From an uncultured Myxococcales bacterium (GTDB lineage: Bacteria; Myxococcota_A; Polyangia; Polyangiales; Polyangiaceae), in the NCBI GenBank assembly GCA_937872925.1, contig CALMUT010000148.1:1-64000 (forward strand): 64,000 nt of DNA, read 5' to 3'. Of the stretch, positions 1 to 64,000 are shown in pieces (the stretch's first letter is position 1; every line of letters begins with the position of its first letter). A model generated the notes under the pieces. It was not told where the DNA came from and searched no databases. It saw only the letters and a list, made by a program, of their open reading frames with translations. Position numbers and translations under genes: made by a program.

Positions 1-1
1 G

Positions 2-868
2 AGGGGGCAAACCCCGGCGGGTCCCCCGGGCAGCGGCCGCTGGCTTCGTCACGCTCCCCCGCGGAGGGAGCCCCGCCCCGCCGCAGTCGCCGGCCGTTTC
101 TACCCGGCAGAAGCAGGTGCCATGCGCGCTGCGCTCGAGGCAATGGCGCCCGTCTTCGAACGTCCAGCTCCCGCCCAGGCCGTGCTCTCGCCCCACGCCG
201 GCTGGGTCTATTCTGGGGCGATCGCGGCCGAGACCTTCGCCCAAGTCGTCGTGCCGCAATGTGTGGTGGTCCTGTGTCCGAATCATACGGGACTCGGCGG
301 CGCGCGGTCTCTTGCCCCCCGGGGTGGGTTTGCGATTCCAGGTGGGGTCGTGCCGATTCACGCCGCTGCGGCGGACGCGGTACAAGCCCGCTGCGGGCTT
401 GTCGTGGATGCCCGCGCGCATGCGCGCGAACACGCTATCGAAGTGCAGCTGCCCCTGCTGCGATACTTTCAACCAGGTCTTCAGATCGTGCCCGTCGTGC
501 TCGGACGCATGTCCCTTTCCGAGTGCATGCAGTTCGGCGATGCCCTTGCGCAAGCGCTCGACGCGCTAGCCGAACCGAGCTTGGTCGTCGCCAGCACGGA
601 CATGTCGCACTTTCTTCCCGCCGACGTCGCACGTGCGTTGGACCAACATGCACTGGATCGCGTGCTGGCTCTCGATGCGGAAGGATTGTATCGGGAGGTC
701 GTTGAGCGCGAGATCTCGATGTGCGGATTCATTCCCAGCGCCATTGCGCTCCGCGCTGCCGTTGCACGCGGCGCTCGTGCCGCGCGTCTGGTGCGATACG
801 CCAATTCCGGTGATGTTTCCGGCGACTACAGCTCCGTGGTGGGCTACGCTGGCGTCGTTGTGTCGTAG
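2..868 (+). CDS. Memo/AmmeMemoRadiSam protein B family, 5' end outside window
   Basis: The product belongs to the Memo (AMMECR-associated, AmmeMemoRadiSam system B) family, a fold related to extradiol dioxygenases; its substrate is not established. The first ATG is at 122, but the frame is open upstream to the window edge and encodes the conserved family N-terminus RPAAVAGRFYP (about 74-106), so the gene starts further left. No ATG, GTG or TTG occurs in that frame between 2 and 121. Family motifs include LSPHAGWVYSG, PNHTG and STDMSHF, with the His residues expected to line the putative metal site. The roughly 20 residues before RPAAV are Pro/Gly/Arg-rich and look like a linker, so a fusion to an upstream domain (for example the radical-SAM partner) is possible. 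The family call is firm; the fusion is inference. Confidence 0.85.
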   Translation, partial: RGQTPAGPPGSGRWLRHAPPRREPRPAAVAGRFYPAEAGAMRAALEAMAPVFERPAPAQAVLSPHAGWVYSGAIAAETFAQVVVPQCVVVLCPNHTGLGGARSLAPRGGFAIPGGVVPIHAAAADAVQARCGLVVDARAHAREHAIEVQLPLLRYFQPGLQIVPVVLGRMSLSECMQFGDALAQALDALAEPSLVVASTDMSHFLPADVARALDQHALDRVLALDAEGLYREVVEREISMCGFIPSAIALRAAVARGARAARLVRYANSGDVSGDYSSVVGYAGVVVS

Positions 869-899
869 CCCCGCAGCGGCGTGCTACCTTTAGTTCACG

Positions 900-1466
900 A
901 TGTCGTCGCCGCTTTCTCCAGGGTTGCTCGTGGCAGCGCCCCCCCTTGGCGACCCGAATTTCGATCGCTCCGTTGTCTTGCTCGCAGCCCACGGGCCCGA
1001 AGGCGCTTTCGGCTGGGTCGTCAACGGTCGGAACGTCATGACCGTGCAAGAGCTATTGGTGCGGGCAGAAGTCACTGACCGAGAAGTCACCGTCCCTGGG
1101 GTGGTTCGGGTTGGGGGGCCGGTGGCTCCCGAGCAAGTTTGGTTGGTGTACCGCGCAAGCCAAAAACTGGCGGGCGTGGACGGACAGTTCGAAGTGGGCG
1201 ACGGCATCGTCGCAACGGCGTCCCGCAAAGTTCTGGAGCTAATGGCCGAGGGCACCAGCCCGGAGGGAGTCATTGGATACATCGGGTACGCGGGCTGGGC
1301 CCCTTCGCAGCTGGAAGACGAAATCCTCGCAGGCGCGTGGTTGCCGACAGATGTGCACGCGGAGTTGATCTTCGACGTTCCCGCGGATGACGCGTGGGCC
1401 CAAGCCTACGAACGCGCTGGCACGTCACCGATGGCTTTCACCTCGCGCACGGTCGGTTCTGCCTAA
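900..1466 (+). CDS. YqgE/AlgH (UPF0301) family protein
   Basis: This 188-residue protein matches the YqgE/AlgH family in length and motifs: an N-terminal LSPGLLVAAPPLGDPNFDRSV, then HGPEGAFGWVVNG and a later RVGGPVAPEQ segment. The family has no established biochemical activity; AlgH was named from alginate regulation in Pseudomonas, and structural work suggests a binding protein. It lies 31 bases after the Memo-family gene on the same strand and may be cotranscribed with it. It converges on pcm with 8 bases between the stop codons. The ATG at 900 directly precedes the conserved N-terminus, so the start is well supported. Confidence 0.88.
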   Translation: MSSPLSPGLLVAAPPLGDPNFDRSVVLLAAHGPEGAFGWVVNGRNVMTVQELLVRAEVTDREVTVPGVVRVGGPVAPEQVWLVYRASQKLAGVDGQFEVGDGIVATASRKVLELMAEGTSPEGVIGYIGYAGWAPSQLEDEILAGAWLPTDVHAELIFDVPADDAWAQAYERAGTSPMAFTSRTVGSA

Positions 1467-1474
1467 CGCAAAGC

Positions 1475-2113
1475 TCACCCTTCTGGATGCAAGAGCGGAA
1501 CGAACAGACACGGAACACTCTCTTGCCAGCGCATGCCGTGTTCGCCGCGTGTGCCCACGCGCAAGACTTGATGTGCCCGGTCGCCTACGGGTATCGCGAT
1601 GCGACCGGAAATGCGCAATTGCTTCGGCAGGTCCTCTGGCACCGCTTCAGGAGCCGCGGAGACCAAGATCCCGTCGAAGGGCGCGGCTTCTGCCAGGCCG
1701 TTCCAGCCGTTCCCACACAGAACCCGCACGTGGTGCATCTCCAGACGCTGCAGGGTCTCACTGGCGCGGGCTGCCAAAACCGGCGACAGCTCCAGGCCGG
1801 TGACCTGGGCTACGAGGCAGCCCAAGAGCGCTGCCGCGTAGCCGGAGCCCGCGCCGACTTCCAACACGCTATGGTTTGCGCGGAGTTTCAGTGCGTCCAG
1901 CATGATGGCAATCATCGAGGGCTGACTGATGGTTTGACCCTCGCCAATGGGAAGCGCCCGGTCTTCGTACGCGTGTGCGCGCTGCTCTTCGGGCACAAAG
2001 AGATGTCGTGGCACGCGCGCAAAGGCGCGCACCACTGCCGGCGAATACCCGGCGTTTGCAAGGCGCCTCGCGAGAAGCGCGCGTTGCTGGTCGAAAAACT
2101 CCGTCCCTTCCAC
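1475..2113 (-). CDS. pcm: Protein-L-isoaspartate O-methyltransferase
   Basis: The enzyme transfers a methyl group from S-adenosylmethionine to isoaspartyl residues in aged proteins, starting their repair in the cytoplasm. The 212-residue length is typical of bacterial Pcm. Visible motifs are the substrate segment around FVPEEQRAHAYEDRALPIGEGQ with ISQPSMIAIML following it, SAM-binding motif I EVGAGSGYAAALLG, the motif II region GLELSPVLAARA and a later PFDGILVSAA. The gene stands alone on the minus strand between two plus-strand genes. Its 5' end is about 45 bases from the likely start of the divergent FGE-fold gene, so the two may share a promoter region. Confidence 0.93.
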   Translation of the reverse strand: MEGTEFFDQQRALLARRLANAGYSPAVVRAFARVPRHLFVPEEQRAHAYEDRALPIGEGQTISQPSMIAIMLDALKLRANHSVLEVGAGSGYAAALLGCLVAQVTGLELSPVLAARASETLQRLEMHHVRVLCGNGWNGLAEAAPFDGILVSAAPEAVPEDLPKQLRISGRIAIPVGDRAHQVLRVGTRGEHGMRWQESVPCLFVPLLHPEG

Positions 2114-2158
2114 GCGGAAGCAAAGTGCGTCACCACCGCGCCGAGTGCAACGGGTCAG

Positions 2159-3052
2159 TTGTCAGTCCGCCGGCACCAAGGCAGAGCTGCGCGCGGGTCG
2201 GCGCAAGTCTTTCGCGTGCTTCTCGCCGTCGCTATTGTCTTGGGCGCCGCAGCGCCCGCCCGCGCCGCTACGGGCTGTCCCCCAGAAATGGCACGAGTGG
2301 GGGCGTACTGTATCGATCGCTGGGAAGCTGCCTTGGTCGATCGCGCAACGAGTGCGCCGCTTTCGCCCTATTACCCGCCCAACGCGAAGAACCTCGCGCG
2401 CGTGCATGCCGTGTGGCAGGTCGAGCGTCTACTTCTGGGTAGCGACGACGCGCGCCGTATGCCGCTGCCGGCGGTGCCCGCCGTCCAGCGCTCGGGAGCG
2501 ATCACGTTCATGGCCGTTTCCCGTCCGGGGGTGGTGCCCAGTGGCTATCTGAACTTCTACGAAGCACGCCGCGCCTGCGAAAACGCGGGCAAGCGACTGT
2601 GCACGGAGGAGGAGTGGACGCATGCCTGTCGCGGGAGTGCGGCGAAGAAACACGGCTACGCTGCGAACTATCAGGCGGGTCGCTGCAACGTGTTTCGGCC
2701 GCTGCATCCTGCCGTCGTGTTGCATGGGCAAGCCTCTCTCGGACACACGGATCCACGTCTCAATCTCGTGGTCGAAGAAAACCTCGGACCACTGCTGCGG
2801 CCAACCGGCAGCATGCCTCGCTGCGTAACGGTCTGGGGCGACGATGCTGTTTCAGACATGGTGGGCAATCTCGACGAATGGGTTGCCGACCCCTCGGGGG
2901 TGTTCTTGGGCGGTTTTTACGCGCGTTCTACGACCCAAGGCTGCGAGGCAAAAGTGGCGTCGCACTCTCCCGCCTACTACGACTACAGCTTGGGCACGCG
3001 ATGCTGCCGCGACGCCGCGGTTACGCCTGGCCCGACCGCCCCAGCACCGTGA
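2159..3052 (+). CDS. Secreted FGE/SUMF1-fold protein
   Basis: The product looks like a secreted member of the formylglycine-generating-enzyme (SUMF1) fold. A hydrophobic segment ending APARA supports a signal peptide, followed by CPPEMARVGAYCIDRWEA, the fold landmarks YLNFYEARRACENAGKRLC, EEEWTHACRG and MVGNLDEWVA, and a closing LGTRCCRD. The frame is open far upstream, but that part is only the reverse of pcm. I chose TTG 2159 because it gives an Arg-rich n-region before the hydrophobic stretch; GTG 2216 is the alternative. The many cysteines look structural, and the copper-binding Cys pair of true FGE is not evident, so a binding or scaffold role is as likely as catalysis. The last 32 bases overlap the convergent SRPBCC gene. 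Confidence 0.75.
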   Translation: MSVRRHQGRAARGSAQVFRVLLAVAIVLGAAAPARAATGCPPEMARVGAYCIDRWEAALVDRATSAPLSPYYPPNAKNLARVHAVWQVERLLLGSDDARRMPLPAVPAVQRSGAITFMAVSRPGVVPSGYLNFYEARRACENAGKRLCTEEEWTHACRGSAAKKHGYAANYQAGRCNVFRPLHPAVVLHGQASLGHTDPRLNLVVEENLGPLLRPTGSMPRCVTVWGDDAVSDMVGNLDEWVADPSGVFLGGFYARSTTQGCEAKVASHSPAYYDYSLGTRCCRDAAVTPGPTAPAP

Positions 3053-3791
3053 TCAGCCGGCTGTGGGCCGTGCGCAAGCAGCTCAAGGCGCCCGCCTTCG
3101 GAGCCTGTGCACTCCAGCGCGACCAGAGCACCGCCACAATTCGGTCGTCACTGATTGGGCTCGGCAGGCTGCGGAACGCGATCACAGAGTCGTCGTCGTC
3201 CGTCCACGAAACCAGAACGTCGCGGCCCGGGGTATGGGCCAGCACCTTGCCGCTGAGTTGCAGCTCCTTGGACAATTCGATCCGAACGTGGCTGCCCACC
3301 TCACCGAAGCCCGTTCCAGCCCCTAGCCAAGAATTCTGCGCCCAGGCATCGGTTAAGTACGTATGCAGAACGTCCGGCGAAGCGGTGGCTCTGCCTTTGA
3401 GCCAGCAGACGGAACGACTCCGTCCTTGGTGGTGTTCGCAGTAGTGGGCCAGGGTTGCCAGGGAAAGCGTCCACGCGGAGCCGGTCCCGCGCAGCTCTTC
3501 TTCATCAGTGATCCCGCTGCACTCCAGGGCGACGCCCCCGGCTTCGATACAGAACGAGACCTGGTGCGCGCCCCAGGCAAGGGCGATCCGCTTGCCCGCG
3601 GTCAGTTCGGTCACTTCCACTTCAGCCTCTGCCCCCAGGGCCGGGTAGCGAAGGATCAAGCGCGACCCCTGTTCCACGCTGCCTTCGACTTCATCGGCCT
3701 GCCATGCCGTGAGACCACCGGGTCGCGAGAGTGCCTGCCACACGACTTCGCTGGGTGCGTTGATGGGCTGGACGAGGTTGAAGGATGGCAT
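3021..3791 (-). CDS. SRPBCC/AHSA1-type domain protein
   Basis: This 256-residue protein begins with FNLVQPINAPSEVVWQAL, the usual opening of SRPBCC (START-like, AHSA1/polyketide-cyclase) domains, which fold around a hydrophobic ligand pocket. Later parts (ALECSGITDEEELRG; HYCEHHQGRSRSVCWLKGRA) fit the end of one such domain. The C-terminal half (GFGEVGSHVRIELSKELQLSGKVLAHTPGRDVLVSW) looks like a second related domain, so a tandem arrangement is likely. No signal peptide or membrane segment is seen. The 3' end overlaps the end of the convergent FGE-fold gene by 32 bases. The ligand and function are unknown. Confidence 0.72.
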   Translation of the reverse strand: MPSFNLVQPINAPSEVVWQALSRPGGLTAWQADEVEGSVEQGSRLILRYPALGAEAEVEVTELTAGKRIALAWGAHQVSFCIEAGGVALECSGITDEEELRGTGSAWTLSLATLAHYCEHHQGRSRSVCWLKGRATASPDVLHTYLTDAWAQNSWLGAGTGFGEVGSHVRIELSKELQLSGKVLAHTPGRDVLVSWTDDDDSVIAFRSLPSPISDDRIVAVLWSRWSAQAPKAGALSCLRTAHSRLITVLGRSGQA

Positions 3792-3989
3792 TTCTACCCG
3801 ATGTGTAATCTTACAGCCTGGTGCGAATTATTCGGCGACTCTCTACGCAAATGTGGGTTTCCTGGCGGGAATATGCTGGATGGGGCGACCCTCCGCCGCT
3901 AGAACGTCTGCGCCCAGGGCTCGGAATCGCACTTTCCTTGAGTGCCCGAGCCGCCACGTCATCGCCTCGAAGATTCGTAGGAGAGCGTC

Positions 3990-5195
3990 ATGATTCGTCC
4001 GCTACTCGCCGTGCCAGTGTTGTGTGTCGCCGTCGCCGCATGCGGCGCCGAGTCTACGCCGGATGCAGAGTTTCGCGTGAACGCGCAGGCCATCGCGGGG
4101 GGTGTGGTGGACACGGAAAACACTCACGTGCTCGGGATCTCATCTTGGAGCGAGCACGGCGGCGGCTTGTGCACCGGCACGCTGATCGCCCCGAACTTGG
4201 TGCTCACCGCGCGGCACTGCGTATCGCCAAGCTTGAACGAAAACGAATTTGTGGTCTGCGGGCAGAGCGGATTCGGTGAGCCATACTCAGGCAACGCTTT
4301 GCGTTTCACCCAAGACGTGAAGATCTCGTACAAGAGCAAGAACTGGCGTCTGGGCACCACCGTGCGCGTGCCGAAGGAAGGCAACGACACCTGCGGGTTC
4401 GATGTCGCCCTGGTGATCCTGGATAAGCCGATGGCTGGAGTGACCCCCGCCGTTCCGCGCATCGACGTAGAGCCGCAAGTGGGAGAGTTGTACACCGCGA
4501 TTGGTTACGGCACGACGGACACCGGCGGCGGCGGTCAACGCATGTTGCTCGACGGGCTGCAGGTTCAGTGCACCTCGGGCAACTGTCCGTATTACACCCA
4601 GGTCCAGTCCACGGAGTGGCAAGGACAGACCGGCGTGTGCCAGGGGGATAGCGGCGGACCGGCGGTCGACCAGGACGGAAAAATCATCGGCGTCGTGTCC
4701 CGCGGGCAGGGCAAGTGCAGCAGTCCGACCTACGGTAGCGTGTGGGCGTGGAAAGACTTCATCATGGAGACGGCCCTCGAAGCCGCAGCCACCGGCGGCT
4801 ACGAACCTCCGTTCTGGGCGCTTTCGGGTGTGAGCGACGATCCGAATCCGCCGCCCCCCGTCACGGAGCCCGAGCCCACGGGCCCCAAGGGGCCGGACAT
4901 TCAAGGAGGACCCTGCGGCGTTGGGCGCGGCTGCGGTTCTGACTACGCTTGCTACGATCCCGGCGGTGGAGGAACCGCGTACTGCGCCGCGTTCTGTGAA
5001 GCCACGACGGATTGTGGGCAAGATCTAGTGTGCAGCGCGGACTTGGGCGTGTGCCTGGCGCCCGTGGCCGCCGCAGCGGAATCCGAACAGGGTGGCGGTT
5101 GCAGCGTGACGCTCAGCTCGGAAAACGGGCCCGTGCGTCCCGTTCCATGGCTGGTGGGCCTCGCGCTGGTGCTGCTGCGCCGCCGACGTCGCTAA
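3990..5195 (+). CDS. Trypsin-like serine protease with MYXO-CTERM-like tail
   Basis: The product is a secreted S1-family serine protease. The catalytic triad is visible: His76 in LTARHC, Asp138 in DVALVILD and Ser221 in GDSGGP. The N-terminus has a signal peptide with a possible lipobox (Cys18 in VAAC). After the protease domain come a Pro-rich linker and a Cys-rich module (about residues 300-355). The C-terminus has a Gly-Gly-Cys, a short hydrophobic segment (WLVGLALVLL) and an Arg cluster, which is the layout of MYXO-CTERM sorting signals that tether myxobacterial proteins to the surface. An N-terminal lipobox together with a C-terminal sorting tail would be redundant, so Cys18 may not be lipidated. 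ATG 3990 follows AGGAGAG at a suitable distance. Confidence 0.9.
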   Translation: MIRPLLAVPVLCVAVAACGAESTPDAEFRVNAQAIAGGVVDTENTHVLGISSWSEHGGGLCTGTLIAPNLVLTARHCVSPSLNENEFVVCGQSGFGEPYSGNALRFTQDVKISYKSKNWRLGTTVRVPKEGNDTCGFDVALVILDKPMAGVTPAVPRIDVEPQVGELYTAIGYGTTDTGGGGQRMLLDGLQVQCTSGNCPYYTQVQSTEWQGQTGVCQGDSGGPAVDQDGKIIGVVSRGQGKCSSPTYGSVWAWKDFIMETALEAAATGGYEPPFWALSGVSDDPNPPPPVTEPEPTGPKGPDIQGGPCGVGRGCGSDYACYDPGGGGTAYCAAFCEATTDCGQDLVCSADLGVCLAPVAAAAESEQGGGCSVTLSSENGPVRPVPWLVGLALVLLRRRRR

Positions 5196-5228
5196 GCAGT
5201 CACAGATCGCGCTACACTGCGGCACGAC

Positions 5229-6350
5229 TTGGCTGTTTCGACTTCGACCGCGGCTCTGATTGTCGCGCTGGTGCTGAGCGCCGCGCTCGGCGGCTGCAGT
5301 TCCGAACAAGCGACTGACAAGCCCGACCATCGCCCCGTGCTGCCGCCACGAACGACCCAGCAGAGCTGTTTTGCCGAAGCTGCCTCGTCCACGGATCCGG
5401 CGGCGACGGACTCCACACCGGGCGCTGCCCCGCAGTTGCTGAGTGAAAGCGGGTGTTTCGAAGACGTGGCCCAGCTGCTGCCTGGACCCGACTTGATTCC
5501 TTTCGACGTTGCGTCCGAACTCTGGACCGACGGTGCCGCGAAGCAGCGCTACATGGTCTTGCCCCCAGGGGAGAAGGTTGTTGTGGGCGCTGACGGCACC
5601 TGGGCATTTCCCCTGGGCTCCGTGCTGATCAAGCATTTCAGCTACGACGTCAGCGGATCTCGGACGGTGGAAACCCGCGTTTTGCTGCACCGAACTACGG
5701 GTTGGGAAGGCCACTCATACGAATGGCTTCCCGATGGCAGTGACGCGCGGCTGCTCAACGAATGGAAGCAGGTTCCCTTCGAAACCTCTCTGGGGACCGT
5801 CAACCATCTCTTTCCGAGCCGCTCCAGCTGCGAGGCCTGCCACTCTCCCAGTGCGGAATTTGTGCTCGGGCCGACTACCGCTCAGATGAACCATCAGGTT
5901 CAGTGGCAGGGGGGCGCGGGCAACCAAATGGACGCCCTCGCTGCCATTGAAGCGATCGAGCTTCCCGCCGATGTTGTCAGCGCGGAGCTGGACCAGCTGC
6001 CTTCACCGAAGGACAAATCAGCGTCCCTCGAAGGGCGAGCGCGGGCCTATCTGCACGCGAACTGCGGACACTGTCACCGTCCGGGAGGCTGGGCGCCCCC
6101 AGAGCTGGATCTCGACTTGCGCTGGCAAGTCTCCTTTGCCGACACGCGTACCTGTGATGTGCCGCTGCAGTTCGGCACGCTCTTCGGTAAGAAGCGGATC
6201 GTCCCGGGAGATCCAGACGCCTCGGGTCTGCTCGACCGCGTGCAGAGCGACGGCATCAATCGCATGCCCCCGATGGGAACGGGACTCATCGACGCGGAAG
6301 GCGTCGGTGTCCTGCGCGCGTTCGTCGCTTCGCTGAAAGCGTGCCCGTAG
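5229..6350 (+). CDS. Lipoprotein with two haem-binding CxxCH motifs
   Basis: This is a probable periplasmic cytochrome-like lipoprotein of 373 residues. The signal sequence ends in LGGC (Cys23), a lipobox. Two c-type haem attachment motifs are present, CEACH at 201-205 and CGHCH at 279-283, with a later Met-rich NRMPPMGTG that could supply an axial ligand. The overall pattern (GCFEDVAQLLPGPDLIPFDV; LPPGEKVVV; WAFPLGSVLIKHF) resembles the conserved family TIGR03806, found in proteins with a C-terminal cytochrome domain; no specific reaction is assigned to it. The start is TTG 5229, 33 bases after the protease stop on the same strand. Electron transfer is inferred from the haem motifs only. Confidence 0.8.
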   Translation: MAVSTSTAALIVALVLSAALGGCSSEQATDKPDHRPVLPPRTTQQSCFAEAASSTDPAATDSTPGAAPQLLSESGCFEDVAQLLPGPDLIPFDVASELWTDGAAKQRYMVLPPGEKVVVGADGTWAFPLGSVLIKHFSYDVSGSRTVETRVLLHRTTGWEGHSYEWLPDGSDARLLNEWKQVPFETSLGTVNHLFPSRSSCEACHSPSAEFVLGPTTAQMNHQVQWQGGAGNQMDALAAIEAIELPADVVSAELDQLPSPKDKSASLEGRARAYLHANCGHCHRPGGWAPPELDLDLRWQVSFADTRTCDVPLQFGTLFGKKRIVPGDPDASGLLDRVQSDGINRMPPMGTGLIDAEGVGVLRAFVASLKACP

Positions 6351-6372
6351 GCGCGGGTGCAGCCGAGGGGGG

Positions 6373-6445
<73 letters not shown>

Positions 6446-6534
6446 AAGGGAGCCGGGAGGGTAGCCGGCGCGCTGCCGGTGTCAACGAGATTCTGCGGCC
6501 AATGCGGTGGACACAGGCGGATCCGCCAAGACCG

Positions 6535-6562
6535 TTGACCCGCCGTGCCAGGTGGTTATCTT
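6535..6562 (+). promoter_or_regulatory. Candidate sigma70 promoter for dnaK
   Basis: TTGACC (6535-6540) and TATCTT (6557-6562) are separated by 16 bases, giving 5/6 and 4/6 matches to -35 and -10 boxes. Transcription would start near 6570, leaving a leader of about 105 nt before dnaK. I saw no CIRCE inverted repeat and no convincing sigma32-type promoter here. Confidence 0.45.
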
Positions 6563-6674
6563 GCCGGCAGTTCTCGCGGTAGCTCAGCTCAGGCAACAGT
6601 CGAGTGGGCCCGCCGCGAGGGGAGCTGTAGTTGCCCCCGTGCAGCTATGGCTCGCCCCACATCGGAGAAGAATC

Positions 6675-8600
6675 ATGGGCAAGATCATCGGAATCGATCT
6701 GGGCACGACCAACAGCGTCGTTGCCGTAATGGAAGGCAAGGAACCCAAGGTCATCGTGAATGAGGAGGGCGCACGCCTGACCCCATCCGTGGTCGCCTGG
6801 GACGAGAAGGGAGAGATCCTCGTTGGCACCATTGCCAAACGCCAAGCCGTCACGAACCCGGAAAACACCATCTACTCGTCTAAGCGCTTCATCGGGCGCC
6901 GGTTCGACGAGGTAGAAAAAGAGACCCATCGCGTTCCCTACCACCTTGTGCGTGGTGACAACGGTGACGCCTGGGTGGATGTGCGCGGCAAGAAGATGGC
7001 GCCCCCCGAGGTCGCCGCCAAAGTCTTGCAAAAGCTGAAGAAGGCTGCCGAGGACTACCTCGGCGAGAAGGTGACCGAGGCGGTCATTACCGTCCCCGCG
7101 TACTTCAACGACTCCCAGCGGCAGGCAACCAAAGACGCCGGCAAGATCGCTGGTCTCGAAGTGCGGCGCATCATCAACGAGCCCACGGCCGCAGCACTGG
7201 CCTACGGCTTGGACAAGAAGGCGAACGAAGTCATCGCCGTCTACGATTTCGGTGGAGGTACTTTCGACATCAGTATCCTCGAGGTCGGTGACAACGTGGT
7301 GCAGGTGATCGCCACCAACGGCGACACCCACCTGGGCGGTGATGACGTCGACATCTTGGTGATGGATTGGCTCGCCGCGGAGTTCAAGAAGGACACCGGC
7401 ATGGACGTGTCCTCCGACAAGATGGTGATCCAGCGCCTGAAAGACGCCGCGGAGCAGGCCAAGATTGAACTGTCGTCCAAGCAAGAGACCACCATCAATT
7501 TGCCGTTCCTCACGGCGGATGCCAGCGGCCCGAAGCACCTGCAGAAGCAGCTGACTCGGTCGAAGCTGGAGCAGATGATCCGGCCGCTCATCGATCGCAC
7601 CATGACGCCCCTAAAGAAAGCGCTCGAAGACGCCAAGAAGAAGCCAAGCGACATTGACGAAATCGTCTTGGTCGGTGGTTCGACGCGCATTCCCCTGGTG
7701 CAGGAAACCGTCAAGAGCTTCTTCGAGAAAGAACCCCACAAGGGCGTGAACCCCGATGAGGTCGTCGCGGTTGGCGCTGCTGTCCAAGGCGGCGTGCTCG
7801 CCGGTGATGTGCAAGACGTCGTGCTGTTGGACGTGACACCGTTGTCCCTCGGCGTGGAGACCCTGGGCGGAGTCATGACCGTCATGATCCCGCGTAACAC
7901 CACGATCCCAACGCAGAAGAAGGAGATCTACTCGACTGCAAGCGACAGCCAAACAAGCGTCGAGATCCACGTGCTCCAGGGAGAGCGCGCCGAGGCACGG
8001 GTCAACCGTACTTTGGGCAAGTTCCACCTTGAGGGATTGCCACCTGCGCCGCGCGGGGTGCCGAAGGTCGAAGTGACCTTCGACATCGATGCCAACGGTA
8101 TCTTGAGTGTCGCTGCGAAGGACACGGCCACAGGCAAGGATCAGCGCATCACCATCACCGCAAACAGCGGGTTGGAAGATTCGGATATCGAGCGGATGGT
8201 CAAAGAGGCCCAGGACCACGAGGCTGACGACAAGAAGCGACGTGATGAGATCGAGCGCCGCAACAAGTTGGACAACCTCTGCTACACCCTGGAAAAGCAA
8301 ATCGCGGACAACAAAGACAAGCTGGAAGGAGCAGACGTATCTGCGCTCGAAGGTTTGATCAAAGAAGGTCGCGAGGCCGTCGAGAAGCAGGACGACGAAA
8401 AGGTCCAAGATGTGCTCGGACGGCTGGAGAAAGAAGCACACGGCATGGCCGAAAAGCTGTACCAGGCGGCAGGCACTGGCGCAGAGGGCGCTGGCGGCAA
8501 CGGCGCGGGCGCCCCGGGTCCAGAGGCTGCCGAAGGAAGCGGCAGCGACGGCAAGAAGAAGGGCGACGTGATCGACGCGGAGTTCGAGGAAACTACCTGA
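6675..8600 (+). CDS. dnaK: Chaperone DnaK (Hsp70)
   Basis: DnaK is the ATP-dependent cytoplasmic Hsp70 chaperone that works with DnaJ and GrpE. The 641-residue length and the motifs are typical: [16 protein letters not shown] at the N-terminus, [17 protein letters not shown], the phosphate loop [25 protein letters not shown], the linker [13 protein letters not shown], and a Gly/Ala-rich tail ending [13 protein letters not shown]. The frame is open further upstream, but ATG 6675 is the true start: it is preceded by GGAGAAG and followed at once by the conserved [10 protein letters not shown]. No dnaJ or grpE lies next to it, although a J-domain protein is encoded at 51.4 kb. A strong hairpin follows the stop. 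Confidence 0.97.
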
Positions 8601-8624
8601 GCGATCCCCTGATTGACGCGACTT

Positions 8625-8650
8625 GAAGGCCCGGTGATTGCCGGGCCTTC
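8625..8650 (+). terminator. Hairpin after dnaK, probable terminator
   Basis: A perfect 10-bp stem, GAAGGCCCGG/CCGGGCCTTC, with a 6-base loop lies 24 bases after the dnaK stop. The following GCCGTTT gives only a weak U-tract, so termination efficiency is uncertain. Confidence 0.55.
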
Positions 8651-9401
8651 GCCGTTTGCAAAAGGTGCCCCGCTGGCTACGTTAATCCACCTCTCGTATT
8701 CGCCCTGGTCCGAAAAGGCCCGCTGGGCATTGGACCACCATCACTTGCAGGTGAAACGCGTCCACTACACGCCCATGTTGGGCGAGCCCGGACTGCGGCT
8801 GCGCTTGGGTAAGCTCCGCGGGAAAGTGACGGTTCCGGTGCTCATTGACGGAAGGGATCGCATCGAGGATTCCCTCGGCATCGCACGTTGGGCAGAGGCC
8901 CAAGGGCAAGCCGCGCCGCTCTTCCCGGAAAAAGAACACGAGCGACTCGAAGAGCTCGTGGCTTGTTCAGAGCGCATCATGGCGCTAGGGCGCGAACGCG
9001 CCACGGCTGTCGTCTCTGCAAATCCCAAAGCATTGCGTGAAAGTGTTCCGGCGCCTCTGAACCGTGTGGCCCCGGTGGCCCGTGTGGTCGGGTTCTTTGG
9101 CGTCCGCTACCTACGCAGCAAATACGTGCTGTCGGACAATACACCGGAGCGAATTGAGGAGCAGATGCGCCCGCTTCTCACTCAGGTGCGCGATGCCCTC
9201 GCGGAACGTCCTTATCTGCTCACGGACTTTTCGTTCGCAGACATTGCCGTCGCGGCGGCGCTTCAGTTCGTCAGCCCGGTGTCGGGACGCTATATTCGGC
9301 TGGGCACAGCAAGCCGCGGGGCATGGACGTCTGCGCCGTTGGCGGAGAGTTTCCGTGGGTTGCTCGACTGGCGCGACGAACTCTACGAAGATCGGCGCTG
9401 A
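8634..9401 (+). CDS. Glutathione S-transferase-like protein
   Basis: The protein has a thioredoxin-fold GST N-terminal domain (HLSYSPWSEKARWALDHH, then KVTVPVLIDGRDRIEDSLGIARWAE, including the usual Val-Pro and Asp-Ser positions). A helical C-terminal domain follows, with ERPYLLTDFSFADIAVAAAL. Conjugation of glutathione or a related thiol to small molecules is the family role; the substrate is unknown. The start is uncertain. TTG 8613 and GTG 8634 both fall in or before the dnaK terminator hairpin, and homology suggests the protein begins near ATLIHLSYSP, where only a CTG (8673) is available. It is cytoplasmic, with no signal peptide. Confidence 0.8.
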   Translation: MIAGPSPFAKGAPLATLIHLSYSPWSEKARWALDHHHLQVKRVHYTPMLGEPGLRLRLGKLRGKVTVPVLIDGRDRIEDSLGIARWAEAQGQAAPLFPEKEHERLEELVACSERIMALGRERATAVVSANPKALRESVPAPLNRVAPVARVVGFFGVRYLRSKYVLSDNTPERIEEQMRPLLTQVRDALAERPYLLTDFSFADIAVAAALQFVSPVSGRYIRLGTASRGAWTSAPLAESFRGLLDWRDELYEDRR

Positions 9402-9455
9402 GGGCTTTTTTTCTATCCCGCCCGCAGCGTGCGGCGCTAAGGAACGTTTCGAGAG

Positions 9456-10670
9456 ATGCGTGACTGTGCCGTAGTGATTGTCGGGGGCGGTCCGGCTGGA
9501 GTGGCCACCGCGCTCTTTCTCACGAACGCAGCGCCGCAGTTGCTTGGGCGCGTGGTCGTACTCGAAAAGGAACACTACCCCCGGGAGAAGTTTTGCGCTG
9601 GCGGCATTGGTGCGCGTGGCGACCGTCTGTTGTCGAGCATTGGCGTCACGGTGGATGTGCCCAGCGTTCCGGTCAACGGGGTCGGATTCCGTGCGATGGG
9701 CCAGACCACGGTGGTTCGGGATGGGCATATCGGTCGAGTCGTGCGCCGTGTGGAGTATGACGCCGAACTCGCAAAGATCGCTCGGGGTCGGGGCATCGAA
9801 ATCCTCGAGGGCGCCCAGGTGCGTGGGGTCGCGCGCGTGGACGGTGGCTTCGAGGTAGACAGCAGCCAGGGGGAGTTCCGCACTTCCGCGCTGGTGGGTG
9901 CAGACGGCGTCGGCAGCGTGGTGCGACGCAGTCTGGGTTTTGGCGCCACCCGCTACCGCGCACAAGCGCTGGAAATTGACACGGAAATGGTGGACGACGA
10001 CTTGCCTCGGGACTTGCTCCTATTCGACGCAAGTCATCGGGAACTGCCCGGATACTATTGGGACTTTCCCACCCTCGTCGGCGGCCGCGAGATGATGTGC
10101 CGGGGCGTTTACTTGTTGAGCGCAGGCGCGCAGACGCCGGCGGTGCAGATCCAAGACATCCTAGAGCAGGAGCTAAAAGCACGGGGGCTACGCCTGGGGG
10201 ACTATCGAAAGAAGCGCTTCGCCGAGCGTGGCTTCGAGCCCCACCGAGCGGTCTCTCAGCCGCATGTACTGCTGGTCGGCGAGTCCGCGGGCATTGATCC
10301 CGTCACCGGCGAGGGCATCGCACAAGCCCTGTTCTATGGCGAAACTGCCGGACGCTACTTGGCGGATCGTGTTCCGCGGGGCGTATTCGACTTTGCGGAT
10401 TGGCCCGAGACCGTGCGCGCCAATCACGTCGGTCGCGACTTGTTGGTCCGGGAGCGTGGCGTGGCGCTCTTTTACGGGGCGGCGCGTCCGAACGTGGAGC
10501 GGTTCCTACATGCGTCTCCGGAGTTCGTTCGACTTGGGCTGCAGCACTTTGCAGGTAAGCCGTGGTCGCGGGTCCAGGTCGCGCGGGCCAGCCTCCTGGC
10601 GCTGGGGCACGCAGCTCGCTTTGGCCTCCATCGGGTCCTCGGCGGCGGCGCCAAGGCCGATTTGGACTGA
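9456..10670 (+). CDS. FAD-dependent oxidoreductase, geranylgeranyl reductase family
   Basis: This 404-residue flavoprotein opens with the dinucleotide-binding motif VVIVGGGPAGVATA. It carries the family landmarks EKEHYPREKFCAGGIG, ALVGADGVGSVVRRSLG and the second FAD motif VLLVGESAGIDPVTGEGIAQAL. The group includes geranylgeranyl reductases, which saturate prenyl chains, and several halogenases and hydroxylases. The CAGG segment after the lysine/phenylalanine pair favours the reductase side, but the substrate cannot be read from sequence. It sits 54 bases after the GST gene on the same strand. ATG 9456 fits the conserved N-terminus. Confidence 0.85.
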   Translation: MRDCAVVIVGGGPAGVATALFLTNAAPQLLGRVVVLEKEHYPREKFCAGGIGARGDRLLSSIGVTVDVPSVPVNGVGFRAMGQTTVVRDGHIGRVVRRVEYDAELAKIARGRGIEILEGAQVRGVARVDGGFEVDSSQGEFRTSALVGADGVGSVVRRSLGFGATRYRAQALEIDTEMVDDDLPRDLLLFDASHRELPGYYWDFPTLVGGREMMCRGVYLLSAGAQTPAVQIQDILEQELKARGLRLGDYRKKRFAERGFEPHRAVSQPHVLLVGESAGIDPVTGEGIAQALFYGETAGRYLADRVPRGVFDFADWPETVRANHVGRDLLVRERGVALFYGAARPNVERFLHASPEFVRLGLQHFAGKPWSRVQVARASLLALGHAARFGLHRVLGGGAKADLD

Positions 10671-10742
10671 ATTTTCGGCCCATTGTCCCCGCCAGGGCCT
10701 CCGGGTTCAGCCGGGCGAATTTTGGTGTATGAACAGCGCGTC

Positions 10743-12710
10743 ATGAAATCGCTTTTTCGTGCTCCTTTGGGCGCTCTCGCACTTTCACTTCCTCTCGCCT
10801 GCGGCCCCGGCGCGCCGTCGTCAAAGACCCCCGCCGACCCGGGCGCTCCCGGCGGAAACGCCGTTGTCGCTGAAGGGGACGCTCCGGATCTGAGCCCCGT
10901 CGCGGCCCCGGGCGACCTGTTCTTGGTCGGGCGGCTGAAGAATCCAGCCGCCGTCATGGACGTCGTCTCGAGCTGGGCGAAGCTGCCCATCGATTGGCGT
11001 CGCGAGCTGAGCAAGGCCGAACCGGGCGTGGAGCAGGTGCTGCATTGGGACGCCCCCGTCGAGGTGGCCGTGGCACTCGATCCTAGCGGACGCGGCGACG
11101 TGCCACAGCCCTTCGCCGTGGTGTCCGTCGGTCTCCGAGGTCTGCAGCCCGCCCTAGACATGGTCCGACGCGGAGGGGAGAGCGTGCGTCAAATTCGCGC
11201 CGGAGTGTACCGGGTCGGACGCGGAAGCCCGAATTGCGCGATGGCAGCTGCTGTCGGCGCGGCGCCGGCGCGTCTCGTCTGCGGGGATCGCGAAGAAGAC
11301 GTGGATGCGTTATTGGCCTACGTGACCCGGGGGTTGCCAAACGAGAATCTGGGCGCCGCCGATATGCGCATTGAGGTGCGGGCTGAGCCGTGGCGACGCC
11401 GCTATGCCGCAGAACTACGTCAGGCCAAAACCTTGGCCACGCCCTTCGTGTTGCGAAAGATGTCCCTCGACGACGCGCGCTTTGACCGTCCGCTCGCCGA
11501 TGCGGTGCACGCGCTCACCGACGAAGCCTTGGGCCTAGTCGAGGACATCGACATCGTGCGCATGGATGCGAGTATGAACAAAGGCCGCGGCGTCGCTGAG
11601 GCTACATTTTTCGCAAAGTTCCGCGGCTCTAATTCCTGGGTCGTGACAACCCTCGCGGAAACCTCGGCGCGTGCGAACACCGCGCCGGAGGCGTTCTTCC
11701 GCCTGCCCAAAGACGCCACCGCGGCGAGCTACACTGTGGGTGCGGATCCCAAACGTGCGGAGCCGATTCGCCGCAATTTGGCGGAACTCCTGGACGGTTT
11801 CCTGGCCCACGCCAAGGTGCCCAAGCGCTTGCGGGATCAGTCCGTCGCGCTCCTCGACGAATCTTGGACGACCGAAAGCGGCTCGGTCTATGCGCGCGGG
11901 GAAATCCCCGCGGCCGCCACCCGATCCGAGAAGTCCTCAGATCTGCAGCGCGAACAGATGCGTGTGGGAGTCGGTTGGCACATCGCTGCCATCGAAGAAC
12001 CGATGAAGAAATACAAGGGGTACTTCGACCGCGTGTTGAAGCTGTACGGCGATCGACAACTGCGCACGCTGGTCGAAAAGGAAGCGCACATCAAGGCAAA
12101 CGAGTGGCCCAAGCTTCGCGCCCGCGGCGGGCGCGGACTGCCGGCCGGTTCCGTGGTGTACGAGCTGACGATCCCAGGAGAGATGTTCATGGACTATCCG
12201 GATGACGGCGGTGCCGCCAAACCCGGCAAGCCTATGTCCGCAGTGCTGATCCTCGTGCCGGATGGGAATCGAACCTGGTTCGGAGTGTCGGCGGACGAGA
12301 AGCACTTAACGGATCGCCTCAACGCCGCCAAAAAGGCGGAGGCGGCCTCCACGCTGGCGAGTCGGGAAGGCCTGGCCCAGATGAAGTCAAGAAAGGCAGT
12401 GAGCCAAGGTTTCCTATCCTTAATGACCGTGCTGGGGTCAGTCCGATCCGGCATGTCTGGGTTCATGGGAAGTGGCGCCAGCAAGGAAGTGGAGCGCGTG
12501 TTCAACTCCATGCCGCATCACGGTGAGACCCCGATGCTCACGTCCTTCACGGTGACCAAAGGTTCCGCGCCAACCATGCATTGGACCATGACCGTGCCCA
12601 AGGAAGTGTTCGCCGACCTGGGATCCCTCGGTCCCGCCCTGGGGGCCGCGGCCATGGGTGGCGGGCCCTTCGCCACCAAGATGCCGCCCATGCCGCCGCC
12701 AGATCACTGA
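10743..12710 (+). CDS. Large lipoprotein of unknown function
   Basis: I do not recognise a family for this 655-residue protein. ATG 10743 starts a signal peptide with a lipobox ending in LPLAC, followed by a Pro/Gly/Ala-rich linker, so an anchored envelope protein is likely. An upstream ATG-less extension of the same frame (from 10683) is Pro/Gly-rich and lacks signal-peptide character. The body begins GDLFLVGRLKNPAAVMDVV and has mixed alpha/beta character without evident motifs; the C-terminus is Met/Pro-rich. The gene lies 72 bases after the flavoprotein gene and 99 bases before the next membrane-protein gene, all on one strand. Confidence 0.75.
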   Translation: MKSLFRAPLGALALSLPLACGPGAPSSKTPADPGAPGGNAVVAEGDAPDLSPVAAPGDLFLVGRLKNPAAVMDVVSSWAKLPIDWRRELSKAEPGVEQVLHWDAPVEVAVALDPSGRGDVPQPFAVVSVGLRGLQPALDMVRRGGESVRQIRAGVYRVGRGSPNCAMAAAVGAAPARLVCGDREEDVDALLAYVTRGLPNENLGAADMRIEVRAEPWRRRYAAELRQAKTLATPFVLRKMSLDDARFDRPLADAVHALTDEALGLVEDIDIVRMDASMNKGRGVAEATFFAKFRGSNSWVVTTLAETSARANTAPEAFFRLPKDATAASYTVGADPKRAEPIRRNLAELLDGFLAHAKVPKRLRDQSVALLDESWTTESGSVYARGEIPAAATRSEKSSDLQREQMRVGVGWHIAAIEEPMKKYKGYFDRVLKLYGDRQLRTLVEKEAHIKANEWPKLRARGGRGLPAGSVVYELTIPGEMFMDYPDDGGAAKPGKPMSAVLILVPDGNRTWFGVSADEKHLTDRLNAAKKAEAASTLASREGLAQMKSRKAVSQGFLSLMTVLGSVRSGMSGFMGSGASKEVERVFNSMPHHGETPMLTSFTVTKGSAPTMHWTMTVPKEVFADLGSLGPALGAAAMGGGPFATKMPPMPPPDH

Positions 12711-12809
12711 GGCGCTGGGCTCTGCAGGGCTGGTGGCGCACCGACGCGCTGCGGCATTGCCGGAAATTCGCCCAATCCCGCCACCTATGACACCTACTGG
12801 TGTCGCAGG

Positions 12810-14615
12810 ATGTATGTGCAGCACCGACATCGCCGGTTTCCGGCCCTTCGCAGCCTTCTCGGGGCGATGGTCCTTGGCCTCTTGCTGTCACCGCGCGCAG
12901 CGCAGGCCTGGATCGAAACGTCTATCCGTTCCGATGCCGTGGTCCTCGACATTGCGCCGGATGGCCGCTCCGAGGTTCGTCACGAGCTAGTCATGCGCAT
13001 CCGTGGCGGCCCCTTGAAGGGGTTCGAGCTACCCGGAGTCGACGCGGATGCCGACCCGCTGCCAAACGCCACAGTCAGCCCAGTCAACGGCGCTTCGGCG
13101 CGGGACACCCATCCACTGCTCATCGAGCGTCGGGACGACGGTACGCTTCGAATCGACGTGGACCACGACAAGGGCCTGCGCCGTGGGACGTACCTGTTCA
13201 AGTTCGCTTATCGTACCAATCTGGCGCAGCGCGGAGGGCTCACGCCCCGGGGCAACTTCGTTGCGCTGCGCTGGGTCGGGCCTCGATTCTCCGACGGCGT
13301 GGACTCGGTGCGTGTCGTATTTCGGGTTCCCGCGGCGACGGAGCCGCCTCAGCTCGACACCACAAGCTCGGGCCAGCAAGGCGCAGAGGGCGCCGGGGTC
13401 TTCTTGTCGACCTTGCGCCGCGCGCACGACAAGGACGAGCTGGAGGTGGTGCGGCCTCACGTAGCGAAAGGTGAGCCGGTCGTCTGGGAGGCATTGGCAA
13501 GTCGGCGAGCGTTTCCTGCATTTGCGCCATCGGAATCAGCGCCGGCTCCTATGACCCGTGCCAGCGCTGCGGTGTCGCCTGAGCGCCGGGCCTGGATGCT
13601 TGGCGGGCTGCTTTTCGTCGCCCTCTGCTATGCGTTGTTGGTGTTTCTCAAGGGCCGGGCGCTGTCCCGCTCGTCCGCCCAACGCGGCGCGGTGTGCCGG
13701 GCACTTGTGCCGCTTCCGCTGGCGGCGCGCGCGACCCTCTCGGGCGCACTGCTCGCTGGGGCGACGGCAGTGGCGCTTTCCACGGTGTATCCCACCGTCG
13801 CGGCAGCGCTCCTCGTGGCGTCGATGGCGCTGTCGACCCAATTGGCCCCCCGCCAACTGCCGGCGCCCCGCGCCCCGGGCAAATGGCTGCCCTTCAGCGA
13901 GGACGACGCCTTCGGCGTGCCCGTCAAGCGCCTGCCCGGGCGCTGGCTCGACGCCGGCACGCTGCCCGGGTTCTCCGTGTTCGTGCTGCTTCTTGCTTGC
14001 TTCGTGGTGGGCGCCCTGTGGCTGCTGCCGCGATCCGTGTATCACGCCATGATGGTGCTGCTGGCGTCAGCAAGTCTGTTGCCGGTGTTCCTTACCGGGC
14101 GCGGTAGCACGCTGCCGGCAGACCGGGCGCGCGCCCCAATGCGCGCACTGCAGTGGTTGGGGTCGCAGCTCAGAAAGTACCGCGGCGTAAAAGTGGTGCC
14201 TTGGGTGCGGCTTCCGGACGGTTGCGCGGAGGCAGACGAACTCCGCCTCTTGATCATGCCGAAGCATGCGCTGTCCGGCCTTGGCGCGATCGAGGTGGGG
14301 CTCGAATACGACACGAGCGCTGCCGGAACCCTGGAAATGCCCTGGGTCATTGTCCGCGCTGCAGAAGGATCCCGGGCCCATGAAGTACTCTCTACCCGGG
14401 TGACGTGCAGCCGCGGCCGAAAATCCCACGAGCGCGTTGCGGTGCTGTGGCCCGCGTTGCCGACGCGGCAAAGCAGTCTGGCCCTAGTGCTCGAACTGAT
14501 TGTGCTGCTCAGCGAAACTGGCCGGCCTCAGTCCAAGAGCAGTGACAGGTCTTGGGGCAGGTCGTCTGCCACACTGAAGGCCGGAAGCGTGCCGTCTCCC
14601 GCCCACGCCACGTAG
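12810..14615 (+). CDS. Membrane protein with extracytoplasmic N-terminal domain
   Basis: The 601-residue product starts with a signal sequence ending near RAAQA. A beta-rich extracytoplasmic domain of about 200 residues follows (ETSIRSDAVVLDIAPDG; GNFVALRWVGPRFSDGVDSV). Next come several membrane helices between about 245 and 425 (WMLGGLLFVALCYALLVFL; FSVFVLLLACFVVGALWLL) and a soluble C-terminal domain. The layout recalls DUF2207-type membrane proteins, but the similarity is not strong enough to name a family. The reading frame continues through the tail and ends 88 bases inside the convergent pseudouridine synthase gene. GTG 12816 is an alternative start with a better-placed CAGGA. Confidence 0.72.
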   Translation: MYVQHRHRRFPALRSLLGAMVLGLLLSPRAAQAWIETSIRSDAVVLDIAPDGRSEVRHELVMRIRGGPLKGFELPGVDADADPLPNATVSPVNGASARDTHPLLIERRDDGTLRIDVDHDKGLRRGTYLFKFAYRTNLAQRGGLTPRGNFVALRWVGPRFSDGVDSVRVVFRVPAATEPPQLDTTSSGQQGAEGAGVFLSTLRRAHDKDELEVVRPHVAKGEPVVWEALASRRAFPAFAPSESAPAPMTRASAAVSPERRAWMLGGLLFVALCYALLVFLKGRALSRSSAQRGAVCRALVPLPLAARATLSGALLAGATAVALSTVYPTVAAALLVASMALSTQLAPRQLPAPRAPGKWLPFSEDDAFGVPVKRLPGRWLDAGTLPGFSVFVLLLACFVVGALWLLPRSVYHAMMVLLASASLLPVFLTGRGSTLPADRARAPMRALQWLGSQLRKYRGVKVVPWVRLPDGCAEADELRLLIMPKHALSGLGAIEVGLEYDTSAAGTLEMPWVIVRAAEGSRAHEVLSTRVTCSRGRKSHERVAVLWPALPTRQSSLALVLELIVLLSETGRPQSKSSDRSWGRSSATLKAGSVPSPAHAT

Positions 14616-15442
14616 CTGGCATGCAGTGCGTGGCGCCCAGGCAGATCGAGTAAGTCTTCCGAGCCGTACAGCGCATCTCCAACGATGGGAGCGCCAATAT
14701 GCGCCAAATGCGCGCGGATTTGGTGACGGTAGGCGCGGGAGACATGAACTTCGAGCAGGCTGCGTTCGGTTCCAACTCGAACCACGCGGTAGCGCGTTTC
14801 TTGTGCGCGCGCGCTGGGCGGGGGGTCGCTTTCGTACACGGCGACGCGGCGGGCACGGCGAGTGTCGGGCCCGACGAACGCCGCGACGGTGCCGCTGTTC
14901 GGCATATCGGTTCGAGAGACTACGGCCAAGTAGTGTTTTTCTATCGCGCTCTGGGTGAGGGCGCGGCGAAGCACTTCAAACGCGCGACCGGCACGTGCTG
15001 CCAAGAGCAGTCCGCTGGTGCCTGTATCCAGGCGGTGCAAGATGCCGGGCTCTCTCGGCGAGTAGCCCACAAACGCCATTTCCGGATAGTGGCTGAGCAA
15101 CGCACCTGCCAGAGTGCCGCTCTCGCCCCGTAGAGGCGCCGTTGCCTGCCCCGCGGGCTTCCGAACGACGACGAAGAATTCGTTCTCTAAGCACACCGCG
15201 AGGGGCGCGTCCGGTTCGGCGGGTACGGGGCATGCGGCCTGCAGTTTGACCACGACGCTCGAACCCACGCGCGCCAGTTCCCCTTTGGTCGCGCGCGTCC
15301 CGTCGACTTCGACCCGACCATTCGCGAACAGCTCGCTAGCGCGTCGACGGCCGATCCCGCCGATGTGGCGCACCACGAGTTTATCCAGTCGCTCGCCACC
15401 CTCCCCGTCCAGCACTGTAAACGTCACATCTTGCATCACCAC
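14528..15442 (-). CDS. RluA-family pseudouridine synthase
   Basis: The enzyme isomerises specific uridines in RNA to pseudouridine. An N-terminal S4-type RNA-binding domain (GGERLDKLVVRHIGGIGRRRASELFANGRVEVDG, split here by position: 15-48) precedes the catalytic domain. The catalytic Asp139 lies in the signature HRLDTGTSGLLL, and HQIRAHLAHIGAPIVGDALYG is the typical late motif. At 304 residues it matches RluC/RluD-type enzymes, but the target site (23S rRNA or another RNA) cannot be decided. It is the last gene of a long minus-strand run; its start overlaps the end of the upstream gene by 7 bases. Confidence 0.9.
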   Translation of the reverse strand: MVMQDVTFTVLDGEGGERLDKLVVRHIGGIGRRRASELFANGRVEVDGTRATKGELARVGSSVVVKLQAACPVPAEPDAPLAVCLENEFFVVVRKPAGQATAPLRGESGTLAGALLSHYPEMAFVGYSPREPGILHRLDTGTSGLLLAARAGRAFEVLRRALTQSAIEKHYLAVVSRTDMPNSGTVAAFVGPDTRRARRVAVYESDPPPSARAQETRYRVVRVGTERSLLEVHVSRAYRHQIRAHLAHIGAPIVGDALYGSEDLLDLPGRHALHASYVAWAGDGTLPAFSVADDLPQDLSLLLD

Positions 15443-16821
15443 AGCCCGGAGACCCCTCCGCCCCAGGCGGGCACGGCATCGCCAGTGCTGTCAGTGGAGT
15501 GACCCACGACGCCGACCCAGGGCCGTAGGGGGAGCGCTGCTTGCGGCGGGTTCGGCCGGGCGGGGTCCGGGCGGGTCATCAGGTACGCGATGGTGCCGCC
15601 CGCAACCAAGCCAGCACCCGCGCTGGCAAGAAACGCTCGGTCCTTGCCCTCGCTGCGCTCTTCTCCAAAGAGCAGCGGGCTGGTGGCAGCCGCGCCAGTC
15701 AATCCGCCCAGAGTAGCGCCGAGATCGATCAACAGGACGCGCGACGCAGCGATGTGAAACTTCGTGGCCAGCGCTCCAAAAACCACCACGCCGGCCCCGG
15801 CTCCGTAGCCCATGCCGCGTGTGGGGGTGGTCTCTGTCGTGCCCTCGATGGCCAACTGAGTCGCGCCCCCCAGCAGCAGGCCAAAGGCTCCACCCGAGTG
15901 GGTGAGGGTCGCGCCGCCTTCGCCCATGCCCGCAAAGCTCAGGGAGGCCGTGGCCAGGGAGACGCCGACGCTAGCGCCGAGCAAGCCATACATGTAGCGA
16001 TCGGACTCCGGGTCGACGCCATAGCCCTCGGCCAGCAGCACTCCCGACAGCGTTGGCCACCAGGCCCCTGCAGACAAATACCAGGCGTCACCGAGTCCCA
16101 CATCCCACTCGTCCGCAATGATCATGGAACCGCCCAGGCCAATACCGGTTCCAAGAGCGATGAGCGGATAGGTGAGCCGGTCGTCGCTGGAGCCGGCGGC
16201 GCGCTGCAGCGAAAATCCAACGTAGCCACCGAATGCTGCGCTGTTCACGGCCAAGACGGCTCGGCCTTGGGAACGTGCAGGGACGGCGTAGTCGCTGGGG
16301 CGTGGCGCAGCGGGCTTTTCGGGGCTTGCTGCGGCAACGCTGCCTCGCCCGGCTTGCACCAGGTCCCGCAACATCACCATCGCGCGAATGGACACTTCCC
16401 GGGGCTCCAGCTCGAGACTGCGCACCAGCACGACCTGAGACCCGGGAGCCACAGCCACGAGCCGAACTCGAAAGCGCCCGCCGACCAGTTCCAGGCGGGG
16501 CGAGACCACCCAACGCTCCGCAGCGCGTGCAACCAGAGCGTCTTCGGTCAGGTCTCGGGCGCTAGCGGCCATGCGCTCGGATACATCTAGATTGAGGCCG
16601 AGATCCTGCGCGGCTTCCGAAAGCACGGCATCGAGTTCTCGCGCCCACTTCGACAAGTTCGTGAGGTCGTTTTCGTCCGGCTGAGAAAGCTCTGGGGGCT
16701 GGCCAGGGCGCTCAGCGGGAATGACCGTGGGCAAGAGCACGACGTCGTCGGGGGCTGCGCCCGCGTGCAGGGCATAACTGCTGAGGAAGGCTGCGGCCAC
16801 CGCTGCGGCGGCGCTCTGCAT
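15436..16821 (-). CDS. Envelope protein of unknown function
   Basis: I do not recognise a family. From ATG 16821 the 461-residue protein has an Ala-rich signal peptide (SAAAAVAAAFLSSYALHAGA). A periplasmic domain follows, which includes a segment about handling a repeated repertoire of values (DLTEDALVARAAERWVVSPRLEL), then an Ala/Pro linker and several Gly/Ala-rich hydrophobic stretches in the second half that could be membrane helices or barrel strands. A GTG at 16929 would extend the protein by 36 residues, but that part overlaps the upstream gene and lies before the signal peptide. The 3' end overlaps the RluA-type gene by 7 bases, suggesting coupled translation. Confidence 0.65.
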   Translation of the reverse strand: MQSAAAAVAAAFLSSYALHAGAAPDDVVLLPTVIPAERPGQPPELSQPDENDLTNLSKWARELDAVLSEAAQDLGLNLDVSERMAASARDLTEDALVARAAERWVVSPRLELVGGRFRVRLVAVAPGSQVVLVRSLELEPREVSIRAMVMLRDLVQAGRGSVAAASPEKPAAPRPSDYAVPARSQGRAVLAVNSAAFGGYVGFSLQRAAGSSDDRLTYPLIALGTGIGLGGSMIIADEWDVGLGDAWYLSAGAWWPTLSGVLLAEGYGVDPESDRYMYGLLGASVGVSLATASLSFAGMGEGGATLTHSGGAFGLLLGGATQLAIEGTTETTPTRGMGYGAGAGVVVFGALATKFHIAASRVLLIDLGATLGGLTGAAATSPLLFGEERSEGKDRAFLASAGAGLVAGGTIAYLMTRPDPARPNPPQAALPLRPWVGVVGHSTDSTGDAVPAWGGGVSGLW

Positions 16822-16901
16822 CTGACGCGGGAGTCCCACTGCCGCCAAGCCTAGACGCGGGACGGGCGGGCGTGCAATCCACCCGAGCAAACCCGGGCAA
16901 A

Positions 16902-18416
16902 TCAGAACATGACGGTGGCGTTCAGCCACGCGTCGAACGCATTTGAGTCGTCTACCAGGAAGCGTCGGCCCGGAGTATTGATGGCCGCGCGATAGTTGGG
17001 GTTCGGAATGCCCGTTGCCGAGTTGGTGGTGCCACCGAAGCTATCCGTGCGGGTCGAGCGGCAGGGGCCGGACTTGGAGATATCGTCGCTGAAGTCCGGA
17101 TTGCAGGCTTGATCGAAGGCAATGAAGTGCGATTGCACGATCGTGTAGCCGCCGCCGAGGCTGAACTTGACGTACTCTCCGGCCTGCCAGGTGAACTCCG
17201 TCGAAAACGTGTAGCGCCCATGCTGCTGCACGTCGGTCAAACCGGTGAAATAAACTTTCTGCGAGCCTTCGTCGACGACGGAACCTCCGGCGCCGTCATC
17301 CATGTACCCGGAGAAATTTGGGTTGCGCAGGGTAGGGGCGTCAGTGGAGCCGAGGGCGTCGAAGAGCTCCGTGTAGTCGCGCCCCTCTGAGCGGTAGGTG
17401 CCCGTGAAACGGAAGTCCACCGATACGCGCTGGAACTGATCGCGCACTTCCCATGGGATCACGGCCATGCCGAGGATCATGGTGCCCTCCAACGGCGGGT
17501 GGTTCACCAAAGAGCCCTTGAGATCCGTGGAACCGTAGTCGCTGGAGTCATTCTGGAACTCGAACAGCGCTTTGAAGCCGCCGTACGGCTCGATGTACTT
17601 GATGCGCTTCGAGAGAAAGGTGTGCAATTCAAGCCCGGTGGTGCCGCGACTCACCCCCGCTTCTCGTTCACCGGAGAAGTTGCCCTCGAGGTTGTTGCCG
17701 TCGTCGCCGCTGATCCCGTTGCGATTGATGTCCGACGGGTACGCGCACTTTTTTTGCGGGCCGGGCTGATTCAGCCCGTTGGTGCTGGAGTTGCACGCAT
17801 GCATCGGCTCCGACACGCTGAACCGGCCCTCCAGGCCCACCACCCAAGTTGGTTTCGTGGAGTCGCGGAACTGATTCATCAATGCGGCGTCCAGCCCGAC
17901 GGCCAAGTATTCGATTCCGCTGCGCTTTGGGGACTCGAAGGGCAAGCTGAAGAGCTGCTCGCCTGGGGCGCCCTGCAGCACGATGGGCTGTTGAGTATCG
18001 CTGCCGTCGAGGCCTTCGAGCTTGCGGCTGTTGGAAAGGATGATCGGCAGGCGGAAGGTCAGCGCGATGTCCTTGAAAATCCCGATGCTCGCCTTTGTGT
18101 TCAATCGACTGGTGGTTTCCGTGTACTTCGCGACATTCATGGTGTCGGCGACGTAGCCGCCGGACGAGAGGCCGGGTTGGTTGATGGAGGACTCCCGGCG
18201 GATCTTGGCGTTCTTCCAGGTTTGCTGAAAGCCAAGGGACAGGTGCAGATCGAAGGGATCGTCTCCGTCAAAGGCGTCCACCACTTGGGTGATCTCCGCC
18301 GGTTCGTTGAGAACGGTCGGCTCTCCGGTCAGTGCCGGTTCGTCTGCCCGGCTGGCCGGGGCCAACGTCAGGGCCGCCAGCGCCGGTCCAAGGGTGGTTA
18401 GGAAAAACTTTTTCAT
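16902..18416 (-). CDS. Probable outer-membrane beta-barrel protein
   Basis: The 504-residue product has a classical signal peptide (MKKFFLTTLGPALAALTLAPASRA) and many alternating hydrophobic segments. It ends in WLNATVMF, and a terminal aromatic residue is the usual mark of outer-membrane barrels. Segments such as LGFQQTWKNAKIRRES and VSVDFRFTGTYRSEGRDYT read as amphipathic strands. ATG 18431 would add five residues (MGQLG) and cannot be excluded. It follows the FecR-type lipoprotein gene by about 76 bases on the same strand and probably belongs to the same transcript. The transported substrate or role is unknown. Confidence 0.72.
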   Translation of the reverse strand: MKKFFLTTLGPALAALTLAPASRADEPALTGEPTVLNEPAEITQVVDAFDGDDPFDLHLSLGFQQTWKNAKIRRESSINQPGLSSGGYVADTMNVAKYTETTSRLNTKASIGIFKDIALTFRLPIILSNSRKLEGLDGSDTQQPIVLQGAPGEQLFSLPFESPKRSGIEYLAVGLDAALMNQFRDSTKPTWVVGLEGRFSVSEPMHACNSSTNGLNQPGPQKKCAYPSDINRNGISGDDGNNLEGNFSGEREAGVSRGTTGLELHTFLSKRIKYIEPYGGFKALFEFQNDSSDYGSTDLKGSLVNHPPLEGTMILGMAVIPWEVRDQFQRVSVDFRFTGTYRSEGRDYTELFDALGSTDAPTLRNPNFSGYMDDGAGGSVVDEGSQKVYFTGLTDVQQHGRYTFSTEFTWQAGEYVKFSLGGGYTIVQSHFIAFDQACNPDFSDDISKSGPCRSTRTDSFGGTTNSATGIPNPNYRAAINTPGRRFLVDDSNAFDAWLNATVMF

Positions 18417-18492
18417 CCCCAGTTGGCCCATCTAGGTCGCCTGTCGCTAGCGGACGCTAGCGGGGCACACCCGAAACTGTCAACGGCAGGTG

Positions 18493-19404
18493 TCACGGTC
18501 CTACCCTAGGTACACTGTTCCAGCGGGTATTTGCAGCTTTTAACGCGTCGGAAAGTCGGGTTTGTTCGGCCGGATCCGTCACCAGGCCCGCCGCAGCCCC
18601 CGCGGCGAAGCAGGCGGCCCGGGCTGCCTGCCGCGCCTTGAGGTGGCTGGCCGCTCGGGTCCCCAGGGGCCCGGCGTCCGGGCCGGGTGACTTCAGGACT
18701 GCTTTTGCCATTTCTTCCGAGGCCTTTGCCGCGCGCTCGCACGCTTGCAATAGCTCTTGGGCGGTCCCGGCGATCACCACGGTCGCTTTGGTCTTGCCCT
18801 TGGTGAGGTGATCGGGACCGCGCAGCTTGCTCCCCTCGGCAGTGGTCAGCCAGGCCTCCCCGGCGTTGACCACCACGGTCGCGCTCTTGCCAGTCACCGT
18901 GATGTCGATCTGCGCGTTGCCGTAGCTGACCGTCCCCCCGGGGTGCGCCACCAGCACCTGCGCGCCGGGGCGTGCGCCGGGACCGGCGACGGACCGCACT
19001 TGCCCTCTGCCCAGCAGGACGTTTTCTTCGCCCTCCACGCAGGGCCGCGCACGTGCGGGTCCCACGAACTCGACTTCTCGTGTGCTCACTCCGTGTCGCA
19101 CCACGACCCGGGCGCCTTTTTCCAATTCGATGAAGCTGTTGCCCGTGAGGCCAAGACCAATTCGGATCGCCTGCCCGCCATCTACCCGCGCGTTGCCCGT
19201 CGCTTTAACGACGCGGCAGGTTGCGGCCGCCGGCAGCGGACGGTGAGGTGATCTGGGCGCCTTCGGCACGCTGGAGGCGGCACTTGGCTGGGGGCCACCT
19301 GAGGCTCCGCTGCCGGGCGCGTCTTTGGTCACTGTCGGTTTTGGATCATTGCAGCCAGCGATGAACCCGGCCGAAAACACGAGTAGGCAGAGTGTGGCCC
19401 TCAC
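18493..19404 (-). CDS. FecR-domain lipoprotein
   Basis: The 303-residue protein has a signal peptide with a lipobox (FIAGC) and a disordered Pro/Ser/Gly linker. A FecR-like domain follows (about 65-190: CRVVKATGNARVDGGQAIRIG, GARVVVRHGVSTREVEFVGPA, ILVAHPGGTVSYGNAQIDITV-type strands, NAGEAWLTT). The C-terminal third is Ala/Lys-rich and helical. FecR domains usually bind or sense at the envelope; no anti-sigma segment or sigma gene is seen here. The start is GTG 19404, which overlaps the stop of the PP2C gene in a GTGA junction, a sign of translational coupling to that signalling gene. Confidence 0.8.
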   Translation of the reverse strand: MRATLCLLVFSAGFIAGCNDPKPTVTKDAPGSGASGGPQPSAASSVPKAPRSPHRPLPAAATCRVVKATGNARVDGGQAIRIGLGLTGNSFIELEKGARVVVRHGVSTREVEFVGPARARPCVEGEENVLLGRGQVRSVAGPGARPGAQVLVAHPGGTVSYGNAQIDITVTGKSATVVVNAGEAWLTTAEGSKLRGPDHLTKGKTKATVVIAGTAQELLQACERAAKASEEMAKAVLKSPGPDAGPLGTRAASHLKARQAARAACFAAGAAAGLVTDPAEQTRLSDALKAANTRWNSVPRVGP

Positions 19405-20765
19405 TCGTGCTCGTTTGCCGGATCCAACGACGGCGGCGGTGGAAGGACCAGAGTTTTTCGGTTTTCGTCATCCTCGTCGTAGTCAAAGATCTCGGCGGTG
19501 ATGTCCTCTGCCATCTCCTCGCGTGCGCTATTGAGTTCGCGATTCGTCTGGGCCAGGCGGTCTCCAAGCACGCCTAGAAACTGCCACAGGAGCTTCACAG
19601 CGAGTTGGTGTTCCTTGCGGAGGATCTCGAAGAAGTCAGTGCGCCGGATGACCATGAGCTCGCTCGGGCCATCACTGACGACGGTGGCGGAGCGTGGTTG
19701 GGCGCGGATCAATGCCATTTCGCCCACATGGTCCCCTGGGTTCAGGGTGGCGACTTGAGTGCCGCCAGCGAGGACCTTGAGTTTGCCGTTCAGCACGATG
19801 AATAGTTCTTCGCCACGGTCACCCTCTTGAATGACCTTACCGGCGTCGGCGTAGGGCAGGACGTCCGTAACCGCCAAGACGCGTAGCAGCTCACGATCGT
19901 TGAGGGGACGGAATAGGGGCATGCGCGCCAGCACGTCGCGCTTGCGCTGCAGCCGTGCCGCCCGCGAGTCGTCCCGGGCGCCGATATTGCCGACGGTGAC
20001 GACCACCGCTGTGATGTTGTCGCCACCGCCGCGCGCATTCGCCTCAGCAACGAGGCTTTTCACGGCCGTTTCGGCGTTCGGGGTTGCGACCAACTGGCCC
20101 AGGCCCGCCAGATCCTCTTCGAAGTAGCCGCTGAGCCCGTCCGTGCACAGCAAGAACCGATCGCCTGCCACCACGTCAACGACAAGGGTGTCCGGCTCGC
20201 AGTGTTCGTACACGCCCACGGCGCGGGTCACGGCGTTCTTCGGTGCCAGTTTCTCGACCTTCTCGCGGGGGATTTTCTTGCGTTTGATGAGCTCGTTGTA
20301 GACGTTGTGGTCTTCGGTCAGTTGCTCCAGCATGTCGTTGCGCAGCAGATAGACGCGGCTGTCGCCGACATAGGTGATGAACGCTTCCTTCTCTGCCAGC
20401 AGCACAGAAACCATGGTGGTGCCCATGCCGCGCTTTTTGGGGTCCTTCAGGGCTTCCGCATGCACCTTGCTTGAGGCGCGGTTCACTGCGAACTCCAGCA
20501 TGTGGATCAGGTCACGCTTGCTGACCCGATCCGCACCCGTCTTGCCATCCAGATAGTCTTGCACGAGGTCATGCTCGCGCTTGACCTCCTCGTGCAGCGT
20601 GCGCACCGCAATGGCACTGGCCACCTCACCCGCCGCATGCCCGCCCATGCCGTCACACACGACGTACAGGGATAGTTTCGGATCGACGAGGTAGTTGTCC
20701 TCGTTGTGGTCTCGCTGCCTGCCAACGTCGGTGAGCGCAGCAAACTGGGCCACGGGTTCGCTCAT
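19401..20765 (-). CDS. PP2C protein phosphatase fused to a cyclic-nucleotide-binding domain
   Basis: The N-terminal 250 residues form a metal-dependent PP2C/PPM Ser/Thr phosphatase, with RDHNEDNYLV, YVVCDGMGGHAAGEVAS, GMGTTMVSVLL, YVGDSRVYLLR, LLCTDGLSGY and GGGDNITAVVV all present, so the metal-binding Asp residues are kept. A cNMP-binding-like domain follows (about 285-395: PLFRPLNDRELLRVLAVT, VIQEGDRGEELFIVLNGKLKV, LNPGDHVGEMALIRAQPRSATV). It suggests control by a nucleotide or another small ligand, or protein interaction. The tail is acidic. It could reverse phosphorylation by Hanks-type kinases such as those in this window; that link is inference. ATG 20780 is an alternative start five codons upstream. 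Confidence 0.9.
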   Translation of the reverse strand: MSEPVAQFAALTDVGRQRDHNEDNYLVDPKLSLYVVCDGMGGHAAGEVASAIAVRTLHEEVKREHDLVQDYLDGKTGADRVSKRDLIHMLEFAVNRASSKVHAEALKDPKKRGMGTTMVSVLLAEKEAFITYVGDSRVYLLRNDMLEQLTEDHNVYNELIKRKKIPREKVEKLAPKNAVTRAVGVYEHCEPDTLVVDVVAGDRFLLCTDGLSGYFEEDLAGLGQLVATPNAETAVKSLVAEANARGGGDNITAVVVTVGNIGARDDSRAARLQRKRDVLARMPLFRPLNDRELLRVLAVTDVLPYADAGKVIQEGDRGEELFIVLNGKLKVLAGGTQVATLNPGDHVGEMALIRAQPRSATVVSDGPSELMVIRRTDFFEILRKEHQLAVKLLWQFLGVLGDRLAQTNRELNSAREEMAEDITAEIFDYDEDDENRKTLVLPPPPSLDPANEHE

Positions 20766-20811
20766 TGCGTCCCGAACCATAGCGGACGTCGCTCGACTCG
20801 GCTACCGGAAC

Positions 20812-21468
20812 TCAGGCGGCCCGCGGGCCGCCCAAGATCGAGCTAGCGCCGGATTTCGCGACCACGACGTGGTCCAGCAGTGTGATGCCCACCACCTCGC
20901 ACGCGGCCGCCAGGGTTTCGGTCATGGCCACGTCTTCGGGGCTGGGCTCCGAGGCACCGCTGGGGTGGTTGTGCACCAGGATGATCCCAGTGGCCGCGTC
21001 ACGCAGGGCCGGCGAAAGCACGTCCTTCGGGGCGAGGGCACAGCCATGCAGTCCGCCGCGTGCCACGCGCCGCGCCGCGCGTAGCCCGTTCCGGCCATCC
21101 AGGGTCAGCAGCCAGACTTCTTCGTGGTCCAAGTCAGCCAAACGCGGGCGTGCCCATGCCACGACGCACTCGAAGCTCTCAATCACTTCCGGCACAACGT
21201 CCAAACCGGCCAGAGTCGCGCGGCGCCCCAGTTCCAGAGCTGCGCACACCCGGCGCGCTTCGGCGCCGGACAACAGGCTGCTGCGGCGCAGTCCATGCTC
21301 CCCCAGGCGCAGAAGCCCCCTCAGTCCCGCATGCTCCTTTAGCAAGCGTCGGGCCGCCGGCAAACGCGCGTCGTTGAACAGCGCGCTGAGCAGCTCTGCA
21401 TCAGTCAGCGCTTCGGTGCTCGTGCTGCGCCTGCGCTTGCGTCTACTTTCGAATACGGCAACATCCAT
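20812..21468 (-). CDS. radC: RadC-family JAB-domain protein
   Basis: The 218-residue protein has the RadC layout: a short N-terminal helical region (TEALTDAELLSALF, degenerate helix-hairpin-helix) and a JAB1/MPN-type metalloprotein domain. That domain contains the zinc-site signature VHNHPSGASEPSPED preceded by LHGCALAPKDVL. The name comes from a DNA-repair phenotype that was later reassigned, so the biochemical role is unsettled. The frame stays open upstream to 21906 through the cinA-like gene, but ATG 21468 gives the normal RadC length and lies after that gene ends. It is followed by the PP2C gene after about 46 bases. Confidence 0.88.
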   Translation of the reverse strand: MDVAVFESRRKRRRSTSTEALTDAELLSALFNDARLPAARRLLKEHAGLRGLLRLGEHGLRRSSLLSGAEARRVCAALELGRRATLAGLDVVPEVIESFECVVAWARPRLADLDHEEVWLLTLDGRNGLRAARRVARGGLHGCALAPKDVLSPALRDAATGIILVHNHPSGASEPSPEDVAMTETLAAACEVVGITLLDHVVVAKSGASSILGGPRAA

Positions 21469-21569
21469 CGCCCCCGACACAGAGCACGTGTTGTGCCAAT
21501 GGGGTTTCGCGATGGATCTGCCGTGGCCTGGGTGTCTTCGCCAGGCCGTCGCCATGGCGAATGGCCAGT

Positions 21570-22313
21570 TCATTCGACCCGAGCGCCGGCTTCCGGAGGG
21601 AGGAGGGCCACAAAGGCATTCAAAGCGGCTTCGACCCGGTCTTCCTTTCGCGAGTCGAAAGTCACTTTGGTTTTGTAGCTCTCGTCGAACCACTTTGGAT
21701 AAGAGCCCACGTCGACGCGGGGGTGCTCGCTGACAATGGCGTCGAGCAGCGGCTTGAGGGTCGCTTCGTCGAGGTTGGTGAAGACGGCCCGGCTGAAGAA
21801 CGGCTCTTGGCCGCGAAGGTGCTCGCGAACGACCGCCAGCTTCATCCGAAAGATCTCCGGGACCCCGGGGAGAATCCACACATTCTCGTACACGATGGTA
21901 GGCCACTTCACGTCGCTGCCCTCCATCAGCAGCGCGCCCTCGGGCTTGAGAGCCATGCGTAGATGGCCGTCGGTGAGTTTGTCGCCGTAAGCGTCCGAGA
22001 GCAGCCGCTTCAGTTTTTCGTCAACAACCGCTTTGACGCCAAACCCCTTGCTGATGCCCTCGATCGTCACGTCGTCGTGGGTGGGCCCGACGCCCCCGCT
22101 GGTGAAAACGATGTCGTGACTCTGCGCGAGACTGCGGGTTTCTTGCGCGATGACGTCAATGTCGTCGAAGACCATCACCGCGCGCGATAGCTGGATCCCA
22201 AGGGCTCGCAGGGTCCGTGCTAATTCGACGAGGTTCGCCTCGTGCACTTTGCCGCTCAAAAGCTCGTTGCCGATCAACAGTGCGGCGGCGCTGCCGATGA
22301 CACGCGGAGTCAT
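21570..22313 (-). CDS. CinA/MoaB-type molybdopterin-binding domain protein
   Basis: The 247-residue protein corresponds to the N-terminal half of CinA: SAAALLIGNELLSGKVHEAN is the substrate-loop opening, and FTSGGVGPTHDDVTIEGISKGFG is the signature, followed by NVWILPGVPEIFRMKL. In CinA this domain has a COG1058-type nucleotide pyrophosphatase activity; the C-terminal deamidase domain is absent here. Its start overlaps the end of xseB by 4 bases (ATGA), so the two are translationally coupled. Competence is not implied by sequence alone. Confidence 0.87.
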   Translation of the reverse strand: MTPRVIGSAAALLIGNELLSGKVHEANLVELARTLRALGIQLSRAVMVFDDIDVIAQETRSLAQSHDIVFTSGGVGPTHDDVTIEGISKGFGVKAVVDEKLKRLLSDAYGDKLTDGHLRMALKPEGALLMEGSDVKWPTIVYENVWILPGVPEIFRMKLAVVREHLRGQEPFFSRAVFTNLDEATLKPLLDAIVSEHPRVDVGSYPKWFDESYKTKVTFDSRKEDRVEAALNAFVALLPPEAGARVE

Positions 22314-22576
22314 GATTCTTCGTCGAGCTCTTGGGTGACGGGTTTCCCATCGCCGTCGACGCTCAGAAGTTGTTCGACACGTTTCTCGGCTGCGTCGAGC
22401 GTGGCTTGGCTCTTGCGCGCCAAGCCAACGCCTTCCTCGAACAGCTTGAGAGACTCTTCTAGGGGCAGTTCCCCCTCTTCCAACTGATCGACGATGTGCG
22501 TCAATCTGCGCAAAGATCCCTCGAAGCTGGAGTCGTCAGCCGCCTTGCTGCGCTTCTTCTTGGTATCCCCTGTCAC
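22310..22576 (-). CDS. xseB: Exodeoxyribonuclease VII small subunit
   Basis: The 88-residue protein matches XseB, the small subunit that assembles with XseA into exonuclease VII and degrades single-stranded DNA. The core SFEGSLRRLTHIVDQLEEGE and LPLEESLKLFEEGVGLARKS is the recognisable family helix pair. The tail is longer and more acidic than usual (ending QELDEES). The start is GTG 22576, three bases after the HEAT-repeat gene stop. xseA is not in the window. Confidence 0.93.
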   Translation of the reverse strand: MTGDTKKKRSKAADDSSFEGSLRRLTHIVDQLEEGELPLEESLKLFEEGVGLARKSQATLDAAEKRVEQLLSVDGDGKPVTQELDEES

Positions 22577-22579
22577 CGC

Positions 22580-24688
22580 TCACCTTTTCTTTGTGCTGCC
22601 ACTTTGTGCGGAGTCGTCGCCGGGGGCAAGCACCTCTCGGGATGTCTCGAACTCAATCATGCCTTCGGGGAATCCGAGTGCAACGACCGCGCCGTCCGGG
22701 TCGGATACCAGCGGAAGCGTCAGCCCCGTGGGCGCGCGCACGCCAACGGCGCGCACGGCGATCGGCTGGCTACTGGCCGAAAGCTCTGCCCAGATTTGGC
22801 CCGTGCCAATGGGCCAGGGTGAAATCCGGCTTCCTCCAAGAGCGGCGCGAGCCAGACCGCGCACCGCGAGATCCGGATCCAATGCCGCGGCGTCGCGCAA
22901 GACACGGCGTTTCACTGACTCCGGGCGTTGGGCAAGGGAAAACACGATTGCGTACCGGGTCTGCTGATCCGGCTCACGATAGTACAGGCGGTGCATCAAT
23001 CCGACTGCGGACGGCGCTCGGCTCTTCGCTAGGCCCAATACGGTGTGGGCGCGAATGGTCGTCGCGTTTGAAGCCAGAAGCTCCTCGATCTTTTTGCGTA
23101 GCCTGGCGTCGTCACGGGAGGCCAACGCCCGCGCGGCCAGGGGCGCCGCGACACCTCCGGTGTCGAGCAACGTGTTGAGCAGCGTCGATGGCACCTGTGC
23201 ACTCGCGCCCAAATCCACCAGGCAGCTGCTAAGCGCAACGCGCATTCGCGCTGAAGTCTCCCTCGAAAGGCGATCGCAGGCATGCACCGAAAGCGGCGCC
23301 CGGGACGCAAAGCGGGCGACCGTGGCAGCGACCGCTTCGTCTTTGGAGTGGATGAGTTCCTCGGCGTGGCGAGGGTTGGTTGCGGCCAGCGCCCAGGCAG
23401 CAGCCGCGCGATCTGAAACGCCAGGGGAGGGCAGTAGTTTCTCTGCGACGCTGCCTAGACTCGCCGGCGCGTCGCCGAGTTGCACGGCGCGCAGTGCCCC
23501 CGCGCGGAGCGCCCACCGACGCGCTGCGCCTGTACCCGCCAGGGCTTCGTCCAAAGCTCGCCGCGCGGCGGCGGTCGGCATTTGGCCGAGCGCCAGGGCG
23601 GCTGCCGCGCGGTCGCTGCCGCCCAGTAGGGTTTGGAGATGCTGGGCCGCCGCATCCGCGTTGGTCTGGCCCAAAATGGCGATCAGTTCGGCCGCGTCGT
23701 GTCGTTTTTCGCTCAGTAGCTTGATCAACGCCGGAGCCATGTCGGGGTGTGGCGCGTCGGCGGCCAGCGCCAGGGCGAACTCGGCGCGCTCCGGCAGCGC
23801 CAGGTCTTTCGAAACCTGTAGCGGACCATCGGGGGCCCCGGCACGCAGGAGGATGGACAGCGCCGCATGTCGCAGGACGAGAGAGTCCTGCTTGAGCCAG
23901 CTTCGTGCCAGGGCCACGGTCTCGAAGCCGCCCAGCCGCGTGAGCTCAACGGCGGCTGCTGCGCGGATCTCCGGAGCCCCGCGTCGGACGTAGGCGCGCA
24001 GCGTATGGAAGGCGCGCTGGTCTCCGGATTGTCCTAAGAGCTCGATCAGCGTGCGCGTCGGAGCCCCCCGCGCTTGCAACAAGGGGGTCATGTCCCGGGG
24101 GGGGTGCGCGAGCAAAGCGTCCATCGCTGCGCGTGCGGCAGGCCCTTGTTGTCTTAGGGCCTGCCCGAGCAGCAACAAGCCATCCCGGTTGTTGGCTTGG
24201 GCCAGAGCGAGAGCAGCCGTGCGGCTCGCGAGCTCGGCGATGGGATCCGAAGGGTCGTCGCTCGACGTGCCCAGCGCGCGGGCGAGCGCTAGTCGCGCAA
24301 CCGGCTTCTCCGCGTGGGGCGCCAGAGCGCGTACTGCTGTCCAGCGCTCCAAAGATGTCCGCGCCGCACCCCCCGGCTCTAGAGCCTTTTCTAGCGCATC
24401 GAGTGCGACTGGGGTGGCGAGTTTGCCGAGTCGTTCCAGGGCGCGCACCCGCTGAGTTGGGTCGCTTTGGGTCAGTTGACGTTGCGCGAGTCGCACGCCC
24501 TGGCGCGCAGACAGGGCATCCGAAGGCGCCTTCTTTTTCACCGGGATCCGCCGCGTCTTGCCCTTAACGGGGATACGGCTGGTTGGCACCGGACGGGGGC
24601 GCGCGGCGGGTCGTCGTGGCTGCGCCGCTGACGTGTCCGCGAAGGAGATGCAAAACAGCAGGGCGAGCGAGCCGGCCCAGCGTCTCAC
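22580..24688 (-). CDS. Secreted HEAT-repeat protein
   Basis: The 702-residue protein has a signal peptide (WAGSLALLFCISFADTSAA) and a basic linker, then about 500 residues of alpha-helical HEAT-like repeats rich in Ala, Leu and Arg (for example RVRALERLGKLATPVALDAL and AADAAAQHLQ-type helices). A short non-repeat domain of about 80 residues at the C-terminus includes LTLPLVSDPDGAVVALGFPEG. Such solenoids bind protein partners; no enzyme motif is seen. Its start overlaps the stop of the upstream TSP3 protein gene by 4 bases (ATGA), and its stop is 3 bases before xseB. A joint role with the TSP3 protein at the envelope is plausible. Confidence 0.8.
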   Translation of the reverse strand: MRRWAGSLALLFCISFADTSAAQPRRPAARPRPVPTSRIPVKGKTRRIPVKKKAPSDALSARQGVRLAQRQLTQSDPTQRVRALERLGKLATPVALDALEKALEPGGAARTSLERWTAVRALAPHAEKPVARLALARALGTSSDDPSDPIAELASRTAALALAQANNRDGLLLLGQALRQQGPAARAAMDALLAHPPRDMTPLLQARGAPTRTLIELLGQSGDQRAFHTLRAYVRRGAPEIRAAAAVELTRLGGFETVALARSWLKQDSLVLRHAALSILLRAGAPDGPLQVSKDLALPERAEFALALAADAPHPDMAPALIKLLSEKRHDAAELIAILGQTNADAAAQHLQTLLGGSDRAAAALALGQMPTAAARRALDEALAGTGAARRWALRAGALRAVQLGDAPASLGSVAEKLLPSPGVSDRAAAAWALAATNPRHAEELIHSKDEAVAATVARFASRAPLSVHACDRLSRETSARMRVALSSCLVDLGASAQVPSTLLNTLLDTGGVAAPLAARALASRDDARLRKKIEELLASNATTIRAHTVLGLAKSRAPSAVGLMHRLYYREPDQQTRYAIVFSLAQRPESVKRRVLRDAAALDPDLAVRGLARAALGGSRISPWPIGTGQIWAELSASSQPIAVRAVGVRAPTGLTLPLVSDPDGAVVALGFPEGMIEFETSREVLAPGDDSAQSGSTKKR

Positions 24689-26682
24689 GGCGCCTTTCCG
24701 CTGCCTGGAGTCGCTGGTGTGGTTCCGCTGCTGGGACGGGGGACACGCCTGGGGATCTTCAAGCGACCCTTTGGTTTCGGAGGTGCCAGAACGAGGATGC
24801 CGATCCCCCGCTGCGCAGCGTCCGGCTGGTCCTTGACTGCGGCCCAGCCAACACTCTCAGCGGAGTCGTCTCGATGGGTCAAACTCCGCAAAGCGTACAC
24901 AGCGGCGAAGGACTCCGTGAGTGCTTTCTGTTCGCCATCAGGCGTCTTGCCGGGGCGAACGCCCACGAGAGCGACCCAATGCGGGTTGGCGTTGAGCACC
25001 TGCGCCAGGGCGCGCAAGCTCGGTAGTGTCTTCGGGTCCACGGCAGCGCCGCCTTCGGACGCCACGACCTTCGGCGCCAGGCGGAATTTCAGGCGTGCCT
25101 CGTTGTCCTTTTCACGGTGGTCGACACTGAGCAGCGGCTTTGCACGCTGATAGGCGGGCTTGTCGTCGTCCGGGTCGGGGCAGCCGTCTTCGTCGTCGAC
25201 GCCATCGAAGTCCTCGGGTGCGTCCGGACATTTGTCCGTGGAGTCGTCGAAGGTGTCGCCATCCTTGTCGGGACTCGGGCAGCCGTTCAGTGTGGCGTCG
25301 GAACGTTCGGCGCCAGCTTCCGCCGGGCAAGCGTCGTCTTCGTCGAGCACGCCGTCTCGGTCGTTGTCGGGATCCGGGCAGCCGTCTTCGTCCTCAAAGC
25401 CGTCCTTGTCTTCGGGCTCGTTGGGACACTTGTCCGCTCCGTCGAGTACACCGTCCCCGTCACTGTCGCGCACCGGGCAGCCGGAGCCTTCGCCGCCAGT
25501 GTTCGGGCCTGCCTCGTTGGGACAGGCATCTTCGGTGTCGGGCACACCGTCTGCGTCATTGTCCGGATCGGGACAACCATCGTCGTCCTCAAATTCGTCT
25601 TCGTCTTCTTGTTCCGTCGGGCAGCGGTCTTGATCGTCGGGCACGCCATCGTCGTCGTTGTCGAACTCCGGACAGCCGTCATGGTCCTCGAAACCGTCTC
25701 GGTCCTCGGCCAGTTCCTGGCACTCGTCCTTGTCGTCCGCGACGCCGTCACCGTCCTCGTCGTAGAAGCGCGGCGCCCAGCCCAGCCCAAACACGCCGCG
25801 AAGGACCGGACTGCCCACCGCGTCATTGAGCGGCAACTCGGCGCCCGCCAGAATGGACACGTCTCCCACGGCGTATCGTGCAGAAACGCCGGCCAGAACC
25901 GGAGACTGGGGACCACTTCCGAAGGACGGAGTGAGCGCCACTTGGCCCCGGGCTTCTGCGGTCCACGTCCAGCGGCCCTGACGATCCAAGCCGAAGGCTT
26001 GCGGCCGCACAGAAACGCCGATGCCCCAAGGCAGATCGTGTCCGAATTCTTCACCGACGAAGCGCTGCTCTTCGCCGCGGATCCGCGCACCGGCGGTCGC
26101 CTGCAAGGCGAGGGCAATCAGCCGCAGCTCGCCCAATAGGCGAAGCTCGCCGGTGACCGAGCCATCGGCGACGTAGGAGCGTGAATCGCCCGTGGGTGCG
26201 GAAACGCGCCCCAACGCCGCGAGTCCGAAGCCGCCGAGTCCGCTGGTTGGGATCATCGTCGCCTTGGCGCCGAAGGCGGCGTCACCCAGGGCCGTTTGTG
26301 GCAACGCGCCATCGGCCAGCGTAGAACTGGTGTCGTCGCCGTTCTGGTACAGCACACTTGGCAGCGCGATGTTCACCGCCAGGCGATCACCGATCCCCAG
26401 CGAGGCGACATAGTCCAGGCTCAGTTGGTGTTCCACGGGGATGGACACACGGTCTCCGTTTGCGTCCTCCAGCGTCACCAGCCGATACGCATAGCTGGCG
26501 ATGGCACCCACGTTCCAGGCCAGGGGCCCTGGCGTCGCGCTCGGCTCCAGGAAGAGGGATCCTTTCGGATCTGCCGAGGGGTGGAAGTTGCGAAGGTCGA
26601 TGGACGGTGCCGGATCCGCCTGCGCCGGCAGGGACACCAGCAACGGCAGCGCCCAGAACAGGAGCGAGGCGCGGGAGCGCAT
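24685..26682 (-). CDS. Outer-membrane protein with thrombospondin type 3 repeats and degenerate OmpA-like end
   Basis: The 665-residue protein has three parts. After a signal peptide (LLFWALPLLVSLPAQA) comes a barrel-like region (about 25-300) of alternating strands. Residues about 300-535 are tandem Asp-rich, Cys-paired calcium-binding repeats of the thrombospondin type 3 kind (DEDGDGVADDKDEC, DNDADGVPDTEDACPNEAG and six or more others). The last 130 residues resemble an OmpA C-terminal domain in position and strand pattern (LKFRLAPKVV; LPSLRALAQVLNANP), but the peptidoglycan-binding NxxLSxxRA motif is missing. TSP3-OmpA proteins are common in myxobacterial outer membranes. The DNA of the repeats is itself GTC/TCG-rich on the plus strand. 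Confidence 0.85.
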   Translation of the reverse strand: MRSRASLLFWALPLLVSLPAQADPAPSIDLRNFHPSADPKGSLFLEPSATPGPLAWNVGAIASYAYRLVTLEDANGDRVSIPVEHQLSLDYVASLGIGDRLAVNIALPSVLYQNGDDTSSTLADGALPQTALGDAAFGAKATMIPTSGLGGFGLAALGRVSAPTGDSRSYVADGSVTGELRLLGELRLIALALQATAGARIRGEEQRFVGEEFGHDLPWGIGVSVRPQAFGLDRQGRWTWTAEARGQVALTPSFGSGPQSPVLAGVSARYAVGDVSILAGAELPLNDAVGSPVLRGVFGLGWAPRFYDEDGDGVADDKDECQELAEDRDGFEDHDGCPEFDNDDDGVPDDQDRCPTEQEDEDEFEDDDGCPDPDNDADGVPDTEDACPNEAGPNTGGEGSGCPVRDSDGDGVLDGADKCPNEPEDKDGFEDEDGCPDPDNDRDGVLDEDDACPAEAGAERSDATLNGCPSPDKDGDTFDDSTDKCPDAPEDFDGVDDEDGCPDPDDDKPAYQRAKPLLSVDHREKDNEARLKFRLAPKVVASEGGAAVDPKTLPSLRALAQVLNANPHWVALVGVRPGKTPDGEQKALTESFAAVYALRSLTHRDDSAESVGWAAVKDQPDAAQRGIGILVLAPPKPKGRLKIPRRVPRPSSGTTPATPGSGKAP

Positions 26683-26913
26683 GGCCCGGAAGGTTAGTGA
26701 CCTTCGCTGTCAATTACCCGAAAAAAGAACCTGCGGGCGGTTCTAGGGGCTCGCTGGCTGCCTGACCCGCTCCGCCACGAGCCAAAGCGCCGCCGGCCTC
26801 GTCGCCTTTCCAGGGGATTTGGCCCGCAGCTCGTCGCCTGCCTCCCAAAATGCCACCGGGGGGCGCGCTTTGCTTGCTCTCTTCGGACTCTCGGCGTAGT
26901 CGAGCCGGCGACC

Positions 26914-28182
26914 ATGGACGCCATTGTCATTCGCGGCGGCCGGCCGTTGTCCGGGACCATTCGCGTCAGTGGCGCCAAGAACGCCGCCTTGCCGATCTTG
27001 TGCGCAACGCTTCTTTCGGATGGGGAGAGCTTGCTGCGAAACGTTCCGGGCCTGCGTGACATCGATACCACCGCCGCGCTGCTGCGCTTCTTGGGACGCG
27101 ACGTCGAGGTCAACACCCCGGAGGTGCACGTTCGCGCCGCGACGCGCCCGCCGCGCCCGGAAGCACCCTATGAACTCGTGCGCCAAATGCGCGCGAGCGT
27201 GCTCGTCCTTGGGCCGCTGGTGGCACGCTACGGCAAGGCGAAGGTCTCGTTGCCGGGAGGCTGCGCGATCGGCGCGCGCCCCATCGACCAACACTTGAAG
27301 GGTCTCGAAGCCCTGGGGGCGAGAATCTCCGTGGACCACGGCTACGTGGTTGCGGAGGCTCCGCGTTTGAAGGGTGCTGAGATCGTATTCGACCTACCGA
27401 CCGTCACAGGAACCGAGAACCTGATGATGGCCGCCGCACTGGCGAAGGGACGCACGACCCTCGTTAACTGCGCGCGGGAGCCGGAGGTCGAAGAGCTCGG
27501 GCGCATGCTCAACAAGATGGGCGCGCGGGTTGAAGGTGCCGGCACGGCGATCATTGTCATCACCGGGGCCGATGAGCTGGCGCCCTGCGACCACGCGGTG
27601 ATTTCGGATCGCATTGAGGCCGGAACCTTCATGGCCGCCGTTGGCGCAACTGGTGGCGATGTGCTTCTGGAGCACGCGCCTCTTGAAGACCTCGAACCCG
27701 TGGTGATGAAGCTCCGCCAAGCCGGCCTGTCCATCGAGCGCCAGGGCGAACACGTGCGGGTGGTTCGCGAAGGCCCCTTGCGTGCGGTGGACGTGACGAC
27801 GGCGCCCCATCCCGGATTCCCAACGGATATGCAGGCCCAGTTCATGGCCATGATGACCGTGGCCGAGGGGCGCAGCGTTCTGACCGAAACGATCTTCGAG
27901 AATCGGTTCATGCACGTGCCGGAGTTGTGCCGCATGGGCGCGGACATCGACACGCGCAACAACACTGCCTTCGTGCAGGGCGTGAAGCAGCTTTCGGGGG
28001 CTTCGGTGATGGCGACGGATTTGCGCGCCAGCGCCTCTCTCGTCATTGCTGGCTTGGTAGCCAAGGACGCCACGACGGTGCGACGCGTGTACCACCTCGA
28101 TCGCGGATACGAGCGCATCGAAGAGAAGCTTGCCGGTGCGGGCGCAGACATTGAGCGTGTGCCGCTCGAGGGCATGCCGTGA
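26914..28182 (+). CDS. murA: UDP-N-acetylglucosamine 1-carboxyvinyltransferase
   Basis: MurA transfers enolpyruvate from PEP to UDP-GlcNAc, the first committed step of peptidoglycan synthesis, in the cytoplasm. The 422-residue length is standard. Motifs include the N-terminal [21 protein letters not shown], the catalytic loop [15 protein letters not shown] with Cys117 (the residue alkylated by fosfomycin, intact here), GTENLMMAA and the late [14 protein letters not shown] 26914 starts the conserved N-terminus. It is coupled to hisG by a 4-base GTGA overlap. The 231 bases upstream separate it from the divergent TSP3 protein gene and should hold both promoters. Confidence 0.97.
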
Positions 28183-28805
28183 AGCCACTGCGAGTGGCCG
28201 TGCCGAAGGGCCGTGTCACCCGCGCGGTCGCCAAGATCTTCGCCCAAGCCGGCGTCGACGCCAGTGCGCTTTTGGCGGACGACCGGCGCCTCGTGCGCGA
28301 GAGCGGTGATGGCCAGCTCAGCTTTGCCCTGCTCAAGCCCGACGACGTGCCGACCTACGTGGAGTACGGAGCTTGCGATATCGGTGTCTGTGGCCGCGAC
28401 GTGCTTCTGGAGCGTCGCTACGACTTGCTCTGCCCTCTAGACTTGCAGCTGGGCAAATGCCGCTTGGTGCTGGCAGCGCCGGATGGCGCCGGACAGGTCG
28501 ACGCGCCCCGGGTCGCCACGAAGTACGTGCATATGGCCACGGAGTACTTTGATCGGCTCGGGATCCCGGCGGAGATCATTTTTGTGCAGGGCTCCGTCGA
28601 GCTCGCCCCGCTGACTGGACTCAGCGACTACATCGTGGATTTGGTCGAAACTGGCACCACCCTCGCGGAAAATGGGTTGGTGGAGCGGGAGACCATCGCG
28701 CACATCTCCAGCGTGCTGGTTGCCAATCGGTCGCAATACAAGCTCCGACACGAAGAGGTCACGCGGGTCGTGGAACAACTGCGCGGCGCTGTGTCGGAGA
28801 ACTGA
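28179..28805 (+). CDS. hisG: ATP phosphoribosyltransferase, short form
   Basis: HisG joins ATP and PRPP in the first step of histidine synthesis. The 208-residue protein is the short form, which lacks the C-terminal regulatory ACT-like domain and in other bacteria works with HisZ. Motifs include [11 protein letters not shown] at the N-terminus, [14 protein letters not shown], the central [15 protein letters not shown] and the PRPP-loop signature [18 protein letters not shown]. The start is GTG 28179, overlapping the murA stop. No other his gene and no hisZ are in the window, so the gene sits outside a his operon. Confidence 0.95.
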
Positions 28806-28821
28806 GCTAGGATCTGCGGCC

Positions 28822-30132
28822 ATGATTGGCAAGTGGGTCTGCTTGTTTGGGATCGGTGGCGGCGTGCTCTTTGCCTGCAGCGCCGACGATACCGGTAGCG
28901 CGAAGACTCCGGGGCAGGGCGGGGCCGGGGGAACTGCCGGTACCAGCGGCACAAGTGGCATTGGCGGCGGCGGGGCGAGCGGAAGCGGCGGAAGCGGTGG
29001 TGGCAGTGGATCCGGCGGCGTGTCGACCGGCGGTGGCGGCGTCGGGGCAACGGGTGGCGCTGCGGACGCCGCCACTGACGCCGATTCGGATGCGGGCGCA
29101 GACGCCACGAGCGATGCGGGCGCAGACGCTCCGTCGCTGGACGCGAGCGATGCGGGTGCAGACGCTCCGTCGCTGGACGCGAGCGATGCCGGCGACGTCA
29201 CGCCACCCGTGGTGGTGTCGATCACGCCAGCAGATTCCGCCTCCGGCGTCGCGACATTGCCGAGCATCGTGGTGACGTTCTCGGAAGCGATGCAGCCCGC
29301 GTCCCTGACTGCCAGCACGACAGGCACCTCTTGTTCCGGAAGCTTGCAGTTGTCCGCGGACGGGTTTTCAACCTGCGTTCCCCTGGCCGGCGCGCCCACG
29401 CCCAGCGCCGCCAATACGGTGTTTGCGGTCGCTCCGGCGATCGGCCTGCAGAGTTTGGGCAAGTACCAGCTGCGCGTGACGACTGCGGCAAAAGACGCCT
29501 CAGGCAACCCGCTCTCGGCGGACCACACTCAGCCCGCTGCCTGGACCGTCCGTTACCACCACAGCATCGTGATTGACGGCAACAACGACTTCACTGCTGA
29601 CGAAACGCTCTCGACGTCTACCACCGGCTACACCGCGTACGCCGCCTGGGACGACACGTTCTTCTACGCTGGGCTGAAAGGTCCAGACGTCTCCAGCGCT
29701 TCCGCCACGAAGTTCTGGGTTTGCTACTTGGGCTCGACCGCCGGTACCACCACTGGGGTGAGCTACAACACGCAGCAGCCAGGTCTGCCGTTTGCGGCCA
29801 AGTGGCATGTGCGTTGGAAGAGCGACAACACGTTCACCGACGCGCTTGTGTTTGGATCGGCATGGGGGCCTGCAAGCTGGAGCTTCGCTGGCGACATCCT
29901 GCAAAAGAACGACTATGTCGAGATGCGTGTGGGCTGGACGGACTTTGCCGAAACGATCACGACGCTGAAGTTTGCCACCTACATGCTCAACGAGCAGGGA
30001 AGCAGCGAGTTCAGCTATGCCGCCGCGCCCGCCGCGGCCTTCACTGACTCCTACGACGCGGATGTCGCTAAGTACTTTGCCTTCGACCCCGCAGCGAGCG
30101 TCACGCCAAAGCAGTCTCCGATACTGCCCTGA
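28822..30132 (+). CDS. Lipoprotein with Big_5-type and carbohydrate-binding-like domains
   Basis: ATG 28822 starts a signal peptide with lipobox LFAC (Cys19). A Gly/Ser/Thr linker (about 25-80) and an Asp/Ala repeat region (about 85-125) lead to a bacterial Ig-like domain of the Big_5 type (VVSITPADSASGVATLPSIV; TFSEAMQPASL). After that, IVIDGNNDFTADETL begins a region like CBM9/DOMON domains of surface proteins (AYAAWDDTFFYAGLKG; FWVCYLGS). No catalytic motif is seen, so a surface adhesin or polysaccharide-binding role is the best guess. The gene starts 16 bases after hisG. A same-frame extension to 28672 runs inside hisG and is not coding. Confidence 0.78.
   Translation: MIGKWVCLFGIGGGVLFACSADDTGSAKTPGQGGAGGTAGTSGTSGIGGGGASGSGGSGGGSGSGGVSTGGGGVGATGGAADAATDADSDAGADATSDAGADAPSLDASDAGADAPSLDASDAGDVTPPVVVSITPADSASGVATLPSIVVTFSEAMQPASLTASTTGTSCSGSLQLSADGFSTCVPLAGAPTPSAANTVFAVAPAIGLQSLGKYQLRVTTAAKDASGNPLSADHTQPAAWTVRYHHSIVIDGNNDFTADETLSTSTTGYTAYAAWDDTFFYAGLKGPDVSSASATKFWVCYLGSTAGTTTGVSYNTQQPGLPFAAKWHVRWKSDNTFTDALVFGSAWGPASWSFAGDILQKNDYVEMRVGWTDFAETITTLKFATYMLNEQGSSEFSYAAAPAAAFTDSYDADVAKYFAFDPAASVTPKQSPILP
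29089..29184 (+). repeat. Tandem 36-bp repeat inside lipoprotein gene
   Basis: Two nearly identical 36-bp units (29113-29148 and 29149-29184, one C/T difference) encode the 12-residue unit DAGADAPSLDAS. A shortened 24-bp copy lies just upstream (29089-29112). The near-identity at DNA level suggests a recent duplication, and copy number may vary between strains. Confidence 0.85.
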
Positions 30133-30164
30133 GCGGAAGTGTTCCCCCAGTTGCGCGTCGACGC

Positions 30165-30992
30165 TCAGCGCACGCGTTCGCGCAGCAGGTAACGCCCCAG
30201 AACTTCCAGATGCGCCAGGTGCATGGTCTCTGCGCGCGCGAAACTCGTGGCGGAAAATAGCGCATTTGCGGCGTTTTTCAGGTCGGGAGGGCTGGCGTCG
30301 ACGAGGGCGTCCTCGATGCGGTTTCGGACTTCGACCGGAAGTTCGTTGGAGGCTGCCAGCACGTCCGCCGGAATCGGTCCAGCGCGTTTGAGCACGCGAA
30401 CCTCGCTGTCACCCCAGCCCGCGCGAGCGACGCCACCCTTCGCATCCAGGTGGACATAGGTGGCGCCGACGCACTCTCCGTCCGCCAAGACCGCGCGCAC
30501 CATCGCGTCATGGCTCTGCGCGAAGGACTGCTTCGCGAATACGACGTCTGGATTGATGCCGTCTGCGCGCAGCGCGGCCCGCATGACCAGGTACCCGGAG
30601 GCGCTTTCAGCGTTTACCCAAACGGCGTGTGCCTGACTGAGCGAAGCTGTGCTGGTGATGGGGCTGCCAGGTCGAGTGAAGAGCGCACTCCAAAACCAAG
30701 ATTGCTCTCCGCGAATCGGCAAGGCCACAGGGGATGCGTCTTTTGGCAGCGCCGCGAGAGCAAGCACGGGTGGCAACCAGGCCAGTTCGACCTCGCCCAA
30801 TCGGAGTCGGCGCAGCAGCCGGTCGTAGCGAGGCGCCGCGTAGGGGACCACTTCCAACCCGACTGCGTCTCCCAATGCGGCGCAGAAGGCGTCTAGCTTA
30901 GCCCGCGTGGGTGCGATGCTCGCGTGGTTACGACGCCGTTCGGCGCGACCCAGTTCGCTCAGGGAAACGCCCATACGGATGCGCGGTGCCAC
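30165..30992 (-). CDS. PhnD-like periplasmic-binding-fold protein without signal peptide
   Basis: The 275-residue protein looks like a PhnD/phosphonate-type substrate-binding fold: RMGVSLSELG, LGEVELAWLPPVLALAALP, the hinge-region AVWVNAESASGYLVMRAAL, FAKQSFAQSHDAMVRAVL and ECVGATYVHL follow the family order. It lacks a signal peptide or lipobox; the N-terminus goes straight into the fold. No ABC permease or ATPase is adjacent. It may therefore be a cytoplasmic ligand sensor or a remnant of a transporter. Its 5' end faces the lipoprotein gene at 31076, with about 80 bases between. Confidence 0.75.
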   Translation of the reverse strand: MAPRIRMGVSLSELGRAERRRNHASIAPTRAKLDAFCAALGDAVGLEVVPYAAPRYDRLLRRLRLGEVELAWLPPVLALAALPKDASPVALPIRGEQSWFWSALFTRPGSPITSTASLSQAHAVWVNAESASGYLVMRAALRADGINPDVVFAKQSFAQSHDAMVRAVLADGECVGATYVHLDAKGGVARAGWGDSEVRVLKRAGPIPADVLAASNELPVEVRNRIEDALVDASPPDLKNAANALFSATSFARAETMHLAHLEVLGRYLLRERVR

Positions 30993-31075
30993 AGTCTGGG
31001 GCTAGTCTGGTGCCGCCCTGCGGAAAAGGGGCGCCAGCGGCCCAACTGATAGAAATCGTGTACTCTCGGCGCAGC

Positions 31076-32020
31076 ATGTCCGGAAGAGCCCAGCTCCTGT
31101 TCGCCACGGCCTTCGTGGCATCGAGTTTCTTGGCGGGAGGCTGCAACAATCCCGACGGCAAGCCTCCAGGACGCCCCTTCGGCGGCACCGGCGCCGTCAG
31201 CGGCTGTACCGATGGGACGGGCGGCAGCGGCGGCGTCGTCGCAGACGCTTCGGCGACGGGAGGCGCGGCCGGTTCCGGTGGGATGGCGGGGGCCGGCGGA
31301 TCCGCGGCGGCGGCCGGAGGCAGCGGAGGCAGCGGGGCCAGCGGCAGCGCGGCGGCGGCTGGAACCCTCGGCGATGCTGGGCCAGGTGGCGCCCCCAGCG
31401 CCGGCGGCACTTCCAGCACGGGCGGCGCGACGGCCGCGACCGGCGGTTGCGCCGGTTCCGGTGGCGGAGCTGCGGGCCCGAAGTACGACCTCTCGGGCTG
31501 CGTGTTCAGCCAGAGCTGCGACCAGGTCTTGCTGTGTGAGTCCCACACGAAGCTCAATGCCACGACTCAGACCAACTGCACTGGCAGCTATGCAAAGGAA
31601 GCCTGCACGGTCGCGGAACCCGTTGGGGCTTGCGTCGTCGAAGTTGGCAACCAGTGCCATGTGAGTTGGCCATCGAGCAGCTTCTTCACGACCGACAAAG
31701 CGGAAACCGAGTGCAAGAAGGGATCCGGTCAGTTCTTGCCCGCAGGCCGCTGCGACGTGAAGATGCGATGTGACGGCCGCGCGTCGCTCGGCACCTGCGT
31801 CGACTATGGCGCAGGCTACACCGCATCAGCCGTGAAGAGCGCTTGCGGCGCCGCTGCATTTACGGCGGGCGACAGCTGTTCTCAGAAGGATACCGTGGGC
31901 AGCTGTCTGATCGCGGACGGGAAACACTGCGCGACGCTGTGGTACGACTCCGACGCGTTCGGGCTCTCCCAAGCTCGCGAAGAGTGCCTCCAGCGCGGTG
32001 GCCACTTTCTGTCACAATAG
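31076..32020 (+). CDS. Gly-rich lipoprotein with Cys-containing C-terminal domain
   Basis: ATG 31076 starts a signal peptide (LLFATAFVASSFLAGGC) with a lipoprotein-like cysteine, followed by about 100 residues of Gly/Ala/Ser linker. The rest is a Cys-rich domain with a repeated pattern, for example KYDLSGCVFSQSCDQVLLCES and later CGAAAFTAGDSCSQKDTVGSC, with the theme VG(A/S)C(V/L) before a short segment and C. I do not know the family; similar proteins are common as myxobacterial surface lipoproteins. A same-frame extension upstream lies opposite the PhnD-like gene and is not coding. Confidence 0.72.
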   Translation: MSGRAQLLFATAFVASSFLAGGCNNPDGKPPGRPFGGTGAVSGCTDGTGGSGGVVADASATGGAAGSGGMAGAGGSAAAAGGSGGSGASGSAAAAGTLGDAGPGGAPSAGGTSSTGGATAATGGCAGSGGGAAGPKYDLSGCVFSQSCDQVLLCESHTKLNATTQTNCTGSYAKEACTVAEPVGACVVEVGNQCHVSWPSSSFFTTDKAETECKKGSGQFLPAGRCDVKMRCDGRASLGTCVDYGAGYTASAVKSACGAAAFTAGDSCSQKDTVGSCLIADGKHCATLWYDSDAFGLSQAREECLQRGGHFLSQ

Positions 32021-32026
32021 CGCGGC

Positions 32027-32974
32027 TCAGTCCGCTGCCGCGGGCTGCGCGGCGGCGTCCTGGCAGCAGCGAAAGCTTACGAAATAATAGCGGAATTCCG
32101 GTTCGTGGCTGGTGGTTACCGGGCGACAGGCATTGCGCACATGGCCCCAGGCGCCGCCTTTGAGCGCCGCAAACACGGCGCGCTCCTCGGGCCGGTCGCG
32201 ATCGGCCATGGCCCATTCGTCTACGTTGCCCGTCAGATCAAACACGCCGTAGTCACTGACGCAGTCCGGCTTTTCGCCGCTCATCACGCCCTGCCACAAG
32301 CGGTCCAACTCCGGTTTGCTGATCTCCGGATCGTCAGAGTAGATCTTTTTCAACGACGGGTTGATCCAACGATTGTCGATGTTGCACTTGTCTGCAGAGC
32401 GCGCGTAGCCGTAGGGGAAGGGCTTTTCGTCAGGGCCCTCACATGCGCTCACCCACTCACTTTCGTAGCAGAGTCGTTTGCCCTGCGCGGCGCACAAGCC
32501 CATGGCATCGTACCAATCGACCATGACCGGCGGGCGCGCGCCCTTCTTGTTTGGATACTCGTAGGTATCGATGCAAAAGTTCAGGGGAACGCGTTTCGCC
32601 TTGCAGGTTTGCGCTCCTTCTTTGAAGCGGTGACAAATCGAAATGTGATTGGACTTGTCATATTCATTCTTGAGGCAGAACCGCTCCATCTCAGGGCAGA
32701 AGTCGTGCCGCACATGCACCATGCCTGGCGGGCATGCCGCCTGGGCGCTGGCGCTCCCGTCATGCGCGGCGTCCCTCGCACCGACGGCGCCCGCGCCTGC
32801 TTCCGGCGAGTTGGCTTCTGTCTGCGCCGGGCCGGGTGAACCGAGCGGGCCCGATGTCGCCGGCGGCGTCGGAGGGCTGCACCCGCCGCTAGCGAGGACT
32901 CCCGCCAACCACAGCGCGCCGAATGCGACGGCGGCTCGAAGGAGCCGCCCGGGGGGAGTGGGCGCGTGCCTCAT
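32027..32974 (-). CDS. FGE/SUMF1-fold lipoprotein
   Basis: From ATG 32974 the 315-residue protein has a signal peptide and lipobox (GVLASGGC), a Pro/Ala-rich linker, and then an FGE-sulfatase-type fold. Its landmarks are CPPGMVHVRHDFC, NFCIDTYEYPNKKG, MVDWYDAMGLCAAQGKRLC, ESEWVSACEG, GVFDLTGNVDEWA, ALKGGAWGHVRNACRP and a closing VSFRCCQDA. The closing Cys-Cys is shared with the protein at 2159-3052. The catalytic Cys pair of aerobic FGE is not clear. A TTG at 33010, overlapping the comEA-type stop, would lengthen the leader by 12 residues. It is likely cotranscribed with the HhH protein gene. Confidence 0.8.
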   Translation of the reverse strand: MRHAPTPPGRLLRAAVAFGALWLAGVLASGGCSPPTPPATSGPLGSPGPAQTEANSPEAGAGAVGARDAAHDGSASAQAACPPGMVHVRHDFCPEMERFCLKNEYDKSNHISICHRFKEGAQTCKAKRVPLNFCIDTYEYPNKKGARPPVMVDWYDAMGLCAAQGKRLCYESEWVSACEGPDEKPFPYGYARSADKCNIDNRWINPSLKKIYSDDPEISKPELDRLWQGVMSGEKPDCVSDYGVFDLTGNVDEWAMADRDRPEERAVFAALKGGAWGHVRNACRPVTTSHEPEFRYYFVSFRCCQDAAAQPAAAD

Positions 32975-33006
32975 CCCCACCGGGTTAGCCTTTTGCCGGC
33001 AGTTCC

Positions 33007-33624
33007 TCAACTTCCTGCGTCGGGCTTCGGCGCGTCCAGCACGGCATGAAGCTTGATCTTTCGCAGCGCGCGCGGGCCAATTCCCCGCACCCGCAGCAGA
33101 TCATGCATGCGTTTGAAGCGGCCCAAGCGTTCCCTGAGCCGGACAATTGCCTCCGCGCGCTTCTCTCCGACGCCCGGCAAGCGCGTCAGCTCGGACGCGT
33201 CGGCGGCGTTGAGGATCACTTTGCCGTCGCTCGTGAGTCCGGGTGGCCGCTGCTCGTCGTGCCGGGGGCGCGCCTCGCTTTCCTCGCCGGACTCTGGCTG
33301 TTCGGGTGTGGCAGGAGCCGCCTGCTGTGCTTGCGGCTCCGGCTTCATTTCCGGCGCGGGAGATGGCGCAAGCCAGACGGAGTTTATGGCTTGCAGGCCG
33401 AGTTCGCCGCGCAACGCCGTTTCGGCGCTGGGCAGGTGCGCGAGGGACGCGGCCGCTCCCACCCCGGCTAGGGTGAGAACGCCGGCCACCACCGCGAGAC
33501 CCCGGAGGATGAGCGAATGCGCAACGATGGGTTGCGCCTGCGCGGGGGCCGGCCAGCGGCCCCCGCCGTGGAGATCCAACTGCGCGTCGGTTTGCACCGG
33601 TGCGCGTTCTTCCACCCACGCCAT
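33007..33624 (-). CDS. ComEA-type helix-hairpin-helix protein
   Basis: The 205-residue protein has one membrane segment (SLILRGLAVVAGVLTLAGVGAA), a Pro/Glu/Gln-rich spacer, and a C-terminal tandem helix-hairpin-helix domain (VILNAADASELTRLPGVGEKRAEAIV as two neighbouring parts; LLRVRGIGPRALRKIK). This is the ComEA layout for double-stranded DNA binding at the outer face of the membrane in natural transformation. ComEC and other uptake genes are not in the window, so a role in transformation is only suggested. I chose ATG 33624, just after the preceding small gene; a GTG at 33663 would overlap it. Confidence 0.83.
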   Translation of the reverse strand: MAWVEERAPVQTDAQLDLHGGGRWPAPAQAQPIVAHSLILRGLAVVAGVLTLAGVGAAASLAHLPSAETALRGELGLQAINSVWLAPSPAPEMKPEPQAQQAAPATPEQPESGEESEARPRHDEQRPPGLTSDGKVILNAADASELTRLPGVGEKRAEAIVRLRERLGRFKRMHDLLRVRGIGPRALRKIKLHAVLDAPKPDAGS

Positions 33625-33634
33625 TGGTGAGCCG

Positions 33635-33874
33635 TTAGGATAGTTCCACGTACGCGGACTCACCGTTGCTGCGCCGCGCGGATGGCGACGAGCTAGCCGA
33701 ATCTTCGCGAGGCACGTAGTCGCGGATTTGCATTTCGCCGTTTACGGGGATGGCGTCTAGCTTGACGTTCAGCGAGCCGTCGCGATTGACGAACGCCACA
33801 CCCACGCGGTTCCAGTAGTTGCGCCCGTCCCGCTCGTTGATCACGTACACAATCTTCACTTTGCTGTCTTTCAT
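33635..33874 (-). CDS. Small conserved hypothetical protein
   Basis: This 79-residue protein begins MKDSKVKIVYVINERDG and includes YWNRVGVAFVNRDGSLNV and an acidic/Ser tail. The pattern is that of a small single-domain protein; I recall similar short proteins in myxobacteria, without a known role. ATG 33874 has a good ribosome-binding site (AAGGAAG, about 6 bases away), better than an upstream start at 33922. It precedes the comEA-type gene by 10 bases and is probably its operon partner. Confidence 0.72.
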   Translation of the reverse strand: MKDSKVKIVYVINERDGRNYWNRVGVAFVNRDGSLNVKLDAIPVNGEMQIRDYVPREDSASSSPSARRSNGESAYVELS

Positions 33875-34074
33875 GGTTTCTTCCTTTGCGTTGGCCGAAG
33901 TGGCCGTGTGTCCTTTGGCCATTGCGACTCCCGTGCCGACGCCAAAACCCTAGGTTTTGCTTGAAAAAGCCCATCTCTAGGGCTGGCGGATTGGCCATTC
34001 GCCGCTGGCGAAGCGCCAGGCCCGGCCGCGCAACACCTCGCAACGCCCTGCGGCATGAGGGATGATGCGCGCGC

Positions 34075-35514
34075 ATGGGCGAAAGGCCGCTACGGAGCGA
34101 AATCGCAGGAGTCGAAATTCGGCGAGGATTGTCTGTCGCGCTGCTGTGCTGGGTATTGGTTGCCGTGGCGAGCGCCTGCACCCAACTCCTAGCCACCCAT
34201 GCCACCAGCGCTGCCAGGGCGGATCCTCGAGTCGCCCAAAGCGTGCTTGCCGTCAGTTCCCTCGCGACGCTGGTGTATCGCTTGTTCTACAGCTTGATGA
34301 CGGCCTTCGTGGCCGCGGGCGCCCTTCGGATAGCGCGCGCCAGCGCCGCCACCGTGCGGAAGCTGTTCTTGGTCGCAGCGGCTGCGTTGGCGCTCGCCGC
34401 CGCAACCAACTTGATCGCGCTTGGCGTGGGCGACTCCGGGCTGCTGCTGTCATCGTATTGGGTCATGCGCGCCGTGGGCGTGGCGACGCTGCTATTTGGG
34501 TCGTATCAGCTCGCTCGACTCAGAGGCATGAGGATCGGCGCCGTCGCTGTCGCGCTGGGCGTGACCCTGTATTTCGCAGATCTTCTGGTTCCTGTGTTGG
34601 AGCTGAGTGGGACGGATTGGGGGCGGGCATACCCCTGGGCCGCGCGCGTGCTCACGCTGCTGCCCCAACTTGGGGTCACGACGGTGTTTGCATGGCTTTG
34701 CCTCGCGTTGTTCCGGCTGCTTCCACAGCCAGAGGGAGGGGAGCAAGAGGAAGGAACGAGCCCGACGGGAAAACACCGAGCAACCGCTGCCCCCGCAATG
34801 GCCTCAGAGCCGCCGGGAAACGAGGACGCGGAGCCAGCCAGCGCGGAGGACGAAGCTGCGGCTCAGCCATCCGAGGCCAGCGCTGCGCTACAGGAGGAGC
34901 AGGATGGCGACCGCCTTGCGGCGAGCGCTCAAGTGGGCGTGGTGTTGCTCTCCCTGTGCGGTTCTGCACTCCTGCCCATTTGGGACGTATTCGGAGACGA
35001 ACGCGTCGTGGAAGGTTTGGCGTCGCAGCTCTACGGACATGGTGCGCGCGGCGAGGGCACGTCGCTTCTCGTGCTGCTGATCCCGGCCATCGCGCTGGTC
35101 CTGGCGCGCGGGTTGTTCCTGGCCATCCCCGCACAGCCCTACCGCGCCCGTGGCATCTTCGCGGTGATGGCAATCCTCGGTGCAGCCTACGCGCTGCAAG
35201 CAGCCCACGGTTTGGCATTGTCTCGATCCCATCAAGCGAGCACCTGGCCCAACTGCGAAGCGTCGGCGCGGGTGAGCGACGCTCCTCCCGACGGCATTGC
35301 TGTAGCCCGGAACTCCGATGGATCCCCGTGCCTGCACCTGGCCGAGCGCCCGGGGGTGATGCACTCTGGAAAACACGCGGTGTCGCTGCGGGACGGCATC
35401 GTGAACATCGCAGTGCGGTTCCCCGGGGATCGCCTGCGGTTCTTTGGTGGCACGCTGGGTGCGCTGGCTGCCCTGGGCTGGGCTGGATGGCTGGTTTTTC
35501 GCCTGGAAGAGTGA
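34075..35514 (+). CDS. Polytopic membrane protein of unknown function
   Basis: The 479-residue protein has about six hydrophobic helices in its first 230 residues (GLSVALLCWVLVAVASA; YRLFYSLMTAFVAAGAL; KLFLVAAAALALAAATNLI). A long acidic, Ala/Glu-rich cytoplasmic-type loop follows (about 230-285), then three or four more helices, among them LLVLLIPAIALVLARGLFLA and a last one near the C-terminus (LGALAALGWAGWLVF). Between the last helices lies a soluble segment of about 80 residues with two cysteines. I recognise no family. The 200 bases upstream separate it from the divergent small gene. Confidence 0.72.
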   Translation: MGERPLRSEIAGVEIRRGLSVALLCWVLVAVASACTQLLATHATSAARADPRVAQSVLAVSSLATLVYRLFYSLMTAFVAAGALRIARASAATVRKLFLVAAAALALAAATNLIALGVGDSGLLLSSYWVMRAVGVATLLFGSYQLARLRGMRIGAVAVALGVTLYFADLLVPVLELSGTDWGRAYPWAARVLTLLPQLGVTTVFAWLCLALFRLLPQPEGGEQEEGTSPTGKHRATAAPAMASEPPGNEDAEPASAEDEAAAQPSEASAALQEEQDGDRLAASAQVGVVLLSLCGSALLPIWDVFGDERVVEGLASQLYGHGARGEGTSLLVLLIPAIALVLARGLFLAIPAQPYRARGIFAVMAILGAAYALQAAHGLALSRSHQASTWPNCEASARVSDAPPDGIAVARNSDGSPCLHLAERPGVMHSGKHAVSLRDGIVNIAVRFPGDRLRFFGGTLGALAALGWAGWLVFRLEE

Positions 35515-35533
35515 GCTGGCGGGTGCTGCCGGG

Positions 35534-36142
35534 TCAGCCCTTGGCGCCCGCAAGCTTGGCCTCAGAATCGGCCAGCCGGGCCAAAGCGTCCGCATGCAGC
35601 AGATCGGCTTCTTGATACTGCGCGCTGGCGAGGGCCAACGCCGCGTCGATGCTTGCCATGTCTGTGGCTGTGCGCAGCCCGCTGCTTTGCGCTTGATGCT
35701 TCGCCACCTTCAGCGCCTTCTTCATTTCTGCGCGGTGCTGTTCGGCTCGGGCCAGATCGGCACGATCTCGTTCAAGCCGCTGCGCATAGAACGCGGCGGC
35801 ACGCTCTCGCGAAAACGTCGACAGCACATCGATCTCATCGGAGAGTTCGTTGATCAGGGCTTCCAGCCGCTCGAATTCGGATTGGCGAGTTAACGCGTCG
35901 TCCTCGACCGTCGCCCGGGCGGAGGCCACTTCCGCCGCCGCCCGCGCCCCGGCGATTTGCACCTGGGCCTGGCTTGTGCCTCGGGCGAGCTCCAGCTCTG
36001 CGGCGTGTTGAGCCTTGATTTGATCCAACCGGTGTTCGTGCATCGAGTGAATCGCTTTGAGCTCTTTGCGCACTTGCGCTAGCTCGCCAGTCAAGGCGTT
36101 GATTTGGGACTGAGCGGCCTGCAAGGGGTCCCGCTGATTCAC
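35534..36142 (-). CDS. Coiled-coil protein
   Basis: The 202-residue protein is almost entirely helical with heptad-like spacing (INALTGELAQVRKELKAIHS; RLEALINELSDEIDVLSTF; RDRADLARAEQHRAEMKKAL), and Ala, Glu, Arg and Gln dominate. It has no signal peptide, membrane segment or enzyme motif, so a structural or scaffold role is likely. The start is GTG 36142. It converges on the membrane-protein gene with 19 bases between stops. Confidence 0.68.
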   Translation of the reverse strand: MNQRDPLQAAQSQINALTGELAQVRKELKAIHSMHEHRLDQIKAQHAAELELARGTSQAQVQIAGARAAAEVASARATVEDDALTRQSEFERLEALINELSDEIDVLSTFSRERAAAFYAQRLERDRADLARAEQHRAEMKKALKVAKHQAQSSGLRTATDMASIDAALALASAQYQEADLLHADALARLADSEAKLAGAKG

Positions 36143-36427
36143 TGCGCACCGGTTCCTGCGCCTGACTGTGAGCTCATGCCGAGGCGATTATGCGATCCCG
36201 CGCCGGCCCACGTCGAATCTGTGGCGCATTCTTGTGGTGCGTCGCGGCGCTCAAAACGCTCCGGCCCCCTGGGCGGAGGCACTTGGACGTTGCCTCTGCG
36301 CCCCGGCGGCGCCCCCTGCTGCAGGTTCCGTAACGTCACAAACCCGAGGGATTCCGCACCCCTACGCAGGCGAATTTGCTTGGGTTTTGGGCTCGTGTTA
36401 CCCCGTGAATCCCGGAGGATCTGCGTG

Positions 36428-37513
36428 ATGACCGACAAAAAACTCGCCCCCCGTCTGACGCGTCGCGACGCCATCAAAGGCGCCGCCGGCACTGGTGCTG
36501 CGTTGGCGCTCTGTGCCGAGTCCGCTGCGGCCTTGCCGGAGCCCGAGACCCTGGTGGCGAAGCCGCCGGCGGGCTTCGTCCCGATGTCCATTCCGGGCAA
36601 GGTAGTGAAGGTCTCCGCGAAAGGCGATTTCAAGGATGTGATGCAGCCCAACTTGCTCTGGCCCAAAGAGGACGTTGCCAAGCGGCTGGTCGAAAAGGCG
36701 ATGATGGAGTTCACGGGCGCCCCCAATTTGGCGGCTGCCCTTGGCAAGTTCATCCACAAGGACGATCTGGTCGCCATCAAGCCCAACGGCATCGCCGGTC
36801 AGAAGGGCCACACCATGGCCACTAATTTCGAGCTCATCCTGCCCGTCGTTGAGGGCCTGATCGCGCTTGGGGTCCCCGCTGAAAAGATCATGGTATTCGA
36901 GCAGTTCCCGACATTCTTGATGGGGACTCGCGTCGGTGTGCGCAAGTGGAAGCTGCCCGAAGGCGTGCAAACCGGCACCCACAACAACAAGAACCATCCC
37001 ATGCAGGATGTGCGCATCTACCAGGGGATCCCCACGCGCTACGCGAAGCAGTTCTTGGAAGCCACCGCGGTCATCGACATGAGTCAGATCAAGGACCACT
37101 CGATCTGTGGGTACACCGGCTGCCTCAAGAACATCACCCACGGCACCATCAACAATCCCCACGATCACCACGCGCATCAGGCAAGTCCGCAAATTGCCAT
37201 GCTCTACAATCACCCCATCGTGACGAGCCGCGTCCGGCTGCACATCACGGATGGCTTCAAGATGACTTACGACAAAGGGCCGCTGGACAAAGATCCCAGG
37301 ACACGCATCCTGCATGGCGCGGTCTACGTCGCCACGGACCCGGTCGCACAGGACATCGTGGGCTGGAAAGTCGTCGAAGAGGAGCGCAAGAAGCGCAACC
37401 TCAAGACCCTCGCCGAGGTGCGGCGGGAGCCGCGCTACCTGCGCACAGCGGGGGAGCTTGGACTCGGCATTGGGGACGAAAACCAGATCCGGCTCAAGAC
37501 ATTCGAGGTCTGA
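36428..37513 (+). CDS. Tat-exported DUF362 protein
   Basis: The 361-residue product starts with a twin-arginine signal (TRRDAIKGAAGTGAALALC) and then a DUF362-type domain, marked by DDLVAIKPNGIAGQKGHTM, NFELILPVVEGLIALGV, VIDMSQIKDHSICGYTGCLKN and LYVATDPVA-like segments. DUF362 proteins often occur with Fe-S or redox partners, and the Tat signal implies export of a folded, possibly cofactor-bearing protein. The Cys-containing SICGYTGCLKN may be functional. ATG 36428 is preceded by GGAGGA; GTG 36425 is nearly equivalent. A same-frame extension upstream is not coding. Confidence 0.86.
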   Translation: MTDKKLAPRLTRRDAIKGAAGTGAALALCAESAAALPEPETLVAKPPAGFVPMSIPGKVVKVSAKGDFKDVMQPNLLWPKEDVAKRLVEKAMMEFTGAPNLAAALGKFIHKDDLVAIKPNGIAGQKGHTMATNFELILPVVEGLIALGVPAEKIMVFEQFPTFLMGTRVGVRKWKLPEGVQTGTHNNKNHPMQDVRIYQGIPTRYAKQFLEATAVIDMSQIKDHSICGYTGCLKNITHGTINNPHDHHAHQASPQIAMLYNHPIVTSRVRLHITDGFKMTYDKGPLDKDPRTRILHGAVYVATDPVAQDIVGWKVVEEERKKRNLKTLAEVRREPRYLRTAGELGLGIGDENQIRLKTFEV

Positions 37514-37742
37514 TCGAAGCTTTTTTCCAAGAGTACTTGGAGATTGGCCTGTCTGGCGCTACGTTCCGCGCCCTCACAGCCTGCTCGGTATCGTCTGCCT
37601 GCCTGTCTTTCAGCTTGCGGAAAGCCGCTTTCGACTACGGTTCTGTGTGCGCAGCGGCTGCCCGTTGCACCCCGCTTGATGACTACGGCTGCATTCGATT
37701 GGGTTTTGGTTGAAGCCGATTTGACTGAGAGAGACAAGTAAG

Positions 37743-38081
37743 ATGAATACCCGACTTTATGTTGGCAACCTGGCATTCCACACCACTGAGGACGCGCTCA
37801 ATCGCGCTTTCTCGGCATTCGGCGAAGTTCAAGAGGCCACCCTCGTCCTCGATCGCGAGACGGGCCGCTCACGTGGCTTCGCGTTCGTGGCCATGGCAAA
37901 TGCCGAAGACGCACAAAAAGCCATCGCCGAGATGAACGGCGCTGAGCTTGACGGTCGCGCTCTGCGCGTGAACGAAGCTGAAGAGCGTCGCCCACGTGGC
38001 GGCGGCGGCGGCGGTGGTGGCGGCGGTTTCCGTCGCAACGATCGCGGCGGCGGCGGCGGCGGCGGCGGCGGTCGCTGGTAG
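37743..38081 (+). CDS. Glycine-rich RRM RNA-binding protein
   Basis: The 112-residue protein is one RNA-recognition motif plus a glycine-rich tail. RNP2 is LYVGNL (residues 5-10) and RNP1 is RGFAFVAM. The tail has runs of Gly with RRN and RW, typical of bacterial Rbp-type proteins of cyanobacteria and myxobacteria, which are often cold-induced. The gene has a 229-base upstream region. No strong Shine-Dalgarno is seen before ATG 37743. The gene at 38150 follows on the same strand after 68 bases, including a 7-bp hairpin. Confidence 0.93.
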   Translation: MNTRLYVGNLAFHTTEDALNRAFSAFGEVQEATLVLDRETGRSRGFAFVAMANAEDAQKAIAEMNGAELDGRALRVNEAEERRPRGGGGGGGGGGFRRNDRGGGGGGGGGRW

Positions 38082-38101
38082 CAGATGCCGGCTTTCCTGG
38101 T

Positions 38102-38122
38102 GCAGCGGTCTGATGCCGCTGC
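38102..38122 (+). terminator. Weak hairpin after RRM gene
   Basis: GCAGCGG (38102-38108) and CCGCTGC (38116-38122) form a perfect 7-bp stem with a 7-base loop, 20 bases after the RRM gene stop. No T-run follows, so this may be only a 3'-end stabiliser. Confidence 0.3.
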
Positions 38123-38149
38123 GCCTGGGTTAGCCTTCCCGAGATCAAG

Positions 38150-38536
38150 ATGGCGCGTTTTCGAAATCGTCAGTCAGAGGCCCAGCAGCGCAGCGCGGAG
38201 CGGCGTCGACGCGAGGATGAGGCCCCACGCCTGTTGGAAGAAGTCCCCGCACTGAAGTCCCTGTGTCTTCACATTCAGGAACACAGTGCGCACGGACCCA
38301 TCGGCGAGTCCAAGTACGTTCGCCACATTCCTGTAGCCAATGCACCCGCGCTCGTGGAGCTGCCCTGCATGGATAGTTATTGTGAAGACGGTGGCCACGA
38401 CGTGACACGCGAGATATTGCGTGCGCTCGCCTCCGGGCAAACGCACTTCGAGGGCGAAGACTCGTGCCGCGGCCATACTAAGACCGCGGATTGCCGGCGC
38501 GTATTGCATTACACCGCCGACGCGACCTACGCCTGA
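38150..38536 (+). CDS. Small hypothetical protein with conserved-looking Cys/His residues
   Basis: The 128-residue protein begins with a very basic helix (about 1-30: RNRQSEAQQRSAERRRRED). A short domain follows with CLHIQEHSAHG, LPCMDSYCEDGGHDVTREIL, DSCRGHTKTADCRRVLHY: five cysteines and several histidines that could bind a metal. I know no family function. It has no signal peptide. Neighbours are the RRM gene upstream and a response regulator downstream, all on the same strand. Confidence 0.68.
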   Translation: MARFRNRQSEAQQRSAERRRREDEAPRLLEEVPALKSLCLHIQEHSAHGPIGESKYVRHIPVANAPALVELPCMDSYCEDGGHDVTREILRALASGQTHFEGEDSCRGHTKTADCRRVLHYTADATYA

Positions 38537-38624
38537 GGGCAGCAAACGCAGCTGCTTTCCCGTCCCGGCGCGGGCCGGATGACAATGTGGGACGGCTCCC
38601 TTACCCTAGGGGTGGGGCCACCGG

Positions 38625-39347
38625 GTGCAGAGCGACGCCGATCAGTTGAACGTGCTCGTCATCGATGACGATCCGGGAACGCGCGGACTGTTGGTGGATC
38701 TGGTGCTCAGCCGTGGGCACCAAGCCGTGCCTGCGGGCTCCGCAGAAGAAGGCCTGAATCTACTCGTCAACTGGAGCTTTCAGGTCGCGTTTCTCGATCA
38801 GCGACTGCCCGGAATGGAGGGCCTGCTGCTTGGCGAGTATCTGCGGCGCAACAATCCGGACATGACCATCGCGCTCGTCACCGGCGAAGACGACTCTCGC
38901 CTGGTGCGCGTGGCAAAAGATCTGTCGATCCGATTCATCGCAAAGCCCTTCGATGTGCAGTTGATCCACGACGTCTTGGACGAAACCATCAGTGGTGCCA
39001 GGCAACGGGAGGAGCTACGCCGGCAGCAAACGGACGCGGAGTTTGCTCCGGTATTTGCTCCGCATGCCGCGTCCATCGCCGACGCCTACGGGATCCCAGG
39101 TGTTCCAGAGCGCATCGAGAAACGCTTGGCCGAAACCATCAAACGGCGCCTCGCGGATCTCAAGTCCGTTGGGCGCTATACGGAGCAGGGCAGGGTCATC
39201 GCTCTCTCTGGGCTGCTCACCGCGCGCGTGCTGGGTTTAGACTTTCGAAAGCTCTCTGCCTCCGGCACGTCGCTCTTCGCAGAATACGACGAAATCATGC
39301 GTAAGCGGGGTCGGCGCACCGAGTTTGACGAGCCCGCTGACGACTAG
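38625..39347 (+). CDS. Response-regulator protein with receiver domain
   Basis: The 240-residue protein has an N-terminal receiver domain (VLVIDDDPGTRGLLVDLV, the phosphoacceptor in AFLDQRLPGMEG, ALVTGEDDSRL and the Lys in FIAKPFDVQLI). A C-terminal region of about 100 residues is helical and charged (PERIEKRLAETIKRRLADL), with no DNA-binding or enzymatic motif seen, so the output is unclear. The start is GTG 38625. No histidine kinase is next to it, so it is an orphan regulator. Confidence 0.85.
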   Translation: MQSDADQLNVLVIDDDPGTRGLLVDLVLSRGHQAVPAGSAEEGLNLLVNWSFQVAFLDQRLPGMEGLLLGEYLRRNNPDMTIALVTGEDDSRLVRVAKDLSIRFIAKPFDVQLIHDVLDETISGARQREELRRQQTDAEFAPVFAPHAASIADAYGIPGVPERIEKRLAETIKRRLADLKSVGRYTEQGRVIALSGLLTARVLGLDFRKLSASGTSLFAEYDEIMRKRGRRTEFDEPADD

Positions 39348-39436
39348 TGCGGTGTGGCAGAGAATGGGCAGGCCAAGGAGCCGCCCAGATCGTTTGCTGA
39401 GCTCGCGCGTACCACCGGCGCAGGGAGATCAGACTG

Positions 39437-40963
39437 ATGAGAAAGAGCGCGCTTTTGTTGGGGTGCGGGGCAGTACTTGCGCTTGCCGTACCGGTTCATG
39501 GACGCAGCCCAAAGAAGGACGACGATCGCGAAATTCGTCAGCCTTTCGCGCCCAGACCGAAGCTGCGGGCGGCTCCGAGCATGGGCGCCACCCCCGGGGG
39601 AGCGCAGGACATCGATTTTGCAAGGAGTCGCATTCTTGCGGGTGAAGTCCCGCACGAAAAAACCTTCACGCCCGAAGGGCTCTTGAGTCAGCATGACTTG
39701 CCGCTGCCGTCGACGCGCAAGTGTCGCGAGATCCTGTGCCTGTCTGGCGCAGCCACCTCCGCGTCCCTCTTAGCTCAGCCCGAAGTCCGCTACCTTGCGC
39801 AATTGGGTTTCGCTTCGAACCTGGATCCGAAGACTTGGCGGCGCAAACCACTGAACCTCGTGGCCGTCGTCGACAAGAGTGGCAGCATGAGCGGGGACCC
39901 CCTCGAAACCGTGAAAGAGAGTCTGCGCCACATCGCGACGCAGATGACACCCCGAGATCGGCTTGCCATCGTGCTGTACGGGGATCGCAGCCATGTGCAC
40001 CTGGCGCCGACACCTCTTAGCCGTCGCGCTGCGGTGCTGTCGTCGATCGCTCAGATCCAGAGTGCGGGCAGCACCGCCATGGAGGAAGGGCTTCGCGTCG
40101 GCTTCGATCTGGCGCTACGCAGCAAAGCCGGGTTTGCCGGGCTCACGCGGGTGATGCTGTTCACCGACGAGCGCCCCAACGTCGGTCGTACGGACAAGGC
40201 GAGCTTCATGGGCATGGCCCGAGAGGCCAGTCACAAGGGCGTTGGCATGACAACCATCGGCGTCTCCACCCACTTCGGCGCCGAAATGGCCACCGCCGTC
40301 AGCAGCGTGCGCGGTGGCAATCTATTCTTCTTCCCGGATGCGTCGAAAATGAGTGCGCGTTTCGCTCGGGATTTCGACCCCATGGTCACGGAGCTGGCCC
40401 ACGACATGAAGTTGGTGGTCACTCCACGCAAAGGATTCGAACTGGTCGGGCTGTACGGGGTGCCGGGAGAAATGGTCGAGCGCACCAAAAACGGAGGTCT
40501 TTCCATGAAGATCGAGACCATCTTCTTGAGCCGCGACAAGGGTGGCATCTTTTTCGGATTCGCTCCGAAGGCCGGGGCGTTGCCGGCTCCCGCGGGCGCC
40601 ATTGCCGATGCGAAGCTGCAGTATGTGGACACACAGAAGAAGCGCGTGCAGGACAGCGTGGGCTTTCCGCTGACCGCAAGAAGGCTCGCGCCCCTCGGCC
40701 TGGCCCGCGGCGCTCTGTTGATCGACCAAATCACGACCCTCAAGCAAGCGTCCGTGTTGCACGGCCAGAAGAACCAAACCGAGGCAGCGTATCGCCTCGT
40801 GCGCGACTTGCACAAACGCTTCCGCGATACTCGCATATCGGGACTCGACAAGGAGCGTGCGCTGATTCGGAAACTCGACGAAACCTTGACACGCCTCAGC
40901 GGCCACAAGGGCGAAGGCGGCAGGGTGATCGCCCGCGACGCAGTCAGCGGTCTGCCGCACTGA
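39437..40963 (+). CDS. Secreted VWA-domain protein
   Basis: The 508-residue protein has a signal peptide (LLLGCGAVLALAVPVHG) and a von Willebrand A domain (about 135-320). Its MIDAS is intact: DKSGS at 146-150, the Thr in AGSTAMEEGL and the Asp in VMLFTDERPN. A C-terminal beta-rich and helical part follows. It resembles secreted VWA proteins of the Ca-activated channel-like (COG2304) type. A ligand-binding or assembly role outside the cytoplasm is likely. It follows the response-regulator gene after 89 bases on the same strand. Confidence 0.85.
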   Translation: MRKSALLLGCGAVLALAVPVHGRSPKKDDDREIRQPFAPRPKLRAAPSMGATPGGAQDIDFARSRILAGEVPHEKTFTPEGLLSQHDLPLPSTRKCREILCLSGAATSASLLAQPEVRYLAQLGFASNLDPKTWRRKPLNLVAVVDKSGSMSGDPLETVKESLRHIATQMTPRDRLAIVLYGDRSHVHLAPTPLSRRAAVLSSIAQIQSAGSTAMEEGLRVGFDLALRSKAGFAGLTRVMLFTDERPNVGRTDKASFMGMAREASHKGVGMTTIGVSTHFGAEMATAVSSVRGGNLFFFPDASKMSARFARDFDPMVTELAHDMKLVVTPRKGFELVGLYGVPGEMVERTKNGGLSMKIETIFLSRDKGGIFFGFAPKAGALPAPAGAIADAKLQYVDTQKKRVQDSVGFPLTARRLAPLGLARGALLIDQITTLKQASVLHGQKNQTEAAYRLVRDLHKRFRDTRISGLDKERALIRKLDETLTRLSGHKGEGGRVIARDAVSGLPH

Positions 40964-41149
40964 CCGAAACCCATCTGGAGCTGAAGGGGACACGCCGCAA
41001 GTGTGGGCTGAATAGACCCAACCGCTCGGCGCATGTGGCAACGCCCCCTCCAGCGGCGCAGCGCCCTTCAAGCGCCGGCCGCAAGGAGACCGCCTTCTCC
41101 GGCGAGATAGCCGCTTAGGCTAACCCGTCGGGCGCACTATGCTCCCGCG

Positions 41150-42970
41150 GTGCTTGCAGAGAAGATCGGAGTCTTTCGCTACGGGGGCCGCGCGATTCGA
41201 CTGGTGTGGCTAACGAGCAGGGGATTGGCCGTCGCGCTGTTCGTGCTTTCGCTGGTGGGCGGCGTGTTGCCCGCCGCCGTGGCCTGGGTGGGCAAGCTGA
41301 TTGTCGACGCTGTCGTAGACGCGATGGCGCGTGGTTCCGGACTGTCCCTTTCCGAAGTGGCCCTCGGCGTGGGCCGGCCCGCGCTCTACTACGTGGCGCT
41401 CGAGGCGCTCTTGGTTGCGTTGATCGCGGCGAATCAGCGTGCGCTTTCCGTAGTGAGTTCTCTGCTGCGTGCCTTGCTAGGCCAACGCGTCAACGTGATG
41501 ATCTTGGACAAGGCCATGGAGCTCTCGCTCCCGCATTTCGAGGACTCCGAACTCTACGATCGCATGACCCGCGCACGGCGAGAGGCGTCGTCGCGACCTT
41601 TGAGCCTCGTCATGAAAACCTTTGGATTGGTGCAAGCCGGCATTGCCCTGATCAGCTTCGGTGGCCTGTTGCTTGCGTTCTCCGGTCTTGCGGTCTTGAT
41701 TCTGGCGCTCGCTGCGGTTCCAGCGTTCCTGGTTGAAACCCGCTTTTCTGGTGAAGCCTTTCGCCTCTTCAAGTGGCGCACTCCCGAAACGCGTCAACAG
41801 ATGTACTTGGAAACCGTCTTGGCGCGGGAAGACTTTGCCAAGGAGGTGCAGCTCTACGGTCTCGGGCCGCGCCTGCTCTCGCGTTACCAGGAGATCTTCG
41901 AAACGCTCTTTGCTGAAGACCGCAAGCTGACCCTCCGGCGTGGCGGGTGGGGCTACGTGCTGGGGCTGCTCAGCACTCTTTCCTTTTACGGCGCCTACGC
42001 CTGGATTGCGCTCAGTGCCATGGGCGGACGCATCAGCCTGGGCGAAATGACCATGTACCTGCTGGTCTTCAAACAGGGGCAGTCCACTCTCGCATCGGCG
42101 CTCACCGCGCTCGGCGGCATGTACGACGACAACCTCTACCTCTCGAATCTGTACGGCTTCCTGGACGAAACGGTGGCGCCGCAGAGCGGCACGGCGACGG
42201 TGGGCGATCAACCAGGCGACGGTATTCGTTTCGAAGGCGTCGGCTTCACCTATCCCGATGCCGAGCGGCCCGCTGTGAGCGACATCGATCTGCACCTGCG
42301 TCCGGGACAGAAGATGGCGCTCGTCGGCGAAAACGGTTCGGGCAAGACGACGTTGATCAAATTGATGACTCGGCTCTATGAGCCGACTCAAGGACGCATC
42401 ACCCTGGACGGTCTTGAACTCTCCGCCTGGGATCCAACGGCGTTGCGTGCTCGGATCGGCGTCATCTTCCAAGACTTTGCGCGGTATCAAATGACCGTGG
42501 GAGAGAATATCGGCGCCGGCGACGTGCGCGCCTTCGACGACGCTGCGCGCTGGAAAGCCGCAGCGGAAAAGGGCTTGGCAGACCCCTTCATCACGGAACT
42601 ACCCCAAGCCTACGAGACGCAGTTGGGGCGATGGTTCAAGGGCGGACGCGAGCTGTCGATCGGACAGTGGCAGAAGATTGCTCTGTCACGAGCGTTCATG
42701 CGCACCCAGGCAGACATCCTGGTGCTCGACGAGCCCACCGCAAGTATGGACGCGGCAGCAGAAATGCAGATCTTCGAACGCTTCCGCGCGATGACTCAAG
42801 ACCAGATGGCGGTGCTGATTTCCCATCGCTTCTCAACGGTGCGCATGGCCGATCAGATTGTCGTCCTGGGCGGTGGCCGCATTTTGGAACGTGGCAGTCA
42901 CTCCGAGTTGGTGGCGCAAAGCGGCCACTACGCGCACTTGTTCTCGCTGCAAGCTGCGGGCTATCAGTGA
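41150..42970 (+). CDS. ABC transporter, permease fused to ATPase
   Basis: This half-transporter of 606 residues fuses an N-terminal six-helix exporter-type membrane domain (about 20-315) to a nucleotide-binding domain. Walker A is GENGSGKTT (about 393-400). The signature reads LSIGQ at about 502-506 instead of LSGGQ. Walker B is DILVLDE (Asp527, Glu528), with the H-loop His in ISHRFSTV. It may work as a homodimer exporting a lipid, peptide or other small molecule. The start is GTG 41150. The Gly-to-Ile change in the signature is unusual but occurs in some exporters. Neighbours give no clue to the substrate. Confidence 0.9.
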   Translation: MLAEKIGVFRYGGRAIRLVWLTSRGLAVALFVLSLVGGVLPAAVAWVGKLIVDAVVDAMARGSGLSLSEVALGVGRPALYYVALEALLVALIAANQRALSVVSSLLRALLGQRVNVMILDKAMELSLPHFEDSELYDRMTRARREASSRPLSLVMKTFGLVQAGIALISFGGLLLAFSGLAVLILALAAVPAFLVETRFSGEAFRLFKWRTPETRQQMYLETVLAREDFAKEVQLYGLGPRLLSRYQEIFETLFAEDRKLTLRRGGWGYVLGLLSTLSFYGAYAWIALSAMGGRISLGEMTMYLLVFKQGQSTLASALTALGGMYDDNLYLSNLYGFLDETVAPQSGTATVGDQPGDGIRFEGVGFTYPDAERPAVSDIDLHLRPGQKMALVGENGSGKTTLIKLMTRLYEPTQGRITLDGLELSAWDPTALRARIGVIFQDFARYQMTVGENIGAGDVRAFDDAARWKAAAEKGLADPFITELPQAYETQLGRWFKGGRELSIGQWQKIALSRAFMRTQADILVLDEPTASMDAAAEMQIFERFRAMTQDQMAVLISHRFSTVRMADQIVVLGGGRILERGSHSELVAQSGHYAHLFSLQAAGYQ

Positions 42971-43023
42971 TGGGCGCGGCGCGAGCGCGTAAGCGTCATC
43001 CGCGTTACTGCGGAGTCTTCGGC

Positions 43024-43713
43024 TCAATCACACTCGCCGCTCTTGCACACATTCGATCCCGAGCAGTGCGTGCTGCTCAGGCACTCCACGCATAGTCCGA
43101 TGTTGGCGTCGCAGTGCGGAGTGCTGGCGGTGCAGGCGATGCTGCCGCACGCCGGGTAGCACTTGAATCCCGTCGGGTGACAGCCCAAGGACGCGACGCC
43201 ACAGTCGGAACTCGTCACGCATTCTTCACATTCGTTCCGGGTGGGATGGCAATACTTCTTCGAATCATGGCAGTCCGCACCGGTGCGGCACTCGACGCAG
43301 TTTCCTTCCACGCAAAACGGCTCCCCGCCGCCGCAGACCTTGCCTCCGCAACTGCCAAACACGCCGCCGGAGCCGCCGGACGCGCCGGAGCCGCTGGAGC
43401 CGCCGGACGCGCCGGAGCCGCCGGACGCGCCGGAGCCGCCGGAGCCCGATGCGCTGGAGCCGCCGGAGCCGCCGGAGCCGCCCGACGCACCGGCGCTGCC
43501 GCCCGATGCGGCCACGCCGCCGGATGCACCCGACCCGCTCGCTCCCGACGCACCTCCGGTGGCACTCGCGCCCGCAGTCCCGCCGCCACTCCCTGCCGTG
43601 CCGCCGACGGCGCCAGCATCGGGCGAGCCGGCGTTGAACTCGTCGAGGGAGCGCGCCGAGCAAGCGGTGAGCGCCACCACGGTGCCGACGATCAGCCAGG
43701 CCATCAGTCGCAT
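43024..43713 (-). CDS. Cys-rich lipoprotein with Gly/Ser linker
   Basis: The 229-residue protein has a signal peptide with lipobox (VVALTAC), a long Gly/Ser/Ala linker (about 30-130) and a Cys-rich C-terminal region of about 95 residues. In that region pairs such as CVECRTGADC, ECEECVTSSDC and CVECLSSTHC recur, a disulfide-rich pattern common in myxobacterial surface lipoproteins. ATG 43713 or ATG 43704 may be the start; the second has the better-spaced AAGGA. A longer same-strand frame to 44235 is only the reverse of the GntR gene. Confidence 0.8.
   Translation of the reverse strand: MRLMAWLIVGTVVALTACSARSLDEFNAGSPDAGAVGGTAGSGGGTAGASATGGASGASGSGASGGVAASGGSAGASGGSGGSGGSSASGSGGSGASGGSGASGGSSGSGASGGSGGVFGSCGGKVCGGGEPFCVEGNCVECRTGADCHDSKKYCHPTRNECEECVTSSDCGVASLGCHPTGFKCYPACGSIACTASTPHCDANIGLCVECLSSTHCSGSNVCKSGECD
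43363..43505 (+). repeat. GC-rich imperfect tandem repeat coding for Gly/Ser linker
   Basis: Units of the form GCCGGAGCCGCCGGACGC recur with small changes. On the minus strand they encode the Gly/Ser/Ala linker of the Cys-rich lipoprotein. Slippage in this region could change linker length. Confidence 0.7.
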
Positions 43714-43966
43714 CCTTTGAATACTACGCCGGGCTGGGTACCTTGCACACGAAAACCCATGACCCGGTTCTGGGCCGCCGGTTGGAAATGTCTTTGTTCT
43801 GCTCCCCTTGGGTTGGCCGGGTCGTGATGCGGATCGTGTGGACGCGCGCGTCTCCGCGTGGCCGCCCCCCGCCGCATTCCGGCGGGAAGTGGGCGGCCGC
43901 GGCGACAAAGGCCGCGACCCAAAAACACAAATTCGGGAGAAAGCGCAGGCGGCGGGAGCCAGCCCC
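43714..43966. other. Intergenic region, no gene seen
   Basis: This stretch between the divergent lipoprotein and GntR genes (309 bases in all including the operator region) holds the lipoprotein gene's upstream region. No convincing gene, repeat or RNA was seen in it. Confidence 0.5.
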
Positions 43967-44014
43967 TTGACGGGCATCTTTTCGACTGTATATTGAACGC
44001 ATACAGTATACAGT
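43967..44014 (+). promoter_or_regulatory. Promoter and operator of the GntR gene
   Basis: TTGACG (43967-43972) and TATATT (43989-43994) are 16 bases apart and form a good sigma70 promoter. The inverted repeat ACTGTAT (43985-43991) / ATACAGT (44001-44007), with a 9-base spacer, overlaps the -10 box. A second direct copy, ATACAGT, follows at 44008-44014. This is a likely autorepression site for the GntR protein encoded 9 bases downstream. Confidence 0.65.
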
Positions 44015-44022
44015 TGCAGGAA

Positions 44023-44412
44023 ATGCTGGCAATTCAGGTCGATTTTTCGAGTGCGGTCCCGGTCTACCGCCAGATCGCCGACGAGCTTCGGGCGTTGATC
44101 GCCCAAGGACAGCTCGCGGACGGGGCGGAGCTGCCGAGCGTGCGGGACTTGTCCGGCCGCGTCGGCGTCAACCTGAACACCGTCGCGAAGGCTTATCGCA
44201 TCTTGAGCGACGAAGGCGTGGTCGACTTGCGCCACGGCTCCCGCGCCAAGGTGCAGGTCCCGAGCGCGCCCTACCGGCGCAGCGACATGGATGACGTGGA
44301 GCGGCGTTTGGAAGACGTGGTCAGTCGCCTGGTCCTAGCTGGTGCGAGCCGAAAAGAAGTGGAGCGCATGGTCCAGCAAATGCTGGAACGATTTTTCGAC
44401 TGCGCGAAATGA
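44023..44412 (+). CDS. GntR-family repressor, short (YtrA-like) type
   Basis: The 129-residue protein has an N-terminal winged helix of the GntR family (VDFSSAVPVYRQIADELRAL, then ELPSVRDLSGRVGVNLNTVAKAYRILSDEG split across the helix-turn-helix). Only a short helical C-terminal part follows, as in the YtrA subfamily. It lacks the large ligand domains of FadR or HutC types. ATG 44023 follows GCAGGA and directly precedes the conserved N-terminus. The stop is 10 bases from the start of the DUF1648 gene, with GAGGAGG between, so the two form an operon. Its promoter overlaps an inverted repeat, suggesting self-repression. Confidence 0.93.
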   Translation: MLAIQVDFSSAVPVYRQIADELRALIAQGQLADGAELPSVRDLSGRVGVNLNTVAKAYRILSDEGVVDLRHGSRAKVQVPSAPYRRSDMDDVERRLEDVVSRLVLAGASRKEVERMVQQMLERFFDCAK

Positions 44413-44422
44413 GGAGGTCGTC

Positions 44423-45505
44423 ATGGAACACATCGCACGCTTGAGCTTGGCAGCGACGATTCTGATCGTCTGGGCCACGGTGCACCTGATTGCGCGGGCC
44501 GAAGGGCAGCGCGTCTTCTTCATGTATATCGGTCGGGACATCACCGGGCGAGACCGCGCTTGTGCGCGCCGCACTCGGATAGCCAATGCATTCTTTGCCC
44601 TGGGTGGCGTCCTCGTGGCTATGAGTTCCACGAGCGAGGTGCAACTTGCATTGGTAGCGTCTGTGCTGCCGCTGGTGCCGATCGCGTGGATGCTGGTGGA
44701 GTTTACCCTGCTCAGCAGAACCATGCCGAGCCACGTGCCGCCGGCGCGCTACGTGGTGCCCCTAGACGACCCGCCGCCCTGGCATGCGTTTGTCTCGCTT
44801 CCGCTTCAGGCCGCGAACGCCGCGCTCGTCCTGCTCAGTGCCGCGGCATTTTGGCTGCTCAGCGCGTCCTTACCCAGGCGCATTGCCCTGCATTTTGACC
44901 TGCATGGACGGCCCAATCGTTGGGGCAGCCCCGGCGAATTGTGGGTCCTGGGCGGCACCATGCTCTTTGACCTGTTGCTGCTCTGGTTCGTGGTGCTGAT
45001 GGTGACCAAGGAGCGCTGGGCCCTGCCGGCGGATCGCCGGACCGAGTACACGGAGCTGTCGATGCAGCGTCGCACGCTGATCGTGCGCATGGTCGAGTGG
45101 ATCATGCTGGGTATCAATGGCGCCATGGCTGTGATCTGGCTGGGCGTCACCCTGGGTACACTGCGTCCGGCGGTCGTTGGCGTGAGCATTGGGCTCGGTG
45201 TCGCGCTCATGGCAGTGGGCATTATCGGTCCCATGCTGGCGTACATGCGTCGGCTCTCTCGAGTCGGCGACGCCATGCGCGAGCTTGGGGGGTCGGAGGC
45301 CCTTGGCACGCACCCGGACGGCTGGCGCTACGGCGGGTTCGTGTACTACGCGCCCGATGACCCCGCGCTGTTCGTGCCCAAGCAGCGTGGGATCGGGCAA
45401 ACGTTGAACTTCGCTCGCCCGGGCGCTTGGGTCTTCCTGTTCGTGGTGCTTGTGCTGCCGCTAGCTCTGGGGTTGGGGGGCGTGGTCGCTGCCAGCGGGA
45501 AGTGA
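44423..45505 (+). CDS. DUF1648/DUF5808-type membrane protein
   Basis: The 360-residue protein has about eight membrane helices. Residues about 135-180 match DUF1648 (RIALHFDLHGRPNRWG), also found in SdpI-type immunity proteins, and residues about 295-330 match DUF5808 (FVYYAPDDPALFVPKQRGIG). Proteins of this kind often follow a YtrA-like GntR gene, as here, and are thought to protect against or respond to envelope stress; the exact role is unknown. ATG 44423 has a strong GAGGAGG 5 bases upstream. Its last 45 bases overlap the end of the convergent NnrS-like gene. Confidence 0.85.
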   Translation: MEHIARLSLAATILIVWATVHLIARAEGQRVFFMYIGRDITGRDRACARRTRIANAFFALGGVLVAMSSTSEVQLALVASVLPLVPIAWMLVEFTLLSRTMPSHVPPARYVVPLDDPPPWHAFVSLPLQAANAALVLLSAAAFWLLSASLPRRIALHFDLHGRPNRWGSPGELWVLGGTMLFDLLLLWFVVLMVTKERWALPADRRTEYTELSMQRRTLIVRMVEWIMLGINGAMAVIWLGVTLGTLRPAVVGVSIGLGVALMAVGIIGPMLAYMRRLSRVGDAMRELGGSEALGTHPDGWRYGGFVYYAPDDPALFVPKQRGIGQTLNFARPGAWVFLFVVLVLPLALGLGGVVAASGK

Positions 45506-46777
45506 CGGCGCGCGATGACGGATGGTGACAAGCAATTGCGCGAGGAGCAGAACCGCGGTGACCATGAGCGCTGCCCCGGTCAACCGCGCGAGCACGCTGT
45601 GCTGGGAAGCGATGGCCAGGAGGCCAAGTCCCAGGGTTGCGCTATGAGCCACAAAGGCCAACTGGGTCAGGCGTTCGGGCAGCAGTTTGCGCATGGGCGG
45701 CACCGTGACCAAACCGACAAGGGACGAGAAGCGGTGGAACCACACCAGAAACGGCACGATTCGCGTGAGCATCCCGTGCACGATGCTGCCCGCCCAGCCC
45801 CAGAGCACGAGCCAACCAAAGCTGAGGGCCAAGCGCGGGTCGTCGCCTAGCAATGCGGCCGCCCCCATAGCGCCGGCGGCCAGCCCGGCGAGCAGACCGG
45901 CTCTCCAGAACCACAAGCTGGGATCGGCGCGCTTGCGGCGCCGTTTGCGCAGGCTGTCCAGCGTCAAGAGTGGGTGCACACACCAGATGGTGACGGCGCC
46001 CGGCGCCGCGGCCAGAGCGATCGGCGTGCTGCCTGCCCTAGCCGCAATCCCAACGCCCAGGCCGCACAGGGTGCACAGCACCATGGCGACGAGGAGCCGC
46101 TGGGTGCGCTGCTGCAATGCTGGCGCTAGGTAGAACATGGGCACGACCTGGAAGCTCACTGACACGATCAGTCCGCCGATCCACACGATGAACCCGAACC
46201 CAAGGTGCACCTGCATCCAAAAGGGATACTGTGCGACGCTGACGGTTCCGCTGCGCGCGAGCGCCATGGCGCCCCCAAGACACACGACGCCGGCGAGTCC
46301 CGCAGTCGCGACGGCCATGCCCAGTACCGTCGGGGTCTTCGTTGGCGCGCGCCAGAGCGCGATGGAGACGGGCGCGATAAACAACGTCAGCGCCAGGGTC
46401 AGCGCGAGCGCACCGCTTGCCAATACGCGCTGGGATCCGGTGAGCAGACCGAGCACCAGTCCGGCGATGCCGGCGACGAAAAAGACGTGCACCAGCCGGG
46501 CGCTGCGCACCCCGGGGACCGCAGCACCCGCCACGACTGGGATCATCTGATACAGCGCGCCGAGCATCACGCAGCCGATGAAGCCAAGGGTCCCGAGGTG
46601 CACCCAGGCAGCGGTGGCGCTTGCGATGCGTGTGGCCAGGAGCGCGCTGCCAAAGTAGGCGAGAAGCGCCCCCGCCGCCGCGATCCCGACGGGCGCCGTC
46701 AGAAAGAAGGAAAGCGGGATCCCGAGGGGAGGGGCTTGCTCCAGGCGCAGCCCCTGGGTTTGCATGCCGCTGCTCAT
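45461..46777 (-). CDS. NnrS/haem-copper-oxidase-like polytopic membrane protein
   Basis: The 438-residue protein has about twelve hydrophobic helices and conserved-looking His residues near helix ends: WVHLGTLGFIGCVMLGALYQMIP, FWMQVHLGFGFIVWIGGL, WAGSIVHGMLTRIVPFLVWFH. This recalls NnrS, a membrane protein of nitric-oxide metabolism, and the fold of cbb3/NO-reductase-type oxidase subunit I, although the Cu-ligand His pair is not evident. It could bind haem. ATG 46777 overlaps the TetR-DUF2249 stop (ATGA), so the two are translationally coupled. A longer frame to 46930 is inside that gene and is not coding. Confidence 0.75.
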   Translation of the reverse strand: MSSGMQTQGLRLEQAPPLGIPLSFFLTAPVGIAAAGALLAYFGSALLATRIASATAAWVHLGTLGFIGCVMLGALYQMIPVVAGAAVPGVRSARLVHVFFVAGIAGLVLGLLTGSQRVLASGALALTLALTLFIAPVSIALWRAPTKTPTVLGMAVATAGLAGVVCLGGAMALARSGTVSVAQYPFWMQVHLGFGFIVWIGGLIVSVSFQVVPMFYLAPALQQRTQRLLVAMVLCTLCGLGVGIAARAGSTPIALAAAPGAVTIWCVHPLLTLDSLRKRRRKRADPSLWFWRAGLLAGLAAGAMGAAALLGDDPRLALSFGWLVLWGWAGSIVHGMLTRIVPFLVWFHRFSSLVGLVTVPPMRKLLPERLTQLAFVAHSATLGLGLLAIASQHSVLARLTGAALMVTAVLLLAQLLVTIRHRAPSLPAGSDHAPQPQS

Positions 46778-47898
46778 GTTGGCAGACCCAAGCGGACCAG
46801 CGCGCTGCCATCGGCTTCTTCGAGGATCTGGAAGACGATGCCGCGCTGCTCCAGATGCGGCACAAGCAATTTGGGGAACCGAGGCAGCCGCGCGAGATAC
46901 ACCGCGCCGGGGGTGAGCGCACCGGCGCACAACAAACAGCGCTCGAGGGGTTCCGGCGCTTCGAGGTCTCGCAGGTCTTCTACCTGGGGCTGTCCGCCGT
47001 GCACGATCTGAACGCGAAACTTCCGACTACCCTGTGCCTCCACGTCCAGGCGGTGCCCGCGTGCCTCCAGCAAGGAGATCAGGGGTGCCGGCCGAAACGG
47101 TGCCGTGACGACCAACACGCCGGCGGGCCCGACCGCCGCGAGAGCTTCTAGAATCGACTCGACGGGATCGACACCGGCTGCGAGGATCGGGCGCACGTCG
47201 AGGGCGCGCAGTGGCTCTGCGCTGCGACGCTGCTCGGGAGGTGCGATGATTTGTTGGCGTGCGGGGTCTGCCACGGCCACGGGTACGATCCGGGGTGCTG
47301 CTCGCATGCCCTGCGCCCAAACTGTGAACAAGCGGGCTCCCTCCGCAGAGAGGGATGCTCCCGGCGCCGGTGACAGTCGCCGGCTCAGGGTGGCGCCCTG
47401 CAGCAGACCAATGAAGGCCGTCGCGGCATCGCGCGCTTCCACGTCCGTGCGCAACACCCCATCGCGTTGTCCCGCGCGCACGAGCTCCGTCACTAAGGAG
47501 GTCTGCATGGCGTGGAGATCCCGCAGCGCTTCGAATAAGGGTCCAGCGCCAATAGCGGCATGCGCGAAGAGCAGCCGGGGTAGGCCCGGGTGCCGTTCGA
47601 CGTGGGAAAAAACTGCCTGGGAGAGGTGCTGCAGCTGCAAGTCTGCGCTGGGGCATTCCCGCAAGACCTGCTCCGCTAGTGCACCCAGCTCCGCGCGGGA
47701 TTGCTCCACCACCGCCACCAAGAGCTCTTCTTTCGAACCGAAGTGCCGAAAGAGCGCCGGTTGCGACAGGCCCAGGGCGCTGGCGATCTGTCGGGTGCTC
47801 ACCTGGTCGAGAGATCCCTGGGACAGCAGGTCCAAGGTCGCCGCGATGATCTGGCGACGTCGCACGTCACTTTTCTCTCGCTGGGTATCCCTCGACAT
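46774..47898 (-). CDS. TetR-type regulator fused to two DUF2249-like domains
   Basis: Residues 1-200 form a TetR-family regulator with its helix-turn-helix (VSTRQIASALGLSQPALFRHF) and a helical ligand or dimer domain. Two DUF2249-like segments follow, one near LDVRPILAAGVDPVESILEAL (about 232-300) and one near DLRDLEAPEPLERCLLCAGAL (about 307-370). DUF2249 commonly occurs beside hemerythrins and NO- or nitrite-related genes, so the tail may sense redox or NO chemistry; the CLLC pair is notable. ATG 47898 leaves the 20-bp palindrome in the leader; ATG 47916 would put it in coding sequence. No clear ribosome-binding site precedes either. The gene is coupled to the NnrS-like gene. Confidence 0.82.
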   Translation of the reverse strand: MSRDTQREKSDVRRRQIIAATLDLLSQGSLDQVSTRQIASALGLSQPALFRHFGSKEELLVAVVEQSRAELGALAEQVLRECPSADLQLQHLSQAVFSHVERHPGLPRLLFAHAAIGAGPLFEALRDLHAMQTSLVTELVRAGQRDGVLRTDVEARDAATAFIGLLQGATLSRRLSPAPGASLSAEGARLFTVWAQGMRAAPRIVPVAVADPARQQIIAPPEQRRSAEPLRALDVRPILAAGVDPVESILEALAAVGPAGVLVVTAPFRPAPLISLLEARGHRLDVEAQGSRKFRVQIVHGGQPQVEDLRDLEAPEPLERCLLCAGALTPGAVYLARLPRFPKLLVPHLEQRGIVFQILEEADGSALVRLGLPT

Positions 47899-47916
47899 GT
47901 TATCGATCGATAACAT
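47897..47916. promoter_or_regulatory. Perfect 20-bp palindrome, probable TetR operator
   Basis: ATGTTATCGATCGATAACAT reads the same on both strands. It lies between the divergent TetR-DUF2249 and hemerythrin genes, 20 bases upstream of the hemerythrin ATG and at the regulator's start. TetR dimers bind such sites, so one dimer could repress both genes. Flanking CTCGA/TCGAG extends the symmetry imperfectly. Confidence 0.78.
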
Positions 47917-47936
47917 ACTCGAGCTGGAGGCGATAT

Positions 47937-48383
47937 ATGGGTCTGGAATCGGGGCCGTCTGAGTTTTTCACGCAAGATCACCGGGACTGTGACGAACAGT
48001 GGGCCCAGGTGGAGCAGGCGGTGGACGCCGGCTCCGGGGGCGCGGAGGCCTACGCCCAGTTCGAAAGCTCGCTGCTCTCGCATTTGGCCATGGAGGAGGA
48101 AGTGCTCTTTCCCGCCCTCGAGCAAGCCTCGGGCATGCAAGGCGGACCCACCATGGTCATGCGCGCAGAGCATCGGCAAATGCGCGGGCTTCTGGAACAA
48201 ATGCGAGCGGCCGTGGAGCAAGGCGACTTCGACGCGGTCGTGGATCAAGGCGACACCTTGCTCATGTTGATCCAGCAGCACAACATGAAGGAAGAGAGCG
48301 TTTTGTACCCGCTGGCAGAGCGATTGCTGGCGCCCCAATGGGCTCAGTTGGCCGAGCGGCTCTCGCCCTACCGACAAAGCTAG
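47937..48383 (+). CDS. Hemerythrin-domain protein
   Basis: The 148-residue protein is a hemerythrin-like four-helix bundle for a non-haem di-iron site. Ligand candidates are His15 (QDHRDCDEQW), His49 with Glu53 (HLAMEEEVLFP), His79 (AEHRQMR) and His115 with Glu119 (HNMKEESVLYP). The pattern is close to YtfE/RIC-type hemerythrins that act in nitric-oxide defence, but the N-terminal ScdA domain is absent. ATG 47937 has a good GGAGG. The palindromic operator lies just upstream, so it is probably controlled by the TetR-DUF2249 protein. Confidence 0.93.
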   Translation: MGLESGPSEFFTQDHRDCDEQWAQVEQAVDAGSGGAEAYAQFESSLLSHLAMEEEVLFPALEQASGMQGGPTMVMRAEHRQMRGLLEQMRAAVEQGDFDAVVDQGDTLLMLIQQHNMKEESVLYPLAERLLAPQWAQLAERLSPYRQS

Positions 48384-48451
48384 CCGTCTCTTCGGAGTTC
48401 CTCGCCTCGTATTGACTCGCCGACGATGTGCGCGAAAATGTCGGCGGGGTC

Positions 48452-49843
48452 ATGCAACCGAGTCTTTCGCCGGGAGATGTAGTCGCAGAGAAGCTGCGCG
48501 TCGTCCGTAAGCTCGGCGAGGGTGGCATGGGCGCCGTCTATGAGGTCGAACACCTGTTCACCAAGCATCGGCGCGCACTCAAGATGTTGCATGGGCAGTG
48601 CGTCGAGAACCCGGACGCGGTGGAACGCTTCCTGCGCGAAGCCTCCGCAGCCGGGCGCATTGGCAGCGAACATATCGTGGAGACCTTCGACGCGGGCCGC
48701 CTGCCGAGCGGTGAACCGTATCTGGTGATGGAGCTGCTCGAGGGCGAGTCCTTGGCCGACCGTTTGCTGCGCAAGCAGCGCCTGGCTGCTTCCGAGGCCG
48801 TCGAGATCGTAAAACAAGCGGCTATTGGTGTGCAGGCCGCCCACGACGCCGGGATCGTGCACCGCGATCTGAAGCCGGACAATCTGTTCCTCACCCGCGC
48901 CTCACCGCGATTCCTGAAGCTCTTAGATTTCGGCATTTCGAAGTTCGACAGTCAGCGTTTCGGCACGCGGGAAGTGACCCAAGAGGGGGCGCTTCTGGGC
49001 ACGCCCTACTACATGTCCCCGGAACAAGTGCGCGGTGGCAGTATCGACGCGGCCACGGATGTGTACGCCCTGGGCGTGGTGCTCTACGAGTGCCTCACGG
49101 GGGAGAAGCCCTTTGTCGCGAGCACCCTGCCCGCGCTCAGCGTCAAGATATACGAAGGCAGTTACACGCCCCCGGAAATCGTGGTGCCGGAGCTGCCGTC
49201 AAGACTTTGCGCCCTGGTGGTCCGTGCCATGGCCAGCGACAAGGCCGAGCGTCCAGCGAGCGCAAAAGCCCTGGCGACGGAGCTCGACCAAATTGCGGAG
49301 GTGTTGAGCCAGGGGCTCGAGAAGACCGTTGCGGCGCCTTCGATCGCGCCGCCGTCGGATGTTGACTCGACGGTGCTCTTGGATCCGGAGCCGCGCGAGT
49401 CCGTGATCCAGGCGGCTTCGGATCAGCAGGGCATGTCCTTGGGCGGGCTGGCGACGACGGGACTCTCTGCGCGTAGTCAGCCGGCCGCCACCCCCGCGAA
49501 GAAGCGATGGCCGCTGATCGTCGGCTCTGGGGTGGTCGCCGCCGCAGTCTCCATCGGATTCGTCGTTCGATCACAATCCCAGGCCGCAACCACCCTCGGC
49601 GCGGAGGCACCGGCGATCGAGTCCACGGGGGCCGCGACGTCTGCAGACATCGACGTTTCGCCGACGACAGCACCGCCTGCCACGGCGTCGAGCCCCCAGC
49701 CCCTGGCTTCAGTGACGGCGATTGACGCCTCCGCACCCAAGGCGCAGCCCCCCAAGACCGGCCCGAGGGCCACGCCGGCCACCAAGCCCACAAACGACCG
49801 GGCGGGGAAACACGGAGTCGCCACGGAAAACCCGTTCAAATAG
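48452..49843 (+). CDS. Hanks-type Ser/Thr protein kinase, membrane-anchored
   Basis: The 463-residue protein has a complete N-terminal kinase domain: GEGGMGAVYEVEH (Gly loop), ALKMLHGQ (Lys), HRDLKPDNLFL (catalytic loop), LLDFGISKFD and GTPYYMSPEQ. A Pro/Ala/Ser-rich linker and one membrane segment (WPLIVGSGVVAAAVSIGFVV) follow, then a Thr/Ala/Pro-rich extracytoplasmic tail with no recognised domain. I chose ATG 48452; GTG 48428 would add eight residues. The TPR-PEGA gene starts 16 bases after the stop, so the two probably form an operon and may act together. Confidence 0.94.
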   Translation: MQPSLSPGDVVAEKLRVVRKLGEGGMGAVYEVEHLFTKHRRALKMLHGQCVENPDAVERFLREASAAGRIGSEHIVETFDAGRLPSGEPYLVMELLEGESLADRLLRKQRLAASEAVEIVKQAAIGVQAAHDAGIVHRDLKPDNLFLTRASPRFLKLLDFGISKFDSQRFGTREVTQEGALLGTPYYMSPEQVRGGSIDAATDVYALGVVLYECLTGEKPFVASTLPALSVKIYEGSYTPPEIVVPELPSRLCALVVRAMASDKAERPASAKALATELDQIAEVLSQGLEKTVAAPSIAPPSDVDSTVLLDPEPRESVIQAASDQQGMSLGGLATTGLSARSQPAATPAKKRWPLIVGSGVVAAAVSIGFVVRSQSQAATTLGAEAPAIESTGAATSADIDVSPTTAPPATASSPQPLASVTAIDASAPKAQPPKTGPRATPATKPTNDRAGKHGVATENPFK

Positions 49844-49859
49844 AGTGCCCGCTGGCTTC

Positions 49860-51326
49860 ATGAAAAAACGGCTTTCCATTTTGGCCCTGGCGTATTGCCT
49901 CGTTGGCGCGACTGGCTTTGCCCAAACGCCGTCCGAGCGCGTTGAAGCGCGGGAGCGTTTCGATCGCGCCCTCAAGCTGTTCAACTCTGGGGACGACGGC
50001 GGCGCTCTCGCGGAGTTCGAGCGCGCCTATGCGATCGTGCCGCACCCCCTCGTGCTGTTCAACATCGCGGGGGTGTACGCCGCCATGGGGCGGGCCGTGG
50101 AGGCGACGGAAGCGTACGACAAGCTCCTGTCGGATCCCGGCACTCTCGCGGCGGCACAAGTATCCGAGGCCAAGACTCGGCGCGCTGAACAAGCTGCACG
50201 CATCGCGCAGATCGACGTCAAAGCAAACGTCGAGGGTGCCAGCATTGAGATCGATGGCGTGGAGCGGGCCAAGAGTCCAAGCGGACCGATCCGAGTGACC
50301 AGTGGCACGCACCGCGTGGTCGTGATTGCGCCGGGGCACAGTCCCGCGCGCAAAGAGGTTTCTGTTGCGGGGGGCCGCAGTGCGAGCGTTGCTGTGACGC
50401 TGCAACCTCTCGATGGGCGTCTGGGTCGTATTGCGATCCAAAGTGACGTGCCCGATATGGAAGTGTTTGTGGACGGCGTGGCGTCAGGCAAGACGCCGCT
50501 GCTCGGTTCCGTGCCCGCGGCGCCGGGGCAACACCAGATCGAGCTGCGACGACCAGGCTACCGCACGGAAAAGCAGACCGTTCAGCTGGGGGACGGCGCG
50601 AGCATAGACCTGAAATTCGCGCCAGTGCCGGATCCCGCGCAGCCTGCGCGCGGCGCATTGGCCATGAGGCTTGCGGAGTCCGAGGCCGTGGTATTTCTCA
50701 ACGGCGCGCCCCGCGGTCCGTACTCGCGTCCCATCACTCTACCTGCGGGCAAGCACCGGTTGCGCGTGGAACGCTCCGGGTTCTTTCCATTTGAGCGCGA
50801 CGTGGTCGTTCCGGCGACGGGGACCGAAACCGTGAGCGTCGACTTGGAACCCACACCGGATTTTCGGGCCGACTACCGCGAATCGGCTCTGGACCGGCGT
50901 TTGGTCGGCTGGATCGTGGTGGGCGCGGGGGGCGCCGTGGTGCTGGGGTCGGCGGGGTTCTTGATTTGGAACCAAGGGCGGTTGAATGACGCCCAGGACC
51001 TGCACGACAAAAACGTCGCGCTGCTGGAGCCAGGCGCGCCGTGTGACAAATCGGATCCAGACCCGACTGTCAACTGCGCGGGCGTCGAGTCGGCCGCGCT
51101 CGCAGCGCTTGACGACAAAGACAAGGCCGCCTCTCGCTCCATCGTGGGCTGGTCGGCGCTCGGCGTGGGCGCCATCGGCGCCGGGGTCGGCGCGGTGCTG
51201 TTGCTCACCAACGACGACCCCGATCGCTACGAGCCCCGTCCGGAGAGCGACGTATTCGGTAAACTGCGGCCGCAGCTGCAACTCGGGCGTGGGGACATGC
51301 GGCTCGGCGTGAGTGGGCATTTTTGA
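49860..51326 (+). CDS. TPR-PEGA domain protein
   Basis: The 488-residue protein has a signal peptide (LSILALAYCLVGATGFAQ) and a TPR-like helical region (about 25-115: RFDRALKLFNSGDDGGALAEF). Three PEGA-type beta domains follow, around VEGASIEIDGVE, DVPDMEVFVDGVASGKTP and SEAVVFLNGAPRGPY. Two hydrophobic segments follow (WIVVGAGGAVVLGSAGFLIW; WSALGVGAIGAGVGAVLLL) and the C-terminus ends in HF. The layout is common in myxobacterial envelopes next to Ser/Thr kinases. A same-frame upstream extension reads the kinase tail in another frame and is not coding. Confidence 0.85.
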   Translation: MKKRLSILALAYCLVGATGFAQTPSERVEARERFDRALKLFNSGDDGGALAEFERAYAIVPHPLVLFNIAGVYAAMGRAVEATEAYDKLLSDPGTLAAAQVSEAKTRRAEQAARIAQIDVKANVEGASIEIDGVERAKSPSGPIRVTSGTHRVVVIAPGHSPARKEVSVAGGRSASVAVTLQPLDGRLGRIAIQSDVPDMEVFVDGVASGKTPLLGSVPAAPGQHQIELRRPGYRTEKQTVQLGDGASIDLKFAPVPDPAQPARGALAMRLAESEAVVFLNGAPRGPYSRPITLPAGKHRLRVERSGFFPFERDVVVPATGTETVSVDLEPTPDFRADYRESALDRRLVGWIVVGAGGAVVLGSAGFLIWNQGRLNDAQDLHDKNVALLEPGAPCDKSDPDPTVNCAGVESAALAALDDKDKAASRSIVGWSALGVGAIGAGVGAVLLLTNDDPDRYEPRPESDVFGKLRPQLQLGRGDMRLGVSGHF

Positions 51327-51433
51327 GCGACGACCACACCGTGCTCGCCCAGAAACCGCCTGCGTGGGCCCCGCGGCACTGCAGCTCGCCAACTGCGGGT
51401 TGCCCGGGGGCTGCGACGCCGGGCCTTTGAGAC

Positions 51434-51991
51434 CTACAGCCGCGTCGCACTCACGGGTTGCGGCGGACAATCCGGCGCGCACCAAAACGAGAGAGAGCGC
51501 GGCTTTGCGTGGGCGATCAGGCCAATCGTCATCAGCAGGGCCAGCACAAGCACAGCTCCGTGGCGATGCGCGGGCCAACCGCCCAAGGTCGTAGATAGGT
51601 GCTCTGCGGACCGACCCGGAAGCGAGCGCAGCGTGCGCAAAAAGAAGCTTAGCTCTCGCGTCAGGACGGTGCGCTTGGGTCGCGGTGCAGGCTCCCAGTC
51701 CATAGACGATGCAGCCGAATGCTGGCTGGGGTCAGCGCCTGGCGCAGCCTCCGGGATCAGGCCGCGTGCGCGGTCGTACCGGCAGCGGCGCTCTGGATCG
51801 AGCAACACGTGCGCGGCCAGGTTGAGCTGTGCCATGCGTCCGGCGGCCTCGGAGTCCAGCGGGTTGAGATCCGGATGGCTGGCGTGTACCTGCTTTCGAT
51901 AGGATCTGCGGATGTCAAAGGCGCTGGCGCCCGGTTCGACGTGCAACAGCGCGTACAAATCGAGTTCAAAAACATCCCGGCCTAAGCGCAT
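51434..51991 (-). CDS. J-domain protein with C-terminal membrane segment
   Basis: The 185-residue protein starts with a J-domain (about 8-75: DLYALLHVEPGASAFDIRRSY, then the HPD motif in HASHPDLNP), which stimulates DnaK ATPase. After a Pro/Ala/Ser region there is one membrane segment (GAVLVLALLMTIGLIAH) near the C-terminus, so it may recruit DnaK to a membrane. It is not a full DnaJ, having no Gly/Phe or zinc region. I chose ATG 51991; a start at 52060 would add 23 residues. It faces the lipoprotein gene at 52203 across a noncoding 211 bases. Confidence 0.82.
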   Translation of the reverse strand: MRLGRDVFELDLYALLHVEPGASAFDIRRSYRKQVHASHPDLNPLDSEAAGRMAQLNLAAHVLLDPERRCRYDRARGLIPEAAPGADPSQHSAASSMDWEPAPRPKRTVLTRELSFFLRTLRSLPGRSAEHLSTTLGGWPAHRHGAVLVLALLMTIGLIAHAKPRSLSFWCAPDCPPQPVSATRL

Positions 51992-52202
51992 GCAGATCCT
52001 CCCGGCGAGCGAACCAATCCCAACTCGAAGGCTGACACGCGCCACGCGGCAAAGTTCCATCCGTGGCTCACAATTTCTGATTTGCCCGAAAAACTTTCAT
52101 TATTACAGATGGTTAAGTCCGATGGTGGAATGCGCGTCGTAGCGGCGGTCCGGATTTTTCAGCATGCTGGCTGAGCGCTATCCGTCAGACTGAAAGCAAC
52201 CG

Positions 52203-52904
52203 ATGCTGCAGCGCCCGTCCGCCTTCGTCTTTTCCACCGTGCTTTTGGCCGGCTGCGGCTCCTCGGTGCAAACGCAACCGCCGGGTAAGCCGCCGACGCC
52301 CGCGAGTGTGACGGTGACGGAGCCGGGAGGCGATGCCCACGATGCGCACTGGGCCGCTCTCACACGGCAGCTCGCGGCGCCCTGGGGCTGGCGCAACGAC
52401 AAAGACGACCAGCTGCACGCGCCCCTGCCGGACTGGGAGAAGTGGAAACGCGTGCGCTACTGGGGCATCGAGCACTTTACTGGCTTTCGCTACGGCGACG
52501 ACCATCACGTGATCTCCATCGCGGTCGTGCTCGACGTGCCCGAGGGCAAGAAGATGAACTCGGAGCTTTGCATGCGCCGTTTCGAGGCGTGGGCACGTCC
52601 CCAAATACGTGGCTACGAAGTCGTGCTTGGAGAGTTCGGCTACCACGAAACGATCTGGCGCGATGACGGCGTCAAGGTGAAGTCCGTGGATGGGCACGTG
52701 GACACTGCGTTCTCACGCAGGCGCTTCTCCGCCGCGTGGGCCGCGTACGCTGCCTACCCAGATGCGTGTTTGGTTTATGCGATGGCCGTGCCCTGGGACA
52801 CGCAACCGGGATTGGCGAAGAAGGTGCGCGATCGCTGGGTGGCCGAGGCCTTCGACAAGATGAATCCCCTGACCAAGACCCGTCCCTATCGCAAAGAAAA
52901 GTAG
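52203..52904 (+). CDS. Lipoprotein of unknown function
   Basis: The 233-residue protein has a signal peptide with lipobox (STVLLAGC, Cys18) and a Pro/Thr linker. Its soluble domain is rich in Trp and charged residues (WGWRNDKDDQLHAPLPDWEKW; VRYWGIEHFTGFRYGDDHHVIS). I recognise no family. The conserved-looking Cys and Trp residues suggest a compact folded domain. It lies 51 bases before the exonuclease III gene on the same strand. Confidence 0.75.
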   Translation: MLQRPSAFVFSTVLLAGCGSSVQTQPPGKPPTPASVTVTEPGGDAHDAHWAALTRQLAAPWGWRNDKDDQLHAPLPDWEKWKRVRYWGIEHFTGFRYGDDHHVISIAVVLDVPEGKKMNSELCMRRFEAWARPQIRGYEVVLGEFGYHETIWRDDGVKVKSVDGHVDTAFSRRRFSAAWAAYAAYPDACLVYAMAVPWDTQPGLAKKVRDRWVAEAFDKMNPLTKTRPYRKEK

Positions 52905-52955
52905 CGCGCGCGCGGTCTGCTGCATTTCGCGGGACATCGACTAGGCTGGCCCCGC

Positions 52956-53744
52956 ATGCGTCCGCTGCGAGTCGTGTCTTGGAACGTTAACGGCATCCGC
53001 GCCTGCGAGAAGAAGGGCCTGGTGCGCTACCTGGATCGGTGCCGGGCAGACATCGTGGGGCTACAGGAAGTGCGTGCGCTGCCCGCACAGGTCCCGGCCA
53101 GTGTGCGACGCAAGCGTTTGCACCAGATCTATGCTCCAGCGGAGCGCCTGGGCTACAGCGGCGTCGCGTTGCTCTCGAAGCGTCCTCCGGAGCAGCACGC
53201 GACGGCGCTGGCGCACCGCTTTGACGTCGAGGGGCGACTGATTTCTGCGCGGTTCGGCAAGCTGAGCGTCTTTTCGGCATATTTCCCCAAGGGCAGCGGC
53301 AGCCTTCGGGACAACAGCCGGATCCCCTACAAGCTGGCCTTCGACGCCGCGCTGCGCCGCGCGCTGAAACCGCGCATCGCAGCCGGCGAGCGCATCCTTG
53401 TGATGGGAGACTTCAACACGGCCTTCGCCGAAATTGACCTGGCGCGCCCCAAGCAGAATCACGAAAACAGCGGCTTTCGCCCGGAAGAACGCCGGGCTCT
53501 CGGCCAGTGGTTTCGCGCGGGGTGGGTGGACACGTTTCGTGCGCTGCAGCCTGAAGGTGGGCACTACACGTGGTGGAGCCAACGCCTCGGGTTGCGGGAA
53601 AAGAACGTGGGTTGGCGCATCGACTACGTGTTGGCGTCACCCGCGGCCATGCCCTTCGTCCGCGCCGCATTCATCCACAAGGACGTTTTGGGCAGCGACC
53701 ACTGTCCGATCGGCGTGGACCTCAATCCTAAGATCCTCGAATGA
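52956..53744 (+). CDS. xth: Exodeoxyribonuclease III / AP endonuclease
   Basis: The enzyme cleaves DNA at abasic sites and removes 3' blocks in base-excision repair, in the cytoplasm. The 262-residue length is typical. Motifs are VVSWNVNGIRAC, DIVGLQEVRAL (with the metal-binding Glu), YSGVALLSK, FSAYFPKGS, VMGDFNTAFAEIDLARPK (Asp/Asn of the catalytic centre), WWSQRLGLREKNVGWRIDYVL and the late SDHCPIGV (His). ATG 52956 directly precedes the conserved N-terminus. The SPL-like gene begins 49 bases after its stop. Confidence 0.96.
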   Translation: MRPLRVVSWNVNGIRACEKKGLVRYLDRCRADIVGLQEVRALPAQVPASVRRKRLHQIYAPAERLGYSGVALLSKRPPEQHATALAHRFDVEGRLISARFGKLSVFSAYFPKGSGSLRDNSRIPYKLAFDAALRRALKPRIAAGERILVMGDFNTAFAEIDLARPKQNHENSGFRPEERRALGQWFRAGWVDTFRALQPEGGHYTWWSQRLGLREKNVGWRIDYVLASPAAMPFVRAAFIHKDVLGSDHCPIGVDLNPKILE

Positions 53745-53793
53745 GCGCTGGCCAGCTCGCCACCGGCATGCAGCTGACGTACAACCGCTGCCC

Positions 53794-55251
53794 ATGCGAG
53801 CTCAGATCCCAGTCCACGGCGTAGGTAAAGACCAGCTTCTCGACACGATGCGCGGCTACCGCGAGGGTGACGCGGACTGGAAGCGCGGACGGACCTGGAG
53901 CCTGGTCTACTACGCCGGCGACCAGCACCACGAGCTGCTGCGCGAGGCGCACGCGTTGTACTTCGCGGAAAACGCCCTCAACCCCATGGCCTTCAAGAGC
54001 TTGAAGCGCATGGAGGCCGAAGTGGTGCAGATGTCGGCTGGTTTACTGAACGCACCCGAACAGGCTGTCGGCACCATGACCAGTGGCGGAACTGAGTCGA
54101 TCTTGATGGCCGTGAAGGCAGCGAGAGATCGCGCTCGTCAGAAGAAGCCGTGGCTCGGTGCTCCGGAGATCGTCGCGCCCCGGAGCATTCACGTCGCCTT
54201 CGAAAAGGCGGCGCACTATTTCGGTCTCAAGATCCGCTACGCAGAGTTGGGCCCCGAAATGCGTGCGGACGTTTCCGCAATGAAGAAGCTGATCAGTCGC
54301 AACACGGTGCTGATCGCCGCATCAGCGCCTCAGTACCCGCACGGGGTCGTCGACCCGATCCCGGAGATCGCCGCGCTCGCCAAGAAGCGCCGTATCCCCA
54401 TGCACGTGGACGCCTGCGTGGGCGGCTTCCTGCTGCCGTGGGTGGAGCGTCTGGGGAGACCGTTGCCGGCCTTCGACTTCCGGGTTCCCGGCGTGACGAG
54501 TATGAGCGCCGACCTGCACAAATACGGCTTCGCTGCCAAGGGAGCTATCGTGCTCGTGTACCGAGACATGTCGTATCTGCGTCACCAGTTCTTCATCGCG
54601 ACGGAGTTTCCCGGGGGCGTGTACGCCTCCCCAAGCATGCCCGGAACCCGACCCGGTGGTCCCATCGCCGCCGCCTGGGCCGCGCTTCGAGCCATGGGAG
54701 AGGACGGCTACTTGGATCATACCCGGCGCGCCCTGGAGGCGACGGACAAGCTTGCAGCCGGCATCGCTGACGTCCCGGAGCTGTGTCTCGTTGCGCCTCC
54801 GGATGCGACCCTGGTTGCCTGGGCGACCCGGGACCCGCGCCTCGATCAATACACCGTGGCGGACCAAATAGACGACATGGGCTGGAGCACGGATCGGCAA
54901 CACAAGCCGCCGAGCATTCACTGCACGGTGACCAGCAACCACCTTGACGTGATTGACGACTACCTCGCCGATGTGCGGCGTGCGGTTGCCCACGTCGCAT
55001 CCCACCCGGAGGAGTCGAGTCGAGGCAATGCAGCCATGTACGGCATGATGGCGAAAATCCCGTTTCGGGGCATGGTGCGCCAAGGGGTGCAGAAGGTCAT
55101 GGAACAGATGTACGGTCCGGACGCCACCTCAGACTTGGAAGCGGCCACGGCCGACAGCGGACTCATCGGCAGGGTCATGAACAAGTACGGGCCGACGCTC
55201 AATACTTGGTTGGATCGTCTGCAGCGCCCCAAAGGCGGACCTCCGGCCTGA
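53794..55251 (+). CDS. Sphingosine-1-phosphate-lyase-like PLP enzyme
   Basis: The 485-residue protein is a group II PLP-dependent decarboxylase/lyase close in pattern to sphingosine-1-phosphate lyase, which splits S1P into hexadecenal and phosphoethanolamine. Features are LNPMAFKSLKRMEAEVVQM, GTMTSGGTESILMAVKAARD, HVDACVGGFLLPWVE (Asp of the PLP ring) and the Schiff-base Lys in MSADLHKYGFAAKG. Unlike the eukaryotic enzyme it has no N-terminal membrane anchor. Related amino-acid decarboxylases share these motifs, so the substrate is not certain. ATG 53794 follows xth by 49 bases; a same-frame upstream extension lies inside xth and is not coding. Confidence 0.85.
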   Translation: MRAQIPVHGVGKDQLLDTMRGYREGDADWKRGRTWSLVYYAGDQHHELLREAHALYFAENALNPMAFKSLKRMEAEVVQMSAGLLNAPEQAVGTMTSGGTESILMAVKAARDRARQKKPWLGAPEIVAPRSIHVAFEKAAHYFGLKIRYAELGPEMRADVSAMKKLISRNTVLIAASAPQYPHGVVDPIPEIAALAKKRRIPMHVDACVGGFLLPWVERLGRPLPAFDFRVPGVTSMSADLHKYGFAAKGAIVLVYRDMSYLRHQFFIATEFPGGVYASPSMPGTRPGGPIAAAWAALRAMGEDGYLDHTRRALEATDKLAAGIADVPELCLVAPPDATLVAWATRDPRLDQYTVADQIDDMGWSTDRQHKPPSIHCTVTSNHLDVIDDYLADVRRAVAHVASHPEESSRGNAAMYGMMAKIPFRGMVRQGVQKVMEQMYGPDATSDLEAATADSGLIGRVMNKYGPTLNTWLDRLQRPKGGPPA

Positions 55252-55294
55252 TCGGGTTACGGCCCCGGAGCTGGCGTGGTACTTGATCTATGTC

Positions 55295-58200
55295 ATGCCG
55301 AGGGGCGCCGGAAACTCCGACGGATTGCAGGCACTGGATCTGGCCGCGGAGACCCAGGTCGCCACGGGGTCCGCCGTCATCGCGCGCAGCAGCGACGTGG
55401 TGCCCGCGGGGCGCGCTTCCCAGGACGCTCCGGCGCAGCTCGGCGACTACCAGGTGCTGGAGATCATCGGCGTCGGCGGCATGGGTGTGGTCCATCGCGG
55501 GCAGCACCTAGAGACGCAGCAGTTCGTTGCGCTGAAGACCGTCAAAGTGGAGCGGCCGTCCCTTGCGGATCGGTTGCGGAGGGAAATCGGCGCGCTGGGC
55601 CGCGTCAATCATCCGGGTGTGATTCGAGTGCTTGCGGAAGGCATGCACGCTGGATGCCCGTGGTACGCCATGGAGCTTCTGGGGGAGACGCTACGCGATG
55701 TGCTCGATGACATCTGGGCTGGCCACCTCGCGGCACTGGCCGAGGACGTGCCGCGCCATTCGGAGCCCACCCTGCGCGGAGCTGCCCTGACGGCAGCGCG
55801 TCAACAACAGCGTTCCCAAGCGGTGGAGCAGCTCCGGCCCGCCGCGGGAGGCGCACTCCCGCGGATACTCGGCCTCGCGGTCGAAGTGTGTGATGCGCTG
55901 GCTTTCTTGCACGGCGAGGGCATCGTTCACCGGGACCTCAAACCGAGCAACGTCCTGATCCGTCCCAGCGGCCATCCCGTGATCTCGGACTTCGGACTGG
56001 CTGGGAGCTTCGCCGCAAGACTTGGACGAGAAGTGCTGGAGCTCGACGACGGCGTCGCTGGCAGCGCGCCCTATATGTCCCCGGAGCAGATCCGCGGGGA
56101 ACTCGTCGACGCGCGTTCGGACCTGTATGCGTTCGGCTGCTTGCTGTACGAGATGGTCACGGGTCAGGTCCCGTTCAGCGGCAAGAGCCCGGGGGCGATC
56201 TGCTCACTGCACTTGGATGCGGCCTGCGTCCCCGCCTCGGCGCGGGTGGAGGGTGTGCCGGCAACCCTAGATGCACTCGTCGCATCGCTGCTTGAGAAGT
56301 CGCCCCAAAAGCGCATTGGGCACGCCAGCGACGTGGCGCTGTCTTTGCGTGAAGTGATGGGCGAACTCGGACTTGAAGTGCCTGAAGTGCGCGGCGGCCC
56401 GCCACGTCCGTATCTGTACCGTCCGGAGCTGAGTGGCCGACAAGAGCTGATTTCGCGTTTCGAAAACACCGCCGTCGAAGCCGTGCTTGGGCGTGGGGGC
56501 GTACTGCCCGTCGTGGGCGAAAGCGGCGCCGGCAAGACCCGCGTGCTGCTCGAATTTGCTCGTCGCGCAAACGCCATGGGCATGACGGTGATTGGAAGCG
56601 AGTGTGCGGCGGTCATCGCGGAACAGCGACGCGGGGGCCAGGCCGCTCCGCTCACACCGCTGCGACCGTTCTTGGGCTTCATCGTTGACCAGGTTCGGCA
56701 GACGAAGGATCCCGCCCTCACTGCGTTCGTGGAGCGTCGCGGCGCGGTGTTGCGTCGCTACGAGCCGAGATTCTACGAGCTAGAGGGCGTACGGCGCTTG
56801 CCCGCGGCTCCAGCCCTGGCCGCTGAAGCGGAGCGCGGAAGGGTGTTTGCGGCTCTGCGTGAAGGCTTCGTGGAGGTCAGCAAACAGCGATCGGTGCTGC
56901 TCGTGATCGACGACTTGCAGTGGGCAGATGAGCTCAGCCTGGGCATGCTCTCCGCCACGGGCGCGGACTTCTTCGCGCGTATCCCGGTATTGGTTGTCAC
57001 CGCCTACCGTGCAGAAGAGACGAGCGACGAGCTCTCTCTGGCTCTGCGCCAGTTTGCCAAAGACGAAATGGCCGTGGGCCGCCTGGATGATTCGAGCGTC
57101 AGCCAAATGGTTTCCGACATGCTCGGGACCCCGGAGACGAAGGGACGATTCGCCCACTCGCTGACTCAGGTATCCGAGGGCAATCCCTTTTTCGTTGCCG
57201 AGTATCTACGCGCTGCGGTTGCGGAGGGCTTGGTCTATCGCCAGCGCTCTGGGGCCTGGCAGGTGACTGACGCCGAGCGCGACTTGGAGAACGCACTTGG
57301 TTTGCCGCACAGCCTGCGTGACTTGGTCGAACGGCGCATCGCCGCGCTCAGCCCCGAGAGTCTGCGAGTTGCGCGAGCCATCGCGGTCCTCGGGCGAGAA
57401 GCGTCGCTGCGCGTGTTGTCCGAGGTGCTCGAGTCGGAGCCCGAGGATCTGTCGGAGTCCGTACACCACCTCGCGCAGCGCCAGGTGCTAACCGAAGATA
57501 CCCCCGGTGTTTTGCGCTTCGTGCACGATCAGTTGCGGGAAGTGGTCTACGCCAAGACCAGGCCCGGTGAGCGCTCGGCGCTGCACGGGCGTGTGGCCGG
57601 CGTCATTGAGCGTCGTTTCAGAAATACGCCCAACTTTGCCGGGTGGTATGCGCCGTTGGCCGCGCATTTCGAGCAGGCAGGGCGTGGGGCCGAAGCTGGG
57701 GAGTATTTTGAGCGTGCGGGCGCTCACGCACTGCGCGTGGGCGCGCCGAAGGACGCGATATTCAGCGTCACGCGCGCCGTGGCGCTGGCGAGCGAACTGC
57801 CGGCCCAAGCTCGCGGCATTCGAGCGCGCCGTCTTCGCATTCTAGGTGACGCTCAGTACGCCCTCGGCAACCTGCACGAGGCAACGCAGCAGTATCTATC
57901 CGTGCTCGAGCAACTGGGCGAGCCCGCTCCGCGCAATCTTCGGGGTTGGGTCGGCCTGCTTTCGCGAACTTCATTGCAGGAGCTGGGCGCGGCAGTGCGC
58001 ATGCGTGCGGTGGGACGGCGCACGCGGCCCAGGAAGGAGCTTGCCGAAGCTGCCATGGCCGCCCAGCGTATCGCTGAGCGCTATTACTTTACGAACGACG
58101 CGTTCCGAATCGTCACTGCATCGCTCCAAGCTGCGCACTTGGCACGCCGCTCGGAAACGGCCCTGTCGCGCCCGCACTTCCAGCTGGGCATCGCTGCAGG

Positions 58201-59152
58201 GGTCGGTGGGCTCACTGGGATAGCAGAACGATGTTTCTCCGCGGGGCGGGCTAGCGCACGGGAGTCCGGAGACGACTATGGACGCATCATGGGCGCGTAT
58301 ACGGAAATCGCGTACCTGTCGGGTCGGGCGCAGTGGCAGCGTGTATGGCAGGTCGGAGCTGAGGTGCTGCCTGTGGCAGAAAACCTGGGCGACCCTCACG
58401 AGCTCGATCTGTTGAATACCGTGCTGGCCAACGCCGCTGCGTTTACCGGTGACTTCCATCGCAGCGCGGAAGATTTTCTCCAGATCCGGGATCGTGCCCG
58501 CGCTCGCGGCAACCCGGTGCACGAAGCGTGGGGCTTGTATGCACGCGCCGCAGCCCTGATCGCCCTTGGTTCCCACAGCCGGGCCGTTGGCGATCTCGAG
58601 GACGCTCTCGAATTGCTGCGCGGTCGCTCGGACGTCGCCAGTGAGATCATCAGCTACGGCCTCTTGGCACAAGCCAGATTCAGGAGCGGACAATACGAAG
58701 GCGCCAAGGCCGCCGCGGACGATGCCGCACAGCGGATCCATAGCCGCATGCCAGCGGTGTACTCCACCTTGCACGGGTTCCACAGGGCGGCGGAGGTGTA
58801 CTTGCGACTGTGGCAGCACAGTCGACGCAGCGACACCAAGTTGCAGCAAGAGGGCTTGCGCTGCTTGCGTAAGCTGCGCCTGTTCGCGCGACTGATGCCC
58901 TTTGGCACGTCCGCTGCCCTGCAAACCCGCGCTCTGGTTTGTGGGCCAGCCCCGGCCGCGCGACTGCTCCAGCGCGCCGCGGACGCAGCGCGCGGATCTG
59001 GGATGCCCTACTACGAGGCGACTGCATTGCTGGATCTGTCTCGGGTGAGCCTAGACGCCGAGCAACGACGTCGCAGCCGCGACGCCGCGCACGCGCTTTT
59101 TCTGCGCATGGGCTGCGACTACGACGCTGGTCTGTGTCGCGCCGAAGCTTGA
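55295..59152 (+). CDS. Ser/Thr protein kinase fused to AAA-type ATPase and TPR region
   Basis: This 1285-residue protein has three parts. The kinase domain (about 50-350) has GVGGMGVVHRGQH, the Lys in VALKTV, HRDLKPSNVLI, SDFGLAG and APYMSPEQ, with a 50-residue insertion (about 140-190) before the catalytic loop. An ATPase module (from about 380) has Walker A GESGAGKT (about 408-415) and Walker B VLLVIDD (about 534-540). The remainder is helical, with TPR-like segments to the C-terminus. Such STK-AAA-TPR proteins resemble regulators that signal into transcription or assembly. I chose ATG 55295; TTG 55283 is an alternative. The gene stops 24 bases before the decarboxylase-like gene and may be its regulator. 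Confidence 0.9.
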   Translation: MPRGAGNSDGLQALDLAAETQVATGSAVIARSSDVVPAGRASQDAPAQLGDYQVLEIIGVGGMGVVHRGQHLETQQFVALKTVKVERPSLADRLRREIGALGRVNHPGVIRVLAEGMHAGCPWYAMELLGETLRDVLDDIWAGHLAALAEDVPRHSEPTLRGAALTAARQQQRSQAVEQLRPAAGGALPRILGLAVEVCDALAFLHGEGIVHRDLKPSNVLIRPSGHPVISDFGLAGSFAARLGREVLELDDGVAGSAPYMSPEQIRGELVDARSDLYAFGCLLYEMVTGQVPFSGKSPGAICSLHLDAACVPASARVEGVPATLDALVASLLEKSPQKRIGHASDVALSLREVMGELGLEVPEVRGGPPRPYLYRPELSGRQELISRFENTAVEAVLGRGGVLPVVGESGAGKTRVLLEFARRANAMGMTVIGSECAAVIAEQRRGGQAAPLTPLRPFLGFIVDQVRQTKDPALTAFVERRGAVLRRYEPRFYELEGVRRLPAAPALAAEAERGRVFAALREGFVEVSKQRSVLLVIDDLQWADELSLGMLSATGADFFARIPVLVVTAYRAEETSDELSLALRQFAKDEMAVGRLDDSSVSQMVSDMLGTPETKGRFAHSLTQVSEGNPFFVAEYLRAAVAEGLVYRQRSGAWQVTDAERDLENALGLPHSLRDLVERRIAALSPESLRVARAIAVLGREASLRVLSEVLESEPEDLSESVHHLAQRQVLTEDTPGVLRFVHDQLREVVYAKTRPGERSALHGRVAGVIERRFRNTPNFAGWYAPLAAHFEQAGRGAEAGEYFERAGAHALRVGAPKDAIFSVTRAVALASELPAQARGIRARRLRILGDAQYALGNLHEATQQYLSVLEQLGEPAPRNLRGWVGLLSRTSLQELGAAVRMRAVGRRTRPRKELAEAAMAAQRIAERYYFTNDAFRIVTASLQAAHLARRSETALSRPHFQLGIAAGVGGLTGIAERCFSAGRASARESGDDYGRIMGAYTEIAYLSGRAQWQRVWQVGAEVLPVAENLGDPHELDLLNTVLANAAAFTGDFHRSAEDFLQIRDRARARGNPVHEAWGLYARAAALIALGSHSRAVGDLEDALELLRGRSDVASEIISYGLLAQARFRSGQYEGAKAAADDAAQRIHSRMPAVYSTLHGFHRAAEVYLRLWQHSRRSDTKLQQEGLRCLRKLRLFARLMPFGTSAALQTRALVCGPAPAARLLQRAADAARGSGMPYYEATALLDLSRVSLDAEQRRRSRDAAHALFLRMGCDYDAGLCRAEA

Positions 59153-59176
59153 TCAACGAAACACAAGGGTAGAGCC

Positions 59177-60169
59177 ATGAGCGAAACGGAACTTGCGGGC
59201 TATGTGACGCGGGGTGGCGTACAGACCTTCGCGCCGCCGATTCTTGCGAAAGGCACGCGCATGACCAGCCTTGCCCTGGAGGCGGACCCAGCGGCGTTGC
59301 AGCGCATCGTCGACCAGTTCCTCAACGGTCCGGTGGCGGCGCAGTCCAACCAGCGCTTCTTTGCACTAGGCAATGTAGTTTTTCTGGCGTACGCGCCGAT
59401 GGACCACATCAGTGTGACCGACCCCATCGATCGCAACAAAGGCTTCATGCGGGAAACGGACGTGGCGATCTGGATGCCGCTGGTCGGCGGCAAGCGCGTG
59501 GCTGGCGTGTTCGTACCGACATCTGTGTATTGGTTCATGCCCTATGTGTGGGTGGACGTGCCCGCGGCAATGACCACGGGCCGCGAAGTCTTTGGATTTC
59601 CCAAAGAGATGGCCTGGGTACAGGGCAAGGGCGCGGGCGCGGATGGCCGCACCTTCTCGCTCTCGACGCTGGTGCTGCCCAGCTACACGCCGGAAACCGA
59701 GCTGCTGGAAAAGCCGCTTTTTTCCGTCGAAAGGCGTTCGGACACGGAGCCCGGTCTGCAGCAGACATGGACCGAGGCCAAAGATGCCTTCGAGGCGGTC
59801 GCGGGCTGGCTGCACGCTGAGAAAGGGCAGATCTAAGCGACGTCCCTTGGCTTTTGGCTCAACCTCTCCGAACACTTCTTGCGCGCAGAGGTGCCAATGA
59901 TCTTCCTCAAGGAGTTCCGTGACGCCGCGCAGCCGCATCGCGCGTGCTACCAGCGCGTCGTTACGGCGCCCTGCGTCGTCAAAGGCTTTCGCGGCGGCTA
60001 TCCTCTGCTTGGCGACTACGCGGTCACGCTATTCGACTACGCCAGTCACCCCATCGCCAAAGATTTCGGCTTCGGCTCGCCGTCGGACGGCAAGCTGATA
60101 TTGTCGAGCCGCTTTGGGTTCTATGTAGATTTCGACTTCGAGCTGGGGCTCGGGAGTACGGAGCCGTGA
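59177..60169 (+). pseudogene. Acetoacetate-decarboxylase-family gene broken by an in-frame TAA
   Basis: The first 219 codons (59177-59836) encode the N-terminal part of an acetoacetate-decarboxylase-fold protein (ending HAEKGQI), with the family-like FVPTSVYWFMPYVWVDVP and REVFGFPKEMAWVQG. Codon 220 is TAA at 59834-59836. The same frame continues without shift to a TGA at 60169 and encodes what looks like the rest of the protein (GFWLNLSEHFL, FLKEFRDAAQPHRACYQRVV, LFDYASHPIAKDFGF). Together that is a normal length of about 330 residues. Either the gene is newly inactivated, or this is a sequencing error, or the stop is read through. The downstream FAD gene is coupled to its last codons (GTGA overlap), showing it was one gene. 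The catalytic Lys was not located with certainty. Confidence 0.85.
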
Positions 60170-62403
60170 AGAAGATCGCTATTCTTGGCGGCGGGCTGGG
60201 CAGCATGACTGCGGCCTTCTGGCTCACAGAAAAGCCCGGGTGGCAGAACGACTACGAGATCACCGTTTACCAGCTGGGTTGGCGCCTCGGCGGGAAAGGA
60301 GCCAGTGGGCGCGACACGCGACCCGGATACGGGCATCGCATCTTGGAACATGGCCTCCACATCTGGCTGGGGTTCTACGACAACGCCTTCTTCACCATGC
60401 GCCAGATGCAGGCCGGCTTGGCCGCGTTGCCGGCGCCCCCGGTGCAGACCTTCAGCAGCATCGACACGGCCTTCACCCCCCAGAGTCTGGTCACGCTGCA
60501 AGAGCGTTTCGAAGACAAGTGGGTCGGGTGGCCGCTGCTTTTTCCTCCGAATCTGGACACGCCGGGTAAGAACCAGGGCCACGCATCCCTTGGAGACCTG
60601 CTTTCGGAGGCACTGGGTTGGCTCCGCAACCTGCACGATGACTTCTTCGTTGAACTTGGTGGATCTCCTCTGGAAACCCAGCGTCACCAGGAACACCCGG
60701 TCATTGCCGAACTGGCGCACTTGGCGCAGAGAGTGGGCCAGCCGGTCGAGGGCGCGGCTGGCAGCGGGCACTCGCTGTTGTCGTGGGTGCACGCTCTCAT
60801 GCCGGATTTGACTCGACTGGCGTCGGCTGAACTCAGCCTCGCGCACGGCGTCATTGCCCGGGCACTCGCCCTCGCACGCGACGCCGCGCAGGCTGCGCTG
60901 GGGGGCCTTGCGGCTACGGATTTGCCCGCACGGCGTTTCCTGACGGTGTTGGACCTGGGCTGCAGCACGGTCGTGGGTGTCCTGCGCGACGAGCTCTTGA
61001 CCAAGGGCTTCGAGTCCGCAGATAGCGAAGACTTTCGCATCTGGCTGCTCCGACATGGCGCGCAACCGACCACGGTGGAATCGGCGCCCGTGGAGGTCAT
61101 CTATGACTTGGTCTTCGGGTTCCGCGACGGTGACACGCAGGCACACGATTTTGCTGCTGGGACCTGTGTTCGCGGTCTGCTGCGCATGATCTTCGGCTAT
61201 CGAGGTCACTTGATGTTCAAGATGAATGCAGGGATGGGGGACGCAATCTTCACGCCTTTCTACGGCTTGCTGAAAGCGAGGGGAGTACGCTTCGAGTTCT
61301 TCACGCGCGTGCTTGGATTGGAACTCGACGCCAGCGACCCGAAGCAGATTGGTGCCGTGCGCGTGCAGCAGCAGGCTAGCGTGAAGCCGGAAGTCGCGGC
61401 GAGGGGTGGCTACAATCCGCTGGTACGGGTCCGGGATCTCGATTGCTGGCCCGCCCAGCCCGACTTCAGCCAGCTGGTCGAGGGAGAGGCACTGCAAACG
61501 GACCCGGACAATCCCGGGCAGCCCTACAACCTGGAATCCGCCTGGAGCCGTTGGCCCGGGGTCGGCGAGCGCAAGTTGCTCCGCGGCAGGCACTTTGACC
61601 TGGTCGTTCTGGGGATCAGTGTCGCAGCACTGCCGGAGCTGTGCGCTCCGCTGCTCGAGGGGAGTACGGATTGGCGCAAGATGGTGGAAACCGTACGCAC
61701 CACGCCCACCCAGAGCGCGCAGTTCTGGCTCACTCAGTCCGCAGCGGAGCTGGGTTGGGAGATCCCGGAGTTTGCGCTGCAGGCGGAACAGGATTGGCGT
61801 GCACAGCACGGGCGAGATCTCGGAGTGAGCGGGTTGACGGGCGCGTACGAGAACCCAACGAATACCTGGGCCGACATGAGTCACCTCTTGGCCGAGGAAG
61901 ATTGGACCGGCGAGCACGAACCGAAGAACGTCAGCTATCTCGTTGGCCCGCTGCGCGCACCGCCGACCTGGCCGAGCTATTCGGACCACGGTTATCCGGG
62001 GCGGGTGCTGGAGCAGCTGCGCCGAGATACCATCGAGTGGATCGATCAGAGCGCAGCTGCGCTGTTTCCCAAAGCGCGCACACCGAACTACCGCGGCGCG
62101 CTCGATCCAAAGTTCCTCCTAGATCCCACGTCTGGACGCGGCGCGGAGCGTTTCGGACAGTACTATCGCGCCAACATCGATCCGACAGAACGCTATGTGC
62201 TGTCTGTGGCCGGCAGCACCCAGGCGCGCATCCCCGGGCAGCGCAGCGGTTTCGAGAACCTCATCCTGGCGGGGGATTGGACCTACAATCGCGTATTGAA
62301 CGCCGGCTGTGTCGAAGCGACGGTTGCCTCCGGCATGGAAGCGGCGCAGTGCATCTGCGGATACCCGCAGCACATTGCGGGTGACAGCGATTCCGAGCGT
62401 TGA
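60166..62403 (+). CDS. Large FAD-dependent amine-oxidase/phytoene-desaturase-like oxidoreductase
   Basis: The 745-residue protein starts with an FAD-binding motif (KKIAILGGGLGSMTAAFWL) and YQLGWRLGGKGASG. It ends with the second FAD contact region (NLILAGDWTYNRVLNAGCVEATVASG), as in amine oxidases, phytoene desaturases and hydroxysqualene dehydroxylases. It is much longer than most of these because of a large central insertion (about 130-380). The substrate may be an isoprenoid or other lipid, but that is inference. The start is GTG 60166, which overlaps the TGA of the decarboxylase-family gene. It converges on the right-edge gene with 4 bases between stops. Confidence 0.85.
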   Translation: MKKIAILGGGLGSMTAAFWLTEKPGWQNDYEITVYQLGWRLGGKGASGRDTRPGYGHRILEHGLHIWLGFYDNAFFTMRQMQAGLAALPAPPVQTFSSIDTAFTPQSLVTLQERFEDKWVGWPLLFPPNLDTPGKNQGHASLGDLLSEALGWLRNLHDDFFVELGGSPLETQRHQEHPVIAELAHLAQRVGQPVEGAAGSGHSLLSWVHALMPDLTRLASAELSLAHGVIARALALARDAAQAALGGLAATDLPARRFLTVLDLGCSTVVGVLRDELLTKGFESADSEDFRIWLLRHGAQPTTVESAPVEVIYDLVFGFRDGDTQAHDFAAGTCVRGLLRMIFGYRGHLMFKMNAGMGDAIFTPFYGLLKARGVRFEFFTRVLGLELDASDPKQIGAVRVQQQASVKPEVAARGGYNPLVRVRDLDCWPAQPDFSQLVEGEALQTDPDNPGQPYNLESAWSRWPGVGERKLLRGRHFDLVVLGISVAALPELCAPLLEGSTDWRKMVETVRTTPTQSAQFWLTQSAAELGWEIPEFALQAEQDWRAQHGRDLGVSGLTGAYENPTNTWADMSHLLAEEDWTGEHEPKNVSYLVGPLRAPPTWPSYSDHGYPGRVLEQLRRDTIEWIDQSAAALFPKARTPNYRGALDPKFLLDPTSGRGAERFGQYYRANIDPTERYVLSVAGSTQARIPGQRSGFENLILAGDWTYNRVLNAGCVEATVASGMEAAQCICGYPQHIAGDSDSER

Positions 62404-62407
62404 AGGG

Positions 62408-64000
62408 CTATTCCAGTGCTTTTCCTCCGAAGAGCTGTTGCGCGAGTTTCTCTAGGCGAGCGCGGGACGCGCGATTCTTGATCAAGGAGTGCGTGACCAG
62501 CGCGGAGCCGGTCAGGCTCGCGTCGAGGCTGACGCTATCCTTCGCGCCGATGCGGAAGCCTAGCTCCGCTTTTCCACTGCGCGGCTTTGAGCTGTAAAGC
62601 ACCACATCGAATTTTCCAGAGTTGTTGGTGTCGTAGAACGCCCACGCCAGACCATTGCGTTGGAAGTACGCATATTCCGCGTCGAATTTGCCGTCGCGTA
62701 CCAGCTTGCGTAAGTCGAGCCCCTTGGTGCTCTTGTTGGCAAGGCTGTTGCGATCCAGATCGACAAGATAGCCGTCACTGCCTTGTGCGTTGATGACCAC
62801 AACGGACTTCTGCAAGCCCGCCACGTCTAGCAGTTCAAAGCCCGCCCCACGGTGGTCTTCGTAGGGGTGGGGAAACGATGCGATGCCGCCCCCACTGGCG
62901 CTCATCAGCTTGAGAAAGCTCTTGCCGATCAACTTGCGTAGGGCTTGTGCGTGCTCGGGTTTTGCCAGTAGTTCTGCGCGGATCAACTTGCGCCCGACAT
63001 TCTCCGAAACTGCCGTGCGCGCGCCACCGGCGTCCACACTTTGGGCGGACGCGGCCACGTACAGGCGGCTCCCTGGCGAGTGCAACGCCAGATCAAAACG
63101 ACCGTCGTCATCGGTGTCGTACCAGACCCACATATGGTTGCCTTGGCTGACGATGCTGACTTCAGCATCGAAGGCTTTGTCGATCTTGTCCGCGGTGGTG
63201 CGGGCGGGCAGCCGGCCGATACTGTTTCCGTCTAGGTCGAGCAAGATCCGCGTTGAAAACGCCGTGGTAACGCGCAGCGTGTCCCGCTTGCCGTCGCCAT
63301 CGGAGTCCAAAGCAAGCGCGGTCCCGGTGGCGCCAAGGGGCTCTGGCAGCGCGTCGGCGCTTGCGCCGGAGCTATCCACGTAGCGTGACGGAAACGCAGC
63401 ATTGGCAATGCGGTCGAAGCGAGGTCGCAGCGCGGCGTTTTGAAACAGCGCGGGGCGTAGGATGCGGCCCGAACGAAGCGAGTCGTCCTTCGTCAGTTCT
63501 TCCTTGTTCGAGATCTTGTACGCGGTTCGCGGTCGACCGGTCATGCCGTCGTCCACGAGCAACACGTCCATCTTGCCGTCGTTGTCTGTGTCGTACCAAA
63601 TGTAGGAGTTGCGTTCGACTTGCAGGTAAATCAGCTCCGCGTCGAAGCGCTGCTTCTCGTAGACTTCCGTGAGCGGCGGCAATGTCTTGCCCTGAAAGCT
63701 GTCCTGGTCGATGTCCACGAAGACAGCCGCGCTTTGCCGAGGGCAAAAACTGCACGGGCGCCGTCCTTGCAAAAGTAGTGCGTCCACGCGCCCATCTAGG
63801 TCTACGTCTTCGTAGCTGGCATCGCCGCCGCCGTCCTTCCACGGGTTGGGAAGCATTTGTGCCGGCTTGCTGGGTCGCTTCTTGACGAAATCCGCCACTT
63901 CTGAGCGATGGATGTGGAACGAGAGCAGCCCCCCCGTCTTGCCGTCGCGGTTGGAGAAGGCATTGAGTCCGATTAGCTCTCCCTGGTCGCTGACCAGCGG
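62408..64000 (-). CDS. Trypsin-like protease end plus acidic repeat region, 5' end outside window
   Basis: The frame is open from 62408 to the window edge, so the gene continues to the right. A GTG at 63898 is a possible start, but the codons before it encode PLVSDQGELIGLNAFSNRDG and GGLLSFHIHRSEVADFV, which look like the end of a trypsin-like (S1/S1C) protease domain just past the catalytic Ser. The true protein is therefore longer and begins outside the window. The rest (about 500 residues) contains repeated Asp-rich short motifs, for example DTDNDGKMDVLLVDD, DSDGDGKRDTLRV, DTDDDGRFDLAL and DTNNSGKFDVVLY, similar to FG-GAP/VCBS-type calcium-binding repeats, so a secreted or surface protein is likely. 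It converges on the FAD gene. Confidence 0.75.
   Translation of the reverse strand, partial: PLVSDQGELIGLNAFSNRDGKTGGLLSFHIHRSEVADFVKKRPSKPAQMLPNPWKDGGGDASYEDVDLDGRVDALLLQGRRPCSFCPRQSAAVFVDIDQDSFQGKTLPPLTEVYEKQRFDAELIYLQVERNSYIWYDTDNDGKMDVLLVDDGMTGRPRTAYKISNKEELTKDDSLRSGRILRPALFQNAALRPRFDRIANAAFPSRYVDSSGASADALPEPLGATGTALALDSDGDGKRDTLRVTTAFSTRILLDLDGNSIGRLPARTTADKIDKAFDAEVSIVSQGNHMWVWYDTDDDGRFDLALHSPGSRLYVAASAQSVDAGGARTAVSENVGRKLIRAELLAKPEHAQALRKLIGKSFLKLMSASGGGIASFPHPYEDHRGAGFELLDVAGLQKSVVVINAQGSDGYLVDLDRNSLANKSTKGLDLRKLVRDGKFDAEYAYFQRNGLAWAFYDTNNSGKFDVVLYSSKPRSGKAELGFRIGAKDSVSLDASLTGSALVTHSLIKNRASRARLEKLAQQLFGGKALE

Follow-up and report, generated by a model that had tools for sequence, protein, structure and literature searches.

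Here, we describe a self-contained cassette of three genes that appears to be controlled by its own repressor from a single locus and that, on balance, probably serves in protection against, or processing of, NO or related nitrogen oxides. It lies within the 64,000-nucleotide window, i.e. the whole stretch of DNA analysed. The nearest named relatives indicate a myxobacterial host of the Polyangiaceae type. A gene for a TetR-type regulator with two C-terminal DUF2249 domains, TetR-(DUF2249)2, and a gene for a 12-helix membrane protein occupy the minus strand, and a hemerythrin gene diverges from both:

46774..47898, minus strand: TetR-type repressor of 374 aa with two C-terminal DUF2249 domains (PF00440 and PF10006; 30 homologues; AlphaFold2 model)
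45461..46777, minus strand: membrane protein of 438 aa with 12 transmembrane helices and a predicted heme-copper-oxidase subunit I fold
46774..46777, minus strand: ATGA stop/start overlap coupling the TetR-DUF2249 gene to the membrane-protein gene
47937..48383, plus strand: hemerythrin-like di-iron protein of 148 aa with a complete YtfE ligand set (PF01814, 83.9 bits)
47897..47916, no strand assigned: putative operator in the control region between the divergent genes, a perfect palindrome of 20 bp, ATGTTATCGATCGATAACAT, with the core GTTATC-N4-GATAAC

Several features of this locus had been proposed in an earlier note made from the sequence of the window. The overlap proved correct, the membrane-protein gene starting at 46777 and sharing ATGA with the stop of the TetR gene, and the perfect 20-bp palindrome in the shared control region was recovered exactly at 47897-47916. 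A hemerythrin-like gene diverging from the regulator was likewise confirmed.

Is this layout a common arrangement? The TetR-(DUF2249)2 protein was present in 36 of 284 genomes searched in the phylum, a hand count from the table in which some proteins are partial at contig ends. Among the fetched Myxococcota loci, the membrane-protein gene follows downstream in 28 of 30 and the divergent hemerythrin gene is found in 29 of 30; one of the two loci lacking the membrane-protein gene is cut by a contig edge. A scan with one genome per species recovered the same layout in loci assigned to Planctomycetota, Gemmatimonadota, Acidobacteriota and Pseudomonadota, and brought the number of distinct full-length regulators to at least 45. 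The fusion and its neighbourhood, which the earlier note had suggested searching for, are thus found well beyond the window, and its description of the protein as an uncommon build is fair, yet has to be read against these relatives. The cassette is mainly myxobacterial: it recurs in Myxococcota, and MAGs that were assigned to other phyla carry it as well. The Planctomycetota loci were placed at two separate positions among Myxococcota, a pattern suggestive of horizontal transfer, although misbinning of MAGs has to be kept in mind. When the neighbouring genes were clustered, none emerged as a recurrent fourth member of the cassette.

The strongest signature of a local circuit is the palindrome itself. 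Its half-sites with the 4-bp spacer, AtGTTATCNNNNGATAACat, match exactly in 46 of the 48 distinct regions between hemerythrin and TetR genes, so that the palindrome is not a chance feature and very likely represents a real operator to which the regulator would bind. The consensus reads A-t-GTTATC-[AG]NN[CT]-GATAAC-a-t, conservation mostly stops within 2 bases of the core, and in the regions that are not exact the mismatches are confined to one half-site. All 47 exact copies in cassette loci are located between the hemerythrin and TetR genes, which places the putative operator at the repressor's own divergent promoter. On the protein side, the TetR homologues share a nearly invariant stretch in the recognition helix, QPALFRHF, which fits a fixed operator. 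An alternative in-frame ATG of the TetR gene, at 47916, falls within the palindrome.

A search for all copies in the 9.4-Mb genome of the window returned a single operator, and the 14-bp core occurs there only once even when one mismatch is allowed. No copy was found anywhere in the 10 tested genomes that carry a cassette without the TetR domain, and the corresponding intergenic regions of TetR-less cassettes contained neither FNR-type nor other shared palindromes. We considered a genome-wide regulon and rejected it: in seven other genomes the extra copies are almost all within unrelated coding genes, e.g. in a gene resembling asparagine synthase, in which the motif translates to M-L-S-A-D-N, and the operator was not found at other nitrogen-oxide genes. 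One extra copy, in L138, sits between poorly called genes. Due to the confinement of the operator to the hemerythrin/TetR region and the location of additional copies in unrelated genes, an autoregulated single-locus circuit is the most likely arrangement. The conserved layout, the invariant operator and its absence where the TetR domain is absent strongly support the former proposal that the three genes form one regulon.

The regulator is built as predicted from the letters. Profile searches of 46774-47898 gave 54 bits for TetR_N (PF00440, cut-off 24) and two stretches of PF10006 (DUF2249) with 63.9 bits for the whole protein; as single domains these score 44.3 bits, above the cut-off of 29.5, and 26.3 bits, just under it, so that DUF2249-2 scored alone is a marginal match. 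Both families match all 30 homologues scanned. The AlphaFold2 model (mean pLDDT 91) comprises a helix-turn-helix domain (residues ~12-58), a helical ligand-binding domain (~64-198), a flexible linker (~200-228), DUF2249-1 (~230-301) and DUF2249-2 (~304-372), with both tail domains adopting a beta-alpha-beta-alpha-beta-beta topology. The all-helical ligand-binding domain of the TetR fold is complete in the model, and its top PDB matches are KstR2, SlmA and FadR; a sequence relative with a solved structure was not found for the tail.

The distribution of the two tail domains across loci, followed with separate profiles for each, shows a double dissociation. Eleven loci without the TetR domain keep DUF2249-2 (62-102 bits), and DUF2249-1 is degraded or lost in 10 of these 11, L098 being the exception. 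Conversely, L094, L097 and L099 retain TetR, operator and DUF2249-1 and have lost DUF2249-2, with the membrane-protein and hemerythrin genes still in place. By this pattern, DUF2249-1 can be assigned to the repressor and DUF2249-2 to the membrane protein and the hemerythrin. DUF2249-2 would have a job of its own, since it is kept in all 11 TetR-less cassettes. On the tree of the membrane protein, the TetR-less state needs four changes, of which at least three are forced by supported branches; loss of the TetR domain would be the simplest reading of this tree, whose root is a midpoint only.

How might the repressor perceive a signal? No conserved cysteine is present in the regulator (several homologues have none at all), no conserved metal-ligand pattern was found among the homologues, and the sole invariant histidine, H52, belongs to the DNA-binding domain. 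Neither tail domain has an invariant histidine, and the histidines described for DrpA-type DUF2249 proteins are not conserved here. Because of this lack of candidate residues, sensing through a thiol, heme, iron or other metal by the regulator itself seems unlikely. The earlier assumption that the repressor senses by means of its tail thus holds in part: DUF2249-1 stays with TetR, while the persistence of DUF2249-2 in 11 TetR-less cassettes and the missing cysteine and metal-ligand patterns speak against it.

It is also conceivable that the protein is an ordinary TetR repressor whose helical pocket accommodates some unrelated small molecule, with DUF2249 domains that are fusion passengers and play no part in regulation. 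The modelled completeness of the helical domain ahead of the tail, the modelled flexible linker and the survival of DUF2249-2 without TetR are compatible with this possibility. We nevertheless regard it as quite unlikely, since conservation is higher in DUF2249-1 (mean identity 46%) than in the ligand-binding domain (36%), and DUF2249-1 remains with TetR even where DUF2249-2 has been lost.

The hemerythrin has the ligands of YtfE. In addition to the PF01814 match, the di-iron ligands H15, H49, E53, H79, H115 and E119 are invariant in 28 of 28 homologues, i.e. all four histidines and both bridging glutamates of YtfE/RIC (E. coli YtfE, 5FNN; ligand list in PMC9268430) are shared, as is the glutamate next to the third histidine (E159 in YtfE), which is also invariant. 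The closest solved relative is YtfE (5fnn, E 3.5e-6). In contrast to YtfE, the 148-aa protein contains PF01814 alone and no N-terminal ScdA_N domain, and it scores 40.5 bits against the YtfE equivalog cut-off of 254 bits.

The membrane protein required a reassignment. It had been called NnrS-like or oxidase-like, and only the second description was upheld, at the level of the predicted fold. The model (pLDDT 94) superimposes on CcoN of the cbb3 oxidase (3MK7) with Z 32.9 over 386 aligned residues and on NorB of cNOR (4XYD) with Z 31.3 over ~380 residues, and Foldseek matched it to the oxidase fold with an E-value of about 1e-5. A homology to NnrS was rejected by profile, with PF05940 finding no match among the 26 family members at a threshold as loose as E<=1 and just a weak local similarity of 28 residues remaining; NnrS is a separate family that can be encoded alongside the membrane protein in a genome, or even share a polypeptide with it. 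The genome of the window encodes two true NnrS genes elsewhere. The protein from the window has no credible Pfam match, PF00115 failed to match the 26 members save one weak case, and no sequence relative of the family with a solved structure was found.

The 12-helix fold is shared with subunit I of the heme-copper oxidases (CcoN, NorB), but the TM7 histidine pair and the TM10 HxH motif of these enzymes are both missing. In the model numbering of helices, TM7 of the protein from the window (residues ~217-249) contains no histidine, and TM10 has H334 and H348 as single invariant histidines but no HxH. Thus, the modelled protein lacks a canonical CuB/high-spin heme site. The family has the invariant histidines H60, H191, H334, H348 and H378, and residues 52-107 show a weak local profile match to the HxH unit of CcoN with H60 at the position of the second histidine. 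From these features, we infer that the membrane protein is likely a heme-binding non-oxidase.

What connects the cassette to nitrogen oxides? NnrS, which has been tied to nitrogen-oxide regulons (PMC1274295), is operonic with or fused to the membrane family in L065, L114 and L126: in L065 it follows directly downstream of the cassette with an ATGA overlap, and in L114 it forms an in-frame fusion with the membrane protein (PF05940, 366 bits, residues 475-854). In Chromobacterium, genes for NnrS, hemerythrin, DUF2249 and the membrane protein form one row. Free-standing relatives have nirK, norQD and nnrS as neighbours. In seven alphaproteobacterial loci with free-standing DUF2249 pairs, which were found via the tail alone (L102, L104, L105, L107, L110, L111 and L113), nirK lies within 10 kb in 7/7 and norD is present in 6/7. 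Furthermore, one cassette (G159) has a qNOR gene no more than 5 kb away, and the genome of the window itself encodes NirK. DUF2249 proteins have been implicated in this metabolism before: DrpA and DrpB act in the control of nitrate respiration in Thermus, DrpB being associated with the membrane (PMC6282519), and DUF2249 genes of Haloferax mediterranei are induced under denitrification (PMC11218638).

Across genomes, the association was not found. Neither nirK (9/36 vs 52/248, Fisher P=0.66) nor nor genes (5/36 vs 24/248, Fisher P=0.39) are enriched in the genomes with the cassette. The NO link proposed earlier is indirect: it is backed by the YtfE ligand set, by the operon and fusion with NnrS and by nirK/norQD near the free-standing relatives, and is weakened by the missing enrichment. 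Taken together, a role in nitrogen-oxide biology is the best reading of these sequences, one we hold with moderate confidence.

Hemerythrin-like and oxidase-fold proteins also take part in the chemistry of O2, heme or iron. With its local repressor control unchanged, the cassette could answer to oxygen, redox state, heme or iron, with the hemerythrin as an O2 or iron buffer next to a heme-bearing membrane protein and with NO not being the specific signal. The lack of co-occurrence with nirK or nor, the proximity of the fold to CcoN and the invariant candidate heme histidines are all in line with such a role. We consider it a minority possibility, as the hemerythrin carries the YtfE/RIC ligand set and has YtfE as its nearest solved relatives, NnrS shares operons and a polypeptide with the membrane family, and the free-standing relatives reside in nirK/norQD neighbourhoods.

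A further possibility concerns the route of the signal. The DUF2249 tail might dock on the oxidase-fold protein, whose heme would sense a gas and thereby draw the repressor off the DNA. This membrane-tethered switch is a mechanism compatible with either signal, a nitrogen oxide or O2/redox/heme/iron. The overlap of the TetR and membrane-protein genes, the persistence of DUF2249-2 beside the membrane protein without TetR, the absence of sensing residues from the regulator itself and the membrane association of Thermus DrpB (PMC6282519) would fit, but in L094, L097 and L099 the TetR domain, the operator and the membrane protein are all retained although DUF2249-2 is missing, and we rate such a switch as improbable. 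Similarly doubtful is the more far-reaching version, in which TetR-(DUF2249)2 proteins constitute a new class of nitrogen-oxide-responsive repressors that carry no cofactor of their own and whose tail reads a catalytically disarmed oxidase-fold membrane protein. If this were true, an oxidase fold would have been turned into a gas sensor and coupled directly to a repressor.

For the favoured nitrogen-oxide role, we propose that a TetR dimer occupies the operator and keeps the hemerythrin gene as well as its own operon repressed, combining autorepression with repression of the effectors, and that an inducing signal would release it. This signal would probably act as a small ligand or be passed on by contact between the repressor and its membrane partner, and not via a thiol or metal centre within the repressor. 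Once derepressed, the hemerythrin and membrane protein may bind nitrogen oxide or iron-nitrosyl species, or process them, and in some lineages NnrS may be their partner. DUF2249-1 would be part of the regulatory half, DUF2249-2 would work alongside the products of the other two genes, and the regulon would be limited to the cassette locus.

Such a circuit would resemble known systems in its targets and differ in its regulator. NsrR, NorR, DNR/NnrR and HcpR are nitrogen-oxide regulators of hemerythrin (dnrN/ytfE) and nnrS-type genes (PMC1274295). They likewise control the two types of gene, but belong to the Rrf2, sigma-54 activator and CRP/FNR families, whereas here we find a TetR protein with an unlike operator and a one-locus regulon. 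If the nitrogen-oxide role is true, a TetR-type class joins the known NO regulators, in phyla with little-studied NO responses, and NnrS, an orphan of the NO response, becomes linked to an oxidase-fold partner. In the literature searched, DUF2249 is rarely mentioned and has no known biochemical function. The cassette offers a testable setting for it, with a defined operator, one target locus and a fused DNA-binding domain as readout, and the natural variants that part each DUF2249 domain from its partner provide a handle on its function. A TetR-DUF2249 protein was not described in the literature searched, the coverage of which is incomplete, so that its novelty is provisional.

The nearest precedent in domain composition are the Drp proteins of Thermus thermophilus, DrpB (DUF1858-DUF2249-DUF2249) and DrpA (DUF2249), which have in common with our regulator the tandem DUF2249 and a proposed sensing or regulatory role in nitrogen-oxide respiration (PMC6282519). 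Unlike the regulator described here, they have no DNA-binding domain; here, the TetR domains replace DUF1858 and come with their own operator, so that the regulator does not have the DrpB architecture of DUF1858 and two DUF2249 domains. The true DrpB architecture is located at L042:4920-5756; in the genome of the window it is shown exactly by the C180 protein, which is encoded beside a paralogue of the membrane protein.

Natural variants of the regulator were found at three of the loci taken for comparison (L094, L097 and L099), where DUF2249-1 is the sole tail domain on the TetR protein, DUF2249-2 is absent and the operator, the putative TetR-binding palindrome, is intact. At L090, a cassette assigned to Planctomycetota, the operator is doubled (positions 4956-4987), with the copies arranged head to tail and 16 bp apart. 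One TetR-(DUF2249)2 relative (L016 / L055) has neither a hemerythrin nor a membrane gene in its vicinity, but an imperfect remnant of the operator lies just upstream.

In the window, the cassette is flanked by two genes, neither of which was found adjoining it in the relatives compared:

44342-45505, DUF1648/DUF5808 membrane protein
48428-49843, serine/threonine kinase

We identified a second DUF2249 locus in the window's own genome, on contig C180 (L042), with the following genes:

1561-6913, sigma-54 regulator; paralogue of the cassette membrane protein; DUF1858-(DUF2249)2 protein; single-DUF2249 protein; another DUF2249 protein

The cassette membrane protein and this paralogue share about 26-35% identity, and the DUF1858-(DUF2249)2 protein matches DrpB of Thermus thermophilus in domain architecture. 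Near these DUF2249 genes lie a class III alcohol dehydrogenase of the GSNO-reductase type and an S-formylglutathione hydrolase. Contig C8 of the same genome (L043) carries a hemerythrin-type gene divergent from a sigma-54 regulator, in the order:

1970-5536, sigma-54 regulator, divergent hemerythrin-type gene, DUF59-like gene, DUF2249 gene, further membrane protein gene

Profile confirmation at this locus applies to the sigma-54 regulator and DUF2249 only; the hemerythrin-type protein resembles RIC in length and appearance.

At L114 (positions 5375-7954), NnrS and the oxidase-fold membrane protein are joined in frame as a single polypeptide. Two unusual heme-copper-oxidase-superfamily proteins were also observed in the window's own genome, on contigs C213 and C275 (L130 and L131). 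Their TM6 motifs are non-canonical (GHQSQQ, GHVIVN), both score far below the oxidase equivalog cut-offs, and we regard them as candidate unusual NO reductases.
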